A DNA stretch of 64,000 nt from Desulfatitalea sp. BRH_c12 (GTDB taxonomy: Bacteria > Desulfobacterota > Desulfobacteria > Desulfobacterales > Desulfosarcinaceae): contig LADR01000024.1 of assembly GCA_000961655.1 (NCBI GenBank), forward strand, positions 186,001 through 250,000, in the 5' to 3' direction. Both the position numbers and the translations under genes were made by a program. Under the pieces are notes generated by a model. The model was not told the origin of the DNA. It searched no databases and saw only the letters and a program-made list of their open reading frames with translations. Within the stretch, counting starts at the first letter, position 1. The number at the start of each line of letters is the position of its first letter. This document shows positions 1 through 64,000 of the stretch, in pieces.

Positions 1-2
1 CG

Positions 3-98
3 GCCGCATTTCGCGACCTGCAGCAGGGGCGCACGCACCAGTGCATTCTCTATATCGTGGCCACCTTGCTGCTGCTGCTGATTTGGCATTTGGGATAG
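3..98 (+). CDS. Hyf-type complex subunit B-like antiporter protein, C-terminal end only
   Basis: Only the last 31 codons are in the window, in frame 3, ending at a TAG at 96-98. The visible residues end in a hydrophobic run (LYIVATLLLLLIWHLG), the kind of final membrane helix found in HyfB/NuoL-type proton-pumping subunits. In hyf operons the B subunit gene precedes the C subunit gene, and the next gene here is C-like. The identity therefore rests on position plus a short hydrophobic tail; the bulk of the gene lies upstream of the window. Confidence 0.6.
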   Translation, partial: AAFRDLQQGRTHQCILYIVATLLLLLIWHLG

Positions 99-145
99 AC
101 CGCTGTTGAATAGCCACACGCAACCAAATTTCCTGGAGAAACGTC

Positions 146-187
146 ATGGCGTCACCAATCGACAGAATACCAACACTTAACACCTAA
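146..187 (+). repeat. Fragment of a dispersed intergenic repeat between the B- and C-like genes, forming a 13-codon mini-ORF
   Basis: The gap between the two hyf-like genes (99-218) contains a good ribosome-binding site (TGGAGAA, 133-139) in front of an ATG at 146, but this frame runs only 13 codons to TAA. Inside it lie ATCGACAGAAT and ACTTAACAC, both also present in the MITE-like elements at 13.7-14.1 kb. The simplest reading is that part of a repeat was inserted or retained just upstream of the C-like gene and separated the old ribosome-binding site from the gene. A genuine mini-ORF cannot be excluded. Confidence 0.5.
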
Positions 188-218
188 CTCTCCGGCGAAG
201 CCGGATTCGGTGATCTTC

Positions 219-1130
219 ATGCGCTACGCGCTTTTGCATATCCTGTTCGCCCTGGCCTTCGCCCCTTTGCTGGCGGGTGTGATCAACCGGGTCAAGGCCT
301 TTTTCGGGGGACGCCGAGGACCGTCGTTGCTGCAGCTCTATTACGATCTTTTCAAGTTGCTGCGCAAAGGCGCCGTTTATAGCCGGACCACCTCGTGGGT
401 CTTCCGGGCCGGGCCTTGCATCGCCTTGGCCGCCGTTCTTCTGGCGCTCGTGTTGACGCCGCTTGGAACGACCCCGGCCCTGCTGGCTTTTCCCGGCGAT
501 CTGCTGCTGGTGGTGTACGCGTTGGGGCTGATGCGTTTTGTCACCGTGCTGGCGGCCCTCGATACCGGATCGGCTTTTGAGGGCATGGGTGCCAGCCGCG
601 AGGTGCAGTTTTCGGCCTTGGCTGAAGTGGCCCTGCTGGTCGGTCTGCTGGCCGTAGCGGCCCGCGTGGAAGCTTTTTCGCTGAGTGTGCTGGCGCGCCA
701 GGCTTGGTCGGGCGGCATGGCTTGGCCCTCGGATGCAATCCTGCTGCTGGTAGCAGCCGCCCTGCTGGTGGTTTTGTTGGCTGAAAATGCCCGCTTGCCG
801 TTCGACGACCCCAACACGCATCTGGAATTGACCATGATTCACGAGGTCATGATCCTGGATCACGGCGGGGTCGATCTGGCCATGATCGAATATGCCTCGG
901 CCCTGAAGCTATGGGTTATGGGCGCTATTCTGGTGTCGCTGGCGCTGCCGCTCCCTACGGCGCAGCCCATGCTGAATCTGGTCGCCGGCCTGGGTGCAAT
1001 AATGGTTCTGGCGCTGCTGATCGGGGTCATCGAATCGGTCATGGCACGTCTGCGGTTGGTGCGCGTGCCGCAACTGCTGGTCACGGCCGGCATCCTTTCG
1101 TTTCTGGCTGTCATGGTGGCGATGAGGTAA
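219..1130 (+). CDS. hyfC: Hyf/NuoH-like membrane subunit (HyfC-type)
   Basis: Membrane subunit homologous to NuoH/HyfC, which links the peripheral redox arm to the ion-pumping membrane arm in complex I-related hydrogenases. The protein is about 303 residues and almost entirely hydrophobic helices. The family signature is seen near the N-terminus (GRRGPSLLQLYYDLFKLL) and again in LAENARLPFDDPNTHLELTMIHE, the conserved acidic loop of the family. ATG 219 is chosen because GGTGATC at 209-215 matches the extended anti-Shine-Dalgarno; GTG 210 in the same frame is the alternative. The E-like gene follows after 2 bases, so they are cotranscribed. Confidence 0.9.
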   Translation: MRYALLHILFALAFAPLLAGVINRVKAFFGGRRGPSLLQLYYDLFKLLRKGAVYSRTTSWVFRAGPCIALAAVLLALVLTPLGTTPALLAFPGDLLLVVYALGLMRFVTVLAALDTGSAFEGMGASREVQFSALAEVALLVGLLAVAARVEAFSLSVLARQAWSGGMAWPSDAILLLVAAALLVVLLAENARLPFDDPNTHLELTMIHEVMILDHGGVDLAMIEYASALKLWVMGAILVSLALPLPTAQPMLNLVAGLGAIMVLALLIGVIESVMARLRLVRVPQLLVTAGILSFLAVMVAMR

Positions 1131-1132
1131 AT

Positions 1133-1780
1133 ATGCAGGCTGTGCGGGAAATATTGGTGATTGTGCTGATTCTGCTGAATTTCAGGCTGTTGGGCACCAG
1201 TCGACTGGGCGCCTGCGTTCAGACGGTGGCGCTGCAGGCTGTCGTGATCGGCCTTTTACCGTTGCTGGGTCCGCGCCTGCCGGCTCCCTGGGTGATTGCC
1301 ATGGTGGCGGCGGCCACGCTGGTCAAGGCCGTCGTGCTGCCGGCTTTGGTGCGGCGTGCCCTGCGCGAAACCGGCGTGGTGCGCGAACTCGAGCCCCTCA
1401 TGGGCTATACCCTTTCCATCTTGACGGGTACCGGATTGCTGGTGCTCTGTTATCTGGCCGGCCGACAGTTGCAACTGCCGCAGGGCGGGGCCGGCCAACT
1501 GCTGATTCCTGCCACATTGTTCACCATGCTCACCGGTCTTTTCCTGATCGTCGCCCGGCGCAAAGCCATCACTCAGGTGCTGGGGTTCCTCGTCCTCGAA
1601 AATGGCATTTACCTGTTCGGGGTCGCTTTTGCGGTACACGAGCCCTGGCTGGTCCAAACCGGTGTGCTGCTGGATGTTTTTGCGGCCGTATTTGTCATGG
1701 GCATCACCATTTATCAGATCAACCGCGAGTTCGATCACATCGACACAGACCGGTTATCGACCCAAGGTTTGAAACGATGA
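1133..1780 (+). CDS. hyfE: Hyf-type membrane subunit E
   Basis: About 215 residues, six to seven predicted membrane helices, matching HyfE, a small membrane subunit found in Hyf/formate-hydrogenlyase-type complexes and related Ehr complexes. The C-terminal motif FVMGITIYQINREFD is typical of the family. ATG 1133 directly follows the stop of the C-like gene and has AGGTAAAT just upstream. The frame stays open further 5' to 911, but that part lies inside the C gene and is not coding. The gene overlaps the next by the four bases ATGA, indicating translational coupling. Confidence 0.9.
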   Translation: MQAVREILVIVLILLNFRLLGTSRLGACVQTVALQAVVIGLLPLLGPRLPAPWVIAMVAAATLVKAVVLPALVRRALRETGVVRELEPLMGYTLSILTGTGLLVLCYLAGRQLQLPQGGAGQLLIPATLFTMLTGLFLIVARRKAITQVLGFLVLENGIYLFGVAFAVHEPWLVQTGVLLDVFAAVFVMGITIYQINREFDHIDTDRLSTQGLKR

Positions 1781-3264
1781 TCTGGGCATTGATCCTGGTT
1801 CCGGCCACTGGCGGCATTCTGGCATTTTTGCCGTTGGCCGTTCGTTGGCGGCGCGTCTTGCTGGTGGCCACGGCGGCGCTTCATTTTGCGCTGGTGCTGG
1901 CATCATGGCAGGTGCCGGCCGCGCTTAGCGCCGCCGACGGCTGGCTGGCCATAGATGACGCGGCCCTGTTGTTTTTGACCATCAGCAGCACGCTTTTTCT
2001 GGCCGCGGCCCTGTATGCCATCGGATACCTGAGCACCGACACCAAGAAACCCATTCGCGACTATCTGGAAGGGTTCGATTTTGGCAACCGGCCCGAGGGG
2101 ATTTTTATCGGATGTCTGCTGCTCTTCCTGGCCACCATGTCGGCCGTGGCCCTGGCCCAGCATCTGGGTCTACTGTGGGTGGCGGTCGAAGCCACCACCC
2201 TGACCAGTGCACCGTTGATATACTACCACCGCCACCACCGCAGCCTGAGTGCGGCCTGGAAGTACTTGCTGATCTGCTCGGTGGGCATCTCTTTGGCCAT
2301 GTTGGGCAATTTCTTTCTGGCGGTGTCTACCACTGCCGCGGGTGCGGGCAAGGAAATTACACTGCTGATACCCGTGCTGCTGGACCATGCCAGTGTTCTT
2401 TCGCCCACTTGGCTCAAGGCGGCCTTTTTGCTGATGCTGGTCGGCTACGGCACCAAAATGGGCCTTGCACCCATGCACACCTGGCTGCCGGACGCCCACA
2501 GCGAGGCGCCATCTCTGGTTTCTGCCCTGCTTTCAGGGGCGTTGCTCAATTGTGCCTTTTTGGCCGTGTTGCGCATGCAGTCCGTTCTGGCGGCAGCCGG
2601 CATGGGTGGTTTCGGGCGCAGCATGCTGCTGCTGTTCGGTCTGCTCTCGATGCTCTGGGCGGCGATGCTGTTGATTGCGCAGTCAGACTACAAGCGGCTG
2701 CTGGCCTATTCCAGTGTGGAGCACATGGGCGTGCTGGCGGTGGGGGTCGGCCTGGGCGGCGTGGCTGCTACGGGTGCCATGCTGCATGCTGTCAACCATT
2801 CGCTGGCCAAGGCAGGTCTTTTCCTGGTAGCCGGCAACATTCTGGCGGCCTACCGGACCAAGGATATCCTGTCCACTTGGGGGCTGCGCCATACCCTGCC
2901 GTTTTCAGGTTTTCTGTGGCTCGCAGGCATTCTGGCGGTTGTCGGATCACCGCCCTTCGGACTTTTTACGAGCGAATTGATGATTCTCAAAGGGGCTGTT
3001 GACACAGAGCGCTGGGCAGTTGCCGCCGGCTACCTGGCGGCGTTGGGAATCGCTTTCGGGGCCATGATGTGGGCCGCCTTGCAGATGGTCTACGGCAGCG
3101 CCCCGCGCATGCCCAAAGAGACGGAACAGAAACGCGACACCTTTCTCTCCGTAGCGGCGCCCGGGTTGCTGACCGCCGGCGTGCTTTTGCTGGGGCTCTG
3201 GATCCCCGGACCGCTGGAAGAGATGGTGCAGCGCGTGGCGGCTTTGTGGGGAGGGGCGCTGTGA
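1777..3264 (+). CDS. hyfF: Hyf-type antiporter-like membrane subunit F
   Basis: 495 residues, member of the NuoL/M/N and Mrp antiporter family, expected to move protons or sodium ions across the membrane. Visible hallmarks are the lysine-bearing helix region GYGTKMGLAPMHTWLPDAHSEAPS (about residues 225-248) and the HSLAKAGLFLVAGNIL helix (about 341-356), both of which carry ion-channel residues in the family. It overlaps the preceding gene by ATGA and the following gene by GTGA. Length and order (E, F, G) match hyf operons. Confidence 0.93.
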   Translation: MIWALILVPATGGILAFLPLAVRWRRVLLVATAALHFALVLASWQVPAALSAADGWLAIDDAALLFLTISSTLFLAAALYAIGYLSTDTKKPIRDYLEGFDFGNRPEGIFIGCLLLFLATMSAVALAQHLGLLWVAVEATTLTSAPLIYYHRHHRSLSAAWKYLLICSVGISLAMLGNFFLAVSTTAAGAGKEITLLIPVLLDHASVLSPTWLKAAFLLMLVGYGTKMGLAPMHTWLPDAHSEAPSLVSALLSGALLNCAFLAVLRMQSVLAAAGMGGFGRSMLLLFGLLSMLWAAMLLIAQSDYKRLLAYSSVEHMGVLAVGVGLGGVAATGAMLHAVNHSLAKAGLFLVAGNILAAYRTKDILSTWGLRHTLPFSGFLWLAGILAVVGSPPFGLFTSELMILKGAVDTERWAVAAGYLAALGIAFGAMMWAALQMVYGSAPRMPKETEQKRDTFLSVAAPGLLTAGVLLLGLWIPGPLEEMVQRVAALWGGAL

Positions 3265-4757
3265 CCGATCACCCCGTGGCATATATCTTCAACGGCCAGG
3301 TGCTCGACCGCACGGATGTTCCGGTGATGCCCGTCACACGCCTGCGTAGGATGACCATCGATCATGTCAGTGGCGGCGGGTCTATTTCGGCCCTGTTCGC
3401 TGTTCCGCAGGGTGATCGGTTCCGCATGCACACCGTGCTGTGCGATCCCGAGCGCGAGGAACTGGCCGTGTTGGCCGCTGATGTGGACAACGCCTACCCG
3501 GCCTTGACCCCGGATTGCTGGGCAGCCAATTGGTTTGAGCGCGAAATTTTCGAGCAGTGCGGCGTGCGTCCCACGGCCCACCGCTGGCTCAAGCCGCTGC
3601 GGTTTCAACCGCAAGCACACGGCGTGGCCGCTCCCCTTGCGGGGCTGGCCGATTTTTTCAGCATGAAAGGCGAGGAGGTTCATGAGGTCGCCGTTGGGCC
3701 GGTGCATGCCGGCGTGATCGAACCCGGCCATTTTCGTTTTCAATGCCATGGTGAGACGGTCCACCACCTGGAAATTTCTCTGGGGTATCAGCACCGCGGC
3801 GTCGAGCGGGCCCTGATCGGCGGGCCGGACCGGCGCAGCCTGCATTACATGCAGACGCTGGCCGGCGATAGCACCATCGGTCATACAGGCGCTTACTGTG
3901 CGGTGCTGGAGAGCTTGGGCGGTATCCAGATCTCACGTGCAGCCGAAACCATCCGGGCGGTGGCTGCCGAATTGGAACGCATGGCCAACCATATCGGCGA
4001 TCTGGGTGCCATGGCCGGCGATGTGGGTTTTTTGCCGACGCTCAACTACTGCGGTCGCATCCGCGGCGATGTCCTCAACCTGACCGCGCTGCTGTGCGGG
4101 AATCGTTTCGGCAGAGATCTGCTCACACCCGGTGGCGTTCGTTTCGGCTTGGACGATGCGCGCCGCGCCAAGCTGCTGCAGGGGCTGGATGAGGTGGAAA
4201 AGGATCTGCAAAGCGCTGTCCCCCTGATGTTCAATGCGCCTTCAGTGATGGCCCGATTTGAAGGCATTGGTGCACTCACGGCAGATCTGGGGCGCCGGAT
4301 CGGCCTGGTCGGGCCGGCCGGTCGGGCCTGCGGTTTGGGCTATGATGTGCGCAACCGGCTGCCTTATGGCGCGTATCGTTTCGACACCGTGCCGGTGGTC
4401 ACCTATCCCAGTGGCGACTGCTTCGCGCGGGCCTATGTGCGCTGGCTGGAACTGGAGCAGTCGCTGGCTTTCATTCGCCGGCAGCTTTCGGCTTCCGGGT
4501 TGGAAAGCGAAATTCTGAAAGCGTGTCCCGCCTTACAGCCCTGCAGCCTGGTTGTGGTTCTGGCCGAAGGCTGGCGCGGAGAGATATGCCATGTGGCGGC
4601 TACCGATCGGCAGGGGCGATTTGCTTTTTACAAAGTGGTCGATCCATCGTTCCACAACTGGTTCGGCCTGGCGCAAGCCTTGCGGGGTCAGCAGATTTCC
4701 GATTTTCCCCTGTGCAATAAAAGTTTCAATTTGTCTTATTGCGGACATGATTTGTAA
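3261..4757 (+). CDS. hyfG: Hyf large-subunit homologue (NuoC-NuoD fusion) without the Ni-Fe cysteine ligands
   Basis: 498-residue fusion of an N-terminal NuoC-like domain (about 1-125) with a NuoD/hydrogenase large-subunit domain. GTG 3261 overlaps the previous stop by four bases. In HycE/HyfG the active-site nickel is held by a CGxC pair near the start of the large-subunit domain and a DPCxxC pair at the C-terminus. Here the first site reads AGDSTIGHTGAYC (201-213) and the second LCNKSFNLSYCGHDL (484-498); neither pair is present. The rest of the fold is well conserved. It is therefore probably not a hydrogenase but the corresponding subunit of an energy-converting hydrogenase-related (Ehr) complex with an unknown electron partner. 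Confidence 0.85.
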   Translation: MTDHPVAYIFNGQVLDRTDVPVMPVTRLRRMTIDHVSGGGSISALFAVPQGDRFRMHTVLCDPEREELAVLAADVDNAYPALTPDCWAANWFEREIFEQCGVRPTAHRWLKPLRFQPQAHGVAAPLAGLADFFSMKGEEVHEVAVGPVHAGVIEPGHFRFQCHGETVHHLEISLGYQHRGVERALIGGPDRRSLHYMQTLAGDSTIGHTGAYCAVLESLGGIQISRAAETIRAVAAELERMANHIGDLGAMAGDVGFLPTLNYCGRIRGDVLNLTALLCGNRFGRDLLTPGGVRFGLDDARRAKLLQGLDEVEKDLQSAVPLMFNAPSVMARFEGIGALTADLGRRIGLVGPAGRACGLGYDVRNRLPYGAYRFDTVPVVTYPSGDCFARAYVRWLELEQSLAFIRRQLSASGLESEILKACPALQPCSLVVVLAEGWRGEICHVAATDRQGRFAFYKVVDPSFHNWFGLAQALRGQQISDFPLCNKSFNLSYCGHDL

Positions 4758-4809
4758 AAAAAGAAAACTTTCTTCTTTCTGCTTTCCATTCATTGCAAAT
4801 TGAGGAACT

Positions 4810-5604
4810 ATGCTCAGTATTCTGAAAGCGCGTTTGCAGCAGGAGCATCGTACAATGGCCTATCCGGCCGGTCCGGCCCCAGAACTGCCCGATCGTTTTG
4901 CCGGCCGGCCGTTGATTCGCGCTAAGTGCCAGGAGAATTGTAGTGCCTGTCTCGATGGTTGTCCGGTGGGAGCGCTGCGCCGGGCGGGTGAGGGTGTCGA
5001 ACTGGACATCGGCCGTTGTCTTTTTTGTCGCGCTTGTGTGGCGACTTGCCCACAGGCGGCCATCGTGTTCAGTCGCAATTACCAGTTGGCTGCGGCGCAG
5101 CGGTCGGACCTGCTGGTGCGCGCCACCTCGCCGGAACGTGCCGAGGCCCTTTCGGCCACGGCCCGCAAATACTTCGGCCGCTCGCTCAAGCTGCGCCAGG
5201 TTTCGGCCGGCGGATGCAATGCCTGCGAGGCGGATGTCAATGTACTGGGCACTCCCGCCTGGGACATGGGACGCTTCGGCATCCAGTTCGTGGCTTCGCC
5301 CAGGCACGCCGACGGCCTGCTGATCACCGGGCCGGTCACCGAAAACATGCGCCTGGCATTGGAGAAGACCTATGCGGCCATACCGACGCCGCGCATCGTG
5401 ATCGCCTGCGGCGCTTGCGCTGTCAGTGGCGGGCCCTACATCGACCACCCCGAGACCCACAACGGCGCCGGCACGCTGCTGCCGGTCGATCTTTATATCC
5501 CGGGCTGTCCGCCGCATCCCCTGACGATTTTGGACGGGCTGCTGCGGTTGATCGGAAAGCCCGTCCCGGCCGCCATGTCCAGCGCACACCTTAAGCCTCA
5601 CTAA
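4810..5604 (+). CDS. hyfI: Fused ferredoxin/NuoB-like small subunit (HyfH-HyfI type)
   Basis: 264 residues. The N-terminal half has two 4Fe-4S ferredoxin motifs (CQENCSACLDGCPVGAL and CLFCRACVATCPQAAI). The C-terminal half is NuoB/HyfI-like, with cysteines for the proximal cluster in GGCNACEADV, ACGACAVSGG and PGCPPHP. In E. coli these are two separate proteins; here they are one chain. The electron-relay cysteines are intact even though the large subunit has lost its metal site, which argues that the complex still carries electrons. TGAGGAA lies 5 bases before the ATG. This is the last gene of the operon visible here. Confidence 0.88.
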   Translation: MLSILKARLQQEHRTMAYPAGPAPELPDRFAGRPLIRAKCQENCSACLDGCPVGALRRAGEGVELDIGRCLFCRACVATCPQAAIVFSRNYQLAAAQRSDLLVRATSPERAEALSATARKYFGRSLKLRQVSAGGCNACEADVNVLGTPAWDMGRFGIQFVASPRHADGLLITGPVTENMRLALEKTYAAIPTPRIVIACGACAVSGGPYIDHPETHNGAGTLLPVDLYIPGCPPHPLTILDGLLRLIGKPVPAAMSSAHLKPH

Positions 5605-5746
5605 ATCTCATGGCTGACGTCGCGTAGACCCCTACCCGGATCACCTCCTACGCGTTCATCCCGAAGTGACGCTTAAACAGCGGAGGTCAATCTGATGTAT
5701 GCTTCGTGCGTGCACATCCAAATGGCAGAAATGCCGACGGTTTAAT

Positions 5747-7606
5747 CTACTGCTCGAAGCGGATGGTCAAGGCATATGCGCCATCTTGAAGTTTGGTTTC
5801 CACCGGATAATCGCCTTTCTCGAACACCTTGAGCATGGATCGGTTGGATGACAGCACGTCGGCCGTAAATCCCATCAGCCCACGCTGAATGGCGTGTTGA
5901 ACGAGCATGCGGTAGAGAAAGGTGGCGATGCCCAGGCCCTGATAGGCTTCATCGACGACAAAGGCCACATCCGCGTAAGGCCGCCGCTCGTGCTTGACGT
6001 AGCGGCCCTCCGCGATGATCAGCTCTTGCCCGGTTTCGCCCGTCAAGCCTACAATCGAGAGCACGTTGCGGTAATCGACGTTTACATACTCCTGCATTTC
6101 GGTATGCGGCATGGTCTTGATGGGGGCGAAATAGCGGTAGTAGATGGCTTCATCCGAAAAACGATAGAAGAGGCGCCGCATCTGGTCCTCGTCGGACGGC
6201 TTGATGGCTCTGAAACGCACCCGGACACCGTTTTTGAACGTATGCTGGGTGGCCACCTCCTGAGGATAAAAACGGGCGCTTTCAGCCAGAAAGAGCTGGT
6301 CCTGGAAGAGAATGCGGGCCTCCTTGGCTGCTTTGACCAGGCCCGGGCGGTCCTCGGGGTGGGCGATTTCAATCAGGGCCTGGGCTCTTTCGCGCAGCGT
6401 CCGGCCGCGCAGGTGCGCCGTGCCGTATTCGGTGGCCACGATATCCATCGATTCCGGTTGATTGAGCAAGTTGGGCATATCTTCAACCGACAAGCGCACA
6501 TTGGGCTCTCCTTTGCGGTTGCGGCTGGGCAGTGCGAGGATGGAGTAACCGCCCTGGCTGATCTGGGTCCCATTAAAAAAATCGGCCAGTTGCCCAGGGC
6601 CGGTCGTCACGTTGCCTTTGCCGATGCTCATGGCCGCGCGTCCGGAAAGATCGACCCGGCGCGCGGGAATGATCACCACAAAATTGGGATTGCGCCCGAT
6701 GTCCATGGCGTTGAAGACCCGGTCGACACTCTGGAATTCCACCAGCGGGTTGTGATCGAGCCAGCGCATCAGCTTTGGGCTGCCCAGGGCAAAGCCGGTC
6801 AGCGACCGGCCGCGGAACAGGGCCTTCTTGCGGTTGCTGACCGCGCCGCTTTGGACCAGTTCCATCAGGGCGTCGGTAAAAAAAGGCGTGTGGATACCCA
6901 GGTCGCGTTTATGGATGAGGTGCTTGGGCAGGGCCTCGAAAAGGGGGCCGATGCTGTAAGAGAGGCAACTGCCGTCCTCGATGACCGAAGCCACGACCGC
7001 TGCCACCTGGTCGAAGACATCTTCCAGCGGCCAACGGGCAAAATAGATGGGTGGATCGGTCGACTTCACCAGTAAATCGAAATCGGTGACCGGCACAAAG
7101 GTGTCGCCGTAGGTGAACGGCACCTGATCATTGATTTCGCCTACGATCAGCTGCGCCTTTTCCATCGCCGGCCGGGCCACGTCCAGACCTACGCCCAAGC
7201 TGCAGTAGCCCTCTTCGTTGGGGGGCGTGATCTGAATGAACGCCACGTCGATGGGTATCTGGCCGGAACGGATCAAATCGGGAATGGTCGAAAAACGCGA
7301 TGGGATCAGATCCACGTGGCCGGCGTTGATGGCATCGGAGGCCACCCAGCCCGAAAAAAAGGTTCGCAGACGGAATTTATGGGACTGCAGCGCTTCCAGG
7401 GAGATCGCGTCCCCGAAACTGACCAGCTGGATCAGGGTCAGGTCCTGCAGGTTGTACGCCTTGGAGGCCATCAAGTGTTTGACCAGCGTGCGCGGTTCGG
7501 CCGTGCCTGTGCCGATAAATATGTTCATACCCGGTTCAATGCGGCTCAGGACGACCTCCGGCGCAACGACGCGTTTGCGCCAGTCCGATGTTCTGGGAGC
7601 ATTCAT
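5747..7606 (-). CDS. Acetyl-CoA hydrolase/CoA-transferase family protein fused to a GNAT acetyltransferase domain
   Basis: 619 residues. Residues 1 to about 440 match the acetyl-CoA hydrolase/4-hydroxybutyrate CoA-transferase family (GTGTAEPRT near 33-40, ITPPNEEGYCSLGVG near 126-140, ATEYGTAHLRGRT near 415). Residues about 465-619 are a GNAT domain with an acetyl-CoA loop (VVDEAYQGLGIATFL). The family's catalytic glutamate normally sits in a LGIHTE segment; here it is LGIHTP with proline at 241. The transferase half may therefore bind CoA esters without transferring them, leaving the GNAT half as the active or regulated part. The fused type is known in Deltaproteobacteria; I infer a role in acyl-CoA-dependent protein acylation or regulation. 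It is a single gene, convergent with the hyf-like operon. Confidence 0.85.
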   Translation of the reverse strand: MNAPRTSDWRKRVVAPEVVLSRIEPGMNIFIGTGTAEPRTLVKHLMASKAYNLQDLTLIQLVSFGDAISLEALQSHKFRLRTFFSGWVASDAINAGHVDLIPSRFSTIPDLIRSGQIPIDVAFIQITPPNEEGYCSLGVGLDVARPAMEKAQLIVGEINDQVPFTYGDTFVPVTDFDLLVKSTDPPIYFARWPLEDVFDQVAAVVASVIEDGSCLSYSIGPLFEALPKHLIHKRDLGIHTPFFTDALMELVQSGAVSNRKKALFRGRSLTGFALGSPKLMRWLDHNPLVEFQSVDRVFNAMDIGRNPNFVVIIPARRVDLSGRAAMSIGKGNVTTGPGQLADFFNGTQISQGGYSILALPSRNRKGEPNVRLSVEDMPNLLNQPESMDIVATEYGTAHLRGRTLRERAQALIEIAHPEDRPGLVKAAKEARILFQDQLFLAESARFYPQEVATQHTFKNGVRVRFRAIKPSDEDQMRRLFYRFSDEAIYYRYFAPIKTMPHTEMQEYVNVDYRNVLSIVGLTGETGQELIIAEGRYVKHERRPYADVAFVVDEAYQGLGIATFLYRMLVQHAIQRGLMGFTADVLSSNRSMLKVFEKGDYPVETKLQDGAYALTIRFEQ

Positions 7607-7775
7607 AGGCTATGCCTTTCTGGCAGCATGGGGCATGCCGCCGGAGCAATCAGGGGTGAATTTATGCTGCAAACATATTCAATGCCGAATGCAATGTCCA
7701 GAAGGTTGCCTTAAGATCGTTGCACCGTGCCGGCGTCGTACGCGCATGCGGGTACGCTGTTGCCGCAAATAATGC

Positions 7776-7805
7776 TTGACACCCACCCGTTTTCCTCTTT
7801 ATGTA
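7776..7805 (+). promoter_or_regulatory. Candidate sigma-70 promoter of the trp operon
   Basis: A perfect -35 hexamer TTGACA (7776-7781) is followed 18 bases later by TATGTA (7800-7805), a weak -10. Transcription would start near 7812, about 23 bases before the leader ATG. The position directly upstream of the trp leader supports the call. The 7607-7775 stretch before it shows nothing else recognisable. Confidence 0.55.
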
Positions 7806-7834
7806 GCGCACAATAACCTGAGAGAGCCTCCCTT

Positions 7835-7933
7835 ATGATGACAGCCGGACAGAACCAAGATCGCCTGATGAACACCAATTGGTGGTGGCGCCTGTGGTGT
7901 ATTCGTGCCTGCGGGGCCTTGCCGATCGTCTGA
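7835..7933 (+). CDS. trpL: trp operon leader peptide (attenuation peptide)
   Basis: Short ORF upstream of trpE whose codons include three consecutive TGG and a fourth close by (WWWRLW), followed by CIRACGALPIV and TGA at 7931. Four Trp codons in six are the hallmark of a leader in which ribosome stalling reports low Trp-tRNA. ATG 7835 or 7838 gives about 32 residues; an in-frame ATG at 7868 gives 21. Purine-rich GAGAGAG lies upstream of 7835. The terminator at 7954-7991 follows the stop by 20 bases, as expected for classical attenuation. Confidence 0.85.
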   Translation: MMTAGQNQDRLMNTNWWWRLWCIRACGALPIV

Positions 7934-7953
7934 TCAAACCAAGTGGCAATTCA

Positions 7954-7991
7954 GGACCGTGGGCCGAACCGCTCACGGTCCTTTTTTTTTT
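7954..7991 (+). terminator. trp attenuator terminator
   Basis: Perfect 8-bp stem GGACCGTG (7954-7961) / CACGGTCC (7974-7981) with a 12-base loop, followed directly by ten T residues (7982-7991). It lies between the leader peptide and trpE, so it acts as the Rho-independent attenuator when tryptophan is plentiful. I did not resolve the competing antiterminator pairing by eye. Confidence 0.9.
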
Positions 7992-8045
7992 GCGCAACGG
8001 TCGTGAGCCTGACAGTCAGCGCCAATAGCATGAAAAGGAGAAGGT

Positions 8046-9548
8046 ATGCTGTTACGCAAGTTCCCGGATCAAGCGCAGTTTCAAGAGTTGGCGCGCACGC
8101 ACAACGTCATCCCCGTGGGGGTCGAGATCCTGGCCGACATGGAAACACCCGTATCGCTGCTGGCCAAACTTTATCGTCCACAAGGGTCGATTTTTTTGCT
8201 GGAAAGCGTCGAGGGCGGCGAAAAGTGGGGCCGCTACAGCTTTATCGGCACTTCGGCCCACGCCGATGTCCGTGTGTTTCGCGATACCGTGCAGGTGACC
8301 ACCAAAACCGGAACGGAAAAAATCGTCCATCACGGCGATCCGCTGCAGGCGCTTAAAACGTTCCTGGGGCGTTTCAATCCGGCCGCCCTGCCCGAATTGC
8401 CGCGTTTCTGGGGCGGTTTGGTCGGGTATCTGACCTATGAAATGGTCTCATTTTTCGAGACGCGCGTTCCGAACCGGCTGCCAGATGAAAAACCTTTGGC
8501 CCACTTCATGCTGCCGGAGGAGCTGCTGGTTTTCGACAACATCCGCAACACCCTCATGTGTCTGGCGCTTGGCTTTATCGACCGCCCCGAAGCGGCCGGG
8601 CATGTCTATGCCGCAGCCGCTAACCGCCTCAACCAATTGCTTCGCGTCATCAGCATGCCGCTGGCTACTCCGCCGGTGAACCTGGCGCCCTTTCCCCTGT
8701 CGCTGCAGCCGGTGCTGGACGAAGACTCTTTCCGCCGCCAAGTTGAAACCGTCAAAGCCTATATCGGCAAGGGCGACATCATCCAATCCGTGATTTCGCA
8801 ACCGTTTACCTGTCCCGCACCGCATGACGTGCTGGCGCTCTACCGTGCCCAGCGCTTTATCAACCCGTCGCCCTACCTGTATTTCATGCACCTGGGGGAC
8901 ATGGTGCTGGCGGGTTCTTCTCCCGAAACCATGGTGCGCCTGGAAAATCGCGTCGCCACTTTGCGCCCCATCGCCGGTACGCGGCCGCGCGGGGCCACCG
9001 AACAAGCCGATCGGGCGCTGGCCGACGAGTTGCTGCAAGATGAAAAGGAGCGCGCCGAGCATCTGATGCTGGTCGACCTGGGACGCAACGATCTTGGCCG
9101 TGTGGCGCGCACCGGCACCGTACAGGTCACCGACCTGATGGTGGTCGAGCGTTACTCGCATGTGATGCATCTGGTCTCAAACATTATCAGTGAATTGAAA
9201 CCTGCGTGTGACGTCTGGGATTTGCTGCGCGCCGCTTTTCCGGCCGGCACCCTGAGCGGTGCACCCAAGGTGCGCGCCATGGAGATCATCGACGAAATGG
9301 AGCAGTCCCCGCGAGGCACCTACGGCGGTGCGGTCGGCTATATCTCCTTCAGCGGGAATATGGATATGGCCATCACCATCCGCACGGCCTGCGTGCAGGA
9401 TGGAGTGATGACTGTGCGCGCCGGGGCTGGCATCGTGGCCGATTCCGACCCGGAGCGTGAACGCGAGGAGACGGTCAACAAGGCCATGTCCGTTCAAAAA
9501 GCTTTGGCTTTGGCCCAGATCGGGCTTGATAAGGAGAGCCGACAATGA
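8046..9548 (+). CDS. trpE: Anthranilate synthase component I
   Basis: 500 residues; converts chorismate and glutamine-derived ammonia to anthranilate, the first step of tryptophan synthesis. The N-terminal LLES motif (tryptophan feedback site) is present, as are the chorismate-binding motifs GTRPRGAT, DLGRNDLGRV and GTLSGAPKVRAMEIIDE near the C-terminus. AAAAGGAGAAGG precedes ATG 8046. It overlaps trpG by four bases (ATGA), which suits two subunits of one enzyme. Expression is probably controlled by the upstream attenuator. Confidence 0.97.
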   Translation: MLLRKFPDQAQFQELARTHNVIPVGVEILADMETPVSLLAKLYRPQGSIFLLESVEGGEKWGRYSFIGTSAHADVRVFRDTVQVTTKTGTEKIVHHGDPLQALKTFLGRFNPAALPELPRFWGGLVGYLTYEMVSFFETRVPNRLPDEKPLAHFMLPEELLVFDNIRNTLMCLALGFIDRPEAAGHVYAAAANRLNQLLRVISMPLATPPVNLAPFPLSLQPVLDEDSFRRQVETVKAYIGKGDIIQSVISQPFTCPAPHDVLALYRAQRFINPSPYLYFMHLGDMVLAGSSPETMVRLENRVATLRPIAGTRPRGATEQADRALADELLQDEKERAEHLMLVDLGRNDLGRVARTGTVQVTDLMVVERYSHVMHLVSNIISELKPACDVWDLLRAAFPAGTLSGAPKVRAMEIIDEMEQSPRGTYGGAVGYISFSGNMDMAITIRTACVQDGVMTVRAGAGIVADSDPEREREETVNKAMSVQKALALAQIGLDKESRQ

Positions 9549-10114
9549 TCCTGATGATCGATAATTACGATTCGTTTACCTACAATCTGGTGCAATATCT
9601 GGAAGAGATCGGTGCGTCGGTGCAGGTCGTGCGCAATGACGTTGTGGATGTAACCGGCATCGAGACACTTGCGCCAACCGCGCTTGTGATCTCCCCCGGT
9701 CCGGGAGGACCTGACGATGCAGGTGTTTCGCTGGCGGCCATCCGGCACTTTTCCGGGCGCATACCGGTCCTGGGCGTTTGTCTGGGGCATCAGAGCATTG
9801 CGAAGGCTTTCGGCGGGAAGATCATCGGCGCACAGCGCCTGATGCACGGTAAAACATCTTCCATCACCTGCGATGGTGAAGGTCTGTTCAGAGGTGTCAA
9901 CAAGCCCTTCCAGGCCATGCGTTATCATTCCCTGGCCGTGGAGCGCGCTAGTCTTCCCGACTGCCTGAAGATTACGGCTGAATCGGAAGACGGCGAAATC
10001 ATGGGCATCCGCCACACCAGCCACACCACTGAAGGCATTCAGTTTCATCCCGAATCGATCATGACCACGATCGGGAAGCGCTTGTTGCGCAATTGGGTAA
10101 AAATAGTGGGGTAA
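9545..10114 (+). CDS. trpG: Anthranilate synthase component II, glutamine amidotransferase
   Basis: 189 residues, class I glutamine amidotransferase that feeds ammonia to TrpE. It starts MILMIDNYDSFTYNLVQYL, the family's standard N-terminus, has the nucleophile motif PVLGVCLGHQ (catalytic Cys) and ends with the HPESIMT segment that carries the catalytic His/Glu. The same fold serves PabA in folate synthesis, so it may be shared, but overlap with trpE and position in the operon favour TrpG. Confidence 0.95.
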   Translation: MILMIDNYDSFTYNLVQYLEEIGASVQVVRNDVVDVTGIETLAPTALVISPGPGGPDDAGVSLAAIRHFSGRIPVLGVCLGHQSIAKAFGGKIIGAQRLMHGKTSSITCDGEGLFRGVNKPFQAMRYHSLAVERASLPDCLKITAESEDGEIMGIRHTSHTTEGIQFHPESIMTTIGKRLLRNWVKIVG

Positions 10115-10216
10115 AGCCTGAAACTCTCCGAAGAACCAAACCACAGAGGTTTATGGCCTTACGCGAACGTCTTGAAGGAAGAGACACAAAACCCAAAACA
10201 CTCAAGAGGAATTCCC

Positions 10217-11233
10217 ATGTTCAAAGACTACCTGAAGCGTATCATTTTGCGTCAGAACTTGTCCGCTGAGCAGATGTCCGAGATGATGAATCACGTGCTG
10301 ACCGGTCACGCCACCGAAGCACAGATCGGCGCCATGATGGCGGCACTGGCCACCAAGGGGGAAACTTTCGAAGAGTTGGCCGGCGCAGCGCAGGCCATGC
10401 GGCGCAATGCCAGACGCATTCAGGCGGTGGGCTCGCCGGTGGTCGATACTTGCGGCACGGGCGGCGATGGGGCGCAGAGTTTCAATATCTCCACGACCAC
10501 TGCTTTTGTGGTCGCCGGCTGCGGCGTGACAGTCGCCAAACACGGCAATCGCGCGGTTTCGAGCAAGTGCGGCAGTGCCGATGTTTTGGAAGTGCTGGGC
10601 GTGAAACTGGATACCGATCCCGAAATTGTCGAAGAAGCCGTGCAGACACTCGGCATTGGATTTCTTTTCGCGCCGCTGTACCACAGCGCCATGAAGTTCG
10701 CCGCCAAGCCGCGCCAGGAGCTTGGTGTGCGTTCAATTTTTAACATGCTGGGGCCTTTGACCAACCCGGCTTCGGCCAACTGCCAACTGCTGGGCGTTTT
10801 TGCGCCCCAATTGACAGAAATGTTCGCCCAGGCGCTCAAGCTGCTGGGCACCCAATCGGCCATGGTCGTGCACGGGCATGACGGTCTGGACGAAATCAGC
10901 GTATGCGCGCCCACGCGGGTCAGTGAACTGAAAAACGGCGTCATCCGAACGTATGACATCCATCCCGAGCAGTACTTTGGACGCCTGGCACAACCCGAAG
11001 AGATGGCCGGCGGAGACCCGGTACAAAACGCCGCCATTACGCGCGCGGTGCTGGCTGGAGAAATGGGCGCCCGTCGGGATGTCGTGCTGATCAACACCGG
11101 CGCCGCATTGCTTGCGGCCGGCAAGGCGGAGACCTTGAAGCACGGCATCGAACTGGCCGCGGCCGCCATCGATCAGGGCAAGGCATTGGAAAAGTTGGAG
11201 GGGCTGGCAGCCTATACGCAGGAGAATGGATAG
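10217..11233 (+). CDS. trpD: Anthranilate phosphoribosyltransferase
   Basis: 338 residues; transfers phosphoribose from PRPP to anthranilate. Motifs seen: DTCGTGGDGAQSFNIST (PRPP loop), KHGNRAVSSKCGSADVLE (anthranilate site) and GPLTNPA. ATG 10217 with AAGAGGA just upstream is chosen; the frame is open 15 codons further 5' but without a ribosome site. The gap to trpG is 102 bases, with no promoter or terminator I can recognise, so it is most likely in the same operon. Confidence 0.96.
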   Translation: MFKDYLKRIILRQNLSAEQMSEMMNHVLTGHATEAQIGAMMAALATKGETFEELAGAAQAMRRNARRIQAVGSPVVDTCGTGGDGAQSFNISTTTAFVVAGCGVTVAKHGNRAVSSKCGSADVLEVLGVKLDTDPEIVEEAVQTLGIGFLFAPLYHSAMKFAAKPRQELGVRSIFNMLGPLTNPASANCQLLGVFAPQLTEMFAQALKLLGTQSAMVVHGHDGLDEISVCAPTRVSELKNGVIRTYDIHPEQYFGRLAQPEEMAGGDPVQNAAITRAVLAGEMGARRDVVLINTGAALLAAGKAETLKHGIELAAAAIDQGKALEKLEGLAAYTQENG

Positions 11234-11310
11234 GCCCGTCAGCCCCTCGGCGCGTGGATCCGTTGGCTCTTTGGTCCTGATTCCGTGTTTTAGCGGAGAA
11301 GGGGAGATCG

Positions 11311-12117
11311 ATGAATATCCTGGATAGAATTGTGGCGGATAAAAAGGAAGCGGTGGCGTGTGCCTCCCGTACACTGCCGGAGGCCGAGTTGCGGGATCGG
11401 ATCGCCGATATGCCATGGGTTGGACGTGGGTTTGAAGAAAGGCTGATGCGGCCCGGACCGGGCGGTGTGAACGTCATTGCCGAAGTAAAACGCGCATCGC
11501 CTTCCAAGGGGGACATCTGCAAGGATCTGGACGCGGCGCAGTGCGCCCGTGACTATGAAGCCGGCGGCGCGGCGGCTATTTCGGTGCTGACCGATACGCC
11601 CTATTTCAAGGGCTGTCTCGATGATCTGCGCAAAGTGCGCGCCGCGGTGGCGTTGCCGGTGCTGCGCAAAGAGTTCATTATCGCATCCTACCAGTTGTAC
11701 GAGGCGCGCGCCACAGGTGCCGACGCCGTACTGTTGATCGCGCGTATTCTGGCGCCTGCGCAGCTTACGGAACTGCTCGATCAGACGCATCAACTGGGCA
11801 TGGGGGCCCTGGTCGAAATCCACAGTGCGGACGATTACGCCGCCGCGCATATGGCCGGCAGTCGCCTGATCGGCATCAACAATCGCAATCTGGCCACCTT
11901 CGACACCGATTTGCAAACCGCGATGGGGTTGAAAAATCTGTTGCACCCCGGAGAAGTGGCGGTAGCGGCCAGCGGCATCAACCGCCGCGCGGATATCGAG
12001 CGCAATCTGGCCGGTGGCATCTTTAACTTCCTGATTGGTGAAAGCCTGGTGCGGGCCCCCGACCGGGTGGCTTTTCTGAAATCGCTGATCGCGCTTGTGG
12101 AATGCCCGGCCCGTTAG
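11311..12117 (+). CDS. trpC: Indole-3-glycerol-phosphate synthase
   Basis: 268 residues, TIM-barrel enzyme making indole-3-glycerol phosphate. It has the family motifs VIAEVKRASPSKG (catalytic Lys and Glu), SVLTDTPYFKG, VLRKEFI, LIGINNRNL and VAASGI. It is a monofunctional protein, not the TrpC-TrpF fusion of enterics; a separate trpF follows. GGAGAAGGGGAG precedes ATG 11311. The 77-base gap after trpD shows no regulatory signal. Confidence 0.96.
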   Translation: MNILDRIVADKKEAVACASRTLPEAELRDRIADMPWVGRGFEERLMRPGPGGVNVIAEVKRASPSKGDICKDLDAAQCARDYEAGGAAAISVLTDTPYFKGCLDDLRKVRAAVALPVLRKEFIIASYQLYEARATGADAVLLIARILAPAQLTELLDQTHQLGMGALVEIHSADDYAAAHMAGSRLIGINNRNLATFDTDLQTAMGLKNLLHPGEVAVAASGINRRADIERNLAGGIFNFLIGESLVRAPDRVAFLKSLIALVECPAR

Positions 12118-12270
12118 CCGGCTGCGCATGGGGCCTGGATTTCTCCTGCTTTTGGGTCGATTCGTTTCGATCCATGCGGGCAGGCCAACCGTCCGTGCAG
12201 CCCACATTACCGGTCGCGGTCCACCCTGGTCACCACAGCCTTCGCGCCGCGTGCGCCTCCGTGCTGCGTG

Positions 12271-12297
12271 CACTTTACACTTTACACTTTATACACA
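12271..12297 (+). repeat. Short tandem CTTTACA repeats between trpC and trpF
   Basis: Three to four near-tandem copies of a CTTTACA-like heptamer. The same motif appears inside the MITE-like elements at 13.85 and 14.07 kb, as CTTAACAC at about 176 bp and inverted at about 62.77 kb. It lies in a 216-base gap that separates trpC from trpF, larger than the other gaps in the operon. It is probably the remnant of a dispersed repeat. Confidence 0.55.
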
Positions 12298-12333
12298 ACC
12301 CTTTACAGTTGCCGCTGAACGGGTTCCAGCCGA

Positions 12334-13047
12334 GTGACACAAGATGGTATGATGATTCCGATAGAAAAAGGGGCGTGGCCCCAAATTAAAATCTGCGGCC
12401 TGACCGTGCCGGAGGAGGCCGCGGCCTGTGCAGTTATGGGTGCCGATGCCATCGGTTTGGTTTTCTATCCTCCGAGCCCGCGGCATCTGCAATTGGCGCA
12501 AGCGGCTGCCATCACAGCGAACCTGCCCGCCACTGTTCGTGCAGTGGGGGTATTCGTCGATCCAACTCGCGAAGCGTTGTCCGAAGCCATTTTGCAATGC
12601 CGGTTGCAGGGCGTCCAACTGCATGGTGCTGAATCGCAGGCGTTGATCGATCAGGTGCAAAAGGATTTCGGTGTGTTCGTGATCAAGGGGCTGTTCGCTG
12701 CCAAAGCGCCGCGATTGAAAGATGCCGTGAACTATTCGGCGGCGGCATTCCTGCTGGAATGCGGGCGAGGGCCCCTGCCGGGCGGTAATGCATTGGCCTG
12801 GGATTGGGCCGCGGCCGCCTCGTTATGTAGACAATATCCCACGGTTCTGGCCGGCGGCCTGCGTGTGGACAATGTGACCGCCGCGGTGGCCGCTGCGTTG
12901 CCTGATGCCGTGGATGCCAGCTCCGGATTGGAATCCGCGCCCGGACGCAAGGATCTGCGCCAGGTAGAGGCGTTTATCGCGCGTGTACGCCAGACCGCGC
13001 CGCTTTACGTGCAAGCGGCCAAATCATTGCGGCCCGTTTTTGTCTAG
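12334..13047 (+). CDS. trpF: Phosphoribosylanthranilate isomerase
   Basis: About 230-237 residues; isomerises phosphoribosylanthranilate, the step between TrpD and TrpC. Motifs: IKICGLTVPEEA (catalytic Cys), GADAIGLVFYPPSPR, VQLHG and a late VLAGGLRVDNV-DASSGLE segment (catalytic Asp and phosphate site). The start is uncertain: GTG 12334 is the longest, ATG 12349 and 12352 are alternatives, none with a strong ribosome site. It is the last trp gene here; trpB and trpA do not follow. Confidence 0.93.
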   Translation: MTQDGMMIPIEKGAWPQIKICGLTVPEEAAACAVMGADAIGLVFYPPSPRHLQLAQAAAITANLPATVRAVGVFVDPTREALSEAILQCRLQGVQLHGAESQALIDQVQKDFGVFVIKGLFAAKAPRLKDAVNYSAAAFLLECGRGPLPGGNALAWDWAAAASLCRQYPTVLAGGLRVDNVTAAVAAALPDAVDASSGLESAPGRKDLRQVEAFIARVRQTAPLYVQAAKSLRPVFV

Positions 13048-13211
13048 GGCGCGGCCGTAGCCACGGATTCTCATTCGTGTATAAATTATGCCAAGATGCC
13101 AGGGCGGATCAAAGCGGCGTAAGGTCCTTACCAGCGCAAGCGCAGGCGCCGCGCGCCCCTACCAAGTTACCATGCAACAGGCCGGCGCAGCCGGGTTAGG
13201 GAGAAACCATA

Positions 13212-13712
13212 ATGTCCGTGCAAATAGTCGATGGATTGAAAGAGGCGATTCTGCTCGAGCGCCGTGGCCGCGCTTTTTACAAGCAGGTTGCGGCAGGCAC
13301 GCAGAATACGATTGTGCGTGAATTTTTTGAGACCATGGCCGATGAAGAGCACCGTCACATGTTGGTCCTTGAAGATCAATTCAGGAATTACCACCAGAAT
13401 CAACGTCTGGCGGATTTCGATAGCCGCGCGAATGTCGAAAAGCCTCTGGCGGATTTCGTGTTGACCGATCTGCTCAAAGCGCAGATTACCGCGGCCAGCT
13501 TTGAAGCTGCGGCCATTTCAGCGGCGATGCTCATGGAGGAACAGACTATCACGCTGTATGCCGATCGGGCGCGCCTTTCGACAGACCCTAACGAAAAGGA
13601 GCTTTTCCGTTGGCTGGCCAACTGGGAGCATGGCCACTTGACCTTTCTGGTCGGACTGGAACGTGATATCCGCGAGCAGGTCTGGAACGATCGCCAGTTC
13701 TGGCCTTTTTAA
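13212..13712 (+). CDS. Ferritin-like di-iron protein (rubrerythrin-type, no rubredoxin domain)
   Basis: 166 residues forming a four-helix ferritin-like domain. Candidate di-iron ligands are Glu in AILLERRG, the pair in DEEHRHM, Glu in LMEEQTITLY and the WEHGHL segment. The C-terminal rubredoxin CxxC pairs of true rubrerythrin are absent. Such proteins in anaerobes are linked to peroxide scavenging or iron handling; which applies here cannot be told. GGGAGAAACC precedes ATG 13212. It is transcribed in the same direction as trpF but 164 bases away and probably separate. Confidence 0.8.
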   Translation: MSVQIVDGLKEAILLERRGRAFYKQVAAGTQNTIVREFFETMADEEHRHMLVLEDQFRNYHQNQRLADFDSRANVEKPLADFVLTDLLKAQITAASFEAAAISAAMLMEEQTITLYADRARLSTDPNEKELFRWLANWEHGHLTFLVGLERDIREQVWNDRQFWPF

Positions 13713-13720
13713 CACAATCT

Positions 13721-13916
13721 GGTTATGCACTTCGCTCCAGTGATCACAGGTATGGGGTATCATAAGAAGGTTACGCTGTGATTTTTAGAACCTTTAACAA
13801 AAGCATGCACGTAAAAGCGGAAGGTGAGCATGTCAAATCGACAGAATGCCTCCCTTTACACTTTAAACTTTACACTTAACACTTCGCCCATAATCACTGG
13901 AGCGAACTGCATAACC
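13721..13916. repeat. MITE-like element, copy A (196 bp with terminal inverted repeats)
   Basis: The left end (13721-13743) and right end (13894-13916) are inverted repeats matching at 22 of 23 positions. The interior has no ORF and includes CTTTACACTTTAAACTTTAC. AACACAAT occurs directly before it (13711-13718) and directly after it (13921-13928), as a target duplication or part of a tandem unit. No transposase is encoded, so it would depend on one elsewhere in the genome. Confidence 0.75.
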
Positions 13917-13930
13917 AAATAACACAATAT

Positions 13931-14137
13931 GGTTATGCAGTTCGCGCAAGTAAGACACACAGATACAGGGTGTCTAAGAAGGTTACATTGTAATTTTTAG
14001 AACCTTTAACAAAAGCATGTACGTCAAAGCGTGCAACATGGGGAAGTGAGCATATCAATCGACAGAATGCCTCCCTTTACACTTTAAACTTTACACTTAA
14101 CACTTCGCCCATAGTCACTTGAGCGAAGTGCCTAACC
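13931..14137. repeat. MITE-like element, copy B, tandem to copy A
   Basis: Second copy in the same orientation, offset by 210 bases. Long stretches are shared with copy A, for example GGTTAC..TGTAATTTTTAGAACCTTTAAC and the CTTTACACTTTAAACTTTAC run. The ends (13931-13953 and about 14115-14137) are inverted repeats but more diverged than in copy A. AACACAAT recurs at 14142-14149. The 13713-14226 stretch holds nothing else but these two copies and the leader of the Nudix gene. Confidence 0.72.
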
Positions 14138-14226
14138 AGATAACACAATTCAGAAAGCGTTCCCATCAACAGCTGTCTGGCGTGGCCCATACGCCACCGG
14201 CCGGAGCAGAGGAAGAGATTCGATCG

Positions 14227-14676
14227 ATGCTCTCAAGCAATATGCCAAAGTCGGCCTATCCCGATCACCCGCGCACGGCTGTGGGGGCCGTGGTATTCAA
14301 AAAGGATAAAGTGTTGCTGGTCCAAAGAGGGCGCCCGCCCGCACAGGGGCAATGGGCCATTCCGGGCGGCAATGTCCGTTTGGGCGAAACTTTGCAGCAG
14401 GCTGCCGAGCGGGAAATAATGGAAGAAACAGGTATCGTCATTGCCGCGCGTGAGCCTGTGTTTACTTTCGACGTGGTCGATCGGGATGATGAAAACCGCG
14501 TTCGTTTCCATTATGTCATCGTAGATCTGGCCGCCGATTACCTCAGCGGTGAACCGCGTCCAGGCGATGACGCGATGGCCGCGCGCTGGGTGGGTGCCAA
14601 CGAACTGTCCACGTTGTCCGTCAATGCCGTCACGCGAGCCTTGCTGCAACGCCATTTCCAATTCGGGGGTGGTTGA
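14227..14676 (+). CDS. Nudix hydrolase
   Basis: 149 residues. The Nudix box is complete: GNVRLGETLQQAAEREIMEE followed by TGI, fitting G-x5-E-x7-REUxEExGU. It hydrolyses a nucleoside diphosphate linked to another group; the substrate (ADP-ribose, dNTP or other) cannot be told. The frame is open to 14119, but that extension reads the end of MITE-like copy B, so ATG 14227 is preferred, with GAGGAAGAG about 10 bases upstream; ATG 14242 is an alternative. Its promoter may lie in the repeat. Confidence 0.88.
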   Translation: MLSSNMPKSAYPDHPRTAVGAVVFKKDKVLLVQRGRPPAQGQWAIPGGNVRLGETLQQAAEREIMEETGIVIAAREPVFTFDVVDRDDENRVRFHYVIVDLAADYLSGEPRPGDDAMAARWVGANELSTLSVNAVTRALLQRHFQFGGG

Positions 14677-14733
14677 CATGGAAGGGACGCTTGCCTGCCT
14701 GCGATTTTGCCGGAATGCCTGGCTGAGTCCTCT

Positions 14734-15513
14734 TCAGCCATAAACGACTTGTTCAGCGGTGAAGTAGGTGGTCTTGGAAGCGATCTTCTTGTGTTGGATG
14801 GGCAGACCGTTGGGACACGTCTTTTTGTTTTTATGATGCACGCGCATGAAATCCCTGACTTCGCCGCTGATGGCGTCCGGCGCAATTGCTATAATTTCAG
14901 AGATCGAACGTTTCAGCACGCTTTCGATCGTTTGAAAAAGATGGGCAACGGCCTGCTCGGGAATTTTACCAGCCTGCGATTCGGGTGAAATTTTTGCGGC
15001 CCACAAGATCTCATCGGCATACGCATTTCCAATCCCTCGAACAATCGCCTGGTCGATCAGAATCGCTTTGATGTTCTTTGAACGCTTCTTGCGCAATACG
15101 GCTTTCAGGTAATCCAGTGAAAACTGATCGGACAGCGCGTCAGGGACACTTGGCAAAGGTTTGTCCAAGCTGACGTTCGCCAGGCCCTTGGGATCCGAAA
15201 TGACCAGATAGAATGGATGCATTTCCAAAGCAAAAAGTTTATACGGGACCTGCGCGATATCCGTCCCAATGGAAAAAAAGCCGTTCAGCATCAGGTGAAC
15301 GCCGATGTGATGCCCTTTGCCGAATCGAAAAAACAGCTCCTTGCCGTTTCTTTCGATCGCCGCAATGGTGTCGGATGCCAGGACGTCGATGTCCGCCTCG
15401 CCGGAAAGGGTCAACTTGCGCGGGTTGTATACAAGGACCGCATCGACCTTTTTTCCCACCACCTTTTTTGTCAGGTTCTTTCGATAAACTTCAAGGTCAG
15501 GAAGTTCAGGCAT
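14734..15513 (-). CDS. Fpg/Nei-family DNA glycosylase without zinc-finger cysteines
   Basis: 259 residues starting MPELPDLEVYRKNL; after removal of Met the Pro-1 and Glu-2 are the catalytic residues that excise oxidised bases and cut the strand. The H2TH region is seen around KNIKAILIDQAIVRGIGNAYADEIL. The C-terminal finger normally has four cysteines; here the region after HHKNKKTCPNG has a single Cys and ends SKTTYFTAEQVVYG. It therefore resembles zincless-finger Nei-like enzymes. ATG 15513 is chosen because the catalytic proline must follow the initiator Met; the frame is open 12 codons further upstream. Confidence 0.88.
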   Translation of the reverse strand: MPELPDLEVYRKNLTKKVVGKKVDAVLVYNPRKLTLSGEADIDVLASDTIAAIERNGKELFFRFGKGHHIGVHLMLNGFFSIGTDIAQVPYKLFALEMHPFYLVISDPKGLANVSLDKPLPSVPDALSDQFSLDYLKAVLRKKRSKNIKAILIDQAIVRGIGNAYADEILWAAKISPESQAGKIPEQAVAHLFQTIESVLKRSISEIIAIAPDAISGEVRDFMRVHHKNKKTCPNGLPIQHKKIASKTTYFTAEQVVYG

Positions 15514-15574
15514 AGTGACACCTCTTGTACCCGCTTCTTCAATGGTCAAACACCGGCCGCTGCCTGGAGAAATA

Positions 15575-16570
15575 TCAGGTGATCAGGAACCGTTTGGCTT
15601 CATTGGGGGTGACCGGCAGAACCGATAAGGCCTCCGTTTTGCCGCCTGTGATGACCATCACGGCCGTAGGCGATGTCTCGGGCGCTTTGCTGTATCCGGC
15701 ACAGATGGACGCGGCCAGGAAGCGCATGTTTTCCGGGCCGCCGCCAGGCATCACCACGGTCGGGCCGGGTCGGTTTTTGACTTTGAAGATCGTGTCGTTT
15801 TCAGGGCTGCACAACTCGGTCAAGCGTTCGTTGTCCTGTTGCGTGCGGCCGACAATGATCTTGGTCGTTGCGCCCAAGCGCATGTGACGGCCGTGTTGCA
15901 GCAGGTGCAGGGCGTTGGGTGTGAGCGTCACGCCATGCGCGATCAAATCCTTCAACCGGCGCGAGTAGCCTGGATCCGTCAGCAGGCAGCCGCCCGCCGG
16001 CGTAGGGTATGAAAGAATTCCGAAGCGCTCGGCCATCGCCATCTGGGGTTTGCGCGATCGACCGCTCAGATCGAGCAGGAAGGCCCGATCGACCAGGCCC
16101 TGCTGTTCCATGGCCGTTTCGGGCAGTCTCCGGGCGCTCAGCGGCCTGAGGATGAGATTGTCGAAGCCCGAGCGTTTGGCCACGTAGCGCAGCGAAGAGG
16201 CCGTCTGCGACATCGGGCGCTGGCCCAGCACTTCACCGCTGAACAGGAAATCGAAGCCCCTGGCTTGCATGAACTGGCCGGCTTTGTTGAACATCAGCGC
16301 GTGGCAATCCATGCACGGGTTCATGTTCTTGCCGAAACCGGCCGGTGGATTTTTGAGCATCTCCAGGTAATCATCTGTAATATCCATGACATGTAGCGCG
16401 ATACCCGTCTGTTCGGATGCCTGGCGTGCCTTCTGGGCCGAGAAAAAAGGGGTTTCAAAAACGATCCATTCGACATGAACCCCCTGATCGCGCAACACGA
16501 GTGCCGCGAGCATGCTGTCCAAGCCGCCGGAACAAAGCCCCAATGCACGTCTTTTCTGGGTCATTTCCAT
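15575..16570 (-). CDS. PP-loop ATP pyrophosphatase, tRNA-thiolation-like
   Basis: 331 residues. The N-terminus has the PP-loop LCSGGLDSMLAALVL that binds ATP and adenylates a substrate. A CxxC follows at NPCMDCHALMF, as in ThiI/MnmA-type tRNA sulfurtransferases. The C-terminal third has GRTQQDNERL and PGPTVVMPGG segments that I do not recognise as catalytic. It is probably a tRNA-modifying or sulfur-transfer enzyme related to MnmA/ThiI; the exact nucleoside is unknown. Two Met codons (16570, 16564) are possible starts. Confidence 0.75.
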   Translation of the reverse strand: MEMTQKRRALGLCSGGLDSMLAALVLRDQGVHVEWIVFETPFFSAQKARQASEQTGIALHVMDITDDYLEMLKNPPAGFGKNMNPCMDCHALMFNKAGQFMQARGFDFLFSGEVLGQRPMSQTASSLRYVAKRSGFDNLILRPLSARRLPETAMEQQGLVDRAFLLDLSGRSRKPQMAMAERFGILSYPTPAGGCLLTDPGYSRRLKDLIAHGVTLTPNALHLLQHGRHMRLGATTKIIVGRTQQDNERLTELCSPENDTIFKVKNRPGPTVVMPGGGPENMRFLAASICAGYSKAPETSPTAVMVITGGKTEALSVLPVTPNEAKRFLIT

Positions 16571-16769
16571 TCCCGTTGATTCGAAAAATCGTTAAGTCGT
16601 TGATTCTTTATTCGCTAAGCCGTTGAACTCTCGTTATAAATTGCTTGTAACGAATCAACGATGCAACGAAAGATAAGGAAAGGGGCCTGAATATGTCAAG
16701 AAAACCCAAAAGTCCAACGCAAATTCATTATCCGGATCAGTCCAGAGTCGGCGTAACTCATTACGCGTG

Positions 16770-17774
16770 TCAATATACAGCGTCGATATCAAGGGTGGAG
16801 CGTTGTCCTAAGTTCTTAAAGTTTTCGTTCATCCATGATTCTGCGGCGCGGTATCCCACATCGTGCAAATGCTGCAGGAATGCCCATTCGGCATTGAGTT
16901 TGCTTGATACACTAAGGTCAATAAGTTCTTCATCCGCATTGATACGGTGAAAAAATGTATTCTTGATTCCATTTTCTTTCATGTCTTGCGATTCGAGCAA
17001 TTTTGTCATCATGGCAATCGTGCGAACTTCCTTTATCAACGAGGCATTAAAAGATATTTCATTGATACGGTTGAGAATATCAGAGGCCTTTTGTGGAATT
17101 TCATTACGAACAATCGGATTTATCTGTACAATCATAATATCGCGCCCGCCGCATTCGGTAACCAGCGGAAACAGGGCCGGGTTTCCCATGTAACCACCAT
17201 CCCAGTATGCCTCCCCATCGATTTGCACAGCATGAAACAGAAAGGGTAGGCATGCTGATGCTATTACCATGTCTACTGTCATCTCTTCGCGGCGAAATAT
17301 CTTTTGCTTGCCTGTACGCACGTTTGTTGCGGCAACGAACAGCTTGATTCCTTCGGCATTGCGCACATGCTCGAAATCGATCAGAGAGGCAAGTTGCACG
17401 CGGAGCGGGTTTATATTCAAAGGATTCAACTCGTATGGGGAAACCAAGCGTGACAAGATATCAAAGAAAATGAATCCCGGCGAGGTATCTAGTGTCCAGC
17501 GCCCGAGCATTCGATCCAGGGTTGACCGCTGGAAGGGCGAAAACATGGCAGCCTTGCTGATCGAGGCCCAAAAGTGGTTTAATGCCTCGCGGGCGCCTTC
17601 TTTTCCGCCGCGATCCAGACCGTCGGCCAATACGACAGCGTTCATTGCCCCGGCACTGGTGCCACAGATCCCTTCAATTCGGATTCGATCGTCCAAAAGG
17701 AGGTAATCCAATACCCCCCATGTGAAAGCGCCGTGTGAGCCGCCCCCCTGAAGTGCCAACTCAATTAGTTTCAT
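16770..17774 (-). CDS. Patatin-like phospholipase
   Basis: 334 residues with the full patatin signature: oxyanion loop LQGGGSHGAFTWG near the start, nucleophile elbow GTSAG (about residue 40) and the catalytic Asp in DGGYMGNPAL. The enzyme is a Ser-Asp dyad lipid acyl hydrolase, possibly cytoplasmic as no signal peptide is seen. ATG 17774 is chosen for its upstream AGGAAAGATAAC; the frame extends 12 codons further 5'. Codon use looks more AT-rich than in the neighbours, hinting at transfer. Confidence 0.9.
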   Translation of the reverse strand: MKLIELALQGGGSHGAFTWGVLDYLLLDDRIRIEGICGTSAGAMNAVVLADGLDRGGKEGAREALNHFWASISKAAMFSPFQRSTLDRMLGRWTLDTSPGFIFFDILSRLVSPYELNPLNINPLRVQLASLIDFEHVRNAEGIKLFVAATNVRTGKQKIFRREEMTVDMVIASACLPFLFHAVQIDGEAYWDGGYMGNPALFPLVTECGGRDIMIVQINPIVRNEIPQKASDILNRINEISFNASLIKEVRTIAMMTKLLESQDMKENGIKNTFFHRINADEELIDLSVSSKLNAEWAFLQHLHDVGYRAAESWMNENFKNLGQRSTLDIDAVY

Positions 17775-17797
17775 GTTATCTTTCCTATTTTCTATAG

Positions 17798-18094
17798 TTA
17801 TATATTGCACGATTCGGCCTGTGAATAACTTCTACATTCCAGGATCGGCAAACGCATCAATTGATTGAAAGTAACCATTGCGATGACACAATTCAGAACC
17901 AGAAGGGCAAGCCTGATTTTTTGAACTCGAAACTTCGGGAAAAGGACACTGACGAGGATCACTGTTTTGAACAGTACGGCCATCTGAAATTCGTCACTAT
18001 ATAAGAACTGGTGGCCGGCCGTGCAACAAGGGCAAGCACAAATGCGGTTACCTGAAGGCTCGGTTCCCCAATATTTACATCCCGCGCGATTCAT
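17798..18094 (-). CDS. Possible small Cys-rich membrane protein
   Basis: The 380-base gap between the patatin and ETF:QO genes has an open minus-strand frame of up to 98 codons from ATG 18094. The predicted chain begins with a Cys-rich stretch (CACPCC) and then has two hydrophobic segments (MAVLFKTVILVSVLF and IRLALLVLNCVIAMVTF) that could span the membrane. It ends 23 bases before the patatin start, so it could be cotranscribed. There is no convincing ribosome site and I recognise no family, so it may be a chance ORF. The rest of the gap shows nothing. Confidence 0.28.
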   Translation of the reverse strand: MNRAGCKYWGTEPSGNRICACPCCTAGHQFLYSDEFQMAVLFKTVILVSVLFPKFRVQKIRLALLVLNCVIAMVTFNQLMRLPILECRSYSQAESCNI

Positions 18095-18154
18095 GCTATC
18101 GCTGAGCCGCACTTCACTGTGCCCATACATACGGATAACTATCCCAAAGGATTG

Positions 18155-19828
18155 ATGCTTATGACCACTGAACGTGAATCGATAGAGTTTGATGTGCTGA
18201 TCGTGGGGGGCGGACCGGCCGGCTTGGCCTGTGCCATCCGTCTGATGCAACTGGCCCGCAAAAGTGGCCGGGACATTGAAGTGGCCCTGATCGAAAAGGG
18301 CGCCGAGATCGGCGCGCACGCGGTCAGCGGCGCGGTGATGAAAACCGATGCCCTCGCGGAACTTTTGCCCGATCACATGGACAAGCAGTGTCCGGTGGAA
18401 ACGGTGGTGCGCGGCGACGCCTTTTACTATCTCACCGCCGTCAAGGCGTGGGCTCTGCCGATGACGCCACCCGCCATGCACAACGAGGGGTGCTACATCA
18501 TCAGCCTTTCGCGTTTTACACGTTGGATGGGCCAGATTGCCGAAGAAATGGGCATCAACCTTTTCCCCGGTTTTGCCGGCAACGAGGTACTCTATGGGGA
18601 GGACGGCCGCACGGTCATCGGCGTGCGCACCGGCGATAAAGGGTTGGGCAAGGATGGCGCACCCAAGTCGAATTTCGAACCCGGCATCGATCTGCTGGCC
18701 AAGGTGACGGTTTTTGCCGAAGGCGCGCGCGGCAATCTGGTCAAAGCCATCGCCGGCCGTTTAGGTCTGTACCAGGGCCGTCTGCCGGCGGTGTATGAAA
18801 CCGGAATCAAGGAAGTGATCCAACTACCCGCGGGACGTTCCTATTTTCAAGGAAAACCGGCCAACGATATCCATTTGATGGGCTACCCGTTGGGGCTCGA
18901 TACACCCGGCGGCGGCTTCATCTACGAGATGGCCGAGGACCGCATCGGTATCGGCTTTCTGACGGCCTTGTCTTATGAAGACCCCATGACCGACCCCTAC
19001 GAGATGTTCATGCGATTCAAGCGCCATCCCTTTGTGGCGGACATCATCATGGGTGGCAAGGTCATCGAGCAGGGCGCGCGCACGGTGGCCACCGGCGGTT
19101 ATTACTGCATGCCGCGCCTGGCCGTGAATGGGGCGGTTTTCGTGGGCGGCGATGCCGAGATTCATAACGGGCCGGCGATCAAAGGCATTCATGTCGGCAT
19201 GAAGTCGGGTATGCTGGCCGCTGAGGCCATCGTGGATGCCTTGGCCAAAGAGAATTTCACAGCCGTGGGCCTGGACGGCTATCCGCGGGCATTGAACGAT
19301 AGCTGGGTGAGAACCGAGCTGTGGGAAGGGCGCAACTTCACTCAGGCGCTGGCCAAAAAAGGGCTGGCCAAGTTCATTCACCTGGGGGCCCAAATGGTTA
19401 CCGGCGGACGTGGTTTGAAGGACCCGCTGCCCATGCCGGCCGATGCCGACACCCTCATGCCGTTGAAACCCGCTGCGGCGCAAACAGCGCCAAAAATCAG
19501 CTATGATGGCGAACTGTATGTGGATAAGTTAACCGGCGTCTACCTGTCCAAGACCATGCACCGTGAGGACCAGCCCTCTCATCTGATCATTCCCGACCCG
19601 GCGGTATGCAGCGAGCGCTGCTATCCGAAATACGGCAGCCCCTGCACCCGCTTTTGCCCCGGCAACGTCTACGAGCTCGAAGTGGATCCTAAAAACGGCA
19701 AGGCGCACATCAAATTGAATCCTTCCAACTGTTTTCACTGCAAAACCTGCGACATCAAGGACCCTTTCGGCAATATCCTCTGGACCTGTCCGGAAGGTGG
19801 CGAAGGACCGGGATATACCATCGTTTAG
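18155..19828 (+). CDS. Electron-transfer flavoprotein:quinone oxidoreductase
   Basis: About 557 residues; a membrane-associated FAD and 4Fe-4S enzyme that passes electrons from ETF (from acyl-CoA dehydrogenases) to the quinone pool. N-terminal FAD loop VLIVGGGPAGLACAIRLMQL, ETF:QO-specific AVSGAVM and GFIYEMAEDRIGIGFLTAL-type segments, and a C-terminal ferredoxin-like domain (CYPKYGSPCTRFCPG and NCFHCKTCDIKDP). ATG 18155 follows AAAGG by 5 bases; ATG 18161 and GTG 18119 are alternatives. No etfAB is adjacent. It supports beta-oxidation-type metabolism coupled to respiration. Confidence 0.95.
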   Translation: MLMTTERESIEFDVLIVGGGPAGLACAIRLMQLARKSGRDIEVALIEKGAEIGAHAVSGAVMKTDALAELLPDHMDKQCPVETVVRGDAFYYLTAVKAWALPMTPPAMHNEGCYIISLSRFTRWMGQIAEEMGINLFPGFAGNEVLYGEDGRTVIGVRTGDKGLGKDGAPKSNFEPGIDLLAKVTVFAEGARGNLVKAIAGRLGLYQGRLPAVYETGIKEVIQLPAGRSYFQGKPANDIHLMGYPLGLDTPGGGFIYEMAEDRIGIGFLTALSYEDPMTDPYEMFMRFKRHPFVADIIMGGKVIEQGARTVATGGYYCMPRLAVNGAVFVGGDAEIHNGPAIKGIHVGMKSGMLAAEAIVDALAKENFTAVGLDGYPRALNDSWVRTELWEGRNFTQALAKKGLAKFIHLGAQMVTGGRGLKDPLPMPADADTLMPLKPAAAQTAPKISYDGELYVDKLTGVYLSKTMHREDQPSHLIIPDPAVCSERCYPKYGSPCTRFCPGNVYELEVDPKNGKAHIKLNPSNCFHCKTCDIKDPFGNILWTCPEGGEGPGYTIV

Positions 19829-20164
19829 TCACCTTCGTCCGGGCGAAACCTTTTCGTCCGGACAAGAGTTTTATCTTGCCTATGACCTTTCATCGGTCTG
19901 TGCGTGTGCGCGTCCGAGTGGACTGCGGCACACCCACACGTTTATCGTGCGCCAGCAACGTTACAGAAAATGGCATGGCTGGCGTTTTGCGCAGACCTAT
20001 TCGCCCCGTTTTGGCTGTCTTTGGGTGAGGGCGAGCGTCCCAGCATGGGTTCATTTTCTGCCAGGGTGTAAATAATCCGGACAGTTTCTCAGGGTGTGCG
20101 TGTATTTACAGAGCCTGTGGGCTGTTGTATGTCTGTATCCTGAAGAAGAACGTTTTGCTGCAAG
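19829..20164. other. Intergenic stretch without a gene
   Basis: A short inverted repeat directly follows the ETF:QO gene (TCGTCCGGGCGAAA with TTTTCGTCCGGAC, about 19837-19860) and could form part of its terminator. The rest shows no credible ORF, RNA or promoter until the -24/-12 element at 20165. Confidence 0.4.
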
Positions 20165-20179
20165 TGGTACGGGTATTGC
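20165..20179 (+). promoter_or_regulatory. Sigma-54 (-24/-12) promoter upstream of the CBM48 mini-protein
   Basis: TGGTAC (20165-20170) and TTGC (20176-20179), with GG and GC separated by exactly 10 bases, followed by T. The match to TGGCACG-N4-TTGCT is very good, with one substitution in each consensus-rich part. Transcription would start near 20191, about 38 bases before the ATG at 20229. Confidence 0.7.
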
Positions 20180-20228
20180 TTATAATTAAGCGATACCTGT
20201 GGCGATCCAATCTAACATGGAGGAGAAA

Positions 20229-20549
20229 ATGGCTCCCAAGAAGATAGCGGCCAAGAAGACCGTTGCCCCCAAAAAGGAAACGGTCAAGCGACGTAGAATC
20301 GAGTTTGTGTTCGAAGCACCGGAAGCTCATGAGGTCTGCCTGGCGGGCACTTTTAATGATTGGTCTTTCAAAAAACACCGGATGAATAAAAATGGCAATG
20401 GATTGTGGCGCAAATCGGTCATATTGCCAAGTGGGGTGTATGAATACAAATTTCTGGTGGATGGGCGCTGGACCGAAGATCCTGCCAACGAGCGGCGGTG
20501 CCTGAATAGTTTCGGCAGCGTAAACAGCATCGTGCATGTGCCGGAATGA
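20229..20549 (+). CDS. Small CBM48 (AMPK-beta-like glycogen-binding) protein with Lys-rich N-terminus
   Basis: 106 residues. About the first 22 are Lys/Ala-rich (KKIAAKKTVAPKK), reminiscent of a nucleic-acid-binding or flexible tail. The rest is one carbohydrate-binding module of family 48: EVCLAGTFNDWSFKKHRM, GLWRKSV, YEYKFLVDGRWTEDP. In the family this fold binds alpha-glucans such as glycogen, but no catalytic domain is attached. ATG 20229 has an ideal GGAGGAG site 5 bases upstream; GTG 20199 is a weaker alternative. It is convergent with the ubiB-like gene and preceded by a -24/-12 promoter, so it is probably sigma-54 controlled. Confidence 0.82.
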   Translation: MAPKKIAAKKTVAPKKETVKRRRIEFVFEAPEAHEVCLAGTFNDWSFKKHRMNKNGNGLWRKSVILPSGVYEYKFLVDGRWTEDPANERRCLNSFGSVNSIVHVPE

Positions 20550-20579
20550 TCTGGACAAGGTCTCTGTCTCGCGTGGTCG

Positions 20580-22277
20580 TTAGAGCCTGCCCTTCTTAAT
20601 GATCGCCACCAGCAGCCATATTCCCAGGAACCCCGCAGTCAGGAATCCGGCGAGACCGATCACGGAAATGCCATAGAACAGGGGTGGCATGTTGGAGATG
20701 ACGATCATGGCCGAGCCGATGATCAGGGCCGCAATGATGATGGCAAAGGCAATGCGATTGCTGATCTGGTCATGCGTGATCAGCATTTTTTCCATATCCT
20801 TGAGCACCAGCGTCAGCGACATCTTCTTGTAACGCAAGGCATGGCTGATCTCTAGCAGATCTTTGGGGAAATCGTTTATAAACGTGTAGGACTGCTCGAT
20901 CAGACGGGTCACATCGTCCATCAGGCGTCCGGGTGCCAGGCGGGCTTTTTTTACTTGGCGGATAAAGGGGACGGCTGCCGCGATCATGTCGAACTCGGGG
21001 TGGAGCTGCCGGCCGATGCCTTCGACCTGAGAAAGGGCTTTGAGCATCAGGAAGATATCCGGTGCGATGCGCATGCGGTTCTTAGTGGCCACTTCCAGCA
21101 GATGCTGCATCAGTTTGCCCAGTTCGATGTCCCCGAGCGGTTTGTACAGGTGGCGCCCGATAAAGTCGGCCACGTCTTTCTCCAACTGGGTGATGTCGGG
21201 CTCTTCATCCCATTGGGCCAGCTTCAGCAGCACTTCGGCCGTGCGCGGCTCGTCGTGTTGAATGACGCTTTCCATCAGTGTGACAAAAATCTCGCGCGTG
21301 GCGCGATTGACCGCGCCCATCATGCCGAAATCGATCAAACAGATGATGTTATCGGGCAATACGAATATGTTGCCTGGATGGGGATCGGCATGGAAGAAGC
21401 CGAACGTGAAAATCTGCTTGAACAATATGTCGGCGCCGCGCTCGGTAATCAACCGGCGGTCCAGTCCGGCCTGGTCGATTTTCGCGACGTCGGATGCCTT
21501 TATCCCATCAACGAATTCGATGGTCAGCATCCGCCGGCTGGAATGCTCGCGGTACACTTTGGGCACATAAATAGTTGGATCGTCCAAAAGCTGCCCGGCC
21601 ACACGCTCCATGCTGGCGGCCTCGATGGTGTAGTCCATCTCTTTTTCGATGGTACGGGCAAATTCTTCGACGATCTTGACCGGCCGGTGGAAGGAGAGTT
21701 CTTCGATGTGCCGCTCGATCAAGGTGGCCAGATGAAGCATGATTTCCAGATCGACCTCGACGATTCTCTGTATCCCGGGCCGCTCGATCTTGACCACCAC
21801 TTCATCCCCATTGTGCAGGCGGGCACGGTGCACCTGTCCGATCGAGGCCGAGGCCAGCGGCTGAGGGTCGAGGGTCTCAAAAATCAGCTCGTGGGGCCGG
21901 CCCATTTCGGACGCAATGGTTTTCGTGAACGCATCGAAGCCGAAGGCCGGCACTTTGTCCTGCAGCTTTGAAAATTCATTGATGAAATCCACCGTCACAA
22001 GGTCGGGGCGCGTGGATAGCACCTGGCCCAGCTTGATGTAAGTGGGGCCCAACTCTTCCAGGGCCATGCGGATGCGTTCGGCGCGCGTGAGTTTTTCAAG
22101 CCGGTCGCGGCGTTTGCGCGAAATCATCTGCAGCCCGATTTCGATGTACTGCTCGATCCGCAACGTTTCGATCAGATCGCCGAAACCGTACTTGAAGAGA
22201 ACCCCCAGAATCTGGCGGTACCGGTTCAGATGGCGGTAAGTGCGCCCGAGGACGCCAATTTTGCGAATACTGATCAT
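20580..22277 (-). CDS. ubiB: UbiB/ABC1/COQ8-family atypical kinase
   Basis: 565 residues. The KxGQ motif (YIKLGQVLSTRPD, about 80-92), the Ala-rich loop (PLASASIGQVHRA), the FHADPHPGNIF catalytic loop and CLIDFGMMG metal site are all present. Two C-terminal hydrophobic helices (IAFAIIIAALIIGSAMIVI and the following segment) anchor it in the membrane. In E. coli the family is needed for quinone synthesis, through an ATPase/kinase role that is not fully settled. GGAG lies 6 bases before ATG 22277. A phasin-like protein is encoded just upstream on the same strand. Confidence 0.93.
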   Translation of the reverse strand: MISIRKIGVLGRTYRHLNRYRQILGVLFKYGFGDLIETLRIEQYIEIGLQMISRKRRDRLEKLTRAERIRMALEELGPTYIKLGQVLSTRPDLVTVDFINEFSKLQDKVPAFGFDAFTKTIASEMGRPHELIFETLDPQPLASASIGQVHRARLHNGDEVVVKIERPGIQRIVEVDLEIMLHLATLIERHIEELSFHRPVKIVEEFARTIEKEMDYTIEAASMERVAGQLLDDPTIYVPKVYREHSSRRMLTIEFVDGIKASDVAKIDQAGLDRRLITERGADILFKQIFTFGFFHADPHPGNIFVLPDNIICLIDFGMMGAVNRATREIFVTLMESVIQHDEPRTAEVLLKLAQWDEEPDITQLEKDVADFIGRHLYKPLGDIELGKLMQHLLEVATKNRMRIAPDIFLMLKALSQVEGIGRQLHPEFDMIAAAVPFIRQVKKARLAPGRLMDDVTRLIEQSYTFINDFPKDLLEISHALRYKKMSLTLVLKDMEKMLITHDQISNRIAFAIIIAALIIGSAMIVISNMPPLFYGISVIGLAGFLTAGFLGIWLLVAIIKKGRL

Positions 22278-22425
22278 GATACTCCGGCTTGGAAAATGGC
22301 TGTTGTGCGCAAGGAGAGGGCCGTGATCCGTTCAGGCCATGCGGCATGGGGGTGCAGGACAGCCGGAGAACGGCAGGCCGCGCCGCTAACCGAACAAAGG
22401 TGAAAACGTCTCGATCGGGTAAAAT

Positions 22426-22740
22426 CTAGTCACTTTTGAGGGTCATGGTGTTGATAACACTCTTGAGCTCGCGAATCTCTTTTTTCAGCTCTTTGAGTTC
22501 GTCGGTGGTCACGATGTTGGTTTTTTTGAGGAACTCTTTCACGCTCTTTTCGACACGCTTTTCCAGTTTTTCCTGGGCTTCGTCGTAGCGTCTCTGAACA
22601 TCGTCCATGAACTTACGACCTTCGGATTCAGACATCTCGCCTTTTTTTTGCAGTTCTTTGACCAGGTCTTCCATTTCGTCCTTGGTCTTGAGCGCGAGAC
22701 CAATGCTGGCAAGAATGCTTTTTTTGACTAAATCGAACAT
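22426..22740 (-). CDS. Phasin-like/PhaF-type coiled-coil protein
   Basis: 104 residues, helical, with heptad-like charge patterning and no Cys. The N-terminus (MFDLVKKSILASIGLALKTKDEME) matches the short phasin-like family related to polyhydroxyalkanoate granule proteins; the end (LKKEIRELKSVINTM) is a coiled coil. AAAGGAGG lies 8 bases before ATG 22740. It precedes the UbiB-like gene by about 150 bases on the same strand, a pairing common in this group. A granule function is inferred; no PHA synthase is in the window. Confidence 0.7.
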   Translation of the reverse strand: MFDLVKKSILASIGLALKTKDEMEDLVKELQKKGEMSESEGRKFMDDVQRRYDEAQEKLEKRVEKSVKEFLKKTNIVTTDELKELKKEIRELKSVINTMTLKSD

Positions 22741-23065
22741 GCGCGATCCTCCTTTGGAAGCGATAGTGTTGTCGGCAGGTTTCTTTTAGCTACCATTAAT
22801 AGGGTCAACTTAAAAGTGCAAAATTGATCCGTCATCGCGCCGTTCTAAAATGGCGCTTGACTGGGAAGCCCAACTTACCTAACTTTAGGGTGTAATAACT
22901 TTCGGGTTCTACCAAGCAAGGTGTGCGGGTGGCGCTGACCATTGGCCCGATTGCCGGCGTGGGCACCCGTTTTTCAATTGGGGCTGATATGCACGCATCC
23001 ACGATGACCTCGTGTATCTTCTCCTGAACACTGAATCGATCAAGGAACAGAGAGGACTCAATATT
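22741..23065. other. Intergenic stretch between the divergent phasin-like and cooC genes
   Basis: A divergent promoter region about 325 bases long. I see no ORF, repeat or clear -35/-10 or -24/-12 pair. Confidence 0.35.
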
Positions 23066-23815
23066 ATGGCTTTTACAATTGCGTTGGCCGGCAAAGGCGG
23101 AACAGGCAAGACCACCGTGGCCGGTCTGTTGATCAAGTATCTTATTTCAAAGGGCAAAACGCCCGTCCTGGCGGTTGATGCGGACTCTAACGCCAACCTC
23201 AATGAAGTGCTGGGTCTGGAGGTCAACTGCACGCTGGGTCATGCGCGTGAAGAGATGAAAAAAGGCCAGGTGCCGGCCGGCATGACCAAGGATATCTTCA
23301 TGGAGATGCGGATAGAAGAGGCCGTTGCTGAGCAAGAAGGCTTCGACCTGATTGTCATGGGGCAGCCCGAAGGTTCCGGCTGTTATTGCGCGGCCAATAA
23401 CCTTTTGACCAATTGCCTGGAGCGCCTGGTGGACAACTATGCCTATGTGGTGATGGACAACGAAGCTGGCATGGAGCATATCAGCCGTTTGACCACCAAT
23501 AATGTGGACGTGCTGCTCATCGTCACGGATACCTCCCGGCGCGGGTTGCAGGCCGGGTTGCGCATCGAAAAACTGTCGCGCGAATTGAATATCGGTGTCA
23601 AAAACAGCTATCTGGTGATCAACCGTGCCAAATCCGACCCCTCTGAAGAGGTGCTCGATCTGCTCGGTAAGGATGGCTTGCCGCTGGCCGGGGTGATCCC
23701 CGACGATCAGACCGTCTATGCCTTTGATCTTGACGGCCGGCCGACCATCGAGATCGATGCCGGCAATCCGGCGGTCCAAGCGGCCTATGCCATTTTCGAC
23801 AAGATATTGGTCTAA
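23066..23815 (+). CDS. cooC: CooC-type CO dehydrogenase nickel-insertion ATPase
   Basis: 249 residues, MinD/ArsA-type P-loop ATPase. The deviant Walker A GKGGTGKTT is at 8-16, switch AVDADSN follows, and the CooC-specific CxC is in GSGCYCAANNLL. The family delivers nickel to carbon monoxide dehydrogenase and to CO dehydrogenase/acetyl-CoA synthase, so it points to a Wood-Ljungdahl pathway used oxidatively or reductively. ATG 23066 with AGAGGA upstream is chosen; the frame is open 18 codons further 5'. The CODH genes are not in the window. Confidence 0.9.
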   Translation: MAFTIALAGKGGTGKTTVAGLLIKYLISKGKTPVLAVDADSNANLNEVLGLEVNCTLGHAREEMKKGQVPAGMTKDIFMEMRIEEAVAEQEGFDLIVMGQPEGSGCYCAANNLLTNCLERLVDNYAYVVMDNEAGMEHISRLTTNNVDVLLIVTDTSRRGLQAGLRIEKLSRELNIGVKNSYLVINRAKSDPSEEVLDLLGKDGLPLAGVIPDDQTVYAFDLDGRPTIEIDAGNPAVQAAYAIFDKILV

Positions 23816-23963
23816 ACAGCACATTCAGGTTCATAGATCGTGCCGACCTCCGACGATCCTCGAAAGGCGTTGCTTGACGAACCAGAATGACCGATCCGAA
23901 TATCCGCATGGCCGGTGAGCTGTTCAGCAGATCCAAACCGGCCGATACAGCAAGGGAGCAGTC

Positions 23964-24917
23964 ATGAAAAAAACAGGTTTCCTTTTTGACCAGCGCTTTC
24001 TCTTGCATGATACCGGACCCTATCATCCCGAGCGATCGGAGCGCCTCAGCGCGATTTACCAGGGCATCCGGGACGCGGGGTTGATGTCGCATGTGTCCGT
24101 CATGCCCGCTGTCTTGACAGATATGAAATGGGTACTGGACATTCATACCCAGGAGTATGTCCGCCGGTTCGAGGAACTTTGTCTGGCCGGCCGGCGCACC
24201 TTGGATTCCGAAGACAATCAGATGTCGCGTGATACCTGGGAAGCCGCCCAGTTGGCGGTTGGCGGTGTTCTGGAGGCCGCCCGCGGGATCATGGCCGGCG
24301 ACATCGACAATGCCTTCTGCGCGGTTCGACCGCCGGGACACCATGCCGAAAGCGGCGAGGCCATGGGGTTCTGCTATTTTAACAATGTGGCTATCGCTGC
24401 GCGTTATTTTCAAAAAGAATGGGGCGTGGAGCGGGTGGGAATCATCGATTTCGACGTGCATCACGGCAATGGCACGCAGCATGTCTTCGAAGACGATCCG
24501 ACCGTCTATTACTACTCCATTCACCAGCATCCTTCTTTTGCCTATCCGGGCACCGGCCGCGAGTTCGAAATGGGGTCGGGCAGAGGATACGGTTTTACCA
24601 AAAACTCTCCCGTGCTGCCAGGACAAGGCGATGACGAGTATCGCCGCTTGATCGAGAAAGACCTGCTGCCGGCCTTCAGATCGTTCATGCCGCAGGTGAT
24701 CATTCTTTCCACCGGCTTCGATGCGCACCAGGATGACGAGATGGCCGATATGCGCGTGACCACCGAAGGGTTTGCCTGGATCATGCGCACGATGATGGCA
24801 CTGGCCGAAACCTGTTCCAGCGGGCGGCTGCTGTCCGTACTCGAAGGCGGGTATGCTTTGGAGCGGTTGCCCGAACTGGGCGCCGGACATGTAAAAATTC
24901 TGCTTGATGGCGAATAA
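23964..24917 (+). CDS. Histone deacetylase-family protein (AcuC-like)
   Basis: 317 residues, zinc-dependent HDAC fold. Zinc and catalytic residues are visible: RPPGHHAE (catalytic His pair), DFDVHHGNGTQ (zinc Asp and His) and STGFDAHQDDEM (zinc Asp). Bacterial homologues are AcuC, which deacetylates acetyl-CoA synthetase, or acetylpolyamine amidohydrolases. AAGGGAG precedes ATG 23964. A CBS protein of AcuB type follows 84 bases later, echoing the Bacillus acuBC gene pair and favouring the AcuC assignment. Confidence 0.88.
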   Translation: MKKTGFLFDQRFLLHDTGPYHPERSERLSAIYQGIRDAGLMSHVSVMPAVLTDMKWVLDIHTQEYVRRFEELCLAGRRTLDSEDNQMSRDTWEAAQLAVGGVLEAARGIMAGDIDNAFCAVRPPGHHAESGEAMGFCYFNNVAIAARYFQKEWGVERVGIIDFDVHHGNGTQHVFEDDPTVYYYSIHQHPSFAYPGTGREFEMGSGRGYGFTKNSPVLPGQGDDEYRRLIEKDLLPAFRSFMPQVIILSTGFDAHQDDEMADMRVTTEGFAWIMRTMMALAETCSSGRLLSVLEGGYALERLPELGAGHVKILLDGE

Positions 24918-25001
24918 GACGGCTTCGCCGAAGGCGCTTTCGCGCGAGTTGCGAAGGGCAACCGTCCCACTGCCCGGTGGTGGGCAAAAGGAGGAGAAAA
25001 G

Positions 25002-25682
25002 ATGTTCGTCAGCCAATCCATGACGCGCAAAGTCATTACCGTGTCCCGCCAGACCCCCTTGGTGGAGGCCCAGGCACTGATGCAGCAGCACGGTATCCGG
25101 CACTTGCCGGTCGTGTCGGCGCAGAATCTGCTGGAGGGAATCATCACCGATCGCGATATCCGCAGCGCTTTTCCGTATCAGACGGCCAAGGGGGAATCGT
25201 CCCGGCAGGAACAAGAAAGGTTCGCCGGCATGAAAGTGGCCGACGTGATGACGTCCGATCCGATCACCATCTCTCCGACGCACACCCTGCAGGATGCTTT
25301 GCTGATGATTCAGGAGAGCCGGGTGGGCGCCTTCCCGGTTGTGGATCAGGATCGCAAATTAAAAGGCATCATCTCGGTGCGCGATCTGTTGCGTGCGTTC
25401 ATCAATGTCATGGGCATCGGTCAGCCCGGGACGCTGTTGTGTGTTCTGGTCGACGACAAGGTGGGGCAACTCAAAAGGATCGTCGATGCCATCACCGAAG
25501 AGGGGATTTCATTCGGCAGCGTGCTGGTGGCGCGTTACTGGGAAAAGGACAAGCGCGCGGTATTCCCCTATCTGTTGACCAACAATGTCATCCGGGTCAA
25601 AAAGAAGCTTCAGGCAATGGGCTTTACGCTGCTGGATCCGATGAAGTGGTACCTGGATCAGCTCCCCAAGAGCGACGAGTAG
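25002..25682 (+). CDS. Tandem CBS domain protein with C-terminal ACT-like region (AcuB-like)
   Basis: 226 residues. Two CBS repeats (about 1-55 and 75-130) each show the MTRKVITV/MTSDPITI entry and the GIITDRDIR/GIISVRDLL exit that bind adenosyl ligands. The C-terminal 80 residues look like an ACT-type regulatory domain (TLLCVLVDDKVGQLKRIVDAI). This architecture matches AcuB. AAGGAGGAG lies 8 bases before the ATG. It likely senses an adenine nucleotide or SAM state; with the preceding HDAC it may tune acetyl-CoA synthetase activity. Confidence 0.85.
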   Translation: MFVSQSMTRKVITVSRQTPLVEAQALMQQHGIRHLPVVSAQNLLEGIITDRDIRSAFPYQTAKGESSRQEQERFAGMKVADVMTSDPITISPTHTLQDALLMIQESRVGAFPVVDQDRKLKGIISVRDLLRAFINVMGIGQPGTLLCVLVDDKVGQLKRIVDAITEEGISFGSVLVARYWEKDKRAVFPYLLTNNVIRVKKKLQAMGFTLLDPMKWYLDQLPKSDE

Positions 25683-25705
25683 CAGTGCGACGCGCGGAAA
25701 CCATA

Positions 25706-26542
25706 ATGACTTCTACTATCGACTATCAGCCGCCTTACAAGGAACTGTACATATACTACCTGAAGGGCAGGATCGCCGGGCCGGCCTTTGCCGGCGGCGA
25801 AGCGTATATCGGGAATTGGGAAGAGGCGGAGGATTCGTTTCTTTTTTTCAAACAGCCCGCTGATGCGCAAATCAGCGCATTGCTGCAGGGCCAGCCGCAT
25901 TTGAGCCTGCAGGACAATTATCAAATGTCCTATGAAGAGTGGCAGGGCCATGCTGTCGCGCCCTTTGGGGTAGGGCGTCTGCAGGTTGTGCCGCCCTGGC
26001 ATCCCGACGCGGCCGTGTTGGACGAAAACGGTATTCTGCTCGATCCCGGCGTGGTTTTTGGCACCGGCAGCCATCCCACGACCCATGATTGTCTGACGGC
26101 CATGCATCATGCTTTTGATGCCGGGCCGGTCCGCGATGTGCTGGACCTTGGCACCGGCACCGGCCTGTTGGCTCTGGCGGCCGTGCGCCTTGGGGCGCAG
26201 CGGGTTCTGGCATTCGACCTCAATCGTCTGGCGGTAGAGACCACCCGCCGCAATGTGGCGCTGAACGCCATGGCCGGTCACGTGCTGGTGGTGCAAGGCA
26301 ATGCCGCTAATTTCATGGACATCGCCGCAGATCTTATGGTATCCAATATCCATTTCGAGGTGATGCGGCACTTGGTTTCCGCACAGGGGTTCATCCGTCA
26401 GAAGCAATTCGTACTGTCGGGGCTGCTCAGAACCCAGGCACGGGATATCGAATACCAGTTGCATCGATTGCCGGTGGACATCGTCCATAAATGGGAGCGG
26501 GACGGAACCTGGTTCACTTTCTACGGGCGCAGCAGGGTATAG
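25706..26542 (+). CDS. prmA: Ribosomal protein L11 methyltransferase-like (PrmA)
   Basis: 278 residues. SAM-binding motif DLGTGTGLLALAAVRLGA, preceded by the PrmA-characteristic GVVFGTGSHPTTHDCL. The catalytic loop normally holds NPPF-type residues; here VSNIHFEV is seen. A long upstream extension of this frame covers the CBS gene in another frame and is not coding, so ATG 25706 is used; the ribosome site is weak (GCGGAAA). The gene is 24 bases after the CBS gene and 26 before the next, so it is operonic. Confidence 0.87.
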   Translation: MTSTIDYQPPYKELYIYYLKGRIAGPAFAGGEAYIGNWEEAEDSFLFFKQPADAQISALLQGQPHLSLQDNYQMSYEEWQGHAVAPFGVGRLQVVPPWHPDAAVLDENGILLDPGVVFGTGSHPTTHDCLTAMHHAFDAGPVRDVLDLGTGTGLLALAAVRLGAQRVLAFDLNRLAVETTRRNVALNAMAGHVLVVQGNAANFMDIAADLMVSNIHFEVMRHLVSAQGFIRQKQFVLSGLLRTQARDIEYQLHRLPVDIVHKWERDGTWFTFYGRSRV

Positions 26543-26568
26543 CGTGGTTCCAAGGACGAGGGGCAACT

Positions 26569-27408
26569 ATGATCATACGCTGTTGGGGTTCGCGGGGTTC
26601 CATCCCTGTGTCGGGCAGGGAATACATCAAATATGGTGGTGATACCACTTGCCTGGAGATTCGGACCCAAAGCGATGACATCATTATTGTCGATGCCGGC
26701 ACGGGCATTCGCCGTTTGGGAAACCAGCTGATCAGGGAAGGGCGGTATCAGTACAATTTCCTCTTGACCCATGGTCACTGGGACCACTTGATGGGATTTC
26801 CCTTCTTCAAACCCCTGTTCCTGGACCGTTCCGAAATCCGCATGCATCGGGGACCATTCCACAAGAAGTTCATGGAAAGCATGTTCTCGAAAGTCATGGC
26901 GCCACCCAATTTCCCCGTGCGCTATTCCGATCTGAAAGCCCGGATCGTCTATCAGGAGAGCAGTCCGGAACAATTCCGGATCGGATCGGTGACCGTGATT
27001 CCCATTCAAATCAGTCATCCCAATACGGGTAAAGGATACAAGTTCATCGAAGACGGGAAAAGCTTTGTATTTCTGACCGACAATGAACTGGGATTCATTC
27101 ATCCTGGCGGACTATCTTCTTCCGACTACACCAACTTCTGCGAAGGCGCTGATTTGTTGATTCACGACGCCGAATACACCCCGCAAGAATACCAAATGCT
27201 TTTTGAATGGGGCCATTCTTCCTACGTCGACGTGCTGGAATTGGCTTTCAAGGCGAACGTGAAGCGACTGGGGTTGTTCCATCTCAACCAGGAGCGCACC
27301 GACGAAGAGGTCGACCACATGGTCGACGCCTGCCGCAAAATCATCACTGAACGCGGCCGCCGTTTGGAATGCTTTGCGGTTGGGGCGGGTATGGAATTCG
27401 AAGTATAA
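26569..27408 (+). CDS. Metallo-beta-lactamase-fold hydrolase
   Basis: 279 residues. The zinc motif HxHxDH is seen in LTHGHWDHLMGFPF. It begins MIIRCWGSRGSIPVSG, the signature of a cyclic-phosphodiesterase or tRNase Z-like subfamily, with a later LTDNELGF and HDAEYT. Substrate unknown: a cyclic nucleotide or RNA phosphodiester is the likely class. GAGGGGCAACT precedes ATG 26569. It lies within the AcuC-to-sirtuin run of genes. Confidence 0.82.
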   Translation: MIIRCWGSRGSIPVSGREYIKYGGDTTCLEIRTQSDDIIIVDAGTGIRRLGNQLIREGRYQYNFLLTHGHWDHLMGFPFFKPLFLDRSEIRMHRGPFHKKFMESMFSKVMAPPNFPVRYSDLKARIVYQESSPEQFRIGSVTVIPIQISHPNTGKGYKFIEDGKSFVFLTDNELGFIHPGGLSSSDYTNFCEGADLLIHDAEYTPQEYQMLFEWGHSSYVDVLELAFKANVKRLGLFHLNQERTDEEVDHMVDACRKIITERGRRLECFAVGAGMEFEV

Positions 27409-27414
27409 AAAACA

Positions 27415-28182
27415 ATGCCTTCTTTGTCTTCTCTTATCGATCAAGCAGCGCTATCCTGCGCAAAAGCGCGTAAAGCCATTGCGCTTACCGGCGCGGGCAT
27501 TTCCGTTGAAAGCGGCATACCACCGTTTCGCGGCAAGGGCGGGTTGTGGGCCAAAATAGATCCGATGAAGTATGCGCACATCGAGGCGCTGGAGCGCAAT
27601 CCCGCTGACGTGTGGCGCGTGCTTTTTATGGGGATTGCCGACCTTTTGAAAACCGCTGAGCCCAATGCCGGTCACATGGGTCTGCAGCGACTGGAGCGCC
27701 TGGGCGTATTGCAAACCGTGATCACACAGAACGTGGACGGGCTTCATCAAAAGGCCGGCAGCCGCGATGTGATCGAATTTCATGGTACCCACACCACTTT
27801 GCGCTGCATGTCCTGCGGGCAGCGTGCGTCCTGGCAAACCGTGCGCCTGGATGTGCTGCCGCCGCCATGTGCCTGCGGCGGCTTCTTGCGTCCGGACGTA
27901 GTAATGTTCGGCGAACCCATCAATGTCGCTTTGCTGCAGCGTGCGCAGATGCTTGCCGCCACATGCGAGGTGATGCTGGTCGTCGGCACCTCGGCCACCG
28001 TTGAGCCTGCGGCTTACTTGCCGGTGATCGCCAAACACAACGGCGCGTTTATCATCGAGATCAATCCCGAGCCTACCCCCTTGACCGATGATATCAGCAG
28101 TGTGGCCTTGCTGGGTCCCGCCGGCGCCATGATGGACCGTATCGTCCAAGCCGTGGCGGGGTACAAGGAAGGCCGGCTCTAA
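27415..28182 (+). CDS. cobB: Sirtuin, NAD-dependent protein deacylase
   Basis: 255 residues. NAD site GAGISVESGIPPFRG, catalytic stretch TQNVDGLHQKAGSRDVIEFHG (catalytic His), zinc ligands CMSCG and CACGG, and GTSATVEPAA. The family removes acetyl or other acyl groups from lysines using NAD. ATG 27415 follows the previous stop by six bases. Together with the HDAC-like gene at 24 kb, this gives two unrelated lysine deacylases in one gene run, plausibly to regulate acyl-CoA enzymes. Confidence 0.93.
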   Translation: MPSLSSLIDQAALSCAKARKAIALTGAGISVESGIPPFRGKGGLWAKIDPMKYAHIEALERNPADVWRVLFMGIADLLKTAEPNAGHMGLQRLERLGVLQTVITQNVDGLHQKAGSRDVIEFHGTHTTLRCMSCGQRASWQTVRLDVLPPPCACGGFLRPDVVMFGEPINVALLQRAQMLAATCEVMLVVGTSATVEPAAYLPVIAKHNGAFIIEINPEPTPLTDDISSVALLGPAGAMMDRIVQAVAGYKEGRL

Positions 28183-28394
28183 AACCACCCGCCGTTCACC
28201 GGTCCTACCAATGAATCCTCCCAAATAGGGTCTACTACCCATTTTGTACGACCGCCATTCATCCTAATGTTGTACATGGATGGCCCCCAATCGATGGAGA
28301 ATATCGTGTCATCGGGTGAGCCATGCCATGGTCATTGAGGCCCATGCGATATGCTCACGACAAGTGTATACAAGCGTAAAAGGAAGGAACGGCT

Positions 28395-29465
28395 ATGATG
28401 AACGCAAAGCTCCCTTATGTTATCGGCATGTCCTTTCTGTTGATGGTCTCGGTGGTGCTGCCCGCTTGGGCCGTGTCGGGTCGACAAGCCGCTCAATCCG
28501 GCGCACAAGGCCACCCGCCGAAAGCCGTGCAAGCCGATGCGCCAATTTACATCAGCCCGGCTTCCTTGCGCTTGATCCAGCAAAAATTAAGTGAACAGGG
28601 GGTTACGGCCGGCAAGGCAGATGGCATTTGGGGCCGGGCTACGGCTGAGGCGGTGCAGAGATTTCAACTCACGCGAGGGTTGGAACCGACCGGTACGCTG
28701 ACCATCGAGACGATCCAGGTGCTCGGATTGCCGCGGATACTGACCGGCAGCGCCGAGCAGCCTTCGTCGCCGAACGAATCTCCGTCGCACCAGGGGGTAC
28801 CCCTTTACATCAGCCCCGGACAGTTGCGTGACGTGCAGCGCAGGCTGGGCGAAGAAGGCTTTGAAGTGGCGGCGGACGGCCTCTGGGGACGCGCGACGCG
28901 CGAAGCGCTTCAAGGGTACCAATCGTCGCAGGGATGGCGCCCGACAGGCTACATCGATCTGGTCACCGTCCAACGACTTGGCTTGGACCGGGTCACTACG
29001 GCTTTAAGCGGACAGGGCCAAACCGGGATTGCGGCCATCCAACCGGTTCGGCAGTCAGCGGTCGCTCAGGCAGGGCAAACCAAACAGCGGCCAGTCAATA
29101 CGTCAGGCCGCGAAGAAGCGCAGGGCTATTTCGGGCACAGCGAAGGCCTGGAAACCGGTTCCAGGATGAGGCCGGTGAACGCGCAAGGTCCGGCCCACAA
29201 ACCTTTTCAGGGCCAAGGCGCGCCTTTGTACGCCGGACCGGACACGGTGAGCCGGGTTCAGCATGCGCTGCGTCAATCCGGGCACGATCCGGGCAACGGT
29301 GATGGCCTGTGGAATGCTTCGACCCAAGCGGCCGTTCGCGACTATCAGAAGACGCAGGGGCTGGAGCCTACCGGCACACTCACGATCGACACGGTTCGCA
29401 GGCTGACCGGCGGCTTCCAATTCGATACCGTTCCTGCAACGGAACGCCGCGAAGATGACTATTAA
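28395..29465 (+). CDS. Secreted protein with three peptidoglycan-binding domains
   Basis: 356 residues. A signal peptide is visible (MNAKLPYVIGMSFLLMVSVV, then LPAWA). Three PG_binding_1 domains follow, at about 50-112, 135-200 and 277-340, each with a GLW or GIW turn and RF/GYQ/DYQ-x-GLEPTGT-type ending. There is no enzymatic domain in the remaining linkers. It probably anchors something to or senses the cell wall. AAGGAA precedes ATG 28395. A 212-base gap separates it from the sirtuin gene and shows nothing notable. Confidence 0.85.
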   Translation: MMNAKLPYVIGMSFLLMVSVVLPAWAVSGRQAAQSGAQGHPPKAVQADAPIYISPASLRLIQQKLSEQGVTAGKADGIWGRATAEAVQRFQLTRGLEPTGTLTIETIQVLGLPRILTGSAEQPSSPNESPSHQGVPLYISPGQLRDVQRRLGEEGFEVAADGLWGRATREALQGYQSSQGWRPTGYIDLVTVQRLGLDRVTTALSGQGQTGIAAIQPVRQSAVAQAGQTKQRPVNTSGREEAQGYFGHSEGLETGSRMRPVNAQGPAHKPFQGQGAPLYAGPDTVSRVQHALRQSGHDPGNGDGLWNASTQAAVRDYQKTQGLEPTGTLTIDTVRRLTGGFQFDTVPATERREDDY

Positions 29466-29484
29466 ACCTCACAGCTGGAACAAA

Positions 29485-29512
29485 GGGTCGGCGTTCGTCT
29501 CAACGCCGACCC
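29485..29512. terminator. Hairpin terminator between convergent genes
   Basis: Perfect 11-bp stem GGGTCGGCGTT (29485-29495) / AACGCCGACCC (29502-29512) with a 6-base loop, placed between the stops of the two convergent genes. On the minus strand it is followed by TTTGTT, so it suits the minus-strand gene best, but it can serve both. Confidence 0.75.
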
Positions 29513-29518
29513 GTGACA

Positions 29519-30919
29519 TCATCCCTGCGTCAGCCAACCCCCTGAAAAACCCGCGCGTTCAAGTCCCTTTAGGATGTACGGGTTCTTTTTCATCAGATTC
29601 CAGATAAATTCACTGCGATAATTTTCCGCCATTAGCAAGATGGGTCCCTGGTCGATGCCCAGGTACTGATCGTCGAACCAACCCTCGGGCGCATTCGGGT
29701 AGGTCAGGTTGAACGCGTCCTTGAAGCCGTATTCACCGTAAATTCGGTCGCCGAACTGGTTGCGGAAATGCTCCAGGGTCGGAATGGTGATTTCCGGTGC
29801 GAACGGGATTGAACCGCCGGCGGCAGTGGGGGCGATCGTGCCATCATCACGGAGGTAGTCGGCGCTCGTGCCGCGAGCCAGATAGCGATGAAACGTCAAC
29901 AGCTGATCCCCATCCATGAAGGTTTTACGGCTGGGGCCATTGGAAGCGGTCAGGCCCCACACCTTACTGTCGTAGCCTTTCCAGTTTTTGGGGTTGGCGA
30001 CGCAATAGGCGCGCGAGGAACGGGTCGCCCTCTGTGAATTGATAAAGTAATCAATCCCCTTGGAGCGCATGAAATCGTCCTGAATATCGCGGAAATCAAT
30101 CCAGACGTGCGAGTATTGATGGCCGAAAAGCGGTCCGAAATTGATATGCGGATACTCGTAATAGGTGTCCCATGTGTAGGTCGAGGTCCATTTTTGCCAT
30201 GAGGCCGCATCGATCGGGTGCGTCGGCGATCCCAAAGCCAGGATATAGAGAATCATGGCCTCGTTGTAGCCGCGCCAATATGCTTTGATATGCCCCTTTT
30301 CCGGTCGCCAGCCCATGCTGAGCAATGGCTGGTGTTTTTTCGAATAGGCCCACGGCCACTCGATGCGACGATACAAATCGTCGGCCAGTTGCCGGATTTG
30401 GGTTTCGGTGGGGGTGTCCGCGTCGAAATAGCTCTGGCATGATAGCACGCCGGCGATCAACAGGGCGGTATCAATAGTGGACAACTCGGTCTGGTGGTGG
30501 CGGTGGCCACTGTCCATGTGTAGAAAATGGTAAAAAAAGCCCTTGTAGCCGGTCGTTTCGGTTTTGCCGTCGTTTTGCGGCGCTTCCCACAAAAACTGCA
30601 AGGTGGTCAGCGTCCGTTCGGCGGCCTGATCACGGGTGATGTACCCTTTTTCAACGCCGACCAGGTAAGCGCTGAGGCCAAACCCTACAGCGGCGATGCT
30701 TGCAAATTTGGTATCGGGGTAGCGGTCCGGAGTAAGACCGTTGAGGGGGTTGGTCGTTTCCCAGAAAAAGTTGAAGGTATCGCGCTGCAGGTCGTCCAGA
30801 ATGGTGAGTTGTTCGGGCGAAATTTTCCAGCTTTCGAAGATGTCAGAAGTCTGGGCTGCGCTGTGAGTGCCGATCAGGAAAAAAACGAGTGCGAAAAGAG
30901 CGATGGTGCGGTGTTTCAT
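29519..30919 (-). CDS. Secreted glycoamylase-like/GH144-type beta-1,2-glucanase family protein
   Basis: 466 residues. N-terminal signal peptide MKHRTIALFALVFFLIGTHS, cleaved near SAAQ. The rest is an alpha/alpha barrel of the glucoamylase-like family (PF10091), with ERTLTTLQFLW, GYKGFFYHFLHM, TALLIAGVL, YNEAMILYILALGSP, a late GFKDAFNL and YLGIDQGPILLMAENY. The family holds endo-beta-1,2-glucanases acting on cyclic or osmoregulated glucans. The protein is probably periplasmic. Nothing nearby completes a glucan pathway, so the substrate is inferred from family only. Confidence 0.83.
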   Translation of the reverse strand: MKHRTIALFALVFFLIGTHSAAQTSDIFESWKISPEQLTILDDLQRDTFNFFWETTNPLNGLTPDRYPDTKFASIAAVGFGLSAYLVGVEKGYITRDQAAERTLTTLQFLWEAPQNDGKTETTGYKGFFYHFLHMDSGHRHHQTELSTIDTALLIAGVLSCQSYFDADTPTETQIRQLADDLYRRIEWPWAYSKKHQPLLSMGWRPEKGHIKAYWRGYNEAMILYILALGSPTHPIDAASWQKWTSTYTWDTYYEYPHINFGPLFGHQYSHVWIDFRDIQDDFMRSKGIDYFINSQRATRSSRAYCVANPKNWKGYDSKVWGLTASNGPSRKTFMDGDQLLTFHRYLARGTSADYLRDDGTIAPTAAGGSIPFAPEITIPTLEHFRNQFGDRIYGEYGFKDAFNLTYPNAPEGWFDDQYLGIDQGPILLMAENYRSEFIWNLMKKNPYILKGLERAGFSGGWLTQG

Positions 30920-31139
30920 CAGGTACGTGGAACCTCCCTTTCAGAGGATCTATTTCTCAACATGCTACCCGCTTGCAGGCGCTACCAGCGTTTTCAGGCG
31001 CGAAGGCGATTGCAGGCCGCCGGGCTGCGGCCTCAGCGTGAAGCTCATGGGCAATAGCCTATAAGTCAGGAAATTGTCAAGGCGGGCAGATGGCGATGCA
31101 CGGGTAACCGCATTTGCGTATGGGCCGCATTTCAGAAAT

Positions 31140-31740
31140 GGAACATCGTTCTTCTTCGGGAGCGAACCTTGTGCTCGCCCGATGCGTAATGTCGGTCAAT
31201 TCCGGGGCGAATGGACACCGTGATAGTCACGGTGCCCGTTGTAGGGGCGACCGGCGGTCGCCCGCGCGAACCACTGAATTTGAGTCATCGCACAGGCTGG
31301 CGCGGCCTTTTTTCTCCCGCACCCATGATTGCCTGCCCTGCCGGCTTTGCACCCGCACCGGGCGACCGCCGGTCGCCCCTACAGGTGGGATCCCCTGCGA
31401 GAACAATTTCAAATGCGGATACCCTGATGGCGATGCACGGTGTCCCGTTTTAATTGCGGTGGGGCGAACCGTGTGTTCGCCCGCATTCTACGCACAGAAG
31501 GATGCGGGTCGACACGACTTTATGGGCGAAAGGTTCCCCTGCGGTAGCATCCTATATCCAGGGTGGGCATTGCCCACCATTTTTCTTATATGAATCGCCT
31601 CTGTGGTTATCCTTATTTTATTGTGAATATTTGTCACAGGGCGACCCAGACCCCTTGTGTTCGCCCGCAATCTTCGCACGAAGGACGATCGTTCGACCTG
31701 GCGAAAGATTTCCTGCGGTGGCATCCAATTCAGAGACACG
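31140..31740. repeat. Repeat-rich intergenic region with palindromes and a degenerate direct repeat
   Basis: The 30920-31777 gap has no credible gene. It holds two copies of the GGGGCGACCGGCGGTCGCCC palindrome in opposite orientation (31241-31265 and 31361-31382), GGCGAAC/GTTCGCC-type palindromes (31158-31180, 31462-31482 and a damaged one at about 31639-31665), and a roughly 95-base segment present twice (31463-31557 and 31640-31731). A GTGGGCA-TTGCCCAC palindrome followed by T residues lies at 31562-31585. The region looks like an accumulation site for small non-coding repeats. Confidence 0.65.
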
Positions 31741-31777
31741 GCTGCTCGGAGGGTGCAGGACACTCCCCCATAGCCTG

Positions 31778-32941
31778 TTATTTCATGGCATGAACCGCCT
31801 GGGGCAATGCGGCGCTTCCAAGGCCCAGGCTATTGGCGCTTGCGGCGGTGAGGCGTTCGATGGTGGCCAGGTCGTCGTCGGAAAACATTGCCGGGCGCTT
31901 CAATGCCGGCAGACGGATGGTGGCGGCCAGTTCGTCAAGCAGAGTTTCGTCGACGGCCAGGCCGCAATGATCGAAAAGGGCGCCCACGCTTTCGCGCGCG
32001 GTCTGGCAGAAGTTTTCGTAACGTATCAGCATGACCGCGGACTGCAACTGCTGATCGGCCGCCAGCCGGTCGGCCAGATGGTCGTGAATATACGCCCAGT
32101 AATGGGCCCAGCCCTCGACTTCGGCGCCATGGTTCCAGAGTTCGATGATGTGGGCCAGCCGCTCCGTATTGCCGGTATTGATCGGGCGGCGGTCCAGGCC
32201 GAACTCGAAATGGCCGACCCGTTGCAGATGGGGCAGGGCGCGTGGATGGGCTTGCTGTCCCGCGCAAAAGCGGCGGTGCTGCCGAATCAGGGAGGCAATA
32301 TGCCAGATCGGCTCGCGGACCGGGATCACGAAACGCGCATCCTCGAAAATCTTCAACAGGTAGGCGAGCCGGGTAATATTGTAATTGCCTTTGGCCAGAT
32401 AGCGCTGTCCGCCACGGATCAACAGCAGCTTGCGGATATGGTCTTTGTAGAATATCTCGAAATCCGGATGCGCAGTCCGGGCGTCGAGTACGGACGGGAT
32501 GAGCGGATCATGCAGGCCCGGAAAAAAGGCCATCCACAGGATCTCTTCGAATGCTTCCGGACTCTCGGGAGTAATAAAAATGCCATCGCCGTGGGTGCGC
32601 TCCACGGCGCGGGCGTTGCTCTGCGGCGTGCGCGCCAGATAGCGGTTCCACAAATAGGGCGTGAACAGCATGGGATAGTCGCGGTAGCAGTGGGCGCTCA
32701 GATTTGGATGGCGGTTCAGGATTTCCAGCAGCAGCGTGCTGCCCGAACGCGCCAAACTGGTGACATAGACAGGCTGACGGATCTGTATGGACTGCAATGC
32801 GTCGGCCAGCATGGCCGTCTCACGGTTGCCTATCCATTTCCAGAAGCCTGTATTGCGGCTTACGAACCCCCCAAGCAAGTGCACCCAGGTATCCACCTGA
32901 AAGCTCCGGGCCAGTTCATCCGCCGGACCGTCGGTCACCAT
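31778..32941 (-). CDS. Sulfotransferase-family protein
   Basis: 387 residues. The 5'-phosphosulfate (PAPS) loop is seen as VTSLARSGSTLLLEIL (about 59-74), followed by NRHPNLSAHCYRDYP and a 3'-phosphate-type region at ARFVIPVREPIWHIASLIRQH. It would move sulfate from PAPS to an acceptor, which is unknown. GGAGTG lies just before ATG 32941. It is the last gene of a four-gene minus-strand cassette that starts with an arylsulfotransferase-like gene. Confidence 0.85.
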   Translation of the reverse strand: MVTDGPADELARSFQVDTWVHLLGGFVSRNTGFWKWIGNRETAMLADALQSIQIRQPVYVTSLARSGSTLLLEILNRHPNLSAHCYRDYPMLFTPYLWNRYLARTPQSNARAVERTHGDGIFITPESPEAFEEILWMAFFPGLHDPLIPSVLDARTAHPDFEIFYKDHIRKLLLIRGGQRYLAKGNYNITRLAYLLKIFEDARFVIPVREPIWHIASLIRQHRRFCAGQQAHPRALPHLQRVGHFEFGLDRRPINTGNTERLAHIIELWNHGAEVEGWAHYWAYIHDHLADRLAADQQLQSAVMLIRYENFCQTARESVGALFDHCGLAVDETLLDELAATIRLPALKRPAMFSDDDLATIERLTAASANSLGLGSAALPQAVHAMK

Positions 32942-32983
32942 CGCATCATCACTCCTCTGATTGATTCAACTTGATGAATTGCG

Positions 32984-33715
32984 CTATTTGATCTTCAAGG
33001 CCTTCTTCATGCCGAGCGACACAGCCAACAGCGAGATGAAAAACATGATCTCCCAGTTGCGCAGCCACCCTGGGCCAAAAGAGAGTACCTCTTGCCGCGG
33101 CAACGGTGCGACGATCCGGTCGATGGCCGCCCAATCGGGTAGATAGCCGGCCGGATTGCCCATCAGCAGATTCCACCAGCGTTTTTTGTGAATCACCGGC
33201 ACCGGGGCGTTCAGAGCAACGTCGGCCAGGAGTTGGTCGGCACCATCGACCACCAGAATGCGGGGCGGCGCCTGCGCATCGGCCGGCGCATCAATCCAGT
33301 GGGCCTGATACTGCTGAGGCTGGGTTCGAAGCGCCGGTGCCTGTCCCGCCGGGGGATAGACATACCCGTAGGAAGTGGAGAGCCAGCTCAACAGGAACAG
33401 CAGCGGCAAAGAAGCCACCATCCCCGGCCAGCCGACCCGAACGACCTGACGCAATGCAGTCCGCAGCATAGCGCGCATCAGCGGCCAGGCGTCGTTCAGT
33501 TCGCCATCGAAAGTATTCAAGCGCTGTTGGGCAGCCTTAAGGCGGTGTTTGCCGCGACCGATGGCGTCCTGGTCAGAAAGCTGCCGGTACAACAACATGG
33601 AAACCGCTGCCGCCAGGAGCCCCCAAACGATGAGACGCAACCATGGCGGCAGAACCATACCAGCCAGACGGTCCAGCCAGGCAAACAGTGGAGAGGGAAG
33701 ATCGAACAGGCCCAT
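32984..33715 (-). CDS. Membrane protein resembling DUF106/EMC3-TMCO1 (Oxa1 superfamily)
   Basis: 243 residues. An N-terminal helix (LRLIVWGLLAAAVSMLLY), then a charged helical segment DQDAIGRGKHRLKAAQQRL, then a second helix (GWPGMVASLPLLFLLSWL), and a last helix near the C-terminus (NWEIMFFISLLAVSLGM). The order helix, DQ-containing coiled segment, helix is the pattern of archaeal DUF106 and eukaryotic EMC3/TMCO1 insertase relatives. A domain of about 100 residues between the second and last helix is unrecognised. The match is by pattern only. AGGAAATAATC precedes ATG 33715, two bases after the previous stop. Confidence 0.55.
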   Translation of the reverse strand: MGLFDLPSPLFAWLDRLAGMVLPPWLRLIVWGLLAAAVSMLLYRQLSDQDAIGRGKHRLKAAQQRLNTFDGELNDAWPLMRAMLRTALRQVVRVGWPGMVASLPLLFLLSWLSTSYGYVYPPAGQAPALRTQPQQYQAHWIDAPADAQAPPRILVVDGADQLLADVALNAPVPVIHKKRWWNLLMGNPAGYLPDWAAIDRIVAPLPRQEVLSFGPGWLRNWEIMFFISLLAVSLGMKKALKIK

Positions 33716-33717
33716 GA

Positions 33718-33969
33718 TTATTTCCTGTTCTGCGAAAGGTCATCCATTGGATCATTGACCCGGGCCCTGGCGCGCTGGCGCATGCGGCGCAGTGGCCAGA
33801 GAATGATAAACCCCAGCGCCGCCGCCACGGCGAGCAGCAGACCCCATAAAGCGCCCAGCAGGCTCAACCCGGCCCCTGGTCCGACGTAGGCGGCGGCCGG
33901 ATGCACTGCCACGAATAGGGTCGCTAAGAAAAAAATAGCTGTTTTATAGGCTGTTTTATAGGTCATCAT
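33718..33969 (-). CDS. Small membrane protein of unknown function
   Basis: 83 residues. A hydrophobic leader (AIFFLATLFVAVHPAAA) looks like a signal peptide, then YVGPGAGLSLLGALWGLLL and a long helix ending in a basic tail (LRRMRQRARARVN). I do not know a function. AGGAGG lies 5 bases before ATG 33969, and the stop of the preceding gene is directly adjacent, so it is translated from the same message. The position between an arylsulfotransferase-like and a DUF106-like protein suggests a role in the same membrane system. Confidence 0.7.
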   Translation of the reverse strand: MMTYKTAYKTAIFFLATLFVAVHPAAAYVGPGAGLSLLGALWGLLLAVAAALGFIILWPLRRMRQRARARVNDPMDDLSQNRK

Positions 33970-35421
33970 TTAATACCTCCTGGAAATTTTTGTTTCTTCG
34001 ATACCCGCACGGAAATCGTCATCCAAAGCGTGCGCGTCAATGCGCGTCGCCCAGGTAAGAATAGCAATCAGTCCCGCTTTCTCACCGCCACGGACAGGAT
34101 TGACAAACTCCCACACGATCTGGCCATCGGCAGTCACCTCAAGCAGGCGGCCGCCGTCCGACTCCGTAATAAGGGTGTTGCCGTTGGGCAAGCGTTCCTG
34201 GTCCGAGCGAATATAGCTATTGAAAGGACGTTCGGGAGTGCCGGCATAGTGCCATGCGATCTTGCCGCTGCCCGGTTCGTACTCGATCACACGCGAATCG
34301 CCGCCGGGACCAAAATGGCCGCGATTGTCGAACATGAGCAGGTTGCCATTCGGCAGAAAGTCGGGATCGTGTTGCGCGTGCCACGGCCCGCGTGTCGCCC
34401 AGACAATTTTTTCCGACGCGATATCCAACAGGGCAATGCTGCCGCCGCCGCCCAACTCGCGGAACGACAACAGCAACTGACCTGGTGCCGCGACGGGTAT
34501 TTTTTCTTTGAGCTTCGCTGCCGTTGCTTCATCGAGCATGTCAATACCGTTGGTATGAAGCGGATCGGCCAGGCTGTAATAAGGCACCAGCCACAGCAAA
34601 CGTCGGAAAGCCGATTTATTCACCGCATCGAGCAACGATATTTTTTTAAGGGTACGTCCATCGGGCGATAGGATAGCCACAAAATCATCCAGTACCGGCA
34701 GGCTCAGATGATCGACGCCCTCAGGGAATTCGGTTCGGAAATCCTGGGTCAAACCATAGATGCGGCCATCGGGTCCGACCGCAAAGTCGTGATGGAAATA
34801 GTCCAGGTTTTTCCAAATTACCTCGGAGTTGCGATCGAGTTTAACTATGCCATACCCATACGGTGTATCACCGACGCCAATGTAGATGGCCACCAGATCG
34901 CCATTTGGAAAAAGGTGGGTTTTCTGGATGCTGGTGCGGTCGTCAGGGACCGGATTGCGCACGGCGGCGGTTTTATCCCACACCGTGCTGTAGGGCCGCT
35001 CCCATTCATGAACGACACGGCCTTGCATGTCGATCAAAAAAACGTGGGAGGCATGACCCGAGGCGTACAGGGTCAGTCCGTCGGCCGCTCTTTGCGGATC
35101 GTACACGGTTACGCCACTTTGCGGCGTTCTTGCCTGAGTCCACAGATCGGTAGCCAATGGATCGTGGTAGGTCGTGAACTTTTCATAAAGTGCCGTTCCG
35201 GCTTTGTAGGCATTTTTAAAGTAGCCTGATGGGCTGACCTCGGCAATCGTGACCATTGTTCCGAGCACGAACCCTACGAACATCAAGGCTGCCAAAAAAA
35301 ACAGAAAGGGTATGCGGTCCACGATCCAACTGGCTTGGATCCCCTTTTCATCCTCGTGGGGCAAAGCATTGGGATGATGATGGGTTCGTTGGGGCGGTTT
35401 GGGTTCCTCTGAAAGGGCCAT
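33970..35421 (-). CDS. Arylsulfotransferase (ASST)-family membrane-anchored protein
   Basis: 483 residues. One N-terminal transmembrane helix (IPFLFFLAALMFVGFVLGTM), then a large beta-propeller-like domain on the outer face. Repeated elements fit the ASST family: HDFAVGPDGRIYGLTQDF, WHAQHDPDFLPNGNLLMFDN and ERLPNGNTLITES. ASST moves sulfate between phenolic esters without PAPS, but many relatives are uncharacterised. AAGGAGAG precedes ATG 35421. First gene of the cassette. Confidence 0.82.
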   Translation of the reverse strand: MALSEEPKPPQRTHHHPNALPHEDEKGIQASWIVDRIPFLFFLAALMFVGFVLGTMVTIAEVSPSGYFKNAYKAGTALYEKFTTYHDPLATDLWTQARTPQSGVTVYDPQRAADGLTLYASGHASHVFLIDMQGRVVHEWERPYSTVWDKTAAVRNPVPDDRTSIQKTHLFPNGDLVAIYIGVGDTPYGYGIVKLDRNSEVIWKNLDYFHHDFAVGPDGRIYGLTQDFRTEFPEGVDHLSLPVLDDFVAILSPDGRTLKKISLLDAVNKSAFRRLLWLVPYYSLADPLHTNGIDMLDEATAAKLKEKIPVAAPGQLLLSFRELGGGGSIALLDIASEKIVWATRGPWHAQHDPDFLPNGNLLMFDNRGHFGPGGDSRVIEYEPGSGKIAWHYAGTPERPFNSYIRSDQERLPNGNTLITESDGGRLLEVTADGQIVWEFVNPVRGGEKAGLIAILTWATRIDAHALDDDFRAGIEETKISRRY

Positions 35422-35828
35422 GAAGCACGTACTCTCCTTGATGCCCGCTGATTGGCGGGCGACTGGACAACTCGGTCATTCCAATAGGAGTTGAACGTGC
35501 CGGTTCGAGAGAGGAGCAAGGCGGCCACAAAGGCGCGGATCTAAGGGATGCTGATGAGAACCTGTGGAACTTTGAGCCGTCCGATAAATTCAAAAGTATT
35601 GCATGACTGTCTACGAACGATGTAATACGTTAACCCTTGGCCAGGACATGTCAAGCAGGGCAAGCGAAGTAGAAAGTAGAAAGTCTGATCGGCAGATAGC
35701 CAGTCGATTGCTTCCATCAGGGTTCTCACATTGCAAACGCCCCCTATGTTCAGGTGCCACAGATACCGCAGCGGTGAGGTGGGCGCCGGCCGGCATCTAC
35801 TTGGTTGTTCCGATAAGGATGCATTGTC
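35422..35828. other. Divergent intergenic region
   Basis: About 400 bases between the divergent ASST-like and RACE-like genes. The open frame at 35603-36193 overlaps the RACE gene in another frame and has no family features. I see no Fe-S ferredoxin code here in any frame, which matters for the next gene. No promoter is recognisable. Confidence 0.4.
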
Positions 35829-37397
35829 ATGGTGACCGAAGAATTCACAGTAGACCCCGAAACTCCCGGCTGGGTGGTCCGCGTGACCATGCCGCCGCCA
35901 TCGTTGCAGGACAACTCGGCCGATGCCGACCGGCTGTCCCGGGCGCTGATGCGCGCGTTTGCCGCCGAGCGGATTCATATCGACCTGGACCTGCGCAAAC
36001 AGCTGCCGGGTCTGCTGCGCGAAGGAAACCACGCACTGCGCTGCATTGTCCTCAAGGATCAAGGCTGCGCGGTTTTGGTGCATGCGGTACCCGACGCGGT
36101 GGCAGTGATTCTGGGAGGGCTGGCTGTCGATCTGGGAACCACACGGGTGGTGTTGCGCCTGGTGGATCTGGAGCGGCGCAGGGTATTGGCTGAAACCGCC
36201 TTCGACAACCCGCAGACCGCCATTGGGCCCGACGTTCTGGCGCGTATTCACCATGCCGATCAGCCCGATGGGCTCGCGCAGTTGCAAGAAATGATTGTGA
36301 CCGCCCTCAATCGTCATGCGCAGACGCTCTGTCGCACACAGGGCCTGACCCCTGAGAACCTGCATGTGGTGAGCGTGGCCGGCAACACCGCCATGAGCCA
36401 TTTGCTGGCCGGATTGCCGGTGCACTGGATGATCCGCGAGCCCTACATTCCAGCCACAAACCGCTTCGACCTGTTCCCGGCCGCCCAAATTGGACTGAAG
36501 TGCCATCCCCAGGCCCAGGTTCTGCTTTTTCCCAATGTTGGCAGCTATTTTGGGGGTGATCTGATTGCCGGCATCCTGTATTCCGGACTGCACCGGCGCG
36601 CGGAGACCGCCTTGCTGGTCGATGTGGGCACCAATGCCGAGGTGGTTTTGGGCAATCGCGAATGGCTGATTGCCTGCGCCGGCGCCGCCGGACCGGCATT
36701 GGAGGGCGGCGTTACGCGCATGGGCACCACCGCCGCGCCGGGCGTGATCGACCGCGTGCGCATCGACCCGCGCACACGCGCTTTCGATATCCATACCATC
36801 GACGATCTGCCGCCCAGAGGAATTTGCGGCTCCGGGGTGATCGATCTGGCTGCCCAGCTCTTCACGGCCGGTATGATCGATATCCGCGGCAAGTTCGTCC
36901 CGACTGCCTGCGGCGATCGGCTGACGGTCAAGGACGGGCTGGCGTCTCTGACCATCGTGCCCGCGGAATCGGCAGCTGAAAACCGGTCGCTGAGCATCAG
37001 TCAAGCCGATATGGACAGCCTGGTCCGCTCCAAGGCAGCCATGTACACCATCCTGGAAACCTTGACCTGCAGTATGGGCATCCCGCTCGACGAACTGCCC
37101 GCCTTCTATGTGGCCGGCACGTTCGGTTCCTATATCGATCCACGCTCGGCCATCACTATCGGCATGCTGCCCGATCTGCCTCTGGCGCATTTCAAATCCA
37201 TGGGCAACACGTCTTTGGGCGGCGCCACTCTAGCGCTGCTCACGCGGGAGGCCGTGACCGACATCGATGCCATTCGCAACGGCATCACCTACCTGGAACT
37301 GAACGTCAATCAGGATTTCATGAATCGGTTTTCCGCGGCCAAATTTATCCCGCACACCGACCCGGCCCGATTCCCCTCGGTCAAGCTGCCCGAATAA
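35829..37397 (+). CDS. RACE-like ASKHA-fold ATPase (corrinoid-protein reductive activator type) lacking its ferredoxin domain
   Basis: 522 residues. The middle and C-terminal domains of the RamA/RACE family are complete: AVDLGTTRVVLRL (ATP loop), NVGSYFGGDLIAGIL, ALLVDVGTNAEVVLG, GAAGPALEGG and VAGTFGSYI. The family reduces inactive Co(II)-corrinoid in methyltransferases, using an N-terminal 2Fe-2S ferredoxin domain with a CxxxxCxxC motif. Here the chain starts directly at the following linker domain and an in-frame TAA (35814-35816) lies just 5'. The domain is either lost or supplied by another protein. Corrinoid activation fits the CooC gene and a Wood-Ljungdahl pathway. Confidence 0.85.
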   Translation: MVTEEFTVDPETPGWVVRVTMPPPSLQDNSADADRLSRALMRAFAAERIHIDLDLRKQLPGLLREGNHALRCIVLKDQGCAVLVHAVPDAVAVILGGLAVDLGTTRVVLRLVDLERRRVLAETAFDNPQTAIGPDVLARIHHADQPDGLAQLQEMIVTALNRHAQTLCRTQGLTPENLHVVSVAGNTAMSHLLAGLPVHWMIREPYIPATNRFDLFPAAQIGLKCHPQAQVLLFPNVGSYFGGDLIAGILYSGLHRRAETALLVDVGTNAEVVLGNREWLIACAGAAGPALEGGVTRMGTTAAPGVIDRVRIDPRTRAFDIHTIDDLPPRGICGSGVIDLAAQLFTAGMIDIRGKFVPTACGDRLTVKDGLASLTIVPAESAAENRSLSISQADMDSLVRSKAAMYTILETLTCSMGIPLDELPAFYVAGTFGSYIDPRSAITIGMLPDLPLAHFKSMGNTSLGGATLALLTREAVTDIDAIRNGITYLELNVNQDFMNRFSAAKFIPHTDPARFPSVKLPE

Positions 37398-37447
37398 AAG
37401 CGATTCTTAGTTCCAAAACGCCGGTGATCCGGGCGTGTTGTCCGCGC

Positions 37448-37686
37448 CACACGCCATTTCGCTCAAGTGAGACTAAAGGTGTGCGTAGGGCCGGGCCGCA
37501 AAATCGCTGGCGCTCAAACAGTGCGGCCCAAAACACCCTACGCACACCGTTTGTAGGGGCGACCGGCGGTCGCCCGCAGAAAATCTCATGGGTGATTGTG
37601 GCGCGGACAACACGCCCGGATCACCTCACTACGTGCCAATGCCGCATACACTTTCGCCAATAGTCACTGGGACGAAATGGATAACC
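37448..37686. repeat. Diverged MITE-like element with inserted palindrome
   Basis: The ends resemble the inverted repeats of copies A and B: CCATTTCGCTCAAGTGA (about 37454-37470) and TCACTGGGACGAAATGG-ATAACC (37664-37686). The interior, however, holds a copy of the GGGGCGACCGGCGGTCGCCC palindrome (37553-37577) and differs from A and B. TTCGCCAATAGTCACT near the right end matches the same place in copy B (TTCGCCCATAGTCACT). It fills the gap between the RACE-like and mlaA genes. Confidence 0.55.
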
Positions 37687-37692
37687 AATGTG

Positions 37693-38517
37693 TTATTGTT
37701 TTATTTTAGATTGGCGCAATTGGATGTAGGCATCTCGGAAGGATGCATAGGGATCCAGGGCTGCATCCTTGAGGGATTCATAATCGCCGATGCGAAATGA
37801 GAGCGTGTTGATTTTGTCGTAACCGCTAAGACCCAGCGACAGCTCGAACGGATCGACATACCCAATGGGGTTCAGGAAGCGGTCGCCTCCCATGCCTGCC
37901 GTGTCGCGTAGCGTTGAAGCGCCCAAGATCGGCCACATCAGGAAGAATCCGTCTCCGATACCATAAACCGCCAGGGTTTGGCCCAGGTCTTCCGGACTTA
38001 CGTTGAGTTCGGGATAGCGTGCCGCCGGGTTGCCGAAACCCAGAATGCCGACAGTCGTATTGTAAAGAAAGCGGGTCCACTCCGCTTCGGCTGCCCGGCC
38101 TTTCCCTTGCAGCACATTGTTCACGATCCGGACAGGGGCGCCGAGATTATGGAAAAAATTTCTTACGCCGCTGCGGACCGGGGTGGGGGTGACGAAGCGA
38201 TATCCCTCGGCGACAGGCTTCATGACCCAAAAATAGAGTTTGTCGTTGAAAACGAACATTGCCCGGTTGACGGGCTCCAGGGGATCCGCCACCGTGTAGA
38301 ATGAATTGCCGTTTTCCAATCCGAACGTCTCATCCAGCAGAAGCTCGTCTTCGGCCGACAATTCGTTTTGGGGCGCGTCCGGCACAGGTTGCGCCAGGGC
38401 GGTCGGTGCTGGCGTATTGATGGCACCCGGCTCCGCGGAAGGACGTCCCGAGGCGCATCCAAATGAGACGCACAATCCGCCGACAATGGCCAAGGCCTTT
38501 AGGACTCTGTTTTTCAT
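37693..38517 (-). CDS. mlaA: MlaA-family outer-membrane lipoprotein (VacJ)
   Basis: 274 residues. A lipoprotein signal peptide is seen (lipobox SFGCAS). The MlaA core follows: DPLEPVNRAMFVFNDKLYFWV, FFHNLGAPVRIVNNVLQGK, EDLGQTLAVYGIGDGFFLMWPILGAS and a GYDKINTLSFRIGDYES end. In the Mla pathway MlaA removes misplaced phospholipid from the outer leaflet and passes it to MlaC. mlaC lies 55 bases upstream on the same strand, so both are probably one transcript. mlaBDEF is not present here. Confidence 0.93.
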   Translation of the reverse strand: MKNRVLKALAIVGGLCVSFGCASGRPSAEPGAINTPAPTALAQPVPDAPQNELSAEDELLLDETFGLENGNSFYTVADPLEPVNRAMFVFNDKLYFWVMKPVAEGYRFVTPTPVRSGVRNFFHNLGAPVRIVNNVLQGKGRAAEAEWTRFLYNTTVGILGFGNPAARYPELNVSPEDLGQTLAVYGIGDGFFLMWPILGASTLRDTAGMGGDRFLNPIGYVDPFELSLGLSGYDKINTLSFRIGDYESLKDAALDPYASFRDAYIQLRQSKIKQ

Positions 38518-38572
38518 AATTAATACCGTCTCAGGATGAGGCCAGCCAGCTGGGGTTAAACGGACATGCCAA

Positions 38573-39178
38573 TCAGGCCTTGAGTTTATCTTCCAATCTC
38601 TTGATCAAATGGCTCGGCGGCTCTTTTTGTAAAATGGATTGGAACTGGACCCGATAATTCTGAACGATGCTGACGCCGTTTTCGACCAGAATATCGTAGA
38701 TTTTCCACTCTCCGTCCTCAAGTTTCATACGATAATCGATTGGCATTCCGGCACCCTCGCGGACCAAACGGGTCTGCACCAGGGCCTGGGGTTCCCGGAC
38801 CAGTTCTTTGACATAGACGATTTGTTCGTTGTGATACTCCCCTTGCATTTTGTCGATATAGGAATTTCCCAAGAACCGGGTGAAAATTGCGGTAAAACGC
38901 TCTTTCTCCTCTTCCGTAAATTTTTCCCAGTTTGAACCGACCGTTCGGCGGCTGATCTCCATGAAATCGAACATGGGGCTGGCGATTTCCCAAATTTTGT
39001 CTCTTTGGGCCTCTTTTTTGGCAGGTGCATGGTACTGCGGGTCGTTCAAAACGGTAATGATCTGGTCAATGCGCTCCTTTACGGTCTGCATCGGCGGCCG
39101 CGTTTCCGCCAGAACTGCCGAAAAACCCAGGAGCAGGCTAAACGCCACGATGATCGCTATCCAGCTGGTAACACGCAT
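38573..39178 (-). CDS. mlaC: MlaC/Ttg2D-family periplasmic phospholipid-binding protein
   Basis: 201 residues with a signal peptide (MRVTSWIAIIVAFSLLLGFS, cleaved near VLAE). The MlaC family features VKERIDQIITVLND, FDFMEISRRTVGSNW, ERFTAIFTRFLGNSYIDKM and YRMKLEDGEWKIYDILVENGVS are seen. It ferries phospholipids between MlaA and the inner-membrane MlaFEDB complex. ATG 39178 is chosen for AAGGAATACCTT directly upstream; the frame is open 28 codons further 5'. Confidence 0.92.
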   Translation of the reverse strand: MRVTSWIAIIVAFSLLLGFSAVLAETRPPMQTVKERIDQIITVLNDPQYHAPAKKEAQRDKIWEIASPMFDFMEISRRTVGSNWEKFTEEEKERFTAIFTRFLGNSYIDKMQGEYHNEQIVYVKELVREPQALVQTRLVREGAGMPIDYRMKLEDGEWKIYDILVENGVSIVQNYRVQFQSILQKEPPSHLIKRLEDKLKA

Positions 39179-39560
39179 AAGGTATTCCTTTTCGGTAAGA
39201 GGTCTGGGCGATAGAACTCGCACGGCAGTGATATCTGGTGACGATATGAAGGAAACGCCCAACTATTAGAAATAAAAAATAAAAATTAATATACGGACGT
39301 CAATTGCAAACCTAAATATAGAGAAGAGGCGCAAGCGTGTCAAGCGGCGTGGTTCGGCAGCCTTTCGGCAGCCGGAGGGACCCGTCTCCGTATAGCGGTG
39401 CGGTGTGCGGAAAATTTATTCTTTATGTAAAACTTTATTCTCATATTATAGGTAGCTGAGTACCTATCCATGACCCAGTCGCTGGCGTGTCCTTTGAATA
39501 AAGAGATATTTTTATAATTAAAACGTTTGTTTATGTGAAAGGCGTGTTTCCCGGTGAGTA

Positions 39561-39575
39561 TGGCATCAACATTGC
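39561..39575 (+). promoter_or_regulatory. Sigma-54 (-24/-12) promoter of the riboswitch-diguanylate cyclase unit
   Basis: TGGCAT (39561-39566) and TTGC (39572-39575), GG and GC separated by exactly 10 bases. Transcription would start about 12 bases downstream, near 39587, which is the predicted first base of the riboswitch. The near-perfect placement supports it. A sigma-54 activator gene is encoded at 42.0-43.5 kb. Confidence 0.75.
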
Positions 39576-39585
39576 GTAAAATAAG

Positions 39586-39680
39586 GACAATTACACGAAA
39601 AAGCCAAACTTCGGGTAACCGAAGGACGGAAAGCTTCGGGTCCACACGTTTGTGGATAGCCGGGCCGCCTGGAAGTAATG
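39586..39680 (+). ncRNA. Cyclic di-GMP-I (GEMM-I) riboswitch
   Basis: All main GEMM-I parts can be read. P1 pairs ATTAC (39590-39594) with GTAAT (39675-39679). P2 is CTTCGG / CCGAAG (39609-39614 / 39619-39624) closed by a GTAA (GNRA) tetraloop. The conserved core GCCAAAC precedes P2, and GGACGGAAAGC follows it. P3 contains TCCACA / TGTGGA (39641-39646 / 39651-39656) and is closed by AGCCGGGCCGCC. The base equal to Vc2 G20 appears to be G, and a C-G pair replaces G21-C46, so c-di-GMP rather than cAMP-GMP is expected. It is followed by a terminator and a diguanylate cyclase gene. Confidence 0.88.
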
Positions 39681-39683
39681 GAG

Positions 39684-39714
39684 ACCGGGTTGCCTGGCGG
39701 CAAACCGGTTTTTT
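39684..39714 (+). terminator. Riboswitch expression-platform terminator
   Basis: Stem ACCGGGTTGCC (39684-39694) / GGCAAACCGGT (39699-39709), 10 of 11 pairs, with a 4-base loop and a T run (39709-39714). A competing partner GGCAACC (39724-39730) could pair with GGTTGCC inside the 5' arm. Together with the aptamer this suggests ligand-dependent transcription termination upstream of the cyclase gene; the sign of the response is not determined. Confidence 0.78.
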
Positions 39715-39786
39715 GTTGCGCCCGGCAACCCTATGACTGTGAAAGCGGAGTCCGCGTACGGTTCGGCAGCAATCAGGGGATGATTG

Positions 39787-42021
39787 ATGACATTGTTCGA
39801 TCCTGACATCAGTGATGAAGACTTTTCCAGAGAGCATCTGTCCTTGCTGGACTTGATCCCGATTGATGATCTGCAGCAGCTTCAGGATGCTTTGGCGGAA
39901 ATGGGGCATGTGAAGTCGGTGATCAGTGATGCCGCTGGCAATCCCCTGACCATGCCGAGCAATGAAATACCCATCTGCCGGGTGGTTCAGCAAAGCATAC
40001 GCGGTTCGCAAGAGTGCCTGCATCGGCAGCGCTGCCTGTCGGCAGGCATGAGGCGTGACCAGCGGCACCAGGTGCATCGATGCGAAAGTCTGGGGATTGT
40101 GAAAGCGGCGGTCCCGATCGTGGTCAACAATGTCCATCTGGCCAACTGGTGGATCAGCCAGTATTGTGCGGAGCTGTCTGATTCAGAGCGGATTGCGGCC
40201 TATGCCGATCATATCGGTATTGCGAGTGACACGCTGCTGGGCGCCGCCCAACAGTCCGTGCGGGGCTGCCGCGCGGATTTCGAAAAAGTGCTGGCCTGGA
40301 TCGATCACCTGGCGCATAAACTTACCGGGCTGGGATATCGGATTTTGATGCTTTCAAAAAATATTTCGAAGCTGCATCGTCTTGAGAGCGAGTTGGGCCA
40401 CTATCGATCCGAGCTGGAAGCCCTGGTGCAGGAACGCACGGCCGATTTGATCAGCGTCAACAAACGGCTGCAATTGGAGGTGTTGGAGCGCGATTGGGTC
40501 GAAGAGCAGATTTCGCGCAAATCCAAACTGCTGAATGCCATCAACCAAGTGCTGCATCAGATAGTCTCCGATCGCAGCGACCCCTCCCTGGCGCGGACTT
40601 GTTTGCTCGCCGGCCTGTCCCTGACAGGCAGTAGCCTGGGGTTCATGGTTGAATGCCGGGAGGGGCAATGGCGCGTGCTGGCTGCGTTGCATCAGAATGA
40701 AGCGGGGGCATCGATTGAGGCCGCGTTGCCTCCCGATATGACTTTCGATCCCTGCGGGATCTGGGCGCATTTGGTGCGGGAGGGCTCGCCAGTGATCATC
40801 CAACCCAATGATAGCCATCGCCTGTGGGGTGCTCTGCCCAAGGGCTGTCCTACGCTCAAGACGCTTCTGGCGGTTCCGATGCCCATACGGACGGGCCTGG
40901 CAGGGTTCATCGCCCTGGCCAACAACCCTTCAGGCTACGCCTTGGTCGACCGGACCGATCTGGAGGCCCTGATCCAAGCCTTTACGGAAACCTTGCTGCG
41001 CAAGCGCGCCGAGCGCGCCAAACATCACAGTGAAAAACGTTTGAACCTGGCTCTGGACTCCGCAGAAGAAGGGTTGTGGGACTACTTGCCACAAAAAGGA
41101 GAGATTTACTTTAGTCCGCGCTGGTTCAGCATGCTCGGCTACACCCATGGTGAATTGCCGTCCACGCTGGAAACCTGGACGACGCTGACCCATCCAGACG
41201 ATCTGTCCACCTTGAAAATGATTTTTGAAAAGGTGCTCAAATCCGATGAAGCGTCTTTCGGCATCGAGATCCGGATGCTCTCGCAGGCAGGACAATGGCA
41301 CTGGATCCAAACACGCGGGCGCACCGTGGAAAGGGATATCGATGGCAATGTGTTGCGAGTGGTTGGCACCTTGATCGATATCAGCAAGTACAAGAAAGTC
41401 GAGATGGCCCTGCAAAAGGCGAATGAGGAGTTACAGCGCCTGGCCGCCCTGGACGACCTGACCCAAATTGCCAACCGGCGTCGTTTCGACGAGCGCTTGA
41501 CTGACGAATGGCGACGTGCCCGGCGAGACCGCACGCGACTGGGCGTCATCTTGTGCGATATCGACTTTTTCAAACGTTACAACGACACCTACGGTCATGT
41601 GAAGGGAGATGAGACCCTGTTCGCCGTGGCTCAGGCAATCAGCACGGTGCTCAAGCGGCCCATGGATCTCGTCGCACGGTATGGAGGCGAAGAGTTCGCT
41701 GTGGTGCTCCCCAATACCGACATTGACGGCGTCAGCCGGGTGGCCGTTGAAATCAAAGCCGCGGTCGAAGCGCTGCGCATACCGCATCAAGCCTCCACGG
41801 TCGGCCCCTCGATCAGCCTGAGCTTCGGCGTCGCGGCCCTCGTCCCCGAAGATAAAAGGTCTGCCAAAATCCTGGTGGAGCGCGCCGATAAAGCCTTGTA
41901 CAGAGCCAAGGCCCTCGGCCGCAACCAGATCGTGCAGGACAAGCCAACCGTTTTTGCCCCACCGGCACCCAGGAAAACCGAAAGTGCGGCCGCCCTGGCC
42001 GCTGAAAGAAATGCGATCTGA
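39787..42021 (+). CDS. PocR-GAF-PAS-GGDEF sensor diguanylate cyclase
   Basis: 744 residues, cytoplasmic. Domains: PocR-type ligand domain (about 20-190, conserved Cys residues in the [16 protein letters not shown] region), coiled coil (about 195-245), GAF-like (about 250-415), PAS (about 425-545) and GGDEF (about 555-720). The active motif is GGEEF at 633-637, with canonical [10 protein letters not shown] substrate residues (no Hypr-type Ser). An RxxD inhibitory site RPMD sits at 624-627. So it should make c-di-GMP and be product-inhibited. ATG 39787 follows AGGGGATGATTG. It lies behind a -24/-12 promoter, c-di-GMP riboswitch and terminator, suggesting feedback by its own product. Confidence 0.93.
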
Positions 42022-42035
42022 AAATCTAACAAAAC

Positions 42036-43475
42036 TCAAGCACTCCCGGAATGAATTTCCATGCAGAGCTGTTTCATTTTGCGGTAAAGCAGCGTGCGAT
42101 GGATGCCGAGCATTTTGGCTGCTTGCGCCTTGTTGTTGCCGGAGCTCTTGAGGGCGGCCTGGATGGCTCTGATTTCGGCATCGTTGACGGACTTCTTCAA
42201 GGTGGCCGCGGTTGAAACATTGGAGGAAAGCTTTTTTGCGAACAGTTGATGCGGCAGGTCGTGGGGAAAGATTGTCGGTCCCTCCAGGGTTGCCATGGTT
42301 CTCTGCAGGGTGTGCTTCAGTTCGCGGCTGTTGCCCGGCCATGGGTAGGCCTTCAAGATCGTGATCGTTTCCGGGTCCAGCATCGGAACCGGCGCGTTCC
42401 ACTCCTCGGCCAAATCCTTCAGAAAGTAGCAGGCTTGGGGCAGTATATCTTCCGCTCGTTCACGCAGCGGCGGAATGTGCAGATTGAAGACATTCAGGCG
42501 ATAGTAAAGGTCTGGGCGGAAGCGGTTGTCTGCGACCATGGCTTCCAGGTTGCGGTTGGTGGCCGCGATCAATCTGAAATCGGACTTGATGGTCTTGGTG
42601 CCCCCCACCATTTCGAATTCTTTTTCTTCCAGAACCCGCAGCAGCTTGGGCTGCATGCTTTCCGGCAGGTCGCCGATTTCATCGAGAAACAGCGTTCCTT
42701 GATGGGCCATGTGGATCTTGCCCTGTTTACCGCTCGAAAGGGCCCCGGTAAAGGCGCCTTTTTCATATCCGAACAGTTCCGATTCCAAAAGGTCGGCGGG
42801 AATAGCGGAAGCATTGATTCTCACGAAAGGCTTGAGTCGACGCGTGCTGACATGATGGATCGCCTGCGCATAAAGCTCTTTGCCGCACCCGGACTCTCCC
42901 GTGATCAAAACCGTCAGATCGTGGGCGGCTGCGTGGTAGACAAGTTTCTTGAGTTGGGACTGTGTTTTGCTTGCGCCGATGATGCTGTCCACCGTGTAGC
43001 GCGTTTTTCGCAGGGATCGGAGCTCTTTCTCATAGATTTCGACTTTGGTTTCGAGAAATTTGAGTTTGTCGGCCAGTTTATGGACATCCTGGATGCATTC
43101 GAACATGACCAACCCGAAAACGGCCAGCACCCGGCCGTCCTTGAAGATGGGGATACGCTGCACGACGATGTTCTGTCCGCGTATTACCATGGTATCATTG
43201 ATTTCCGCTTTGCCTGTCTTGGCAACGATATGCATGCGGGAGGTTTCAATCACCTGGGTGGATTGTCGCCCGACCTGGGCCCCGGGATCGAGTCCCAGAA
43301 ATCGTCCATAGGGTTGGTTCATGAACACCACCCGGCCTTCAGGGTCGGTGATCATCACGCCGTTCGGGAAATGGTTTAAAAAGAGGGCAATGGCCGCCGG
43401 ATCCTGAAATAACTGAGCAAGCGTATGATCGGCTGTCTGCCGGGGGGTTCCTTCATCATGGGCGCTTTCGGTCAT
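42036..43475 (-). CDS. Sigma-54-dependent transcriptional activator (PAS, AAA+, Fis-type HTH)
   Basis: 479 residues. An N-terminal PAS domain (about 25-130, [18 protein letters not shown]), then an AAA+ domain with Walker A GESGCGKE, the sigma-54-contact loop GAFTGA, Walker [10 protein letters not shown] and the [11 protein letters not shown] region. The C-terminal HTH is of Fis type ([20 protein letters not shown]). It opens sigma-54 promoters after a signal, sensed here by PAS, with no receiver domain. Three candidate -24/-12 elements lie near it (39561, 44627 and 44658), so its targets are probably neighbours. Its convergent mate is the diguanylate cyclase. Confidence 0.93.
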
Positions 43476-43664
43476 GATCGCTCTTTTGCTCTGCGGGTTC
43501 GATTCATTGTCACCCCAACGTTTTCAGGAACGCCGGTCATCCGCGCGTTGGTGTTCGAATGCCCAGACGGGATCGTTTGAAAGTATAGGGATTTTGAAGA
43601 AGCGTCAAGCATTGCCCGAATGACAGTTGTCCGGGTATGCGGTTAGCCTGATTGAAAGGGTATA

Positions 43665-44576
43665 TCAGTGCCGGGCAGCGGCTTGTCGCGCCGAATGCAT
43701 ATGGCACGCGCGTGCAAGCCTCTGCCAGTTGTGTTCCCAGACAGGCGAGCGGGAATTGAATGCAAGGCGCGCTAGCGCGCCGATCGACTCCTCGCGTCTA
43801 ACCTCTGACCGCCGTCGAACGAAATAGATCTCCCCGGACAAAGCCTCATTGCAATACAGTTCCAATACGCGCTCGATGATCTTTTGGGGTGCTATCCGAC
43901 CTCCGATGGCGTCATTGCCAAGCATTTTACTTACGTCTGCCCGATCGCTGTCTTTGACGATATCTGTCCCCGCATATCCCGGGGCGACAGCCACACATCG
44001 AATCCTGTCCGTCGAACTGCGCAGGGGAAATTTTGCCGTGACCCTCTTGGGGAAGACCGACCGGGCGGCTTGGGTGGCGGCCTGGTTCAATTGCCCGGCG
44101 GTACCCAGGGTACCGGCCGCGGAGATCACGCAGATCAACCCCTTGCATCGATGGTCGACCATTCGCTGAACGCAATGTCTCACCGTAAGGAAAACCGCGT
44201 TCAGGGTGATATCGCCGATCAGTTGCATTTCCTGGCCTGTTTTGATTTTGGATGTGCCGTTTTGGCGACTGGTGGACAGCTTCAGGCCATCGCGGATGAT
44301 TCCGGCGAAAGGGGCGACCAGGTGGATAGCGCCAAACCGGGCGATTGCCCTATCGGCCAGGCGGGCGCACTCTTTTTCATCGGTCACGTTGCAGACCAGC
44401 GTTTCCAACCGATCGCCATATCGGTTGAGTTCCTGTCGCGTCCGCTGGAGGTGTTCAGGCGCGACATCGGCCAGCAGCGCTCTGCCGCCATTTTCGAGCC
44501 AGCTTTGGGCCAGGGTCTTTCCGATAGCGCCAGCCTCGCCGGTGATGACGGCAACCGCATCTTGAATGGGCAGCAT
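43665..44576 (-). CDS. Short-chain dehydrogenase/reductase-fold protein with lost catalytic residues
   Basis: 303 residues. It keeps the SDR fold: TGEAGAIGKTLAQSWLENGG (cofactor loop), DVAPEHL, CNVTDEKE and VAPFAGIIRDG. The active site is altered: Ser152 is kept in ISAAGTLG, but where Tyr and Lys are expected (S-x12-Y-x3-K) there are Gln165 and Gln169 in NQAATQAA. The usual oxidoreductase reaction looks impossible. ATG 44576 follows CGGAGGAAACT; a weak -24/-12 element lies upstream. It might act as a sensor or scaffold, or be decaying. Confidence 0.78.
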   Translation of the reverse strand: MLPIQDAVAVITGEAGAIGKTLAQSWLENGGRALLADVAPEHLQRTRQELNRYGDRLETLVCNVTDEKECARLADRAIARFGAIHLVAPFAGIIRDGLKLSTSRQNGTSKIKTGQEMQLIGDITLNAVFLTVRHCVQRMVDHRCKGLICVISAAGTLGTAGQLNQAATQAARSVFPKRVTAKFPLRSSTDRIRCVAVAPGYAGTDIVKDSDRADVSKMLGNDAIGGRIAPQKIIERVLELYCNEALSGEIYFVRRRSEVRREESIGALARLAFNSRSPVWEHNWQRLARACHMHSARQAAARH

Positions 44577-44626
44577 AGTTTCCTCCGTTATTCTTTTCAG
44601 TAGGGATCGGGTTCGATCATCTCTTT

Positions 44627-44641
44627 GCAATTGCAATGCCG
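44627..44641 (-). promoter_or_regulatory. Candidate sigma-54 promoter for the SDR gene (minus strand)
   Basis: Read on the minus strand: CGGCAT, N5, TTGC, with GG and GC 10 bases apart. Four of six bases match the -24 consensus and four of four the -12. Transcription would begin near 44615 and read into the SDR gene at 44576. It is weaker than the plus-strand partner 20 bases away. Confidence 0.45.
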
Positions 44642-44657
44642 CAAAACAGGCAGCCGA

Positions 44658-44672
44658 TGGCACTGGTTTTGC
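44658..44672 (+). promoter_or_regulatory. Sigma-54 promoter of the CoA-transferase gene
   Basis: TGGCAC (44658-44663), N5, TTGC (44669-44672): full agreement with the -24/-12 consensus, GG and GC 10 bases apart. Transcription would start near 44684, about 110 bases before the CoA-transferase ATG. A PAS-type sigma-54 activator is encoded less than 1.2 kb away. Confidence 0.82.
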
Positions 44673-44796
44673 GTTACTCTTTTGCTTTACGAGGCACGAA
44701 TAGGGCCAAAAATTTTACACCCTACGGGTGCACGCGAGACAATCCTCACGTGGAGGTTGGCGTCCAATCGAAACGTTGTATTTCTAAGGAGATTAT

Positions 44797-46836
44797 ATGA
44801 GTGCAGAAAAACAGAAGAAACAACCTGGATTGACCCATCCCTTGTTGAAAGACATGACCGGCCGAACAGCCCGCAAAAGCAAAGTTGCCTCGGGTGAAGA
44901 AGCGGTTGGGCTGATCCTCGATGGTGATACCGTCGCAACGAGCGGATTCGTGGGCACCGGCTTTCCCGAGCACCTGGCCGTGTGCCTGGAAGAACGGTTT
45001 CTCGCAAGCGGCACACCGCGCAATCTTACTTTGGTGTATGCGGCCGGGCAGGGGGATGGCAAGGAGCGCGGCTTGAACCATTGGGGACACGATGGCATGG
45101 TCAAACGCGTGATTGGCGGCCACTGGGGGCTGGTTCCAAAGCTGCAGCGATTGGCCGTCGACAATCATATCGAAGCCTACAACTTTCCACAGGGAGTGAT
45201 TTCGCACCTGTACCGGGATATTGCGGCCGGCAAGCCTGGAACGATCACCCATGTGGGGCTCGGCACTTTCGCGGACCCAGCATTCGGCGGCGGCAAATTG
45301 AATGCGATGACTTCCGAAGAACTGGTGGAGCGGGTCTCTCTGGCAGGTCGGGAATGGTTGTTATACAAGGCATTTCCAATCAATGTGGCGATCCTGCGGG
45401 GAACCACGGCCGACCTGGACGGCAATATCACCATGGAAAAGGAGGCGCTGGTACTGGATGCCCTGGCGATGGCTTCAGCCGCTAAGAATTCAGGCGGGTT
45501 CGTCATCGTGCAGGTGGAACGTATCGCGGATCATGGCGCATTGCGGGCGCGGGATGTGATTGTCCCCGGCATCCTGGTGGATTGCGTTGTGGTATCCGAG
45601 CCCGAGCGGCATTGGCAGACTTTCGGGACACGCTACAATCCGGCCTTCAGCGCAGAAATACGGGTGCCGCTGCAGTCTTTGCCGCCCATGGGGATGAGCG
45701 AACGTAAGATCATCGCGCGGCGGGCGGCTTTTGAGCTGCGTGCCAACGATATTGTCAATCTGGGCATCGGCATGCCCGAAGGCATTGCCGAAGTGGCCAA
45801 TGAAGAACGGATCATGGACCTGCTGACCATGACCGCCGAGCCGGGTATCATCGGGGGCATCCCCGCCGGAGGCCTCGATTTCGGGGCCGGCACCAATATC
45901 ACCAGTCTGATCTCCCAGAATGCACAATTCGATTTCTACGATGGCGGCGGCTTGGATGTGGCCTTTCTCGGATTGGCCCAGGCCGATAAAGATGGCAACC
46001 TCAACGTGAGCAAGTTCGGCCCGCGGCTGGCCGGTGCCGGCGGATTCATCAACATCAGCCAGAATGCCAAAAAAGTCGTTTTCGTGGGCACCTTTACGGC
46101 TGGCGGACTGGCCATCGATATCTTGGACGGCAATTTGCGCATTCTTGCGGAAGGCAAAGTGCGCAAGTTTGTCGATCAGGTGGAGCACCGCACCTATAGT
46201 GGGCGCTATGCCATGAGCAAAGGACAGTCCGCGCTGTATATCACAGAACGCTGTGTTTTCCGGTTGACTGACAAAGGCCTTGAACTGATCGAAATTGCAC
46301 CGGGTGTGGACCTTCAGCAAGATATCCTGGCGCATATGGATTTTGAACCGATCCTGCCGAACCATCTCTGTACGATGGATGCACGGATCTTTCAGCCTGA
46401 ACTCATGGACCTGCGCACGGAAATGGTGGTCGTTCCGCTGTCCAGCCGTGTGAGCTACGATTCGGAAGCAAATCAATTCTTCGTTAATTTTGAGGCCTTA
46501 TCCGTGGCCCATCGGCAGGATATCCAGCAGATCCGCACGACCATCGAGGATATGCTGCGGCCGCTTGGCAAAAAGGTTAATACCATTGTGAATTACGACA
46601 ATTTTTTCATCAGTCCGGACCTCGAAGAGGAATACACTGCGCTGGTCAAATACCTGATGGACCATTATTATGAGAATGTCACCCGATTCACCACCAGCGC
46701 ATTTCTGCGCATGAAACTCGGCGAAGCCCTCCAAAAAAGAAAAGTTTCCCCGCACATCTACGAAACCCACAAGGAGGCGCAAAAGGCATTGAAATGCACA
46801 CTGGCCGGGGAGACATCCGGTGTGTCGGAGATGTAG
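44797..46836 (+). CDS. Family I CoA-transferase (YdiF/propionate CoA-transferase-like, fused alpha and beta) with C-terminal extension
   Basis: 679 residues. The alpha part (about 25-285) has [18 protein letters not shown] and the beta part (about 305-520) has [14 protein letters not shown] and [20 protein letters not shown], which carries the expected catalytic Glu. A further 140 residues (about 535-675) form a predicted alpha/beta region ([21 protein letters not shown], then [23 protein letters not shown]) that I do not assign to a catalytic domain. It transfers CoA between carboxylates such as acetate, propionate or acetoacetate. AAGGAG lies 8 bases before ATG. It is under a consensus sigma-54 promoter, so expression is probably substrate-induced. 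Confidence 0.88.
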
Positions 46837-47135
46837 TATTTCGGCGACATGTCGCATTAAGGGAACAATCAATGTTTTTACTGTATAATCAATTGCTTAA
46901 AAGTAAACGCATTTCAGATACCGGGCTAAACCCACTATGGGTTTTGGCAAGTTATTAAAAAAAATCTTTATATCGGAGACTTGCAAGGCTCGCTGGTCAT
47001 CCCGGCAAACCCGGATTGTGTAGGCAAACGGGAACATGTCGTTTCTTTCGTCCGCGCCATTTTTATCCTGAAAGTGCCGTAGGCGGCTTGTCTTGGGCGG
47101 CGTGAATCTGTCATTTCCGGAACATCCGCTTGGTC
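46837..47135. other. Convergent intergenic stretch
   Basis: Nearly 300 bases between convergent genes. The part near 46867-46970 is AT-rich with an imperfect repeat (AAACCCACTATGGGTTTTGGC hairpin-like). No ORF or RNA is recognised. Confidence 0.35.
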
Positions 47136-48833
47136 TCAGACGGGATATTTTTCGGTGAATTTTTTTTCGGATTCGGCCGATCCGATCAGGACCAGCTCGT
47201 CGCCCCGTTCGAGAACGATATCAGGATTGGGGTTGATGATCAGATCCCCTTTTCTTTTGACGGCTACAACGCTGCAGCCGGTGTTTTCGCGAATCCGGAT
47301 GTCGAGCAGGGTTTTGTTTGCGAGCTTGGGACTCAAGGCCATGCGGAAAACGTTGAGCCCTTCGGAAAGCATCAGCATCTGTTGGGGTTGGAGCAGGTTC
47401 ATGATGGTTGTGGTCACCAGCGAACTGAACGACATCACCAAATTAGCGCCGGCGCGGTGCAGGGTGTTGATGTTGCGATCCAGGCTGGCGCGGCTGATGA
47501 TCTGCGCATCGGGCCTCAGGCGGCGGCAATAGATCGTCAAATAGATGTTCAGGTTGTCGTCATGCGTGGTGATGATGATCGCGGGTGTTTCGTTGATACC
47601 CGCTTTTATCAGAACATCCAGATCGCCGGCGCTGCCCTGGATGAAGCGGTTGTCGCGAGCGGCAATGACGGCATTCTTTTCAACGACACGGTACTCTATG
47701 TGGCGGGCTTTCAGGGCGTCGGCCACCGATTGGCCGACACGGCCGCCGCCGAGTACCACGACCGGACCCTTGGAAGGGCCTTCTTCGGCGGCAAACCCGA
47801 CCGATAAGTCGAAACGCTCCAATTGTGCCGCGGTGCCGGCCAGCACAAGCACGGTGGACTCGCCGATCAGGGTAAGCGGCATCGGCATCAGGAACCGGCC
47901 CTGCTCCCATATGCCGACCACCGTCACCCCGGTGGCCTGGCGCAATTTGCTTTCAGCCAGAGTTTTGCCTTGCAGCCAGGTGCGCATGGCCGGCGCTTCG
48001 GCGATCAGCAATTCATCGAAGCGTCCGATGACATTGGCTTTCATGCTTACGCCCAGCACACGGCGGGACAGCGCCTGGCCCAACAACTTGGTGAACTGGA
48101 AGACATGTGTGCTTCCCGCTAATTGCAAGATATCGAGTGAATCATCGATATCGGCATTGGTGATGGTGGCAACGCGGGCGTTTGCTTCCCTGATGGTGAA
48201 AATGATGTTGGTGCTGGCCATGTCGTCGTTCAAGACTACTACCAATGCGGCATAAGCGATGCGCAGACGATCGTAGGTCTGGGGGTGATCGAGCTGGCCG
48301 ACCACCACATTGTAGCCTAAATCGTGCAACTCCAGTGCGTTCTGAAGTTCGGGGATCACAATGACATAGTCGATGCCGTAGTGGCCGAGGCGTTCGATCA
48401 GGTTGGCCGTGACCGCGTCAAAATGGGTAAAAATGACATGCCCGGACAGATTGTCCGCCACCGCTCGCGGGGCGCGTGCCTTGTTTTGTTCTTCCAGCCA
48501 GGGCGCATAGAAGAATTGGATAAAGGTGAAGGGCAGCATGACCAGCAGAAAAACAATCCCGCTGAGCAATACCACTACCGAAAAGAGTCGACCGGCATCG
48601 CTGGCGAAAGTAATGTCTCCGAAACCCAGGGTGGACATGGTTGTCAGCGTCCAGTAAAAACCGGTAATCCAGGAGTATTGCCGGCCTTCGTAAAGCATCA
48701 GCACATGAAAGAGAACGCTGAACAGAACAAAAAAGAAAACCAGCACCAGGCAAAATTTGATCAGCAGCCGTTGATTGCTTCTCCTCTGGCCACTCCTGAG
48801 CAGAAGGGTGAGCTGTGTGGCCATGCTCTTCAT
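47136..48833 (-). CDS. Potassium channel with two RCK (TrkA) modules
   Basis: 565 residues. Two membrane helices (LIKFCLVLVFFFVLFSVLFHV and LFSVVVLLSGIVFLLVMLPF) flank a pore loop with filter TLGFGD at about 68-73. The cytoplasmic part has two TrkA_N/TrkA_C (RCK) modules: the first begins about residue 130 (HVIFTHFDAVTANLIERLG) and lacks the full GxGxxG, while the second has VVVLGGGRVGQSVADAL and a C-terminal TrkA_C (NTGCSVVAVKRKGDLIINPNP). GGAG lies 7 bases before ATG 48833. It is a channel rather than a Trk transporter. Confidence 0.9.
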   Translation of the reverse strand: MKSMATQLTLLLRSGQRRSNQRLLIKFCLVLVFFFVLFSVLFHVLMLYEGRQYSWITGFYWTLTTMSTLGFGDITFASDAGRLFSVVVLLSGIVFLLVMLPFTFIQFFYAPWLEEQNKARAPRAVADNLSGHVIFTHFDAVTANLIERLGHYGIDYVIVIPELQNALELHDLGYNVVVGQLDHPQTYDRLRIAYAALVVVLNDDMASTNIIFTIREANARVATITNADIDDSLDILQLAGSTHVFQFTKLLGQALSRRVLGVSMKANVIGRFDELLIAEAPAMRTWLQGKTLAESKLRQATGVTVVGIWEQGRFLMPMPLTLIGESTVLVLAGTAAQLERFDLSVGFAAEEGPSKGPVVVLGGGRVGQSVADALKARHIEYRVVEKNAVIAARDNRFIQGSAGDLDVLIKAGINETPAIIITTHDDNLNIYLTIYCRRLRPDAQIISRASLDRNINTLHRAGANLVMSFSSLVTTTIMNLLQPQQMLMLSEGLNVFRMALSPKLANKTLLDIRIRENTGCSVVAVKRKGDLIINPNPDIVLERGDELVLIGSAESEKKFTEKYPV

Positions 48834-48888
48834 GGATGTTCTCCGTAGGCTTTTAAGTCAACTTTCGGGGTGAACCAGGCGGTGTTTT

Positions 48889-49518
48889 TCACCGGCCGGT
48901 CCCATTCGGTCTCACGATCTCTTTTAATTCGAGTAGATGCCGGATGCGGTAATCGCAAGCCTCGGCTTGCAGGCGCGGATCGCGGCCGTGGTCGAGGAGG
49001 GCCGTGCGCGCACCAGCCGCACGGCCGGCTTGGCAATCGAAAACGAAATCGCCCACGACCAGAATTTCCGATGTTTGTAAACCCATCTGGGCAGCTGCCC
49101 ACAAGACCCCTTCGCCGCTGGGTTTAGGGGATAGTGGGTCGTCGCGCGTAATGATCAGGTCGAAATCGGCTGCATCGGCATCATCGAAATTGGCCATGGC
49201 CCGCGCAACCGATGCGCGGCTGTTGCGCGTAATGATGCCCAATGGCATCTGTCTTTGTTTGAGCCATCGAACCACTTCCTGCGCGCCTGCATTGGGATGT
49301 GACCGGCTGGCGGCCAGAACTTCGATTTGGTCAAGGCGGTCCATGAGTGTGCGCCGGCGGTGCTCATCTTCAATGAACTGGATGAACTCGAGCACTGGAA
49401 GATCTGGAGGGCATCCGAGTTGCTGGCGTATCCCTGGAAAATCCAGAGCTCCCGGCATGGTCAGCGTGCCATCGAAGTCGAATAGAACCGCTCGGATCGT
49501 ATGGGCGTTGGGTTGCAT
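48889..49518 (-). CDS. HAD-family hydrolase
   Basis: About 209 residues. The HAD motifs are present: DFDGTLTMPG (nucleophile Asp), ITRNSRASV (motif II), KPSGEGVLWAA (motif III Lys) and VVGDFVFDCQAGRAAG (motif IV). The cap is of small alpha-helical type, as in phosphoglycolate phosphatase. Substrate unknown. The start is uncertain: ATG 49518 with AGGTGG closely upstream is preferred; 49548 and 49608 are in frame but lack ribosome sites. It lies 55 bases from the channel gene and may be in one transcript with it. Confidence 0.85.
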   Translation of the reverse strand: MQPNAHTIRAVLFDFDGTLTMPGALDFPGIRQQLGCPPDLPVLEFIQFIEDEHRRRTLMDRLDQIEVLAASRSHPNAGAQEVVRWLKQRQMPLGIITRNSRASVARAMANFDDADAADFDLIITRDDPLSPKPSGEGVLWAAAQMGLQTSEILVVGDFVFDCQAGRAAGARTALLDHGRDPRLQAEACDYRIRHLLELKEIVRPNGTGR

Positions 49519-49943
49519 GGCCACCTGTCCGCTGGTATGCGCTGTCATTAAAAGCCCGTGAGACTCTTCATCAGAAAAAGGCTGATAAATGCTCCACTTA
49601 TATGACATCGGACTTTGAAAAACAATCCATTATACCCCGTAGCAGTTGGTGTGCCGGAGCAGGGCATCATCCACTTGCAGGGCGAAGCGTGTGTTCGCCC
49701 GGTGCGTGCACGGTACTTGTCTTTCGCGCAAGGCGTGCGAAGTTGGCCGGACACATTGTTCGCCCTGCAGGTGAAACGGGCATATTTTTCGGGCGGCGGT
49801 TCATTGCCAAATCCGCAAAAAAGTGTGGACAACCTTCGATGGGCTGCTATAGTTTGAATGAGTCACTGCTCCCAACGAGAGTGAAGCGAATCACGCCTGC
49901 CAGGCCTTCGGACAGACGTTAACCTTTACTCAAAGGAGACGAT
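49519..49943. repeat. Intergenic region with a GGCGAA-GTTCGCC palindrome
   Basis: About 420 bases between the divergent HAD and usp genes. A copy of the recurring palindrome lies at 49680-49700 (GGGCGAAGCGTGTGTTCGCCC, one mismatch), with a half copy near 49757 (TTCGCCCTGCAGG). No credible gene is seen; small ORFs here overlap the palindromes. Confidence 0.5.
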
Positions 49944-50414
49944 ATGGCCCAAAAAATTTTGATCGCCATGGACGATTCGGAAAATGCGCAACGGGCGGCG
50001 GAGTTCGTAGCCAGAAGCTTTTCGCCCGACAACCGGGTGACCCTGTTCAATGTCATTCCGGATACCGCCACGCTGTGCAATATGAACAGCCCCGAGTTGA
50101 CGCCCCTGTTCAAAGAGCAGCAAGCCAGTTTCTGCGCCCTGGAAAGCAAAAAGCGCGAACTAGTGAATGCGGCTCTCAAGAGGGCCAAGGAATTGCTCGT
50201 GAAGAGCGGATTTTCCGCCGACCACGTGAAAATGAAAATCGAAGACAAAAAGCATGGTGTGGCCCGTGATATCCTGGTTGAAGCTGGCAAGGACTACGAT
50301 CTGGTCGTCATAGGCCGCCGGGGGCTTTCGGGCATCAAAGAGTTTTTTCTCGGGAGCACTTCTCAGAAAATATTGAACGGTGCCAGGGATGTATCAGTAC
50401 TCATCGTCAACTGA
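49944..50414 (+). CDS. Universal stress protein (UspA family)
   Basis: 156 residues, single Usp domain: KILIAMDDSENAQRAAEFVAR at the N-terminus and the ATP-site GRRGLSGIKEFFLGSTSQK (G-2x-G-9x-G-S/T) near the end. It probably binds ATP. AAAGGAG lies 6 bases before ATG 49944. The next gene starts 14 bases later, so the two may be cotranscribed. Confidence 0.93.
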   Translation: MAQKILIAMDDSENAQRAAEFVARSFSPDNRVTLFNVIPDTATLCNMNSPELTPLFKEQQASFCALESKKRELVNAALKRAKELLVKSGFSADHVKMKIEDKKHGVARDILVEAGKDYDLVVIGRRGLSGIKEFFLGSTSQKILNGARDVSVLIVN

Positions 50415-50428
50415 CAGCGGCGCTTTCG

Positions 50429-51262
50429 ATGACCTTTCCTATATGGATCGAAAATAGTTACCTGCGCGTGATGGATACCGCTTGCGAGCGTTGGCCGCAG
50501 CCCATGCCATGCGCAGATGCGCTGGCCCAATGTCGGTTGGTCGCACACCGGGGCATATATGACAATGTCACTGTGCTGGAGAACACATTGCCGGCCTTCG
50601 AACAAGCCGCCGCAGCGGGTGTGTGGGGCATCGAACTGGATGTTCGCTGGAGCAGTGACCGGGTGCCGGTGGTGTTCCACGATGGCGACCTGCGTCGCTT
50701 GCATGACAGTTCTTCGAGCGTCGAGCAACTCAGTGACCGGACGATTCGGCGGCGTTTTCCGGCGATTCCGCGTCTGGCTGAGGTGGTCGAACGTTTCGGC
50801 CGGCGCTTGCACCTGATGCTCGAAATCAAAGCCAACGCTTGGCCGGATGCAATAGCCCAAGTGCGCGGATTGCGCGAGGTGCTGACGGACATGGTACCCG
50901 CCGAACACTTTCATTTCCTGGCGCTTGACCCGCGTATCTTGGCCCGCATCAGCGGCTTTCCGCCGCGCAGTTTTCTGTCGATCGCATACCATTGGCCCGA
51001 CGCTGTGAGTCGTACCGTGATCGGCAAACAATGGGGCGGCTTGTGCGCCCATTACAGCCTGATGCGGCGTGCATTGATCGCCCGGCACAAGGCCCGCGGC
51101 CAGAAAGTGGGCACCGCCTATCCGGCCTCACGCAACTGCCTGTTCCGTGAGATCAATCGCGGCGTTGATTATATTTTTTCCAATAATGCCGGTGAATTGC
51201 AAGCAATACTCGATGAGGCGCGTGTTGCTGTTTACGACCGTGTCCGCGCCAAGGGCCTGTAG
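50429..51262 (+). CDS. Glycerophosphodiester phosphodiesterase-family protein
   Basis: 277 residues. The GDPD signature is clear: AHRGIYDNVTVLENTLPAF (catalytic His and Arg, Glu-Asn), then GIELDVRWSSDRVPVVFHD (metal Glu and Asp, second His) and LHLMLEIKANAWPD. It hydrolyses deacylated phospholipid diesters to glycerol-3-phosphate and an alcohol. No signal peptide is seen. Start uncertain: ATG 50429 or 50471, neither with a good ribosome site. The C-terminal part holds DYIFSNNAGEL, the barrel's last strand. Confidence 0.88.
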   Translation: MTFPIWIENSYLRVMDTACERWPQPMPCADALAQCRLVAHRGIYDNVTVLENTLPAFEQAAAAGVWGIELDVRWSSDRVPVVFHDGDLRRLHDSSSSVEQLSDRTIRRRFPAIPRLAEVVERFGRRLHLMLEIKANAWPDAIAQVRGLREVLTDMVPAEHFHFLALDPRILARISGFPPRSFLSIAYHWPDAVSRTVIGKQWGGLCAHYSLMRRALIARHKARGQKVGTAYPASRNCLFREINRGVDYIFSNNAGELQAILDEARVAVYDRVRAKGL

Positions 51263-51283
51263 CTATAAGATTACAGGAATATA

Positions 51284-51347
51284 GGTATGCAGTTCGCTCA
51301 AGCGACTGGGGACCCGTGTTAAAGTCTCTTGACCGAAGTGGCTGACC
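51284..51347. repeat. Short MITE-like inverted repeat
   Basis: 64 bases bounded by inverted arms GGTATGCAGTTCGCTCAAGC (51284-51303) and AGTCTCTTGACCGAAGTGGC-TGACC (51323-51347). They match the ends of the elements at 13.7-14.1 kb, but almost no interior remains. It is located between the GDPD and DinB-like genes. Confidence 0.6.
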
Positions 51348-51407
51348 AGAAGAAGGAATTGGGCCGGCGCGCAATGCCGCATCGAAGAGAGTAAAGGAGA
51401 CGCAGTC

Positions 51408-51890
51408 ATGAAAACACAAGTCGCCGAATTGGTCGGCCGCCTGGCGGCCTTCAATAACGAACTGATTGCATTCGTCACAGAGATACCCGCTGAAAAGTGG
51501 CACCTGACGTGCGATAGCGAGGGCTGGACGGTCGGGGTGGTCGCCCGCCATATCGGTTCCGGTCACTATGCCACCGTGCAATTATGTCAAATGATCGTGG
51601 CCGGCAAGCCATTGCCGGAGGTGACCATGGCCCAGATCATCCAGGCCGGCAACGACCATGCCCGCAAGCATGCCGATTGTTCGAAAAAAGAGGTGCTGAC
51701 CATTCTGGAGGGCAAAGGGCGCGCGATGATCGACTTTGTGGCAGGGTTAGACGATGAAGACCTGAACCGCACCGGATACCTGGCCGAGTTCGGTGGCAAC
51801 GTGAGTGTCCAGCAATTGTTAAAGCTCATCAATCTTAAATCCGCCGGAGAGCACTTGGCCAGCATGCGCCAAACCATCGAGATGCAATGA
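51408..51890 (+). CDS. DinB-like/mycothiol-maleylpyruvate-isomerase-fold protein
   Basis: 160 residues, four-helix bundle. The N-terminal helix has KTQVAELVGRLAAFNNELIAF and W-containing loops; VARHIGSGHYATVQL carries the histidines that bind a metal in the family, and a third one is likely in AGEHLASM. Substrate unknown. AAAGGAG lies 9 bases before ATG. It ends 11 bases before the acetoacetyl-CoA synthetase gene, so the two are probably coexpressed. Confidence 0.75.
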   Translation: MKTQVAELVGRLAAFNNELIAFVTEIPAEKWHLTCDSEGWTVGVVARHIGSGHYATVQLCQMIVAGKPLPEVTMAQIIQAGNDHARKHADCSKKEVLTILEGKGRAMIDFVAGLDDEDLNRTGYLAEFGGNVSVQQLLKLINLKSAGEHLASMRQTIEMQ

Positions 51891-51901
51891 AAGGATAAAC
51901 C

Positions 51902-53857
51902 ATGGGGAAACTTTTGTGGACGCCCGCCGTTGAGCGAACTTCGACATCGAACATGGCCGCCTTTATGAAGACCGTCGCGCGGCGTGGCCAGGTTTCCATG
52001 ACCGGCTATAGCGATCTCTACCAGTGGTCCGTGGACAACATCCCGTCGTTCTGGGAGACTTTCCTGGTTTTTTCCAAAATTCGCCTGCGCACCTCCTACC
52101 GGCACGTCGTCGATGACATCGGTAAAATGCCGGGGGCGCGCTGGTTCGAGGGGGCGACCCTGAATTTCGCCGAAAACCTGCTGCCTTACCGGGACGACAA
52201 GGTTGCGATTGTTTCGCGTTGCGAACACCGCGCGCCGGTGCGTATGACCTATGCGCAACTCTATGACCGGGTGCATGCCGTGGCCATTGCCCTGAAGCAA
52301 CATGGCATTCAACCCGGTGACCGGGTGGCCGGGTTCATGCCCAACATTGCCGAAACCGTTATCGCCATGCTGGCCGCCACCGCCTTGGGCGCCACGTGGT
52401 CGTCCTGCTCTCCCGATTTTGGTATTCGCGGTGTGCTGGACCGCTTCGGCCAGACCGCGCCACGCGTCCTGTTCACCGCCGATGGGTATACCTTCAAAGG
52501 CAGCCGCTTCGACTCGCTGGAGCGCATTCGGACCATGCTCAAAACGTTGCCCTCGGTGGAAAAAGTGGTGGTCGTCCCCTTCATCGATGCCGCCCCGGAT
52601 ATCAGCGGCATCCCTTGCGCCGTGCTGCTGGATGATTTCGCTGCGCCGGTGCCGTCCGGGGACATTCCCTTTGTGCCGGTGCCTTTCGAACACCCCTTGT
52701 ATATCATGTACTCCTCCGGAACCACGGGTTTGCCCAAGTGCATGGTTCAGAGCGTGGGCGGGGTTTTGATCAATCAACTCAAAGAGATGATCTTGCACAC
52801 CGACATGAAGCGGGACGATACGATTTTTTACTATACCTCATGCGGCTGGATGATGTGGAATTGGCTGGTCAGCGCCTTGGGAACCGGAGCAACTGTCGTG
52901 TTGTACGACGGCAATCCTGTCCACCCCGACCATGAAGCCCTGTGGCGTATGGCTGAGGAAGAAAAAGTCACCGTTTTCGGCACCAGCGCGGGGTATATTT
53001 CCGCCCTGCAGAATCTGGGCGCCGATATCGGCAAGCGCTACCCGTTGCCGGCGCTGCGTACCATTCTCTCCACCGGCTCGCCGCTCACCGATGAGAACTT
53101 TGAATATGTTTACAGCCATATCAAACAAGATGTGCAACTGGCCTCCATATCGGGCGGCTCCGACCTGAACGGCTGCTTCGCCTTGGGCAATCCTCTTGAT
53201 CCGGTATACTCCGGAGAATTGCAGGGGCGCGGACTGGGCATGCGCGTGTGTGCGTTCAATGAAGAAGGCCAACCCGTCATCAACGAAAAGGGCGAGCTGG
53301 TCTGTACGGCGCCGTTCCCCTCCATGCCGATTTACTTCTGGGACGATCCCAAGGGTAGCAAATACCATATGGCCTACTTCGACAAGTATCCGAATGTATG
53401 GCGCCATGGGGATTTCATTTTGATCAACGAGCGCGGCGGCGTCACGATTTATGGCCGTTCGGACGCCACCTTGAACCCCGGCGGGGTGCGTATCGGCACA
53501 GCCGAAATCTACCGCCAGGTGGAGCAGATCGAAGAAGTCGAAGACAGCATCGTTATCGGCCAGGAGTGGAAGAACGATGTGCGGGTGATCTTGTTTGTAA
53601 AACTTAAGAGCGGCCAGACAATGACCGATGCCCTCAAGAGTAAAATCAAGACAGCCATCCGCACCAATGCTTCTCCCCGGCATGTGCCGGCAAAAATTAT
53701 TGCCGTGCCCGGCATTCCCTACACGCTGAACATGAAAAAAGTGGAAATGGCAGTTCGCAAGGTCATTGCCGGCCAACCGGTCAGCAACCGCGATGCCCTG
53801 ATGAATCCGGAATTGCTTGATTACTATGCCGGGATTGAAGAGTTGCAGAGGGACTAG
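51902..53857 (+). CDS. aacS: Acetoacetyl-CoA synthetase
   Basis: 651 residues; ATP-dependent activation of acetoacetate to acetoacetyl-CoA. Family features: YSSGTTGLPKCMVQSVGG (AMP-binding P-loop), YYTSCGWMMWNWLVSALGTGA, SGGSDLNGCFALGNP, GRSDATLNPGGVRIGTAEIYR and the catalytic Lys in PYTLNMKKVEMAVRK near the end. AAAGGAT precedes ATG 51902. It suits the acetoacetate, 3-hydroxybutyryl-CoA and CoA-transferase genes nearby, either using ketone bodies or making them into acetyl-CoA. Confidence 0.94.
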   Translation: MGKLLWTPAVERTSTSNMAAFMKTVARRGQVSMTGYSDLYQWSVDNIPSFWETFLVFSKIRLRTSYRHVVDDIGKMPGARWFEGATLNFAENLLPYRDDKVAIVSRCEHRAPVRMTYAQLYDRVHAVAIALKQHGIQPGDRVAGFMPNIAETVIAMLAATALGATWSSCSPDFGIRGVLDRFGQTAPRVLFTADGYTFKGSRFDSLERIRTMLKTLPSVEKVVVVPFIDAAPDISGIPCAVLLDDFAAPVPSGDIPFVPVPFEHPLYIMYSSGTTGLPKCMVQSVGGVLINQLKEMILHTDMKRDDTIFYYTSCGWMMWNWLVSALGTGATVVLYDGNPVHPDHEALWRMAEEEKVTVFGTSAGYISALQNLGADIGKRYPLPALRTILSTGSPLTDENFEYVYSHIKQDVQLASISGGSDLNGCFALGNPLDPVYSGELQGRGLGMRVCAFNEEGQPVINEKGELVCTAPFPSMPIYFWDDPKGSKYHMAYFDKYPNVWRHGDFILINERGGVTIYGRSDATLNPGGVRIGTAEIYRQVEQIEEVEDSIVIGQEWKNDVRVILFVKLKSGQTMTDALKSKIKTAIRTNASPRHVPAKIIAVPGIPYTLNMKKVEMAVRKVIAGQPVSNRDALMNPELLDYYAGIEELQRD

Positions 53858-53980
53858 GGCGTTCATTGTTGCTTCGTCGATGCGTTGATGTTGCGCGGTT
53901 CGTCGAAGCACGGGTAAGGCAGTGGCGTCAGGTTTTAGCGTTTTTCAGAGAACCCGAATTTTCGGGATTGGCACGGAGGA

Positions 53981-54018
53981 GGTGAGCCGGGTGGCGCGGA
54001 CCGCCCACCCGGCTCACC
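53981..54018. terminator. Strong hairpin after aacS
   Basis: Perfect 14-bp stem GGTGAGCCGGGTGG (53981-53994) / CCACCCGGCTCACC (54005-54018) with a 10-base loop. It is followed by GGGGTTTTCC, a poor T tract. It could end the aacS transcript or be an independent inverted repeat. A solo MITE-like end (54049-54072) lies just after it. Confidence 0.5.
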
Positions 54019-54077
54019 GGGGTTTTCCTACGTCACCCCACAACCGTGTCTCACTTGACCGAAGTGGATACCCCAGA

Positions 54078-54575
54078 TTAACGAATTACCGAATCCCCAA
54101 CAGAGTCCGCCAGTTGGGCCGACGTGCGGCGCAAATTCATACTGACCAGTGTGGCGATTTTTTTGAGAATGGCTGCGCCCACCTTTGGGTTTTCGCGCAT
54201 GATGGCATCGAAGCCTTTCTTGGTCAGTGACACGATGCAGGCATCATCGCGGGCAGACACCGTGGCTGAGCGCGTATACTCGTCAATAACCGCCATTTCG
54301 CCGATGGACCTGTTTTTAGTGATGGTGGCGATGCGGACCGGTTTGTTGGGCGCGCGAACTTCTTTGTAAACATCCAGCGTGCCCGAGATCACAAAACACA
54401 CCGAATCGCCCGGTTCCCCTTCCTTGAAGAGCGTTTCCCCCTCGGCAATCTCGAAATAGTTCATATGCTTGGCAACCACAGCGAGTTCGTTGCTATCGAG
54501 CATGGCAAAAAAAGGCAAATCCATAATGAGATCGATGAGCCGGGACCGGGTCATGGCAATTTTGTCATTTTCCAT
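54078..54575 (-). CDS. Cyclic nucleotide-binding domain protein (no DNA-binding domain)
   Basis: 165 residues with a single cNMP-binding domain: LPFFAMLDSNELAVVAKHM, GETLFKEGEPGDSVCFVISGTLDVYKE and the phosphate-cassette region IGEMAVIDEYTRSATVSA. No helix-turn-helix follows; the remaining residues are one or two helices. It is a stand-alone sensor of cAMP-like ligands, possibly partnering another protein. ATG 54575 is chosen; the frame extends 48 codons further 5' but looks non-coding. It is separated from the divergent thioesterase gene by about 245 bases. Confidence 0.82.
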   Translation of the reverse strand: MENDKIAMTRSRLIDLIMDLPFFAMLDSNELAVVAKHMNYFEIAEGETLFKEGEPGDSVCFVISGTLDVYKEVRAPNKPVRIATITKNRSIGEMAVIDEYTRSATVSARDDACIVSLTKKGFDAIMRENPKVGAAILKKIATLVSMNLRRTSAQLADSVGDSVIR

Positions 54576-54819
54576 AAAGATGAAAAGCCTCTTTGTATGA
54601 ACTGCCCGAAGGGCTACCGCCCAAGCCCAGGCAGATACCCTGAATGTATCGGCAATGCCGCTTGAAACCTTGAATACAACCGATCTTTTTTTCTTGATAA
54701 AGTGGGCCTCAATGCCCATAATTCGCTCTTGTATTGCACTGATACATTATTCGAAAGTCGCTCCACCTCTTCCCGTGCGAATACCGAAAGTCGACATTCA
54801 AATTAATGGAGGATAGCTT

Positions 54820-55308
54820 GTGAAAGAAAGAACCGTCAAGGAAACAAGTTTGACCGTATCTCACTTGGTCATGCCCACCGACACCAATCCGGCCGGTAAC
54901 GTGCATGGTGGTGTGATCATGAAACATATCGACAATTCAGCCGGCATTGTGGCCCATCGGCATGCACGCGCCAATGTGGTAACAGCTTCCATCGATCGTT
55001 TGGATTTTCATTATCCTGCCTTTGTTGGCGAATTGTTGACCTTCAAAGCCAGTCTGAATTATGTCGGTCGGTCCTCAATGGAGATCGGCGTGCGCGTCGA
55101 GGCTGAAAACTTGCTCAGCGGCGACGTACGCCATATCGCCTCGGCCTATCTGACCTTCGTAAGTCTCGATGAAAACCATAAACCCAGGGCCGTGCCGCCG
55201 GTGGTTTTCGAATCGGGTGACGAATGCCGGCGCAATCAGGAGGCCATGGAGCGGATCAAGATGCGTCGACTGGAAAAACAGAAGGAGAAAATGCCTGCCG
55301 ACTGTTGA
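54820..55308 (+). CDS. Acyl-CoA thioesterase, hotdog fold (YciA/BACH type)
   Basis: 162 residues. Hotdog features: LVMPTDTNPAGNVHGGVIMKHIDNSAGIVAHRHA (catalytic Asn/Asp region) and ASIDRLDFHYPAFVGELL. It hydrolyses acyl-CoA to acid and CoA; chain length unknown. GTG 54820 is used, with GGAGG 7 bases upstream. The C-terminus is charged (MRRLEKQKEKM). Together with aacS and the CoA-transferase it adds to the acyl-CoA functions of this region. Confidence 0.88.
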   Translation: MKERTVKETSLTVSHLVMPTDTNPAGNVHGGVIMKHIDNSAGIVAHRHARANVVTASIDRLDFHYPAFVGELLTFKASLNYVGRSSMEIGVRVEAENLLSGDVRHIASAYLTFVSLDENHKPRAVPPVVFESGDECRRNQEAMERIKMRRLEKQKEKMPADC

Positions 55309-55478
55309 TCCATCCTTTTTACTTTCAGCTTTCCATTTCTTCAACGGCAGACGATATATGGATCACTGGCGCCAAAGGCATAACCATACTATAGAACACA
55401 TCGCTGTGCCCTCGGTGCGCTCCGAAGGTGAAACCAGTATCAAAAATGGTAAGCGCGTCAGATAAGGTTACGTAGAAT

Positions 55479-56093
55479 ATGTTCAAAATAGACCTCCATG
55501 TTCATACCGAACTCGGCGGGGATTCGTTAATTCGCCCCCCAGACGTGGTTGCCCAGGCCCGCAGGAAGGGGTTGGATGCGGTCTGCATCACCGAGCATCA
55601 CGCGTACGAGCTGAGCCAGCCGTTCGAACGCATTGCCCTCCAGGAAAAATTCCCGATATTTCGGGCTTTGGAATATCGCGCGGCCGAAGGTCATCTATTG
55701 ATATATGGCGTGCATGCGGGCAAAAGCGATTTCCTGCCGGGACTGCCCATGCAAACGGTCGTGGCGTGGGTCAACAATCGGGGTGGGGTCGCCGTGCCCG
55801 CCCATCCTTATCAGAATGGGTTGATTGGCTGTGCCCTGGGCGACCGCGTCTTGGCCTTGAATGGTCTTGTGGCGCTGGAAACACTTAATGGCAGTGTACG
55901 AGACGAAGACAACCAGCTTGCTCACGCGGCGGCCAGCCGCCTGGGAATCAAAGGTATCGGCGGATCGGATGCCCACGGCATCCAAGCCCTGGGAAGCGCC
56001 TACACCTGTTTCGACGAAGCGATCGCCAGCGAAGCCGGTCTGGTAGCCGCATTGCGCAGCGGCGCCTATTTCCCCCAACGCTGTCAGCGGTGA
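55479..56093 (+). CDS. PHP-domain phosphoesterase
   Basis: 204 residues. The PHP motifs are present: DLHVHTELGGDS (metal His pair), CITEHHAY, AVPAHPYQNG and GGSDAHGIQALG. The family includes histidinol-phosphatase-like and 3',5'-nucleoside-bisphosphate phosphatases; the role here is not known. The ribosome site is weak (GATAAGGTTACGTAGAAT). It is followed by a 353-base gap before the next gene. Confidence 0.85.
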   Translation: MFKIDLHVHTELGGDSLIRPPDVVAQARRKGLDAVCITEHHAYELSQPFERIALQEKFPIFRALEYRAAEGHLLIYGVHAGKSDFLPGLPMQTVVAWVNNRGGVAVPAHPYQNGLIGCALGDRVLALNGLVALETLNGSVRDEDNQLAHAAASRLGIKGIGGSDAHGIQALGSAYTCFDEAIASEAGLVAALRSGAYFPQRCQR

Positions 56094-56446
56094 CAATCCT
56101 CTTTGCCATTCTTACTATTCCCTTGTTCAAGAAATATCTTTAGTAGCTCACCGTTTCGGGTGAAAACCGTGCTGAACGCTAAGCGTACCCGGCGTTGATG
56201 GGATATTTGTCTGAATTTAACATTTAGTTGATTTGTTTTATATTGACACATTCGCGCGTACCGCTGCATTATATGACAATTGATCCTGGTTCATTAAGTG
56301 AAGTTTTCCTGCGGCGTTTCACGGGTTAGGCAAAGCCCTTCGTTGCCGGCATCACCCACAACAACAAGGACCTCTTTCAAAGAAGGCGACCCCTTGTTCA
56401 TTTCTTTCCACTCACCATTTTTTCAGACCTCCAGGGAGGAATCATT
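56094..56446. promoter_or_regulatory. Intergenic region with candidate promoter for the HpaB-like gene
   Basis: A perfect -35 TTGACA (56243-56248) and CATTAT (56267-56272) 18 bases later form a candidate sigma-70 promoter about 165 bases before the ATG at 56447. A second promoter is not seen. The rest holds no ORF or repeat that I recognise. Confidence 0.45.
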
Positions 56447-57901
56447 ATGGGTATACGGACACTTGAAGAGTACAAACAAAGTCTGCGCGACGGCAGAAAA
56501 GTGTACATCAGCGGCGAGCGCGTGGAAGATGTCACCCAGCATCGGGTGTTGGGTCTTACCGTGGACACCATTGGCGCGGCGTATGAACTGGCTCAGAATG
56601 GCGATCAGGCAACCAAGGATCTGTTGATCGCGTCTCACCCGGAAACGGGCGAACCGATCAACCGCTTCTATGTTACCCCCAAAACCCCTGAGGATCTGCG
56701 CAACCGCACGCGGGCGATCCAGACCCTGATGCGCGCCACGGGCGGTCTGCCTTTTGGTAAGGATATTGGCACAGATTGCCTCAATGCGGCCATGGCCGTG
56801 GCCAATCAGATGGGCAACAAGCAATACGAAAACAATGCCAAGAACTTTCTGGAGCATCTGCGCAAGAATGACCTGCACACCTGCGGCGCGATTACCTGCG
56901 TAAAGGGCGACCGCGCAAAGGAGCCCGCTAAGCAAAAGCACCCTGATTACTACCTGCACGTGGTGGATAAAAATAAGGAAGGTATTTTTGTCAAAGGCGC
57001 CAAGATTCACATCACCAGCGCGCCGGCGGCCAACGAAATTCTCGTGGTGCCCACACGCCAGATGCGCGAAAATGAAGCCGACTATGCCGTCAGCTTCGCC
57101 ATTCCGGCCAACACCAAGGGCATCACCTTTATTTGCCGCAACGGCCGCGGACCGTGGTCGGATAAGGAGTTCCATGCCGACCGGCCGGTGCGCGAGTTGA
57201 CCGAGGCGATGATCGTCTTCGACAATGTCTTCGTGCCCTGGGACCGAGTCTTTATGTGCGGCGAATGGCAATTTTCAATGCAGTTGGCCTATACTTTCGC
57301 GACTTTCCATCGTTTCACGGCCATCAGCTACAAGGTTCCCAACGTGGAAGTGATGGCCGGATGCGCCGTGGCCATGGCCAAGTACAATGGCTTGTTCAAG
57401 GTCGGTCATATACGCGAGAAGCTGGCCGACATTGCGGCGTACGTAGAAACATTGCGGGCCCTGGCCAACGCGGCTGCCCACGAGCCCGTCATGTTCGGAG
57501 ACATCGCCGTACCCAATCCGCTGATCGCCAATATGGCCAAGCTCCATTTTGCGAGCAAATACCACGAGTTCGTCAAGCTGATCCAGGATATCGGCGGCGG
57601 CATTCTGGCCACCTCTCCGGACAAGCGCGACTGGGACAATCCCGAGATCCACGATTACCTGGAGCACTACCTGGGCGGCGCATCCGAATACAGCACCCTG
57701 GAGCGAATGAAGATGATCCATGAAACCATGCGCCATGTCGCTTCGCATGAATCGGCCTTCCACGAAGTGACCACCGTGCATGCCGAAGGTTCCATGGCGG
57801 CCCAGAAGATGATGATTCTGCATGAAGCGCCACTAAAAAAGTATGAAGATCGCGCCAAAGTGGCAGCAGGTATTTTGCCCTTGGGTACGATTATCAACTG
57901 A
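56447..57901 (+). CDS. 4-Hydroxyphenylacetate 3-hydroxylase-family flavoprotein lacking Fe-S ligands
   Basis: 484 residues, acyl-CoA dehydrogenase-like FAD fold as in HpaB and 4-hydroxybutyryl-CoA dehydratase (AbfD). Conserved features: DDLTCG-like region as DLHTCGAIT, DYAVSFAIPANTKGITFI and VPWDRVFMCGEW. AbfD holds a 4Fe-4S cluster through Cys99, Cys103, His292 and Cys299; at the first pair this protein reads ATGGLPFGKDIGTDCLNA, so both cysteines are gone, and the second site reads HRFTAISYK without Cys. It is thus not a normal dehydratase. GGGAGGAATC precedes ATG. A true AbfD-like paralogue lies 5 kb downstream. Confidence 0.82.
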   Translation: MGIRTLEEYKQSLRDGRKVYISGERVEDVTQHRVLGLTVDTIGAAYELAQNGDQATKDLLIASHPETGEPINRFYVTPKTPEDLRNRTRAIQTLMRATGGLPFGKDIGTDCLNAAMAVANQMGNKQYENNAKNFLEHLRKNDLHTCGAITCVKGDRAKEPAKQKHPDYYLHVVDKNKEGIFVKGAKIHITSAPAANEILVVPTRQMRENEADYAVSFAIPANTKGITFICRNGRGPWSDKEFHADRPVRELTEAMIVFDNVFVPWDRVFMCGEWQFSMQLAYTFATFHRFTAISYKVPNVEVMAGCAVAMAKYNGLFKVGHIREKLADIAAYVETLRALANAAAHEPVMFGDIAVPNPLIANMAKLHFASKYHEFVKLIQDIGGGILATSPDKRDWDNPEIHDYLEHYLGGASEYSTLERMKMIHETMRHVASHESAFHEVTTVHAEGSMAAQKMMILHEAPLKKYEDRAKVAAGILPLGTIIN

Positions 57902-57918
57902 GCGACCATTCCGGCCCT

Positions 57919-57944
57919 GCCTCTCTCCCGTATGGGAGAGAGGC
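57919..57944 (+). terminator. Hairpin after the HpaB-like gene
   Basis: Perfect 11-bp stem GCCTCTCTCCC (57919-57929) / GGGAGAGAGGC (57934-57944) with a 4-base GTAT loop, 18 bases after the stop. No immediate T run follows, so it may act as a stability element or a Rho-aided terminator. Confidence 0.55.
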
Positions 57945-57992
57945 TCCCGTACAGTTTTCCGCGTTCAAGACCTGGGCAACGATTTACCTGGA

Positions 57993-58085
57993 GGGCGAAC
58001 CTTATGTTCGCCCGGAGTGTACCGTGTAGATGCGTCGCGCGCGAAAATGCAGTCTGTCGAACGCGGGCGAACACAAGGTTCGCCC
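57993..58085. repeat. Pair of GGGCGAAC-GTTCGCCC palindromes in inverted arrangement
   Basis: Two perfect 8-bp inverted repeats with 5-base loops: 57993-58013 and 58065-58085. The loops are CTTAT and ACAAG, so the second is close to the reverse complement of the first (AACACAAGGTT versus AACCTTATGTT). They are REP-like units separated by 51 bases, between the HpaB-like gene and the convergent HDOD gene. Confidence 0.7.
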
Positions 58086-58128
58086 CGACAAGGTGGCAGG
58101 GTAGGGTGCGGAACTGCGCTGGCCGGTG

Positions 58129-60279
58129 TCAGCTCTCCCCGACGATTTCGCTATTCTGGAAATCGGCCAGTATGTTTACTTTCAATAGCATGTAAGACGA
58201 CGCGTTCAGTCCGATGATTGCCTGCAACGCGTGGGCCAGCGGTTCATCCTCGAGGTGGTCGTTGAGCGGGTGGCTGCCCAGGGTGTGGCTGAGATAATTG
58301 CCGTAGGCCACAACCGCTGTCAGCGGACCGAATTGAGGGGCATCGGCATGCCTGTGGTGAAACTGTGTGCACACTTGCACCGCTTCGGGCATGTGCCACT
58401 TCTCCATTAAAAGACGGCCGAGCGCCGCATGGTCCATGCCGAGCGCCTCGGTTTCGGCCTCGAGGGTGCTGAGCTTTTCGATGACTTTCAACCGTTGGAT
58501 TTCTTTGTACTTCTCATCATCGATCATGAGGATGACCAGTTTGCCGATGTCATGCATAATCCCGGCAACGAAGGCCTGTTCGGGGTCTTCGTGACCACAC
58601 ACTTCCGCGATGCGCCTTGCGGCCATGCCGGTTTCGATCGCGTGCTGCCAGAGAAATTGCCCGTAGGTTTTCATGGCATTGCGATTTTTAAAAAAATAGC
58701 CGCGCGTCGAAGAGGCCAATACAAGACTCTTGGTGGTTTTGGCCCCCAGTCGCGTCAGGGCCTGGCGCAGCGTTGCAACCTTCTGATAGCCGCCGTACAA
58801 AACTGAATTGCTCACTTTGATCATTTTGGCGATCATTGCTTGGTCCTGCGCAATGGTCTTTTCCACTTCCTCCATGGATGCATTGGGGTCCGCCAGTATT
58901 TCCAGAGTCCGGGCGGCCAAGGCGGGAAAAGGTGGAAGATCATCGATGTGCGCGACCAGACGCGCCATGTTTTTCTTTAAACCATCTGCCTGCGGTATTT
59001 TGCCGGGGCAAGGAGGGCAGCTGCTACCGGACGGTTCGCTGTATGCCTCGGTGGACGGCCTGGCCAGCGCCGACTTGTCGATAGGTGCAAGGATCCATGA
59101 AAGCAGTTCAAGATAGTGATGGGGCGAAATCCCACTGTAGGCCCTCTCCGTATACACGTAACAGAACATGGACAGGTGCGGGCTGCTGAGAACCGGAAGG
59201 AGCGCACACTCTCCGTCGAGCGGTATTTTGACCAGCCTCTCGATTAGGGTGGACGGGAAAAGTTTTCCGAAAAACCCGATCCGAGACCGTTGCACGGCTT
59301 GAAACAGAGGGTCCTGGTCGATGCCGCCAAGATCGCCCTTAAAGGATTGCTGGCGGATGCTGCGCTGCGCGTCAAGGGTGATGACTTTGCAGTGAACCAA
59401 TCGCGTTCCCTTGGCCGTCAGGATCAGGATGCCGTCATAATAGTTCTTACAAAAAGCGATGATGGCTTCGAGTTTCTTCAGCACGTCGTCTGCTGAAATC
59501 AACATTCTGAGTGTCTGTTTGTACGCTGCAAAAAGGGGATCGATTGCCGGTGGCGTGTTTTTGGGCTGTTCAAGGCTGTCCGGTACTTCACAAAGGCACA
59601 GGGTGCCGGCGGCGAGCTGTTGCTCGATGAGCTGCATGGTCTGATAACTGCCCAACGGCGCCGTGGCAATCAGGTGGCCAACCCGGATGGGCTGGGCGGT
59701 CAGATGGGTCAGTACGCGCTCCTCCAACGGCATGCCCTCCAGAGAGCCTGCAGGCAGTTTCTGGTGCACTGCGCGATCCAGTGTGACGATCGTTTTTTCA
59801 AAATCGCGAAACTCGTCCGCCTGCGACAACACCGTGATTGCCAGGGCGCCAGCGGCCAGTTTGATGCCGGCCGTATCCGCATCCATAGTCGTATCGGTGA
59901 AGTGGAAGGTTCCGGTTTCGAGCAGGAACAGCTCCAGCAGAACCTCATGTATGCTCAATTCCAGGATATTCTTGATTTCTGCCAGCTGGAAAAAATTCAG
60001 TTCTGCAAGGATAGGGCGCACCGGCATACCTGTCTCCGAGCGAATTTGGCGGATTTGCCGCTCCTGGGCCATATCGATGTGTTTGCGGAAACGCAACACG
60101 CGCAGAATTTTTTCGTCTGCCTTGAGCGATTGCCCGTCGAGCAGGTAACCATCCTTGAAGGCGAGGGTCAGGATCCGCTGGTCGCATGCAATCGACAAGA
60201 CGCCGTTTAAACTCAACTGGGAAAGGAACATGAGTGCATCGGCCGGGTGATACTTGCTGAGATCGCCCTGAAAAATCAT
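58129..60279 (-). CDS. HDOD-domain protein with DUF4388 N-terminal domain
   Basis: 716 residues from ATG 60279. The N-terminal DUF4388 domain (about 1-150) starts FQGDLSKYHPADALMFLSQ. The middle section (about 235-370) is a GAF-like or roadblock-type sensor region of unknown ligand. The C-terminal 270 residues are HDOD: MARLVAHIDDLPPFPA, EEVEKTIAQDQAMIAKMIKVSN, AGIMHDIGKL. HDOD proteins act in signalling, some with c-di-GMP systems; this one keeps the H-D pair of the HD-like motif. The frame is open to GTG 60321; the later ATG is preferred because the DUF4388 domain starts here. Confidence 0.8.
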   Translation of the reverse strand: MIFQGDLSKYHPADALMFLSQLSLNGVLSIACDQRILTLAFKDGYLLDGQSLKADEKILRVLRFRKHIDMAQERQIRQIRSETGMPVRPILAELNFFQLAEIKNILELSIHEVLLELFLLETGTFHFTDTTMDADTAGIKLAAGALAITVLSQADEFRDFEKTIVTLDRAVHQKLPAGSLEGMPLEERVLTHLTAQPIRVGHLIATAPLGSYQTMQLIEQQLAAGTLCLCEVPDSLEQPKNTPPAIDPLFAAYKQTLRMLISADDVLKKLEAIIAFCKNYYDGILILTAKGTRLVHCKVITLDAQRSIRQQSFKGDLGGIDQDPLFQAVQRSRIGFFGKLFPSTLIERLVKIPLDGECALLPVLSSPHLSMFCYVYTERAYSGISPHHYLELLSWILAPIDKSALARPSTEAYSEPSGSSCPPCPGKIPQADGLKKNMARLVAHIDDLPPFPALAARTLEILADPNASMEEVEKTIAQDQAMIAKMIKVSNSVLYGGYQKVATLRQALTRLGAKTTKSLVLASSTRGYFFKNRNAMKTYGQFLWQHAIETGMAARRIAEVCGHEDPEQAFVAGIMHDIGKLVILMIDDEKYKEIQRLKVIEKLSTLEAETEALGMDHAALGRLLMEKWHMPEAVQVCTQFHHRHADAPQFGPLTAVVAYGNYLSHTLGSHPLNDHLEDEPLAHALQAIIGLNASSYMLLKVNILADFQNSEIVGES

Positions 60280-60321
60280 ATCCTTTTTCCGCTCCATTGA
60301 TTTTGCCGCGTTGGAGTGCAC

Positions 60322-60689
60322 CTGATGCTATTTCCGGCGGTTGGTTCCGGCGACAAAATCATTTGGCGTACCCGCACACGCGCGGTTACTGAGATCAGCC
60401 ATACTATTGGCTGGATTTTTAAAAAGTTGAGAATGAAAGTTCAATTCTGCTGAATCATTCATATGGAAATGCGATGCAAGAGCGTCATGCCGCCGGATAA
60501 CGCCCGGGTATGCGGTGCGTATCGTGAAGCGTGAATGATCACCTTGACCTGTAAACCCCACAGTGCTATAAAACCGAACATTCGCTCGGTAATTTGATGG
60601 CAGGGCAAAACACTGCTGATCGAGCTTCCATAGCCCATTTTCGGGCTGGCTGTTAGCCCCTTTCATACATTCATCAGAAGGAGGATTTA
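60322..60689. other. Divergent intergenic stretch
   Basis: About 370 bases. A minus-strand frame (60328-60666) is open but has no ribosome site, in fact an anti-Shine-Dalgarno-like CCTCC there belongs to the plus-strand gene. No promoter, RNA or repeat is recognised. Confidence 0.4.
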
Positions 60690-61565
60690 ATGAAGATCGA
60701 GGATGTTAAAAAAATCGTCGTTGTCGGTGCCGGCAACATGGGACACCAAATCGCCACGCTGAGTGCCATCCAAGGCTACAAGGTCGTCTGCACGGATATC
60801 AAGGAAGAAGTGCTTAAAAAAGCCGAGGCTTTCGTGGACAAGTATCTTCCCGGACGCGTGGAAAAGGGCAAACTGACAGCCGACCAGGCCAAGCAGGCCC
60901 GCGCCAATATCTCTTTTTCCGCAAGCATGCAGGATGCCGTCCAGGATGCCGATTATGTCATCGAGGCGGTGCTGGAAATTTTGGACCTTAAACGCAAATT
61001 GTTTGCCGACTTGGACAAGTATGCACCCCCGCATGCGATATTGGCATCCAACAGCTCATTCATCGTCAGCTCGCGCATTGCCGATGCCACCAAGCGGCCC
61101 GACAAAGTATGCAATCTGCATTTTTTCAACCCGGCCCTGGTGATGAAACTGGTGGAAGTGGTGCAGGGACCCCATACGTCCGATGAAACCATTCAGGTTT
61201 CCATGGGGCTCTGCCAGAAACTGGAGAAGGTGCCCGTTCACCTTAAAAAGGAAGTAGACGGATTCCTGCTTAACCGGATCTTCAAGGCGATAGGGCGTGA
61301 AGCGCAGTGGATTCTGGAAATGGGTGTGGCTTCGGTCGAAGATATCGATAAAGCATGCGTCTATGGCGCCGGTCATCCCATGGGGCCGTTCCGCCTCAAC
61401 GACCTGACTGGCATCGATCTGAGCTACATTATGGGCATGGAGGCCTTCCGGGCCACTGGCGATCGTTCCCAACTGCCCACGCCCAGTTTGGTTGAAAAGT
61501 ATGTAAAAGGTGAATACGGCGAAAAGACCGGCAAAGGCTGGTACGACTACACCAAGAAAAAATAG
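60690..61565 (+). CDS. hbd: 3-Hydroxybutyryl-CoA dehydrogenase
   Basis: 291 residues; NAD(P)-dependent interconversion of 3-hydroxybutyryl-CoA and acetoacetyl-CoA. Rossmann loop VVVGAGNMGHQIA, catalytic SNSSFIVS (Ser) and HFFNPALVMKLVEVV (His and Asn), then the dimer region GHPMGPFRLNDLTGID. AGAAGGAGG is 5 bases before the ATG. Its length is that of the bacterial Hbd, without a crotonase domain. It connects acetoacetyl-CoA (from aacS) to crotonyl-CoA metabolism with the AbfD-like gene. Confidence 0.94.
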   Translation: MKIEDVKKIVVVGAGNMGHQIATLSAIQGYKVVCTDIKEEVLKKAEAFVDKYLPGRVEKGKLTADQAKQARANISFSASMQDAVQDADYVIEAVLEILDLKRKLFADLDKYAPPHAILASNSSFIVSSRIADATKRPDKVCNLHFFNPALVMKLVEVVQGPHTSDETIQVSMGLCQKLEKVPVHLKKEVDGFLLNRIFKAIGREAQWILEMGVASVEDIDKACVYGAGHPMGPFRLNDLTGIDLSYIMGMEAFRATGDRSQLPTPSLVEKYVKGEYGEKTGKGWYDYTKKK

Positions 61566-61597
61566 TTCCGCGCCAAATACCTTCCATAAGGACTGCG

Positions 61598-61634
61598 CCG
61601 CCCGATTCTCGGCAGTGAGCGAAGAATCGGGCGG
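61598..61634 (+). terminator. Hairpin terminator after hbd
   Basis: Perfect 12-bp stem CCGCCCGATTCT (61598-61609) / AGAATCGGGCGG (61623-61634) with a 13-base loop, followed by TTTGCGTTCTTT. It lies 33 bases past the hbd stop. The T tract is interrupted, so it is a moderate terminator. Confidence 0.65.
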
Positions 61635-61839
61635 TTTGCGTTCTTTCAGCGCAATGCCTACCTTCCCTCTCTCGAAATGATGCTTAGCCTATCCAGAACC
61701 ATTCAATGCAACTGTTTCCGTCAGCGCTTAGACCGAGGCCGCCCGCCGGAGCTTTGCCGCAATCGGATCATCCATGCCGATCGATTGAGGCGATTTCGTG
61801 TTCGCGCTGAGAACCTACCTCAACCAAGGAGAAGCGATC

Positions 61840-62754
61840 ATGAATGAAAAAATTCGCTCCATTCTGTCTCATTACCGTGGCGAAAATCCGGGGGTACGGA
61901 CCAATTTGGCCAGAATTTTGACGCACGGCACCCTCGCCGGCACCGGCCGGATGGTGATCTTGCCGGTGGATCAAGGATTTGAACACGGACCGGCGCGCAG
62001 CTTCGCCGAAAATGACGCCGGCTACGATCCGGACTATCACTTCCGGCTCGCCCTGGAGGCCGGCTGCAATGCTTACGCCGCCCCCCTGGGCGCTCTGGAA
62101 GCCGCGGTTTCGGACCATGTCGGAGAGATTCCGCTTATTCTCAAGCTTAACAACCATGACTCCCTGGCCCCGGATGGCGGCGATCCCGTGCCATCGGTCA
62201 CCGCTTCGGTCAAGGACGCTCTGCGCCTGGGCTGCGTGGCTGTGGGGTTTACCATTTACCCCGGATCGGCCCACTTCAAGACGATGTACCAGGAAATTCG
62301 CGCCATCGCCCAGGAGGCCAAAGAGAGCGGTCTGGCAGTGGTGATCTGGTCCTACCCACGTGGGTCGGGTCTGTCTAAAAAAGGGGAGACCGGCATCGAT
62401 GTGTGCGCCTATGCCGCCCACCTGGCCGCCCAATTAGGTGCTCATATCATTAAGGTCAAATTGCCCAGCGATCATATTGAGCTGGATGCCGCCCGCAAAG
62501 TGTACCAAGCTCAGAACATTGCTGTCGGCACAATGGCCGAACGCGTACGCCATGTGGTCCAGAGTGCTTTCGAAGGCAAACGCATGGTGATCTTCTCCGG
62601 CGGATCAAAAGCGAATGAAAAAGCCTTTTTCGAAGATATTCGAGCCATTCGCGAAGGCGGCGGATTCGGTTCGATCATCGGCAGAAATTCCTTTCAGCGC
62701 CCATTCAATGAAGCCGTCCAGTTCCTGAAAGAAGTAATGAAAATATATGCGTAG
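61840..62754 (+). CDS. Class I fructose-bisphosphate aldolase, archaeal/DhnA type
   Basis: 304 residues, TIM barrel of the DeoC/LacD-like family. Features: VILPVDQGFEHGPARSF, LKLNNHDSLAPDG, VGFTIYPGS, GAHIIKVKLPSDH (Schiff-base Lys on this strand) and VIFSGGSKA. The enzyme splits fructose-1,6-bisphosphate without metal. This family is common in archaea and in some anaerobic bacteria. ATG 61840 follows AAGGAG (61826-61831); the frame is open 14 codons further 5'. It is separated from hbd by a 274-base gap with a terminator. Confidence 0.9.
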   Translation: MNEKIRSILSHYRGENPGVRTNLARILTHGTLAGTGRMVILPVDQGFEHGPARSFAENDAGYDPDYHFRLALEAGCNAYAAPLGALEAAVSDHVGEIPLILKLNNHDSLAPDGGDPVPSVTASVKDALRLGCVAVGFTIYPGSAHFKTMYQEIRAIAQEAKESGLAVVIWSYPRGSGLSKKGETGIDVCAYAAHLAAQLGAHIIKVKLPSDHIELDAARKVYQAQNIAVGTMAERVRHVVQSAFEGKRMVIFSGGSKANEKAFFEDIRAIREGGGFGSIIGRNSFQRPFNEAVQFLKEVMKIYA

Positions 62755-62808
62755 AAAAAGAAAGAAAAAAAGTGTTAAGTGTAAAGCGCCCACGCCCACG
62801 CCTTTCCC

Positions 62809-62836
62809 TTGACATCATTTGCGCATTTCCTATAGT
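62809..62836 (+). promoter_or_regulatory. Candidate sigma-70 promoter of the AbfD-like gene
   Basis: TTGACA (62809-62814), 16 bases, then TATAGT (62831-62836): five of six bases of the -10 consensus and a perfect -35. Transcription would start near 62843, about 58 bases before the ATG. An inverted CTTAACAC-type repeat remnant lies just upstream (62771-62785). Confidence 0.7.
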
Positions 62837-62900
62837 TTCAGAATCCCAACCGCTTAATCCCCGGCAACGCCGCGTTGCAACAGAAAGGAACGGATAGGCC

Positions 62901-64000
62901 ATGATGACAGCCGAGCAATACGAGCAGAGTCTCAGGCTCTTGAATTTTGAAGTTTACATGTTTGGAAAACGGGTTGAAAACGTGGTCGACGATCCGATCA
63001 TCCGACCTTCCATGAATGCCGTGGCCAAAACCTATGAAATGGCGCAGCGACCTGAATATGAAGATATCATGACGGCGACCTCGCACATTACCGGCAAACG
63101 CATTAACCGCTTCACTCACATCCATCAGAACGTGGGTGACTTGGTTAAAAAGAGCAAGATGGGCCGTTTGATGGGACGTGCGACCGGCTGCTGCTTTCAA
63201 CGTTGCGTCGGCATGGATGCGCTCAATGCCTTGTCCATCGTTACCTTCGATATCGACAAGAAGCACGGGACCCAATACAATCAACGTTTTATCAAATATC
63301 TGACCTTCGTTCAGGAGAACGACCTGACCTGCGACGGCGCCATGACCGATCCCAAAGGCAACCGCGCGCTGGCGCCGCACCAGCAGGCCGACCCGGACCT
63401 GTTCCTGCACGTGGTCGAAGAGCGTGCTGACGGTGTCGTCGTGCGCGGCGCCAAGGCCCATCAGACCGGCGCGGTCAACTCCCACGAAATTATCGTAATG
63501 CCCACTATCGCCATGCGCGCGGAAGACAAGGATTATGCCATATCTTTCGCCTTGCCCAGCGACGCCAAAGGCATCCTTTATATCATGGGCCGCCAGTCGT
63601 GCGATACGCGCAAATTGGAATCGGGCAACCTGGACCGCGGCAACGCCCTTTTCGGCGGTCATGAGGCCTTGGTCGTTTTCGACGATGTCTTCGTACCTTG
63701 GGAACGCATATTCATGTTCAAAGAGTATGAATTCGCCGGCAGCCTTGTCGAAAATTTCGCCTCTTATCATCGTCAAAGCTATGCTTGCAAAGTGGGTGTT
63801 GGCGACGTGCTGATCGGCGCAGCCCAGACCGCCGCCGAATACAATGGCGCCGAACGCGCTTCACATGTCAAAGACAAGATCATCGAGATGAACCATCTCA
63901 ACGAAACCCTTTACTGCGGGTGCATCTCCTGCGCCAGTGAAGGCCACAAGGAGCCCAGCGGCACCTATGTGGTCGACAAGCTGCTGGCCAACGTGCACAA
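62901..64000 (+). CDS. abfD: 4-Hydroxybutyryl-CoA dehydratase-like protein (incomplete at window end)
   Basis: At least 366 residues visible; no stop is reached. It shares the acyl-CoA dehydrogenase-like FAD fold of AbfD, which converts 4-hydroxybutyryl-CoA to crotonyl-CoA through a radical mechanism. The two first Fe-S ligands are present: CCFQRCVGMDALNA gives Cys98 and Cys102, the spacing of Cys99/Cys103. The second pair is expected in HRQSYACKVG, where His290 and Cys296 are candidates, one residue closer than in the type enzyme as I recall it. AGGAA lies upstream of ATG 62901. It has its own promoter. Confidence 0.85.
   Translation, partial: MMTAEQYEQSLRLLNFEVYMFGKRVENVVDDPIIRPSMNAVAKTYEMAQRPEYEDIMTATSHITGKRINRFTHIHQNVGDLVKKSKMGRLMGRATGCCFQRCVGMDALNALSIVTFDIDKKHGTQYNQRFIKYLTFVQENDLTCDGAMTDPKGNRALAPHQQADPDLFLHVVEERADGVVVRGAKAHQTGAVNSHEIIVMPTIAMRAEDKDYAISFALPSDAKGILYIMGRQSCDTRKLESGNLDRGNALFGGHEALVVFDDVFVPWERIFMFKEYEFAGSLVENFASYHRQSYACKVGVGDVLIGAAQTAAEYNGAERASHVKDKIIEMNHLNETLYCGCISCASEGHKEPSGTYVVDKLLANVH

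Follow-up and report, generated by a model that had tools for sequence, protein, structure and literature searches.

A diguanylate cyclase gene preceded by a sigma-54 promoter-like element, a c-di-GMP-I (GEMM-I) aptamer and an intrinsic terminator was recognized in the genome of Desulfatitalea sp. BRH_c12. The window, which is the whole stretch of DNA analyzed (64,000 nt; G000:C26:186001-250000), belongs to this host genome of 6.0 Mb. The locus is probably a product-limited source of c-di-GMP, with entry through sigma-54, an aptamer that would act as an OFF switch, and a cyclase that bears an RxxD site; the probability of this reading is put at roughly 0.7. At the sequence level, the regulatory unit is conserved across one genus, and two genomes of a second genus share the aptamer and the cyclase. 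The coordinates of the features are listed in Table 1.

In the proposed mechanism, sigma-54 RNA polymerase and some enhancer-binding activator would start the transcript about 7 nt 5' of a canonical c-di-GMP-I aptamer. At low c-di-GMP, strand A would pair with strand T, no terminator would form, and the cyclase would be made. At high c-di-GMP, the ligand would keep strand A in the aptamer, T would pair with the terminator 3' arm, and transcription would stop. The RxxD site would add product inhibition at the enzyme level. Two-level product control combined with sigma-54 entry had been proposed in an initial annotation of this DNA, and it is still the best reading of the anatomy, with a switching scheme other than the one given there, which ran through 39724-39730.

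Table 1. Features of the cyclase locus in the window.
Feature	Coordinates	Strand	Remarks
Candidate activator-binding site	39448..39467	.	inverted repeat ATAGGTA-N6-TACCTAT; begins 113 nt 5' of the -24 element
Sigma-54 -24/-12 element	39561..39576	+	TGGCATCAACATTGCG; score 14.2 of 14.7; core letters kept in genus leaders
Predicted transcription start	39586..39588	+	inferred from -12 to +1 spacing
c-di-GMP-I (GEMM-I) aptamer	39594..39673	+	Rfam covariance models; G20=39603, C21=39604, G46=39629, A47=39630, C92=39668
Strand A	39659..39672	+	3' strand of P3, C92 and 3' side of P1; predicted partner of strand T in the antiterminator
Intrinsic terminator	39681..39714	+	hairpin and U-tract (39709-39714); -19.2 kcal/mol, z -3.96; conserved stem
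Strand T	39685..39698	+	terminator 5' arm; common to antiterminator and terminator
Ribosome-binding site	39775..39780	+	AGGGGA; read off the sequence
Diguanylate cyclase PocR-GAF-PAS-GGDEF	39784..42021	+	745 aa from TTG 39784; ATG 39787 is the likelier start

The promoter had been placed at a -24/-12 element (39561-39575) in the initial annotation. TGGCATCAACATTGCG proved to be an exact consensus match, one of two matches to TGGCAY-N5-TTGC on both strands of the window. When up to one mismatch was allowed, 23 matches were found against a shuffle mean of 14.7, and 23 was reached by four of 100 shuffles, an excess over chance that is only mild. The case for TGGCATCAACATTGCG therefore rests on its conservation. 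No variation is seen in the core letters T, G, G, C and T, T, G across the alignment of all 11 genus leaders, and the complete TGGCAY-N5-TTGC is found in eight of them, with TTGA instead of TTGC at -12 in two (G003 and G005) and TGGCG in one. The abundance of one-mismatch sites would suit a chance match in a leader that is transcribed from another promoter. Such an explanation is very improbable in view of the unvarying core, of a sigma-70-type promoter scan of 39300-42400 that gave no site on the cyclase strand, and of the sigma-54 sites carried by each of the three GEMM-I leaders detected in the genome. A sigma-54 gene is encoded in the host genome. With GG and GC elements, the right spacing and conservation, 39561-39576 is considered a predicted sigma-54 promoter, whose putative start lies 6-8 nt 5' of the Rfam aptamer start at 39594.

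The association of sigma-54 sites with GEMM-I aptamers was surveyed at 113 loci, drawn from the own genome and from relatives as far as the order level. The 100 nt 5' of each GEMM-I match were scored against the -24/-12 consensus with the author's own weights (maximum 14.7; threshold 13), and shuffles, the reverse strand and one 64-kb window served as controls. A score of at least 13 was reached at 40 of the 113 loci, compared with 7 of 2,260 dinucleotide shuffles and none of 113 reverse strands. Sigma-54 sites before GEMM-I aptamers are thus far above chance, although many of the loci are mutual orthologs or paralogs and therefore not independent events. Most of the sites (34 of 40) begin 41-65 nt 5' of the aptamer. 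Their frequency by kinship is 19/22 in the own genus, 16/47 in other genera of the family, and 5/44 in other families of the order. The site is missing at 73 of the 113 loci, and having one is the exception outside the family. In a phylum-wide draw, 44 of 99 genomes had a GEMM-I match, and a sigma-54 site was found at 7 of the 29 loci listed, counting one per genome with the own genome excluded. In the window itself, two of 39 long genes have a sigma-54 site within 300 nt upstream, the cyclase gene among them. The initial annotation was right about the combination at the cyclase and missed its recurrence in the clade.

The frames downstream of the GEMM-I aptamers were analyzed as 110 longest frames starting within 450 nt, many of them cut at about 1.5 kb. 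The products are largely secreted and envelope proteins; the families include fn3 (31), PKD_4 (16), PEP-CTERM (5), MlaD (5) and MlaC (5). GGDEF is outside the 25 commonest families, but a C-terminal GGDEF would be hidden by the cut, so a cyclase target cannot be called rare.

The aptamer had also been called GEMM-I in the initial annotation, and this identity is upheld by the Rfam covariance search proposed there as a check: RF01051 (c-di-GMP-I) gave 65.6 bits (cut-off 35). The bounds claimed, 39586-39680, are replaced by those in Table 1. What had been missed is that Rfam files this RNA under RF03167 (c-di-GMP-I-GGC), whose defining residue it does not have. RF03167 gave the best Rfam E-value, 2.5e-12 for the window, with 62.4 bits (cut-off 59) at 39594-39673. 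At residues 20, 47 and 92, the consensus lines read G/G/C in RF03167, U/A/U in RF03168 and G/A/C in RF01051, and the window RNA reads G/A/C as RF01051 does. These residues were mapped on the model alignment by the author and follow the numbering of V. cholerae Vc2 RNA. From the name and the consensus line of c-di-GMP-I-GGC, G47 seems to be its diagnostic residue. Assignment to this orphan group was rejected, since A47 replaces G47 although the score is above the cut-off. Both A47 and G20 are present in the window aptamer and in 11/11 genus leaders. By its residues G20, A47 and C92, the ligand pocket is that of a canonical c-di-GMP-I aptamer. cGAMP riboswitches of the GEMM-Ib type have A at position 20; the window aptamer and the 11 leaders all have G20 instead. 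The P2 loop of the window aptamer is GUAA, of the GNRA type. P1 is paired in 68% of cells in the 11 leaders, NC marks flag it as weak in the window aptamer, and neither P3 nor P1 is in the best structure when the aptamer is folded alone (z -1.95).

The best E-value of RF03167 leaves room for an RNA that senses another cyclic dinucleotide, either cGAMP or the ligand of the c-di-GMP-I-GGC group, and the leader would then mediate cross-talk of two signals instead of product feedback. The lower-P2 pair points in this direction as well: it is swapped in 11/11 genus leaders, C21-G46 replacing the usual G21-C46, and point changes in lower P2 can shift affinity and selectivity, as excerpts of PMC9262584 report. 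Of 15 GGDEF matches in the host genome, 10 show both motifs according to a script; nine of the 10 have Asp, and the protein L231, encoded outside this locus, has the Ser/GGDEF signature of GMP-AMP cyclases (GHLNGS, YGGDEF), so cGAMP may exist in the cell. This explanation is nevertheless unlikely because the pocket follows the canonical c-di-GMP-I consensus and c-di-GMP-I-GGC requires G47, while cGAMP riboswitches change one key pocket nucleotide according to part of PMC9481103.

The enzyme downstream is described in the initial annotation as a PocR-GAF-PAS-GGDEF cyclase with GGEEF and RxxD motifs, and this description was confirmed: profile matches were obtained to PocR, GAF_2, PAS_3 and GGDEF, GGEEF is at residues 634-638, RPMD at 625-628, and Asp609 is present. 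RxxD-bearing, product-inhibited diguanylate cyclases are of the PleD type, and the window cyclase resembles them in having RxxD ahead of GGEEF, from which inhibition is predicted. The base-selecting position is Asp (GHVKGD), alongside GGEEF. The signature of Hypr GGDEF enzymes (cGAMP synthases), Ser or Thr for Asp together with GGDEF, is absent from the window cyclase. GGEEF, RP[MT]D and the base-selecting Asp are found in all 12 of the 13 orthologs that reach the motifs (L046 is cut), the RxxD site being RPTD in the orthologs from the second genus, g3. Asp at the base-selecting position of GGDEF domains confers GTP specificity, as stated in excerpts of PMC6456294. Judged by its residues, the enzyme is a canonical diguanylate cyclase; both activity and product inhibition are suggested by its motifs.

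Matches to the cyclase at E <= 1e-60 were obtained from 15 of the 31 genomes searched, the own genome included. The set of orthologous loci with upstream sequence comprises 13 (L034-L046, the own being L034), leaving out L047, cut before its start, and L048, a partial match whose locus of 3,987 nt has no c-di-GMP-I match. A c-di-GMP-I clan match is located upstream in 13/13. Twelve of these matches have E-values from 3e-13 to 8.6e-6, and the thirteenth, L041, scores 61.8 bits. The best family is RF03167 in 12/13, over its cut-off in five (L034, L035, L040, L041 and L043); for L046 it is RF03168, under its cut-off. L044 and L045 represent genus g3; the identity of their cyclases to that of the window is 39% and 37%. 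The leaders of these two are without the same kind of U-tract, and the promoter-like TGGCATCAAAATTGTA is found 172 and 185 nt upstream of the aptamer, respectively. Pairing of P2 and P3 extends to 98.5% of cells in the 11 genus leaders and includes four doubly changed pairs. For the aptamer and the terminator, four doubly changed pairs are not exceptional (reached by 56 of 500 shuffles), and the covariation score is higher than that of 500/500 shuffles, an excess that is supportive only, because the aligned leaders are related sequences.

A terminator had been placed at 39684-39714, and a hairpin with a U-tract was recovered there with slightly different bounds, the stem spanning 39681-39712 and six T ending at 39714. 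Only one of 200 shuffles folds as well, and the stem is paired in 98.3% of cells across the 11 leaders. A simple terminator scan found four terminators against 3.4 expected; this is chance level, and the case for the terminator hence rests on its conservation.

The alternative pairing partner proposed initially at 39724-39730 was rejected. Starting 10 nt past the U-tract, it would be transcribed only once termination is decided. It is not conserved, either: none of the 10 other genus leaders has GGCAACC within 80 nt past the U-tract, and their longest Watson-Crick match there to the terminator arm is 4-6 nt. The segment 39715-39790 does not exceed shuffles in folding stability (z -0.49). A likeness to group II intron domain V, seen by eye at about 39733-39766, was also discarded, because Rfam gave no match to this domain at E <= 5 across 39300-39900.

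A different competitor was predicted when the own leader was folded without the terminator 3' arm, namely a helix between strand A and strand T. The A:T hairpin alone has -24.1 kcal/mol (z -3.09), and 93% of cells are pairable in the 11 leaders, against at most 54.8% when the strands are slid. All 13 A:T pairs appear in the pre-terminator folds of five leaders (own, G001, G006, G009 and G010), 12 in G007, eight in G002 and G008, six in G005, and none in G003 and G004, so that the antiterminator is predicted whole or in part in 9/11. Covariation of the A:T helix is not above shuffles (217 of 500 as high). The A and T strands are held by other helices too. Strand A to strand T is likely to be the antiterminator, as these folding models suggest. 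It would destroy the ligand pocket, since strand A supplies C92 and the 3' sides of P3 and P1. Consumption of the aptamer 3' strand by the antiterminator implies an OFF switch for c-di-GMP, and the leader is likely to exert negative feedback on the cyclase.

The energies of the finished folds bear on the direction of the switch. In the own whole leader, the terminator state (-50.8 kcal/mol) and the antiterminator state (-51.9) are 1.1 kcal/mol apart, and energy alone does not fix the direction. The finished fold prefers the terminator in 8/11 leaders by 0.6 to 8.3 kcal/mol, including 8.3 in G003, 5.0 in G005, and 4.1-4.3 in G009 and G010; the antiterminator would therefore act kinetically, ahead of the synthesis of the terminator 3' arm. 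For G004, the difference is 11 kcal/mol in the opposite direction, and its aptamer matches poorly (RF03168, 42.8 bits, cut-off 65.9). The nearly isoenergetic states would also accommodate an ON switch, in which c-di-GMP binding promotes read-through and gives positive feedback on the cyclase, and a related aptamer, that of pilM in Geobacter, is ON for cGAMP according to excerpts of PMC9262584. An ON switch is quite unlikely here, however: no strand of the aptamer takes part in the terminator, which ligand binding would therefore not break directly, and the best predicted competitor of the terminator uses the aptamer 3' strand, which ligand should prevent. The pilM riboswitch and other cGAMP GEMM-Ib RNAs share the aptamer fold, the related bacterial group and the terminator-based design with the window leader, which differs in having G20/A47/C92 and an OFF anatomy.

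The activator of the predicted promoter was sought in the leaders and in the neighborhood. An activator-site motif common to the leaders was looked for and not found. The inverted repeat upstream of the -24 element (Table 1) may tentatively be considered an activator-binding site; a similar repeat is at -112 in G008, and it is missing there in most other leaders. The neighboring sigma-54 activator gene (42036-43475) was not supported as the source of the cyclase's activator, because its best matches in G001, G003 and G008 are on contigs without the cyclase. A sigma-54 site at 44658 precedes a CoA-transferase gene at 44797, so this activator is likelier to serve the CoA-transferase cluster.

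The closest parallel to the preferred OFF-switch reading is Cd1 of Clostridioides difficile. In the excerpts of PMC9262584, Cd1 is an OFF switch whose antiterminator shares an aptamer strand and a ligand-contacting C. Like the window leader, Cd1 combines a c-di-GMP-I aptamer, an intrinsic terminator and an antiterminator that takes the aptamer-stabilizing strand. It differs in controlling a flagellar operon and not a cyclase, and these excerpts do not mention a sigma-54 element. Both OFF and ON expression platforms of GEMM-I are known from the same source. It is generally known that GEMM-I RNAs can precede genes whose products make or break down c-di-GMP, as stated in part of PMC7266159, and they likewise place a riboswitch before a ligand-making gene. 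To these, the window locus adds the predicted sigma-54 start at the aptamer and a conserved PocR-GAF-PAS-GGDEF target. The largest numbers of sigma-54 activator genes are reported in Desulfobacteria (excerpts of PMC12316311), and sigma-54 is linked to the cell exterior (abstract of PMC3162934). The word riboswitch is absent from the main text of a paper on the RpoN regulon of Geobacter sulfurreducens (PMC2725144). No description of the pairing of a sigma-54 promoter with GEMM-I was found in the literature searched, most subscription journals being outside its scope.

Discussion of feedback in c-di-GMP synthesis usually centers on the enzyme. At this locus, c-di-GMP would control the mRNA too, behind an activator-dependent promoter, and set-point control of a second messenger would become testable within one short leader. 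It is an even call whether c-di-GMP-I riboswitches of this clade are commonly a second gate behind sigma-54 promoters, at which the dinucleotide decides transcript completion or translation, in a regulon where one self-limiting cyclase that feeds the same pool stands beside many large secreted fibronectin/PKD-type proteins. If so, the sigma-54 input would set the source of the signal and its riboswitch outputs alike. The pairing of sigma-54 with GEMM-I, if real, would mean that two regulatory layers of cell-surface genes co-evolved in this clade, and it would provide a simple rule to predict its c-di-GMP regulon.

Both of the other GEMM-I leaders in the genome (L001 and L003) carry one inverted repeat each, which is predicted to mask the ribosome-binding site. 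No U-tract was visible by eye in either leader, at about 1584-1650 in L001 and just 3' of the aptamer in L003. The predicted masking of the ribosome-binding site, together with the lack of a visible U-tract, suggests translational control in L001 and L003.

Six c-di-GMP-I-type matches, with scores from 53.5 to 66.4 bits, are arranged in tandem within ~520 nt of the locus L031. Four of the six miss the cut-off of the c-di-GMP-I-GGC model RF03167 (59 bits). A further Rfam listing of this locus includes five aptamers, and the sixth of the tandem set overlaps one of these. The genome stretch of L070 contains four c-di-GMP-I-type matches. Doublets and triplets of c-di-GMP-I are on record in a survey (PMC9481103).

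Upstream of the six aptamers, L031 includes a group II intron match below the threshold (38.9 bits vs. the cut-off of 40). In the window, the segment shortly 3' of the terminator resembles by eye the 3' half of group II intron domain V, and no Rfam match to this domain was found there at E <= 5. The locus with a partial match to the cyclase, L048, contains matches to group II intron domains (RF02001, 124.5 bits; RF01998, 54.4 bits) on the opposite strand.

Features observed in the window and at other loci
Feature	Location	Strand	Remark
Six tandem c-di-GMP-I-type matches	L031 691-1207	+	
Group II intron match	L031 207-282		
Domain V-like segment	window 39733-39766		
Group II intron domain matches	L048 3694-3982	-	
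Inverted repeats predicted to mask ribosome-binding site	L001/L003 leaders		GACATCTC or GACATCCC / GGGAGATGTC-ATG
MlaA/MlaC pair	window 37693-39262	-	divergent to cyclase
PAS-AAA-Fis activator	window 42036-43475		
Second strong sigma-54 site	window 44658-44673	+	139 nt upstream of CoA-transferase gene at 44797
GGDEF protein L231	G000:C86:76515-76988		

Among the 110 frames downstream of GEMM-I matches, five matched MlaD and five matched MlaC. MlaC and MlaD were absent from all five suspected GEMM-I loci that were checked for them. The PAS-AAA-Fis activator gene lies close to the second sigma-54 site.

In L231, a GGDEF protein encoded elsewhere in the genome, no RxxD motif was seen. The base-selecting Asp is replaced by Ser and the GGDEF motif is present, a combination that has been published as a signature for GMP-AMP (cGAMP) cyclases.
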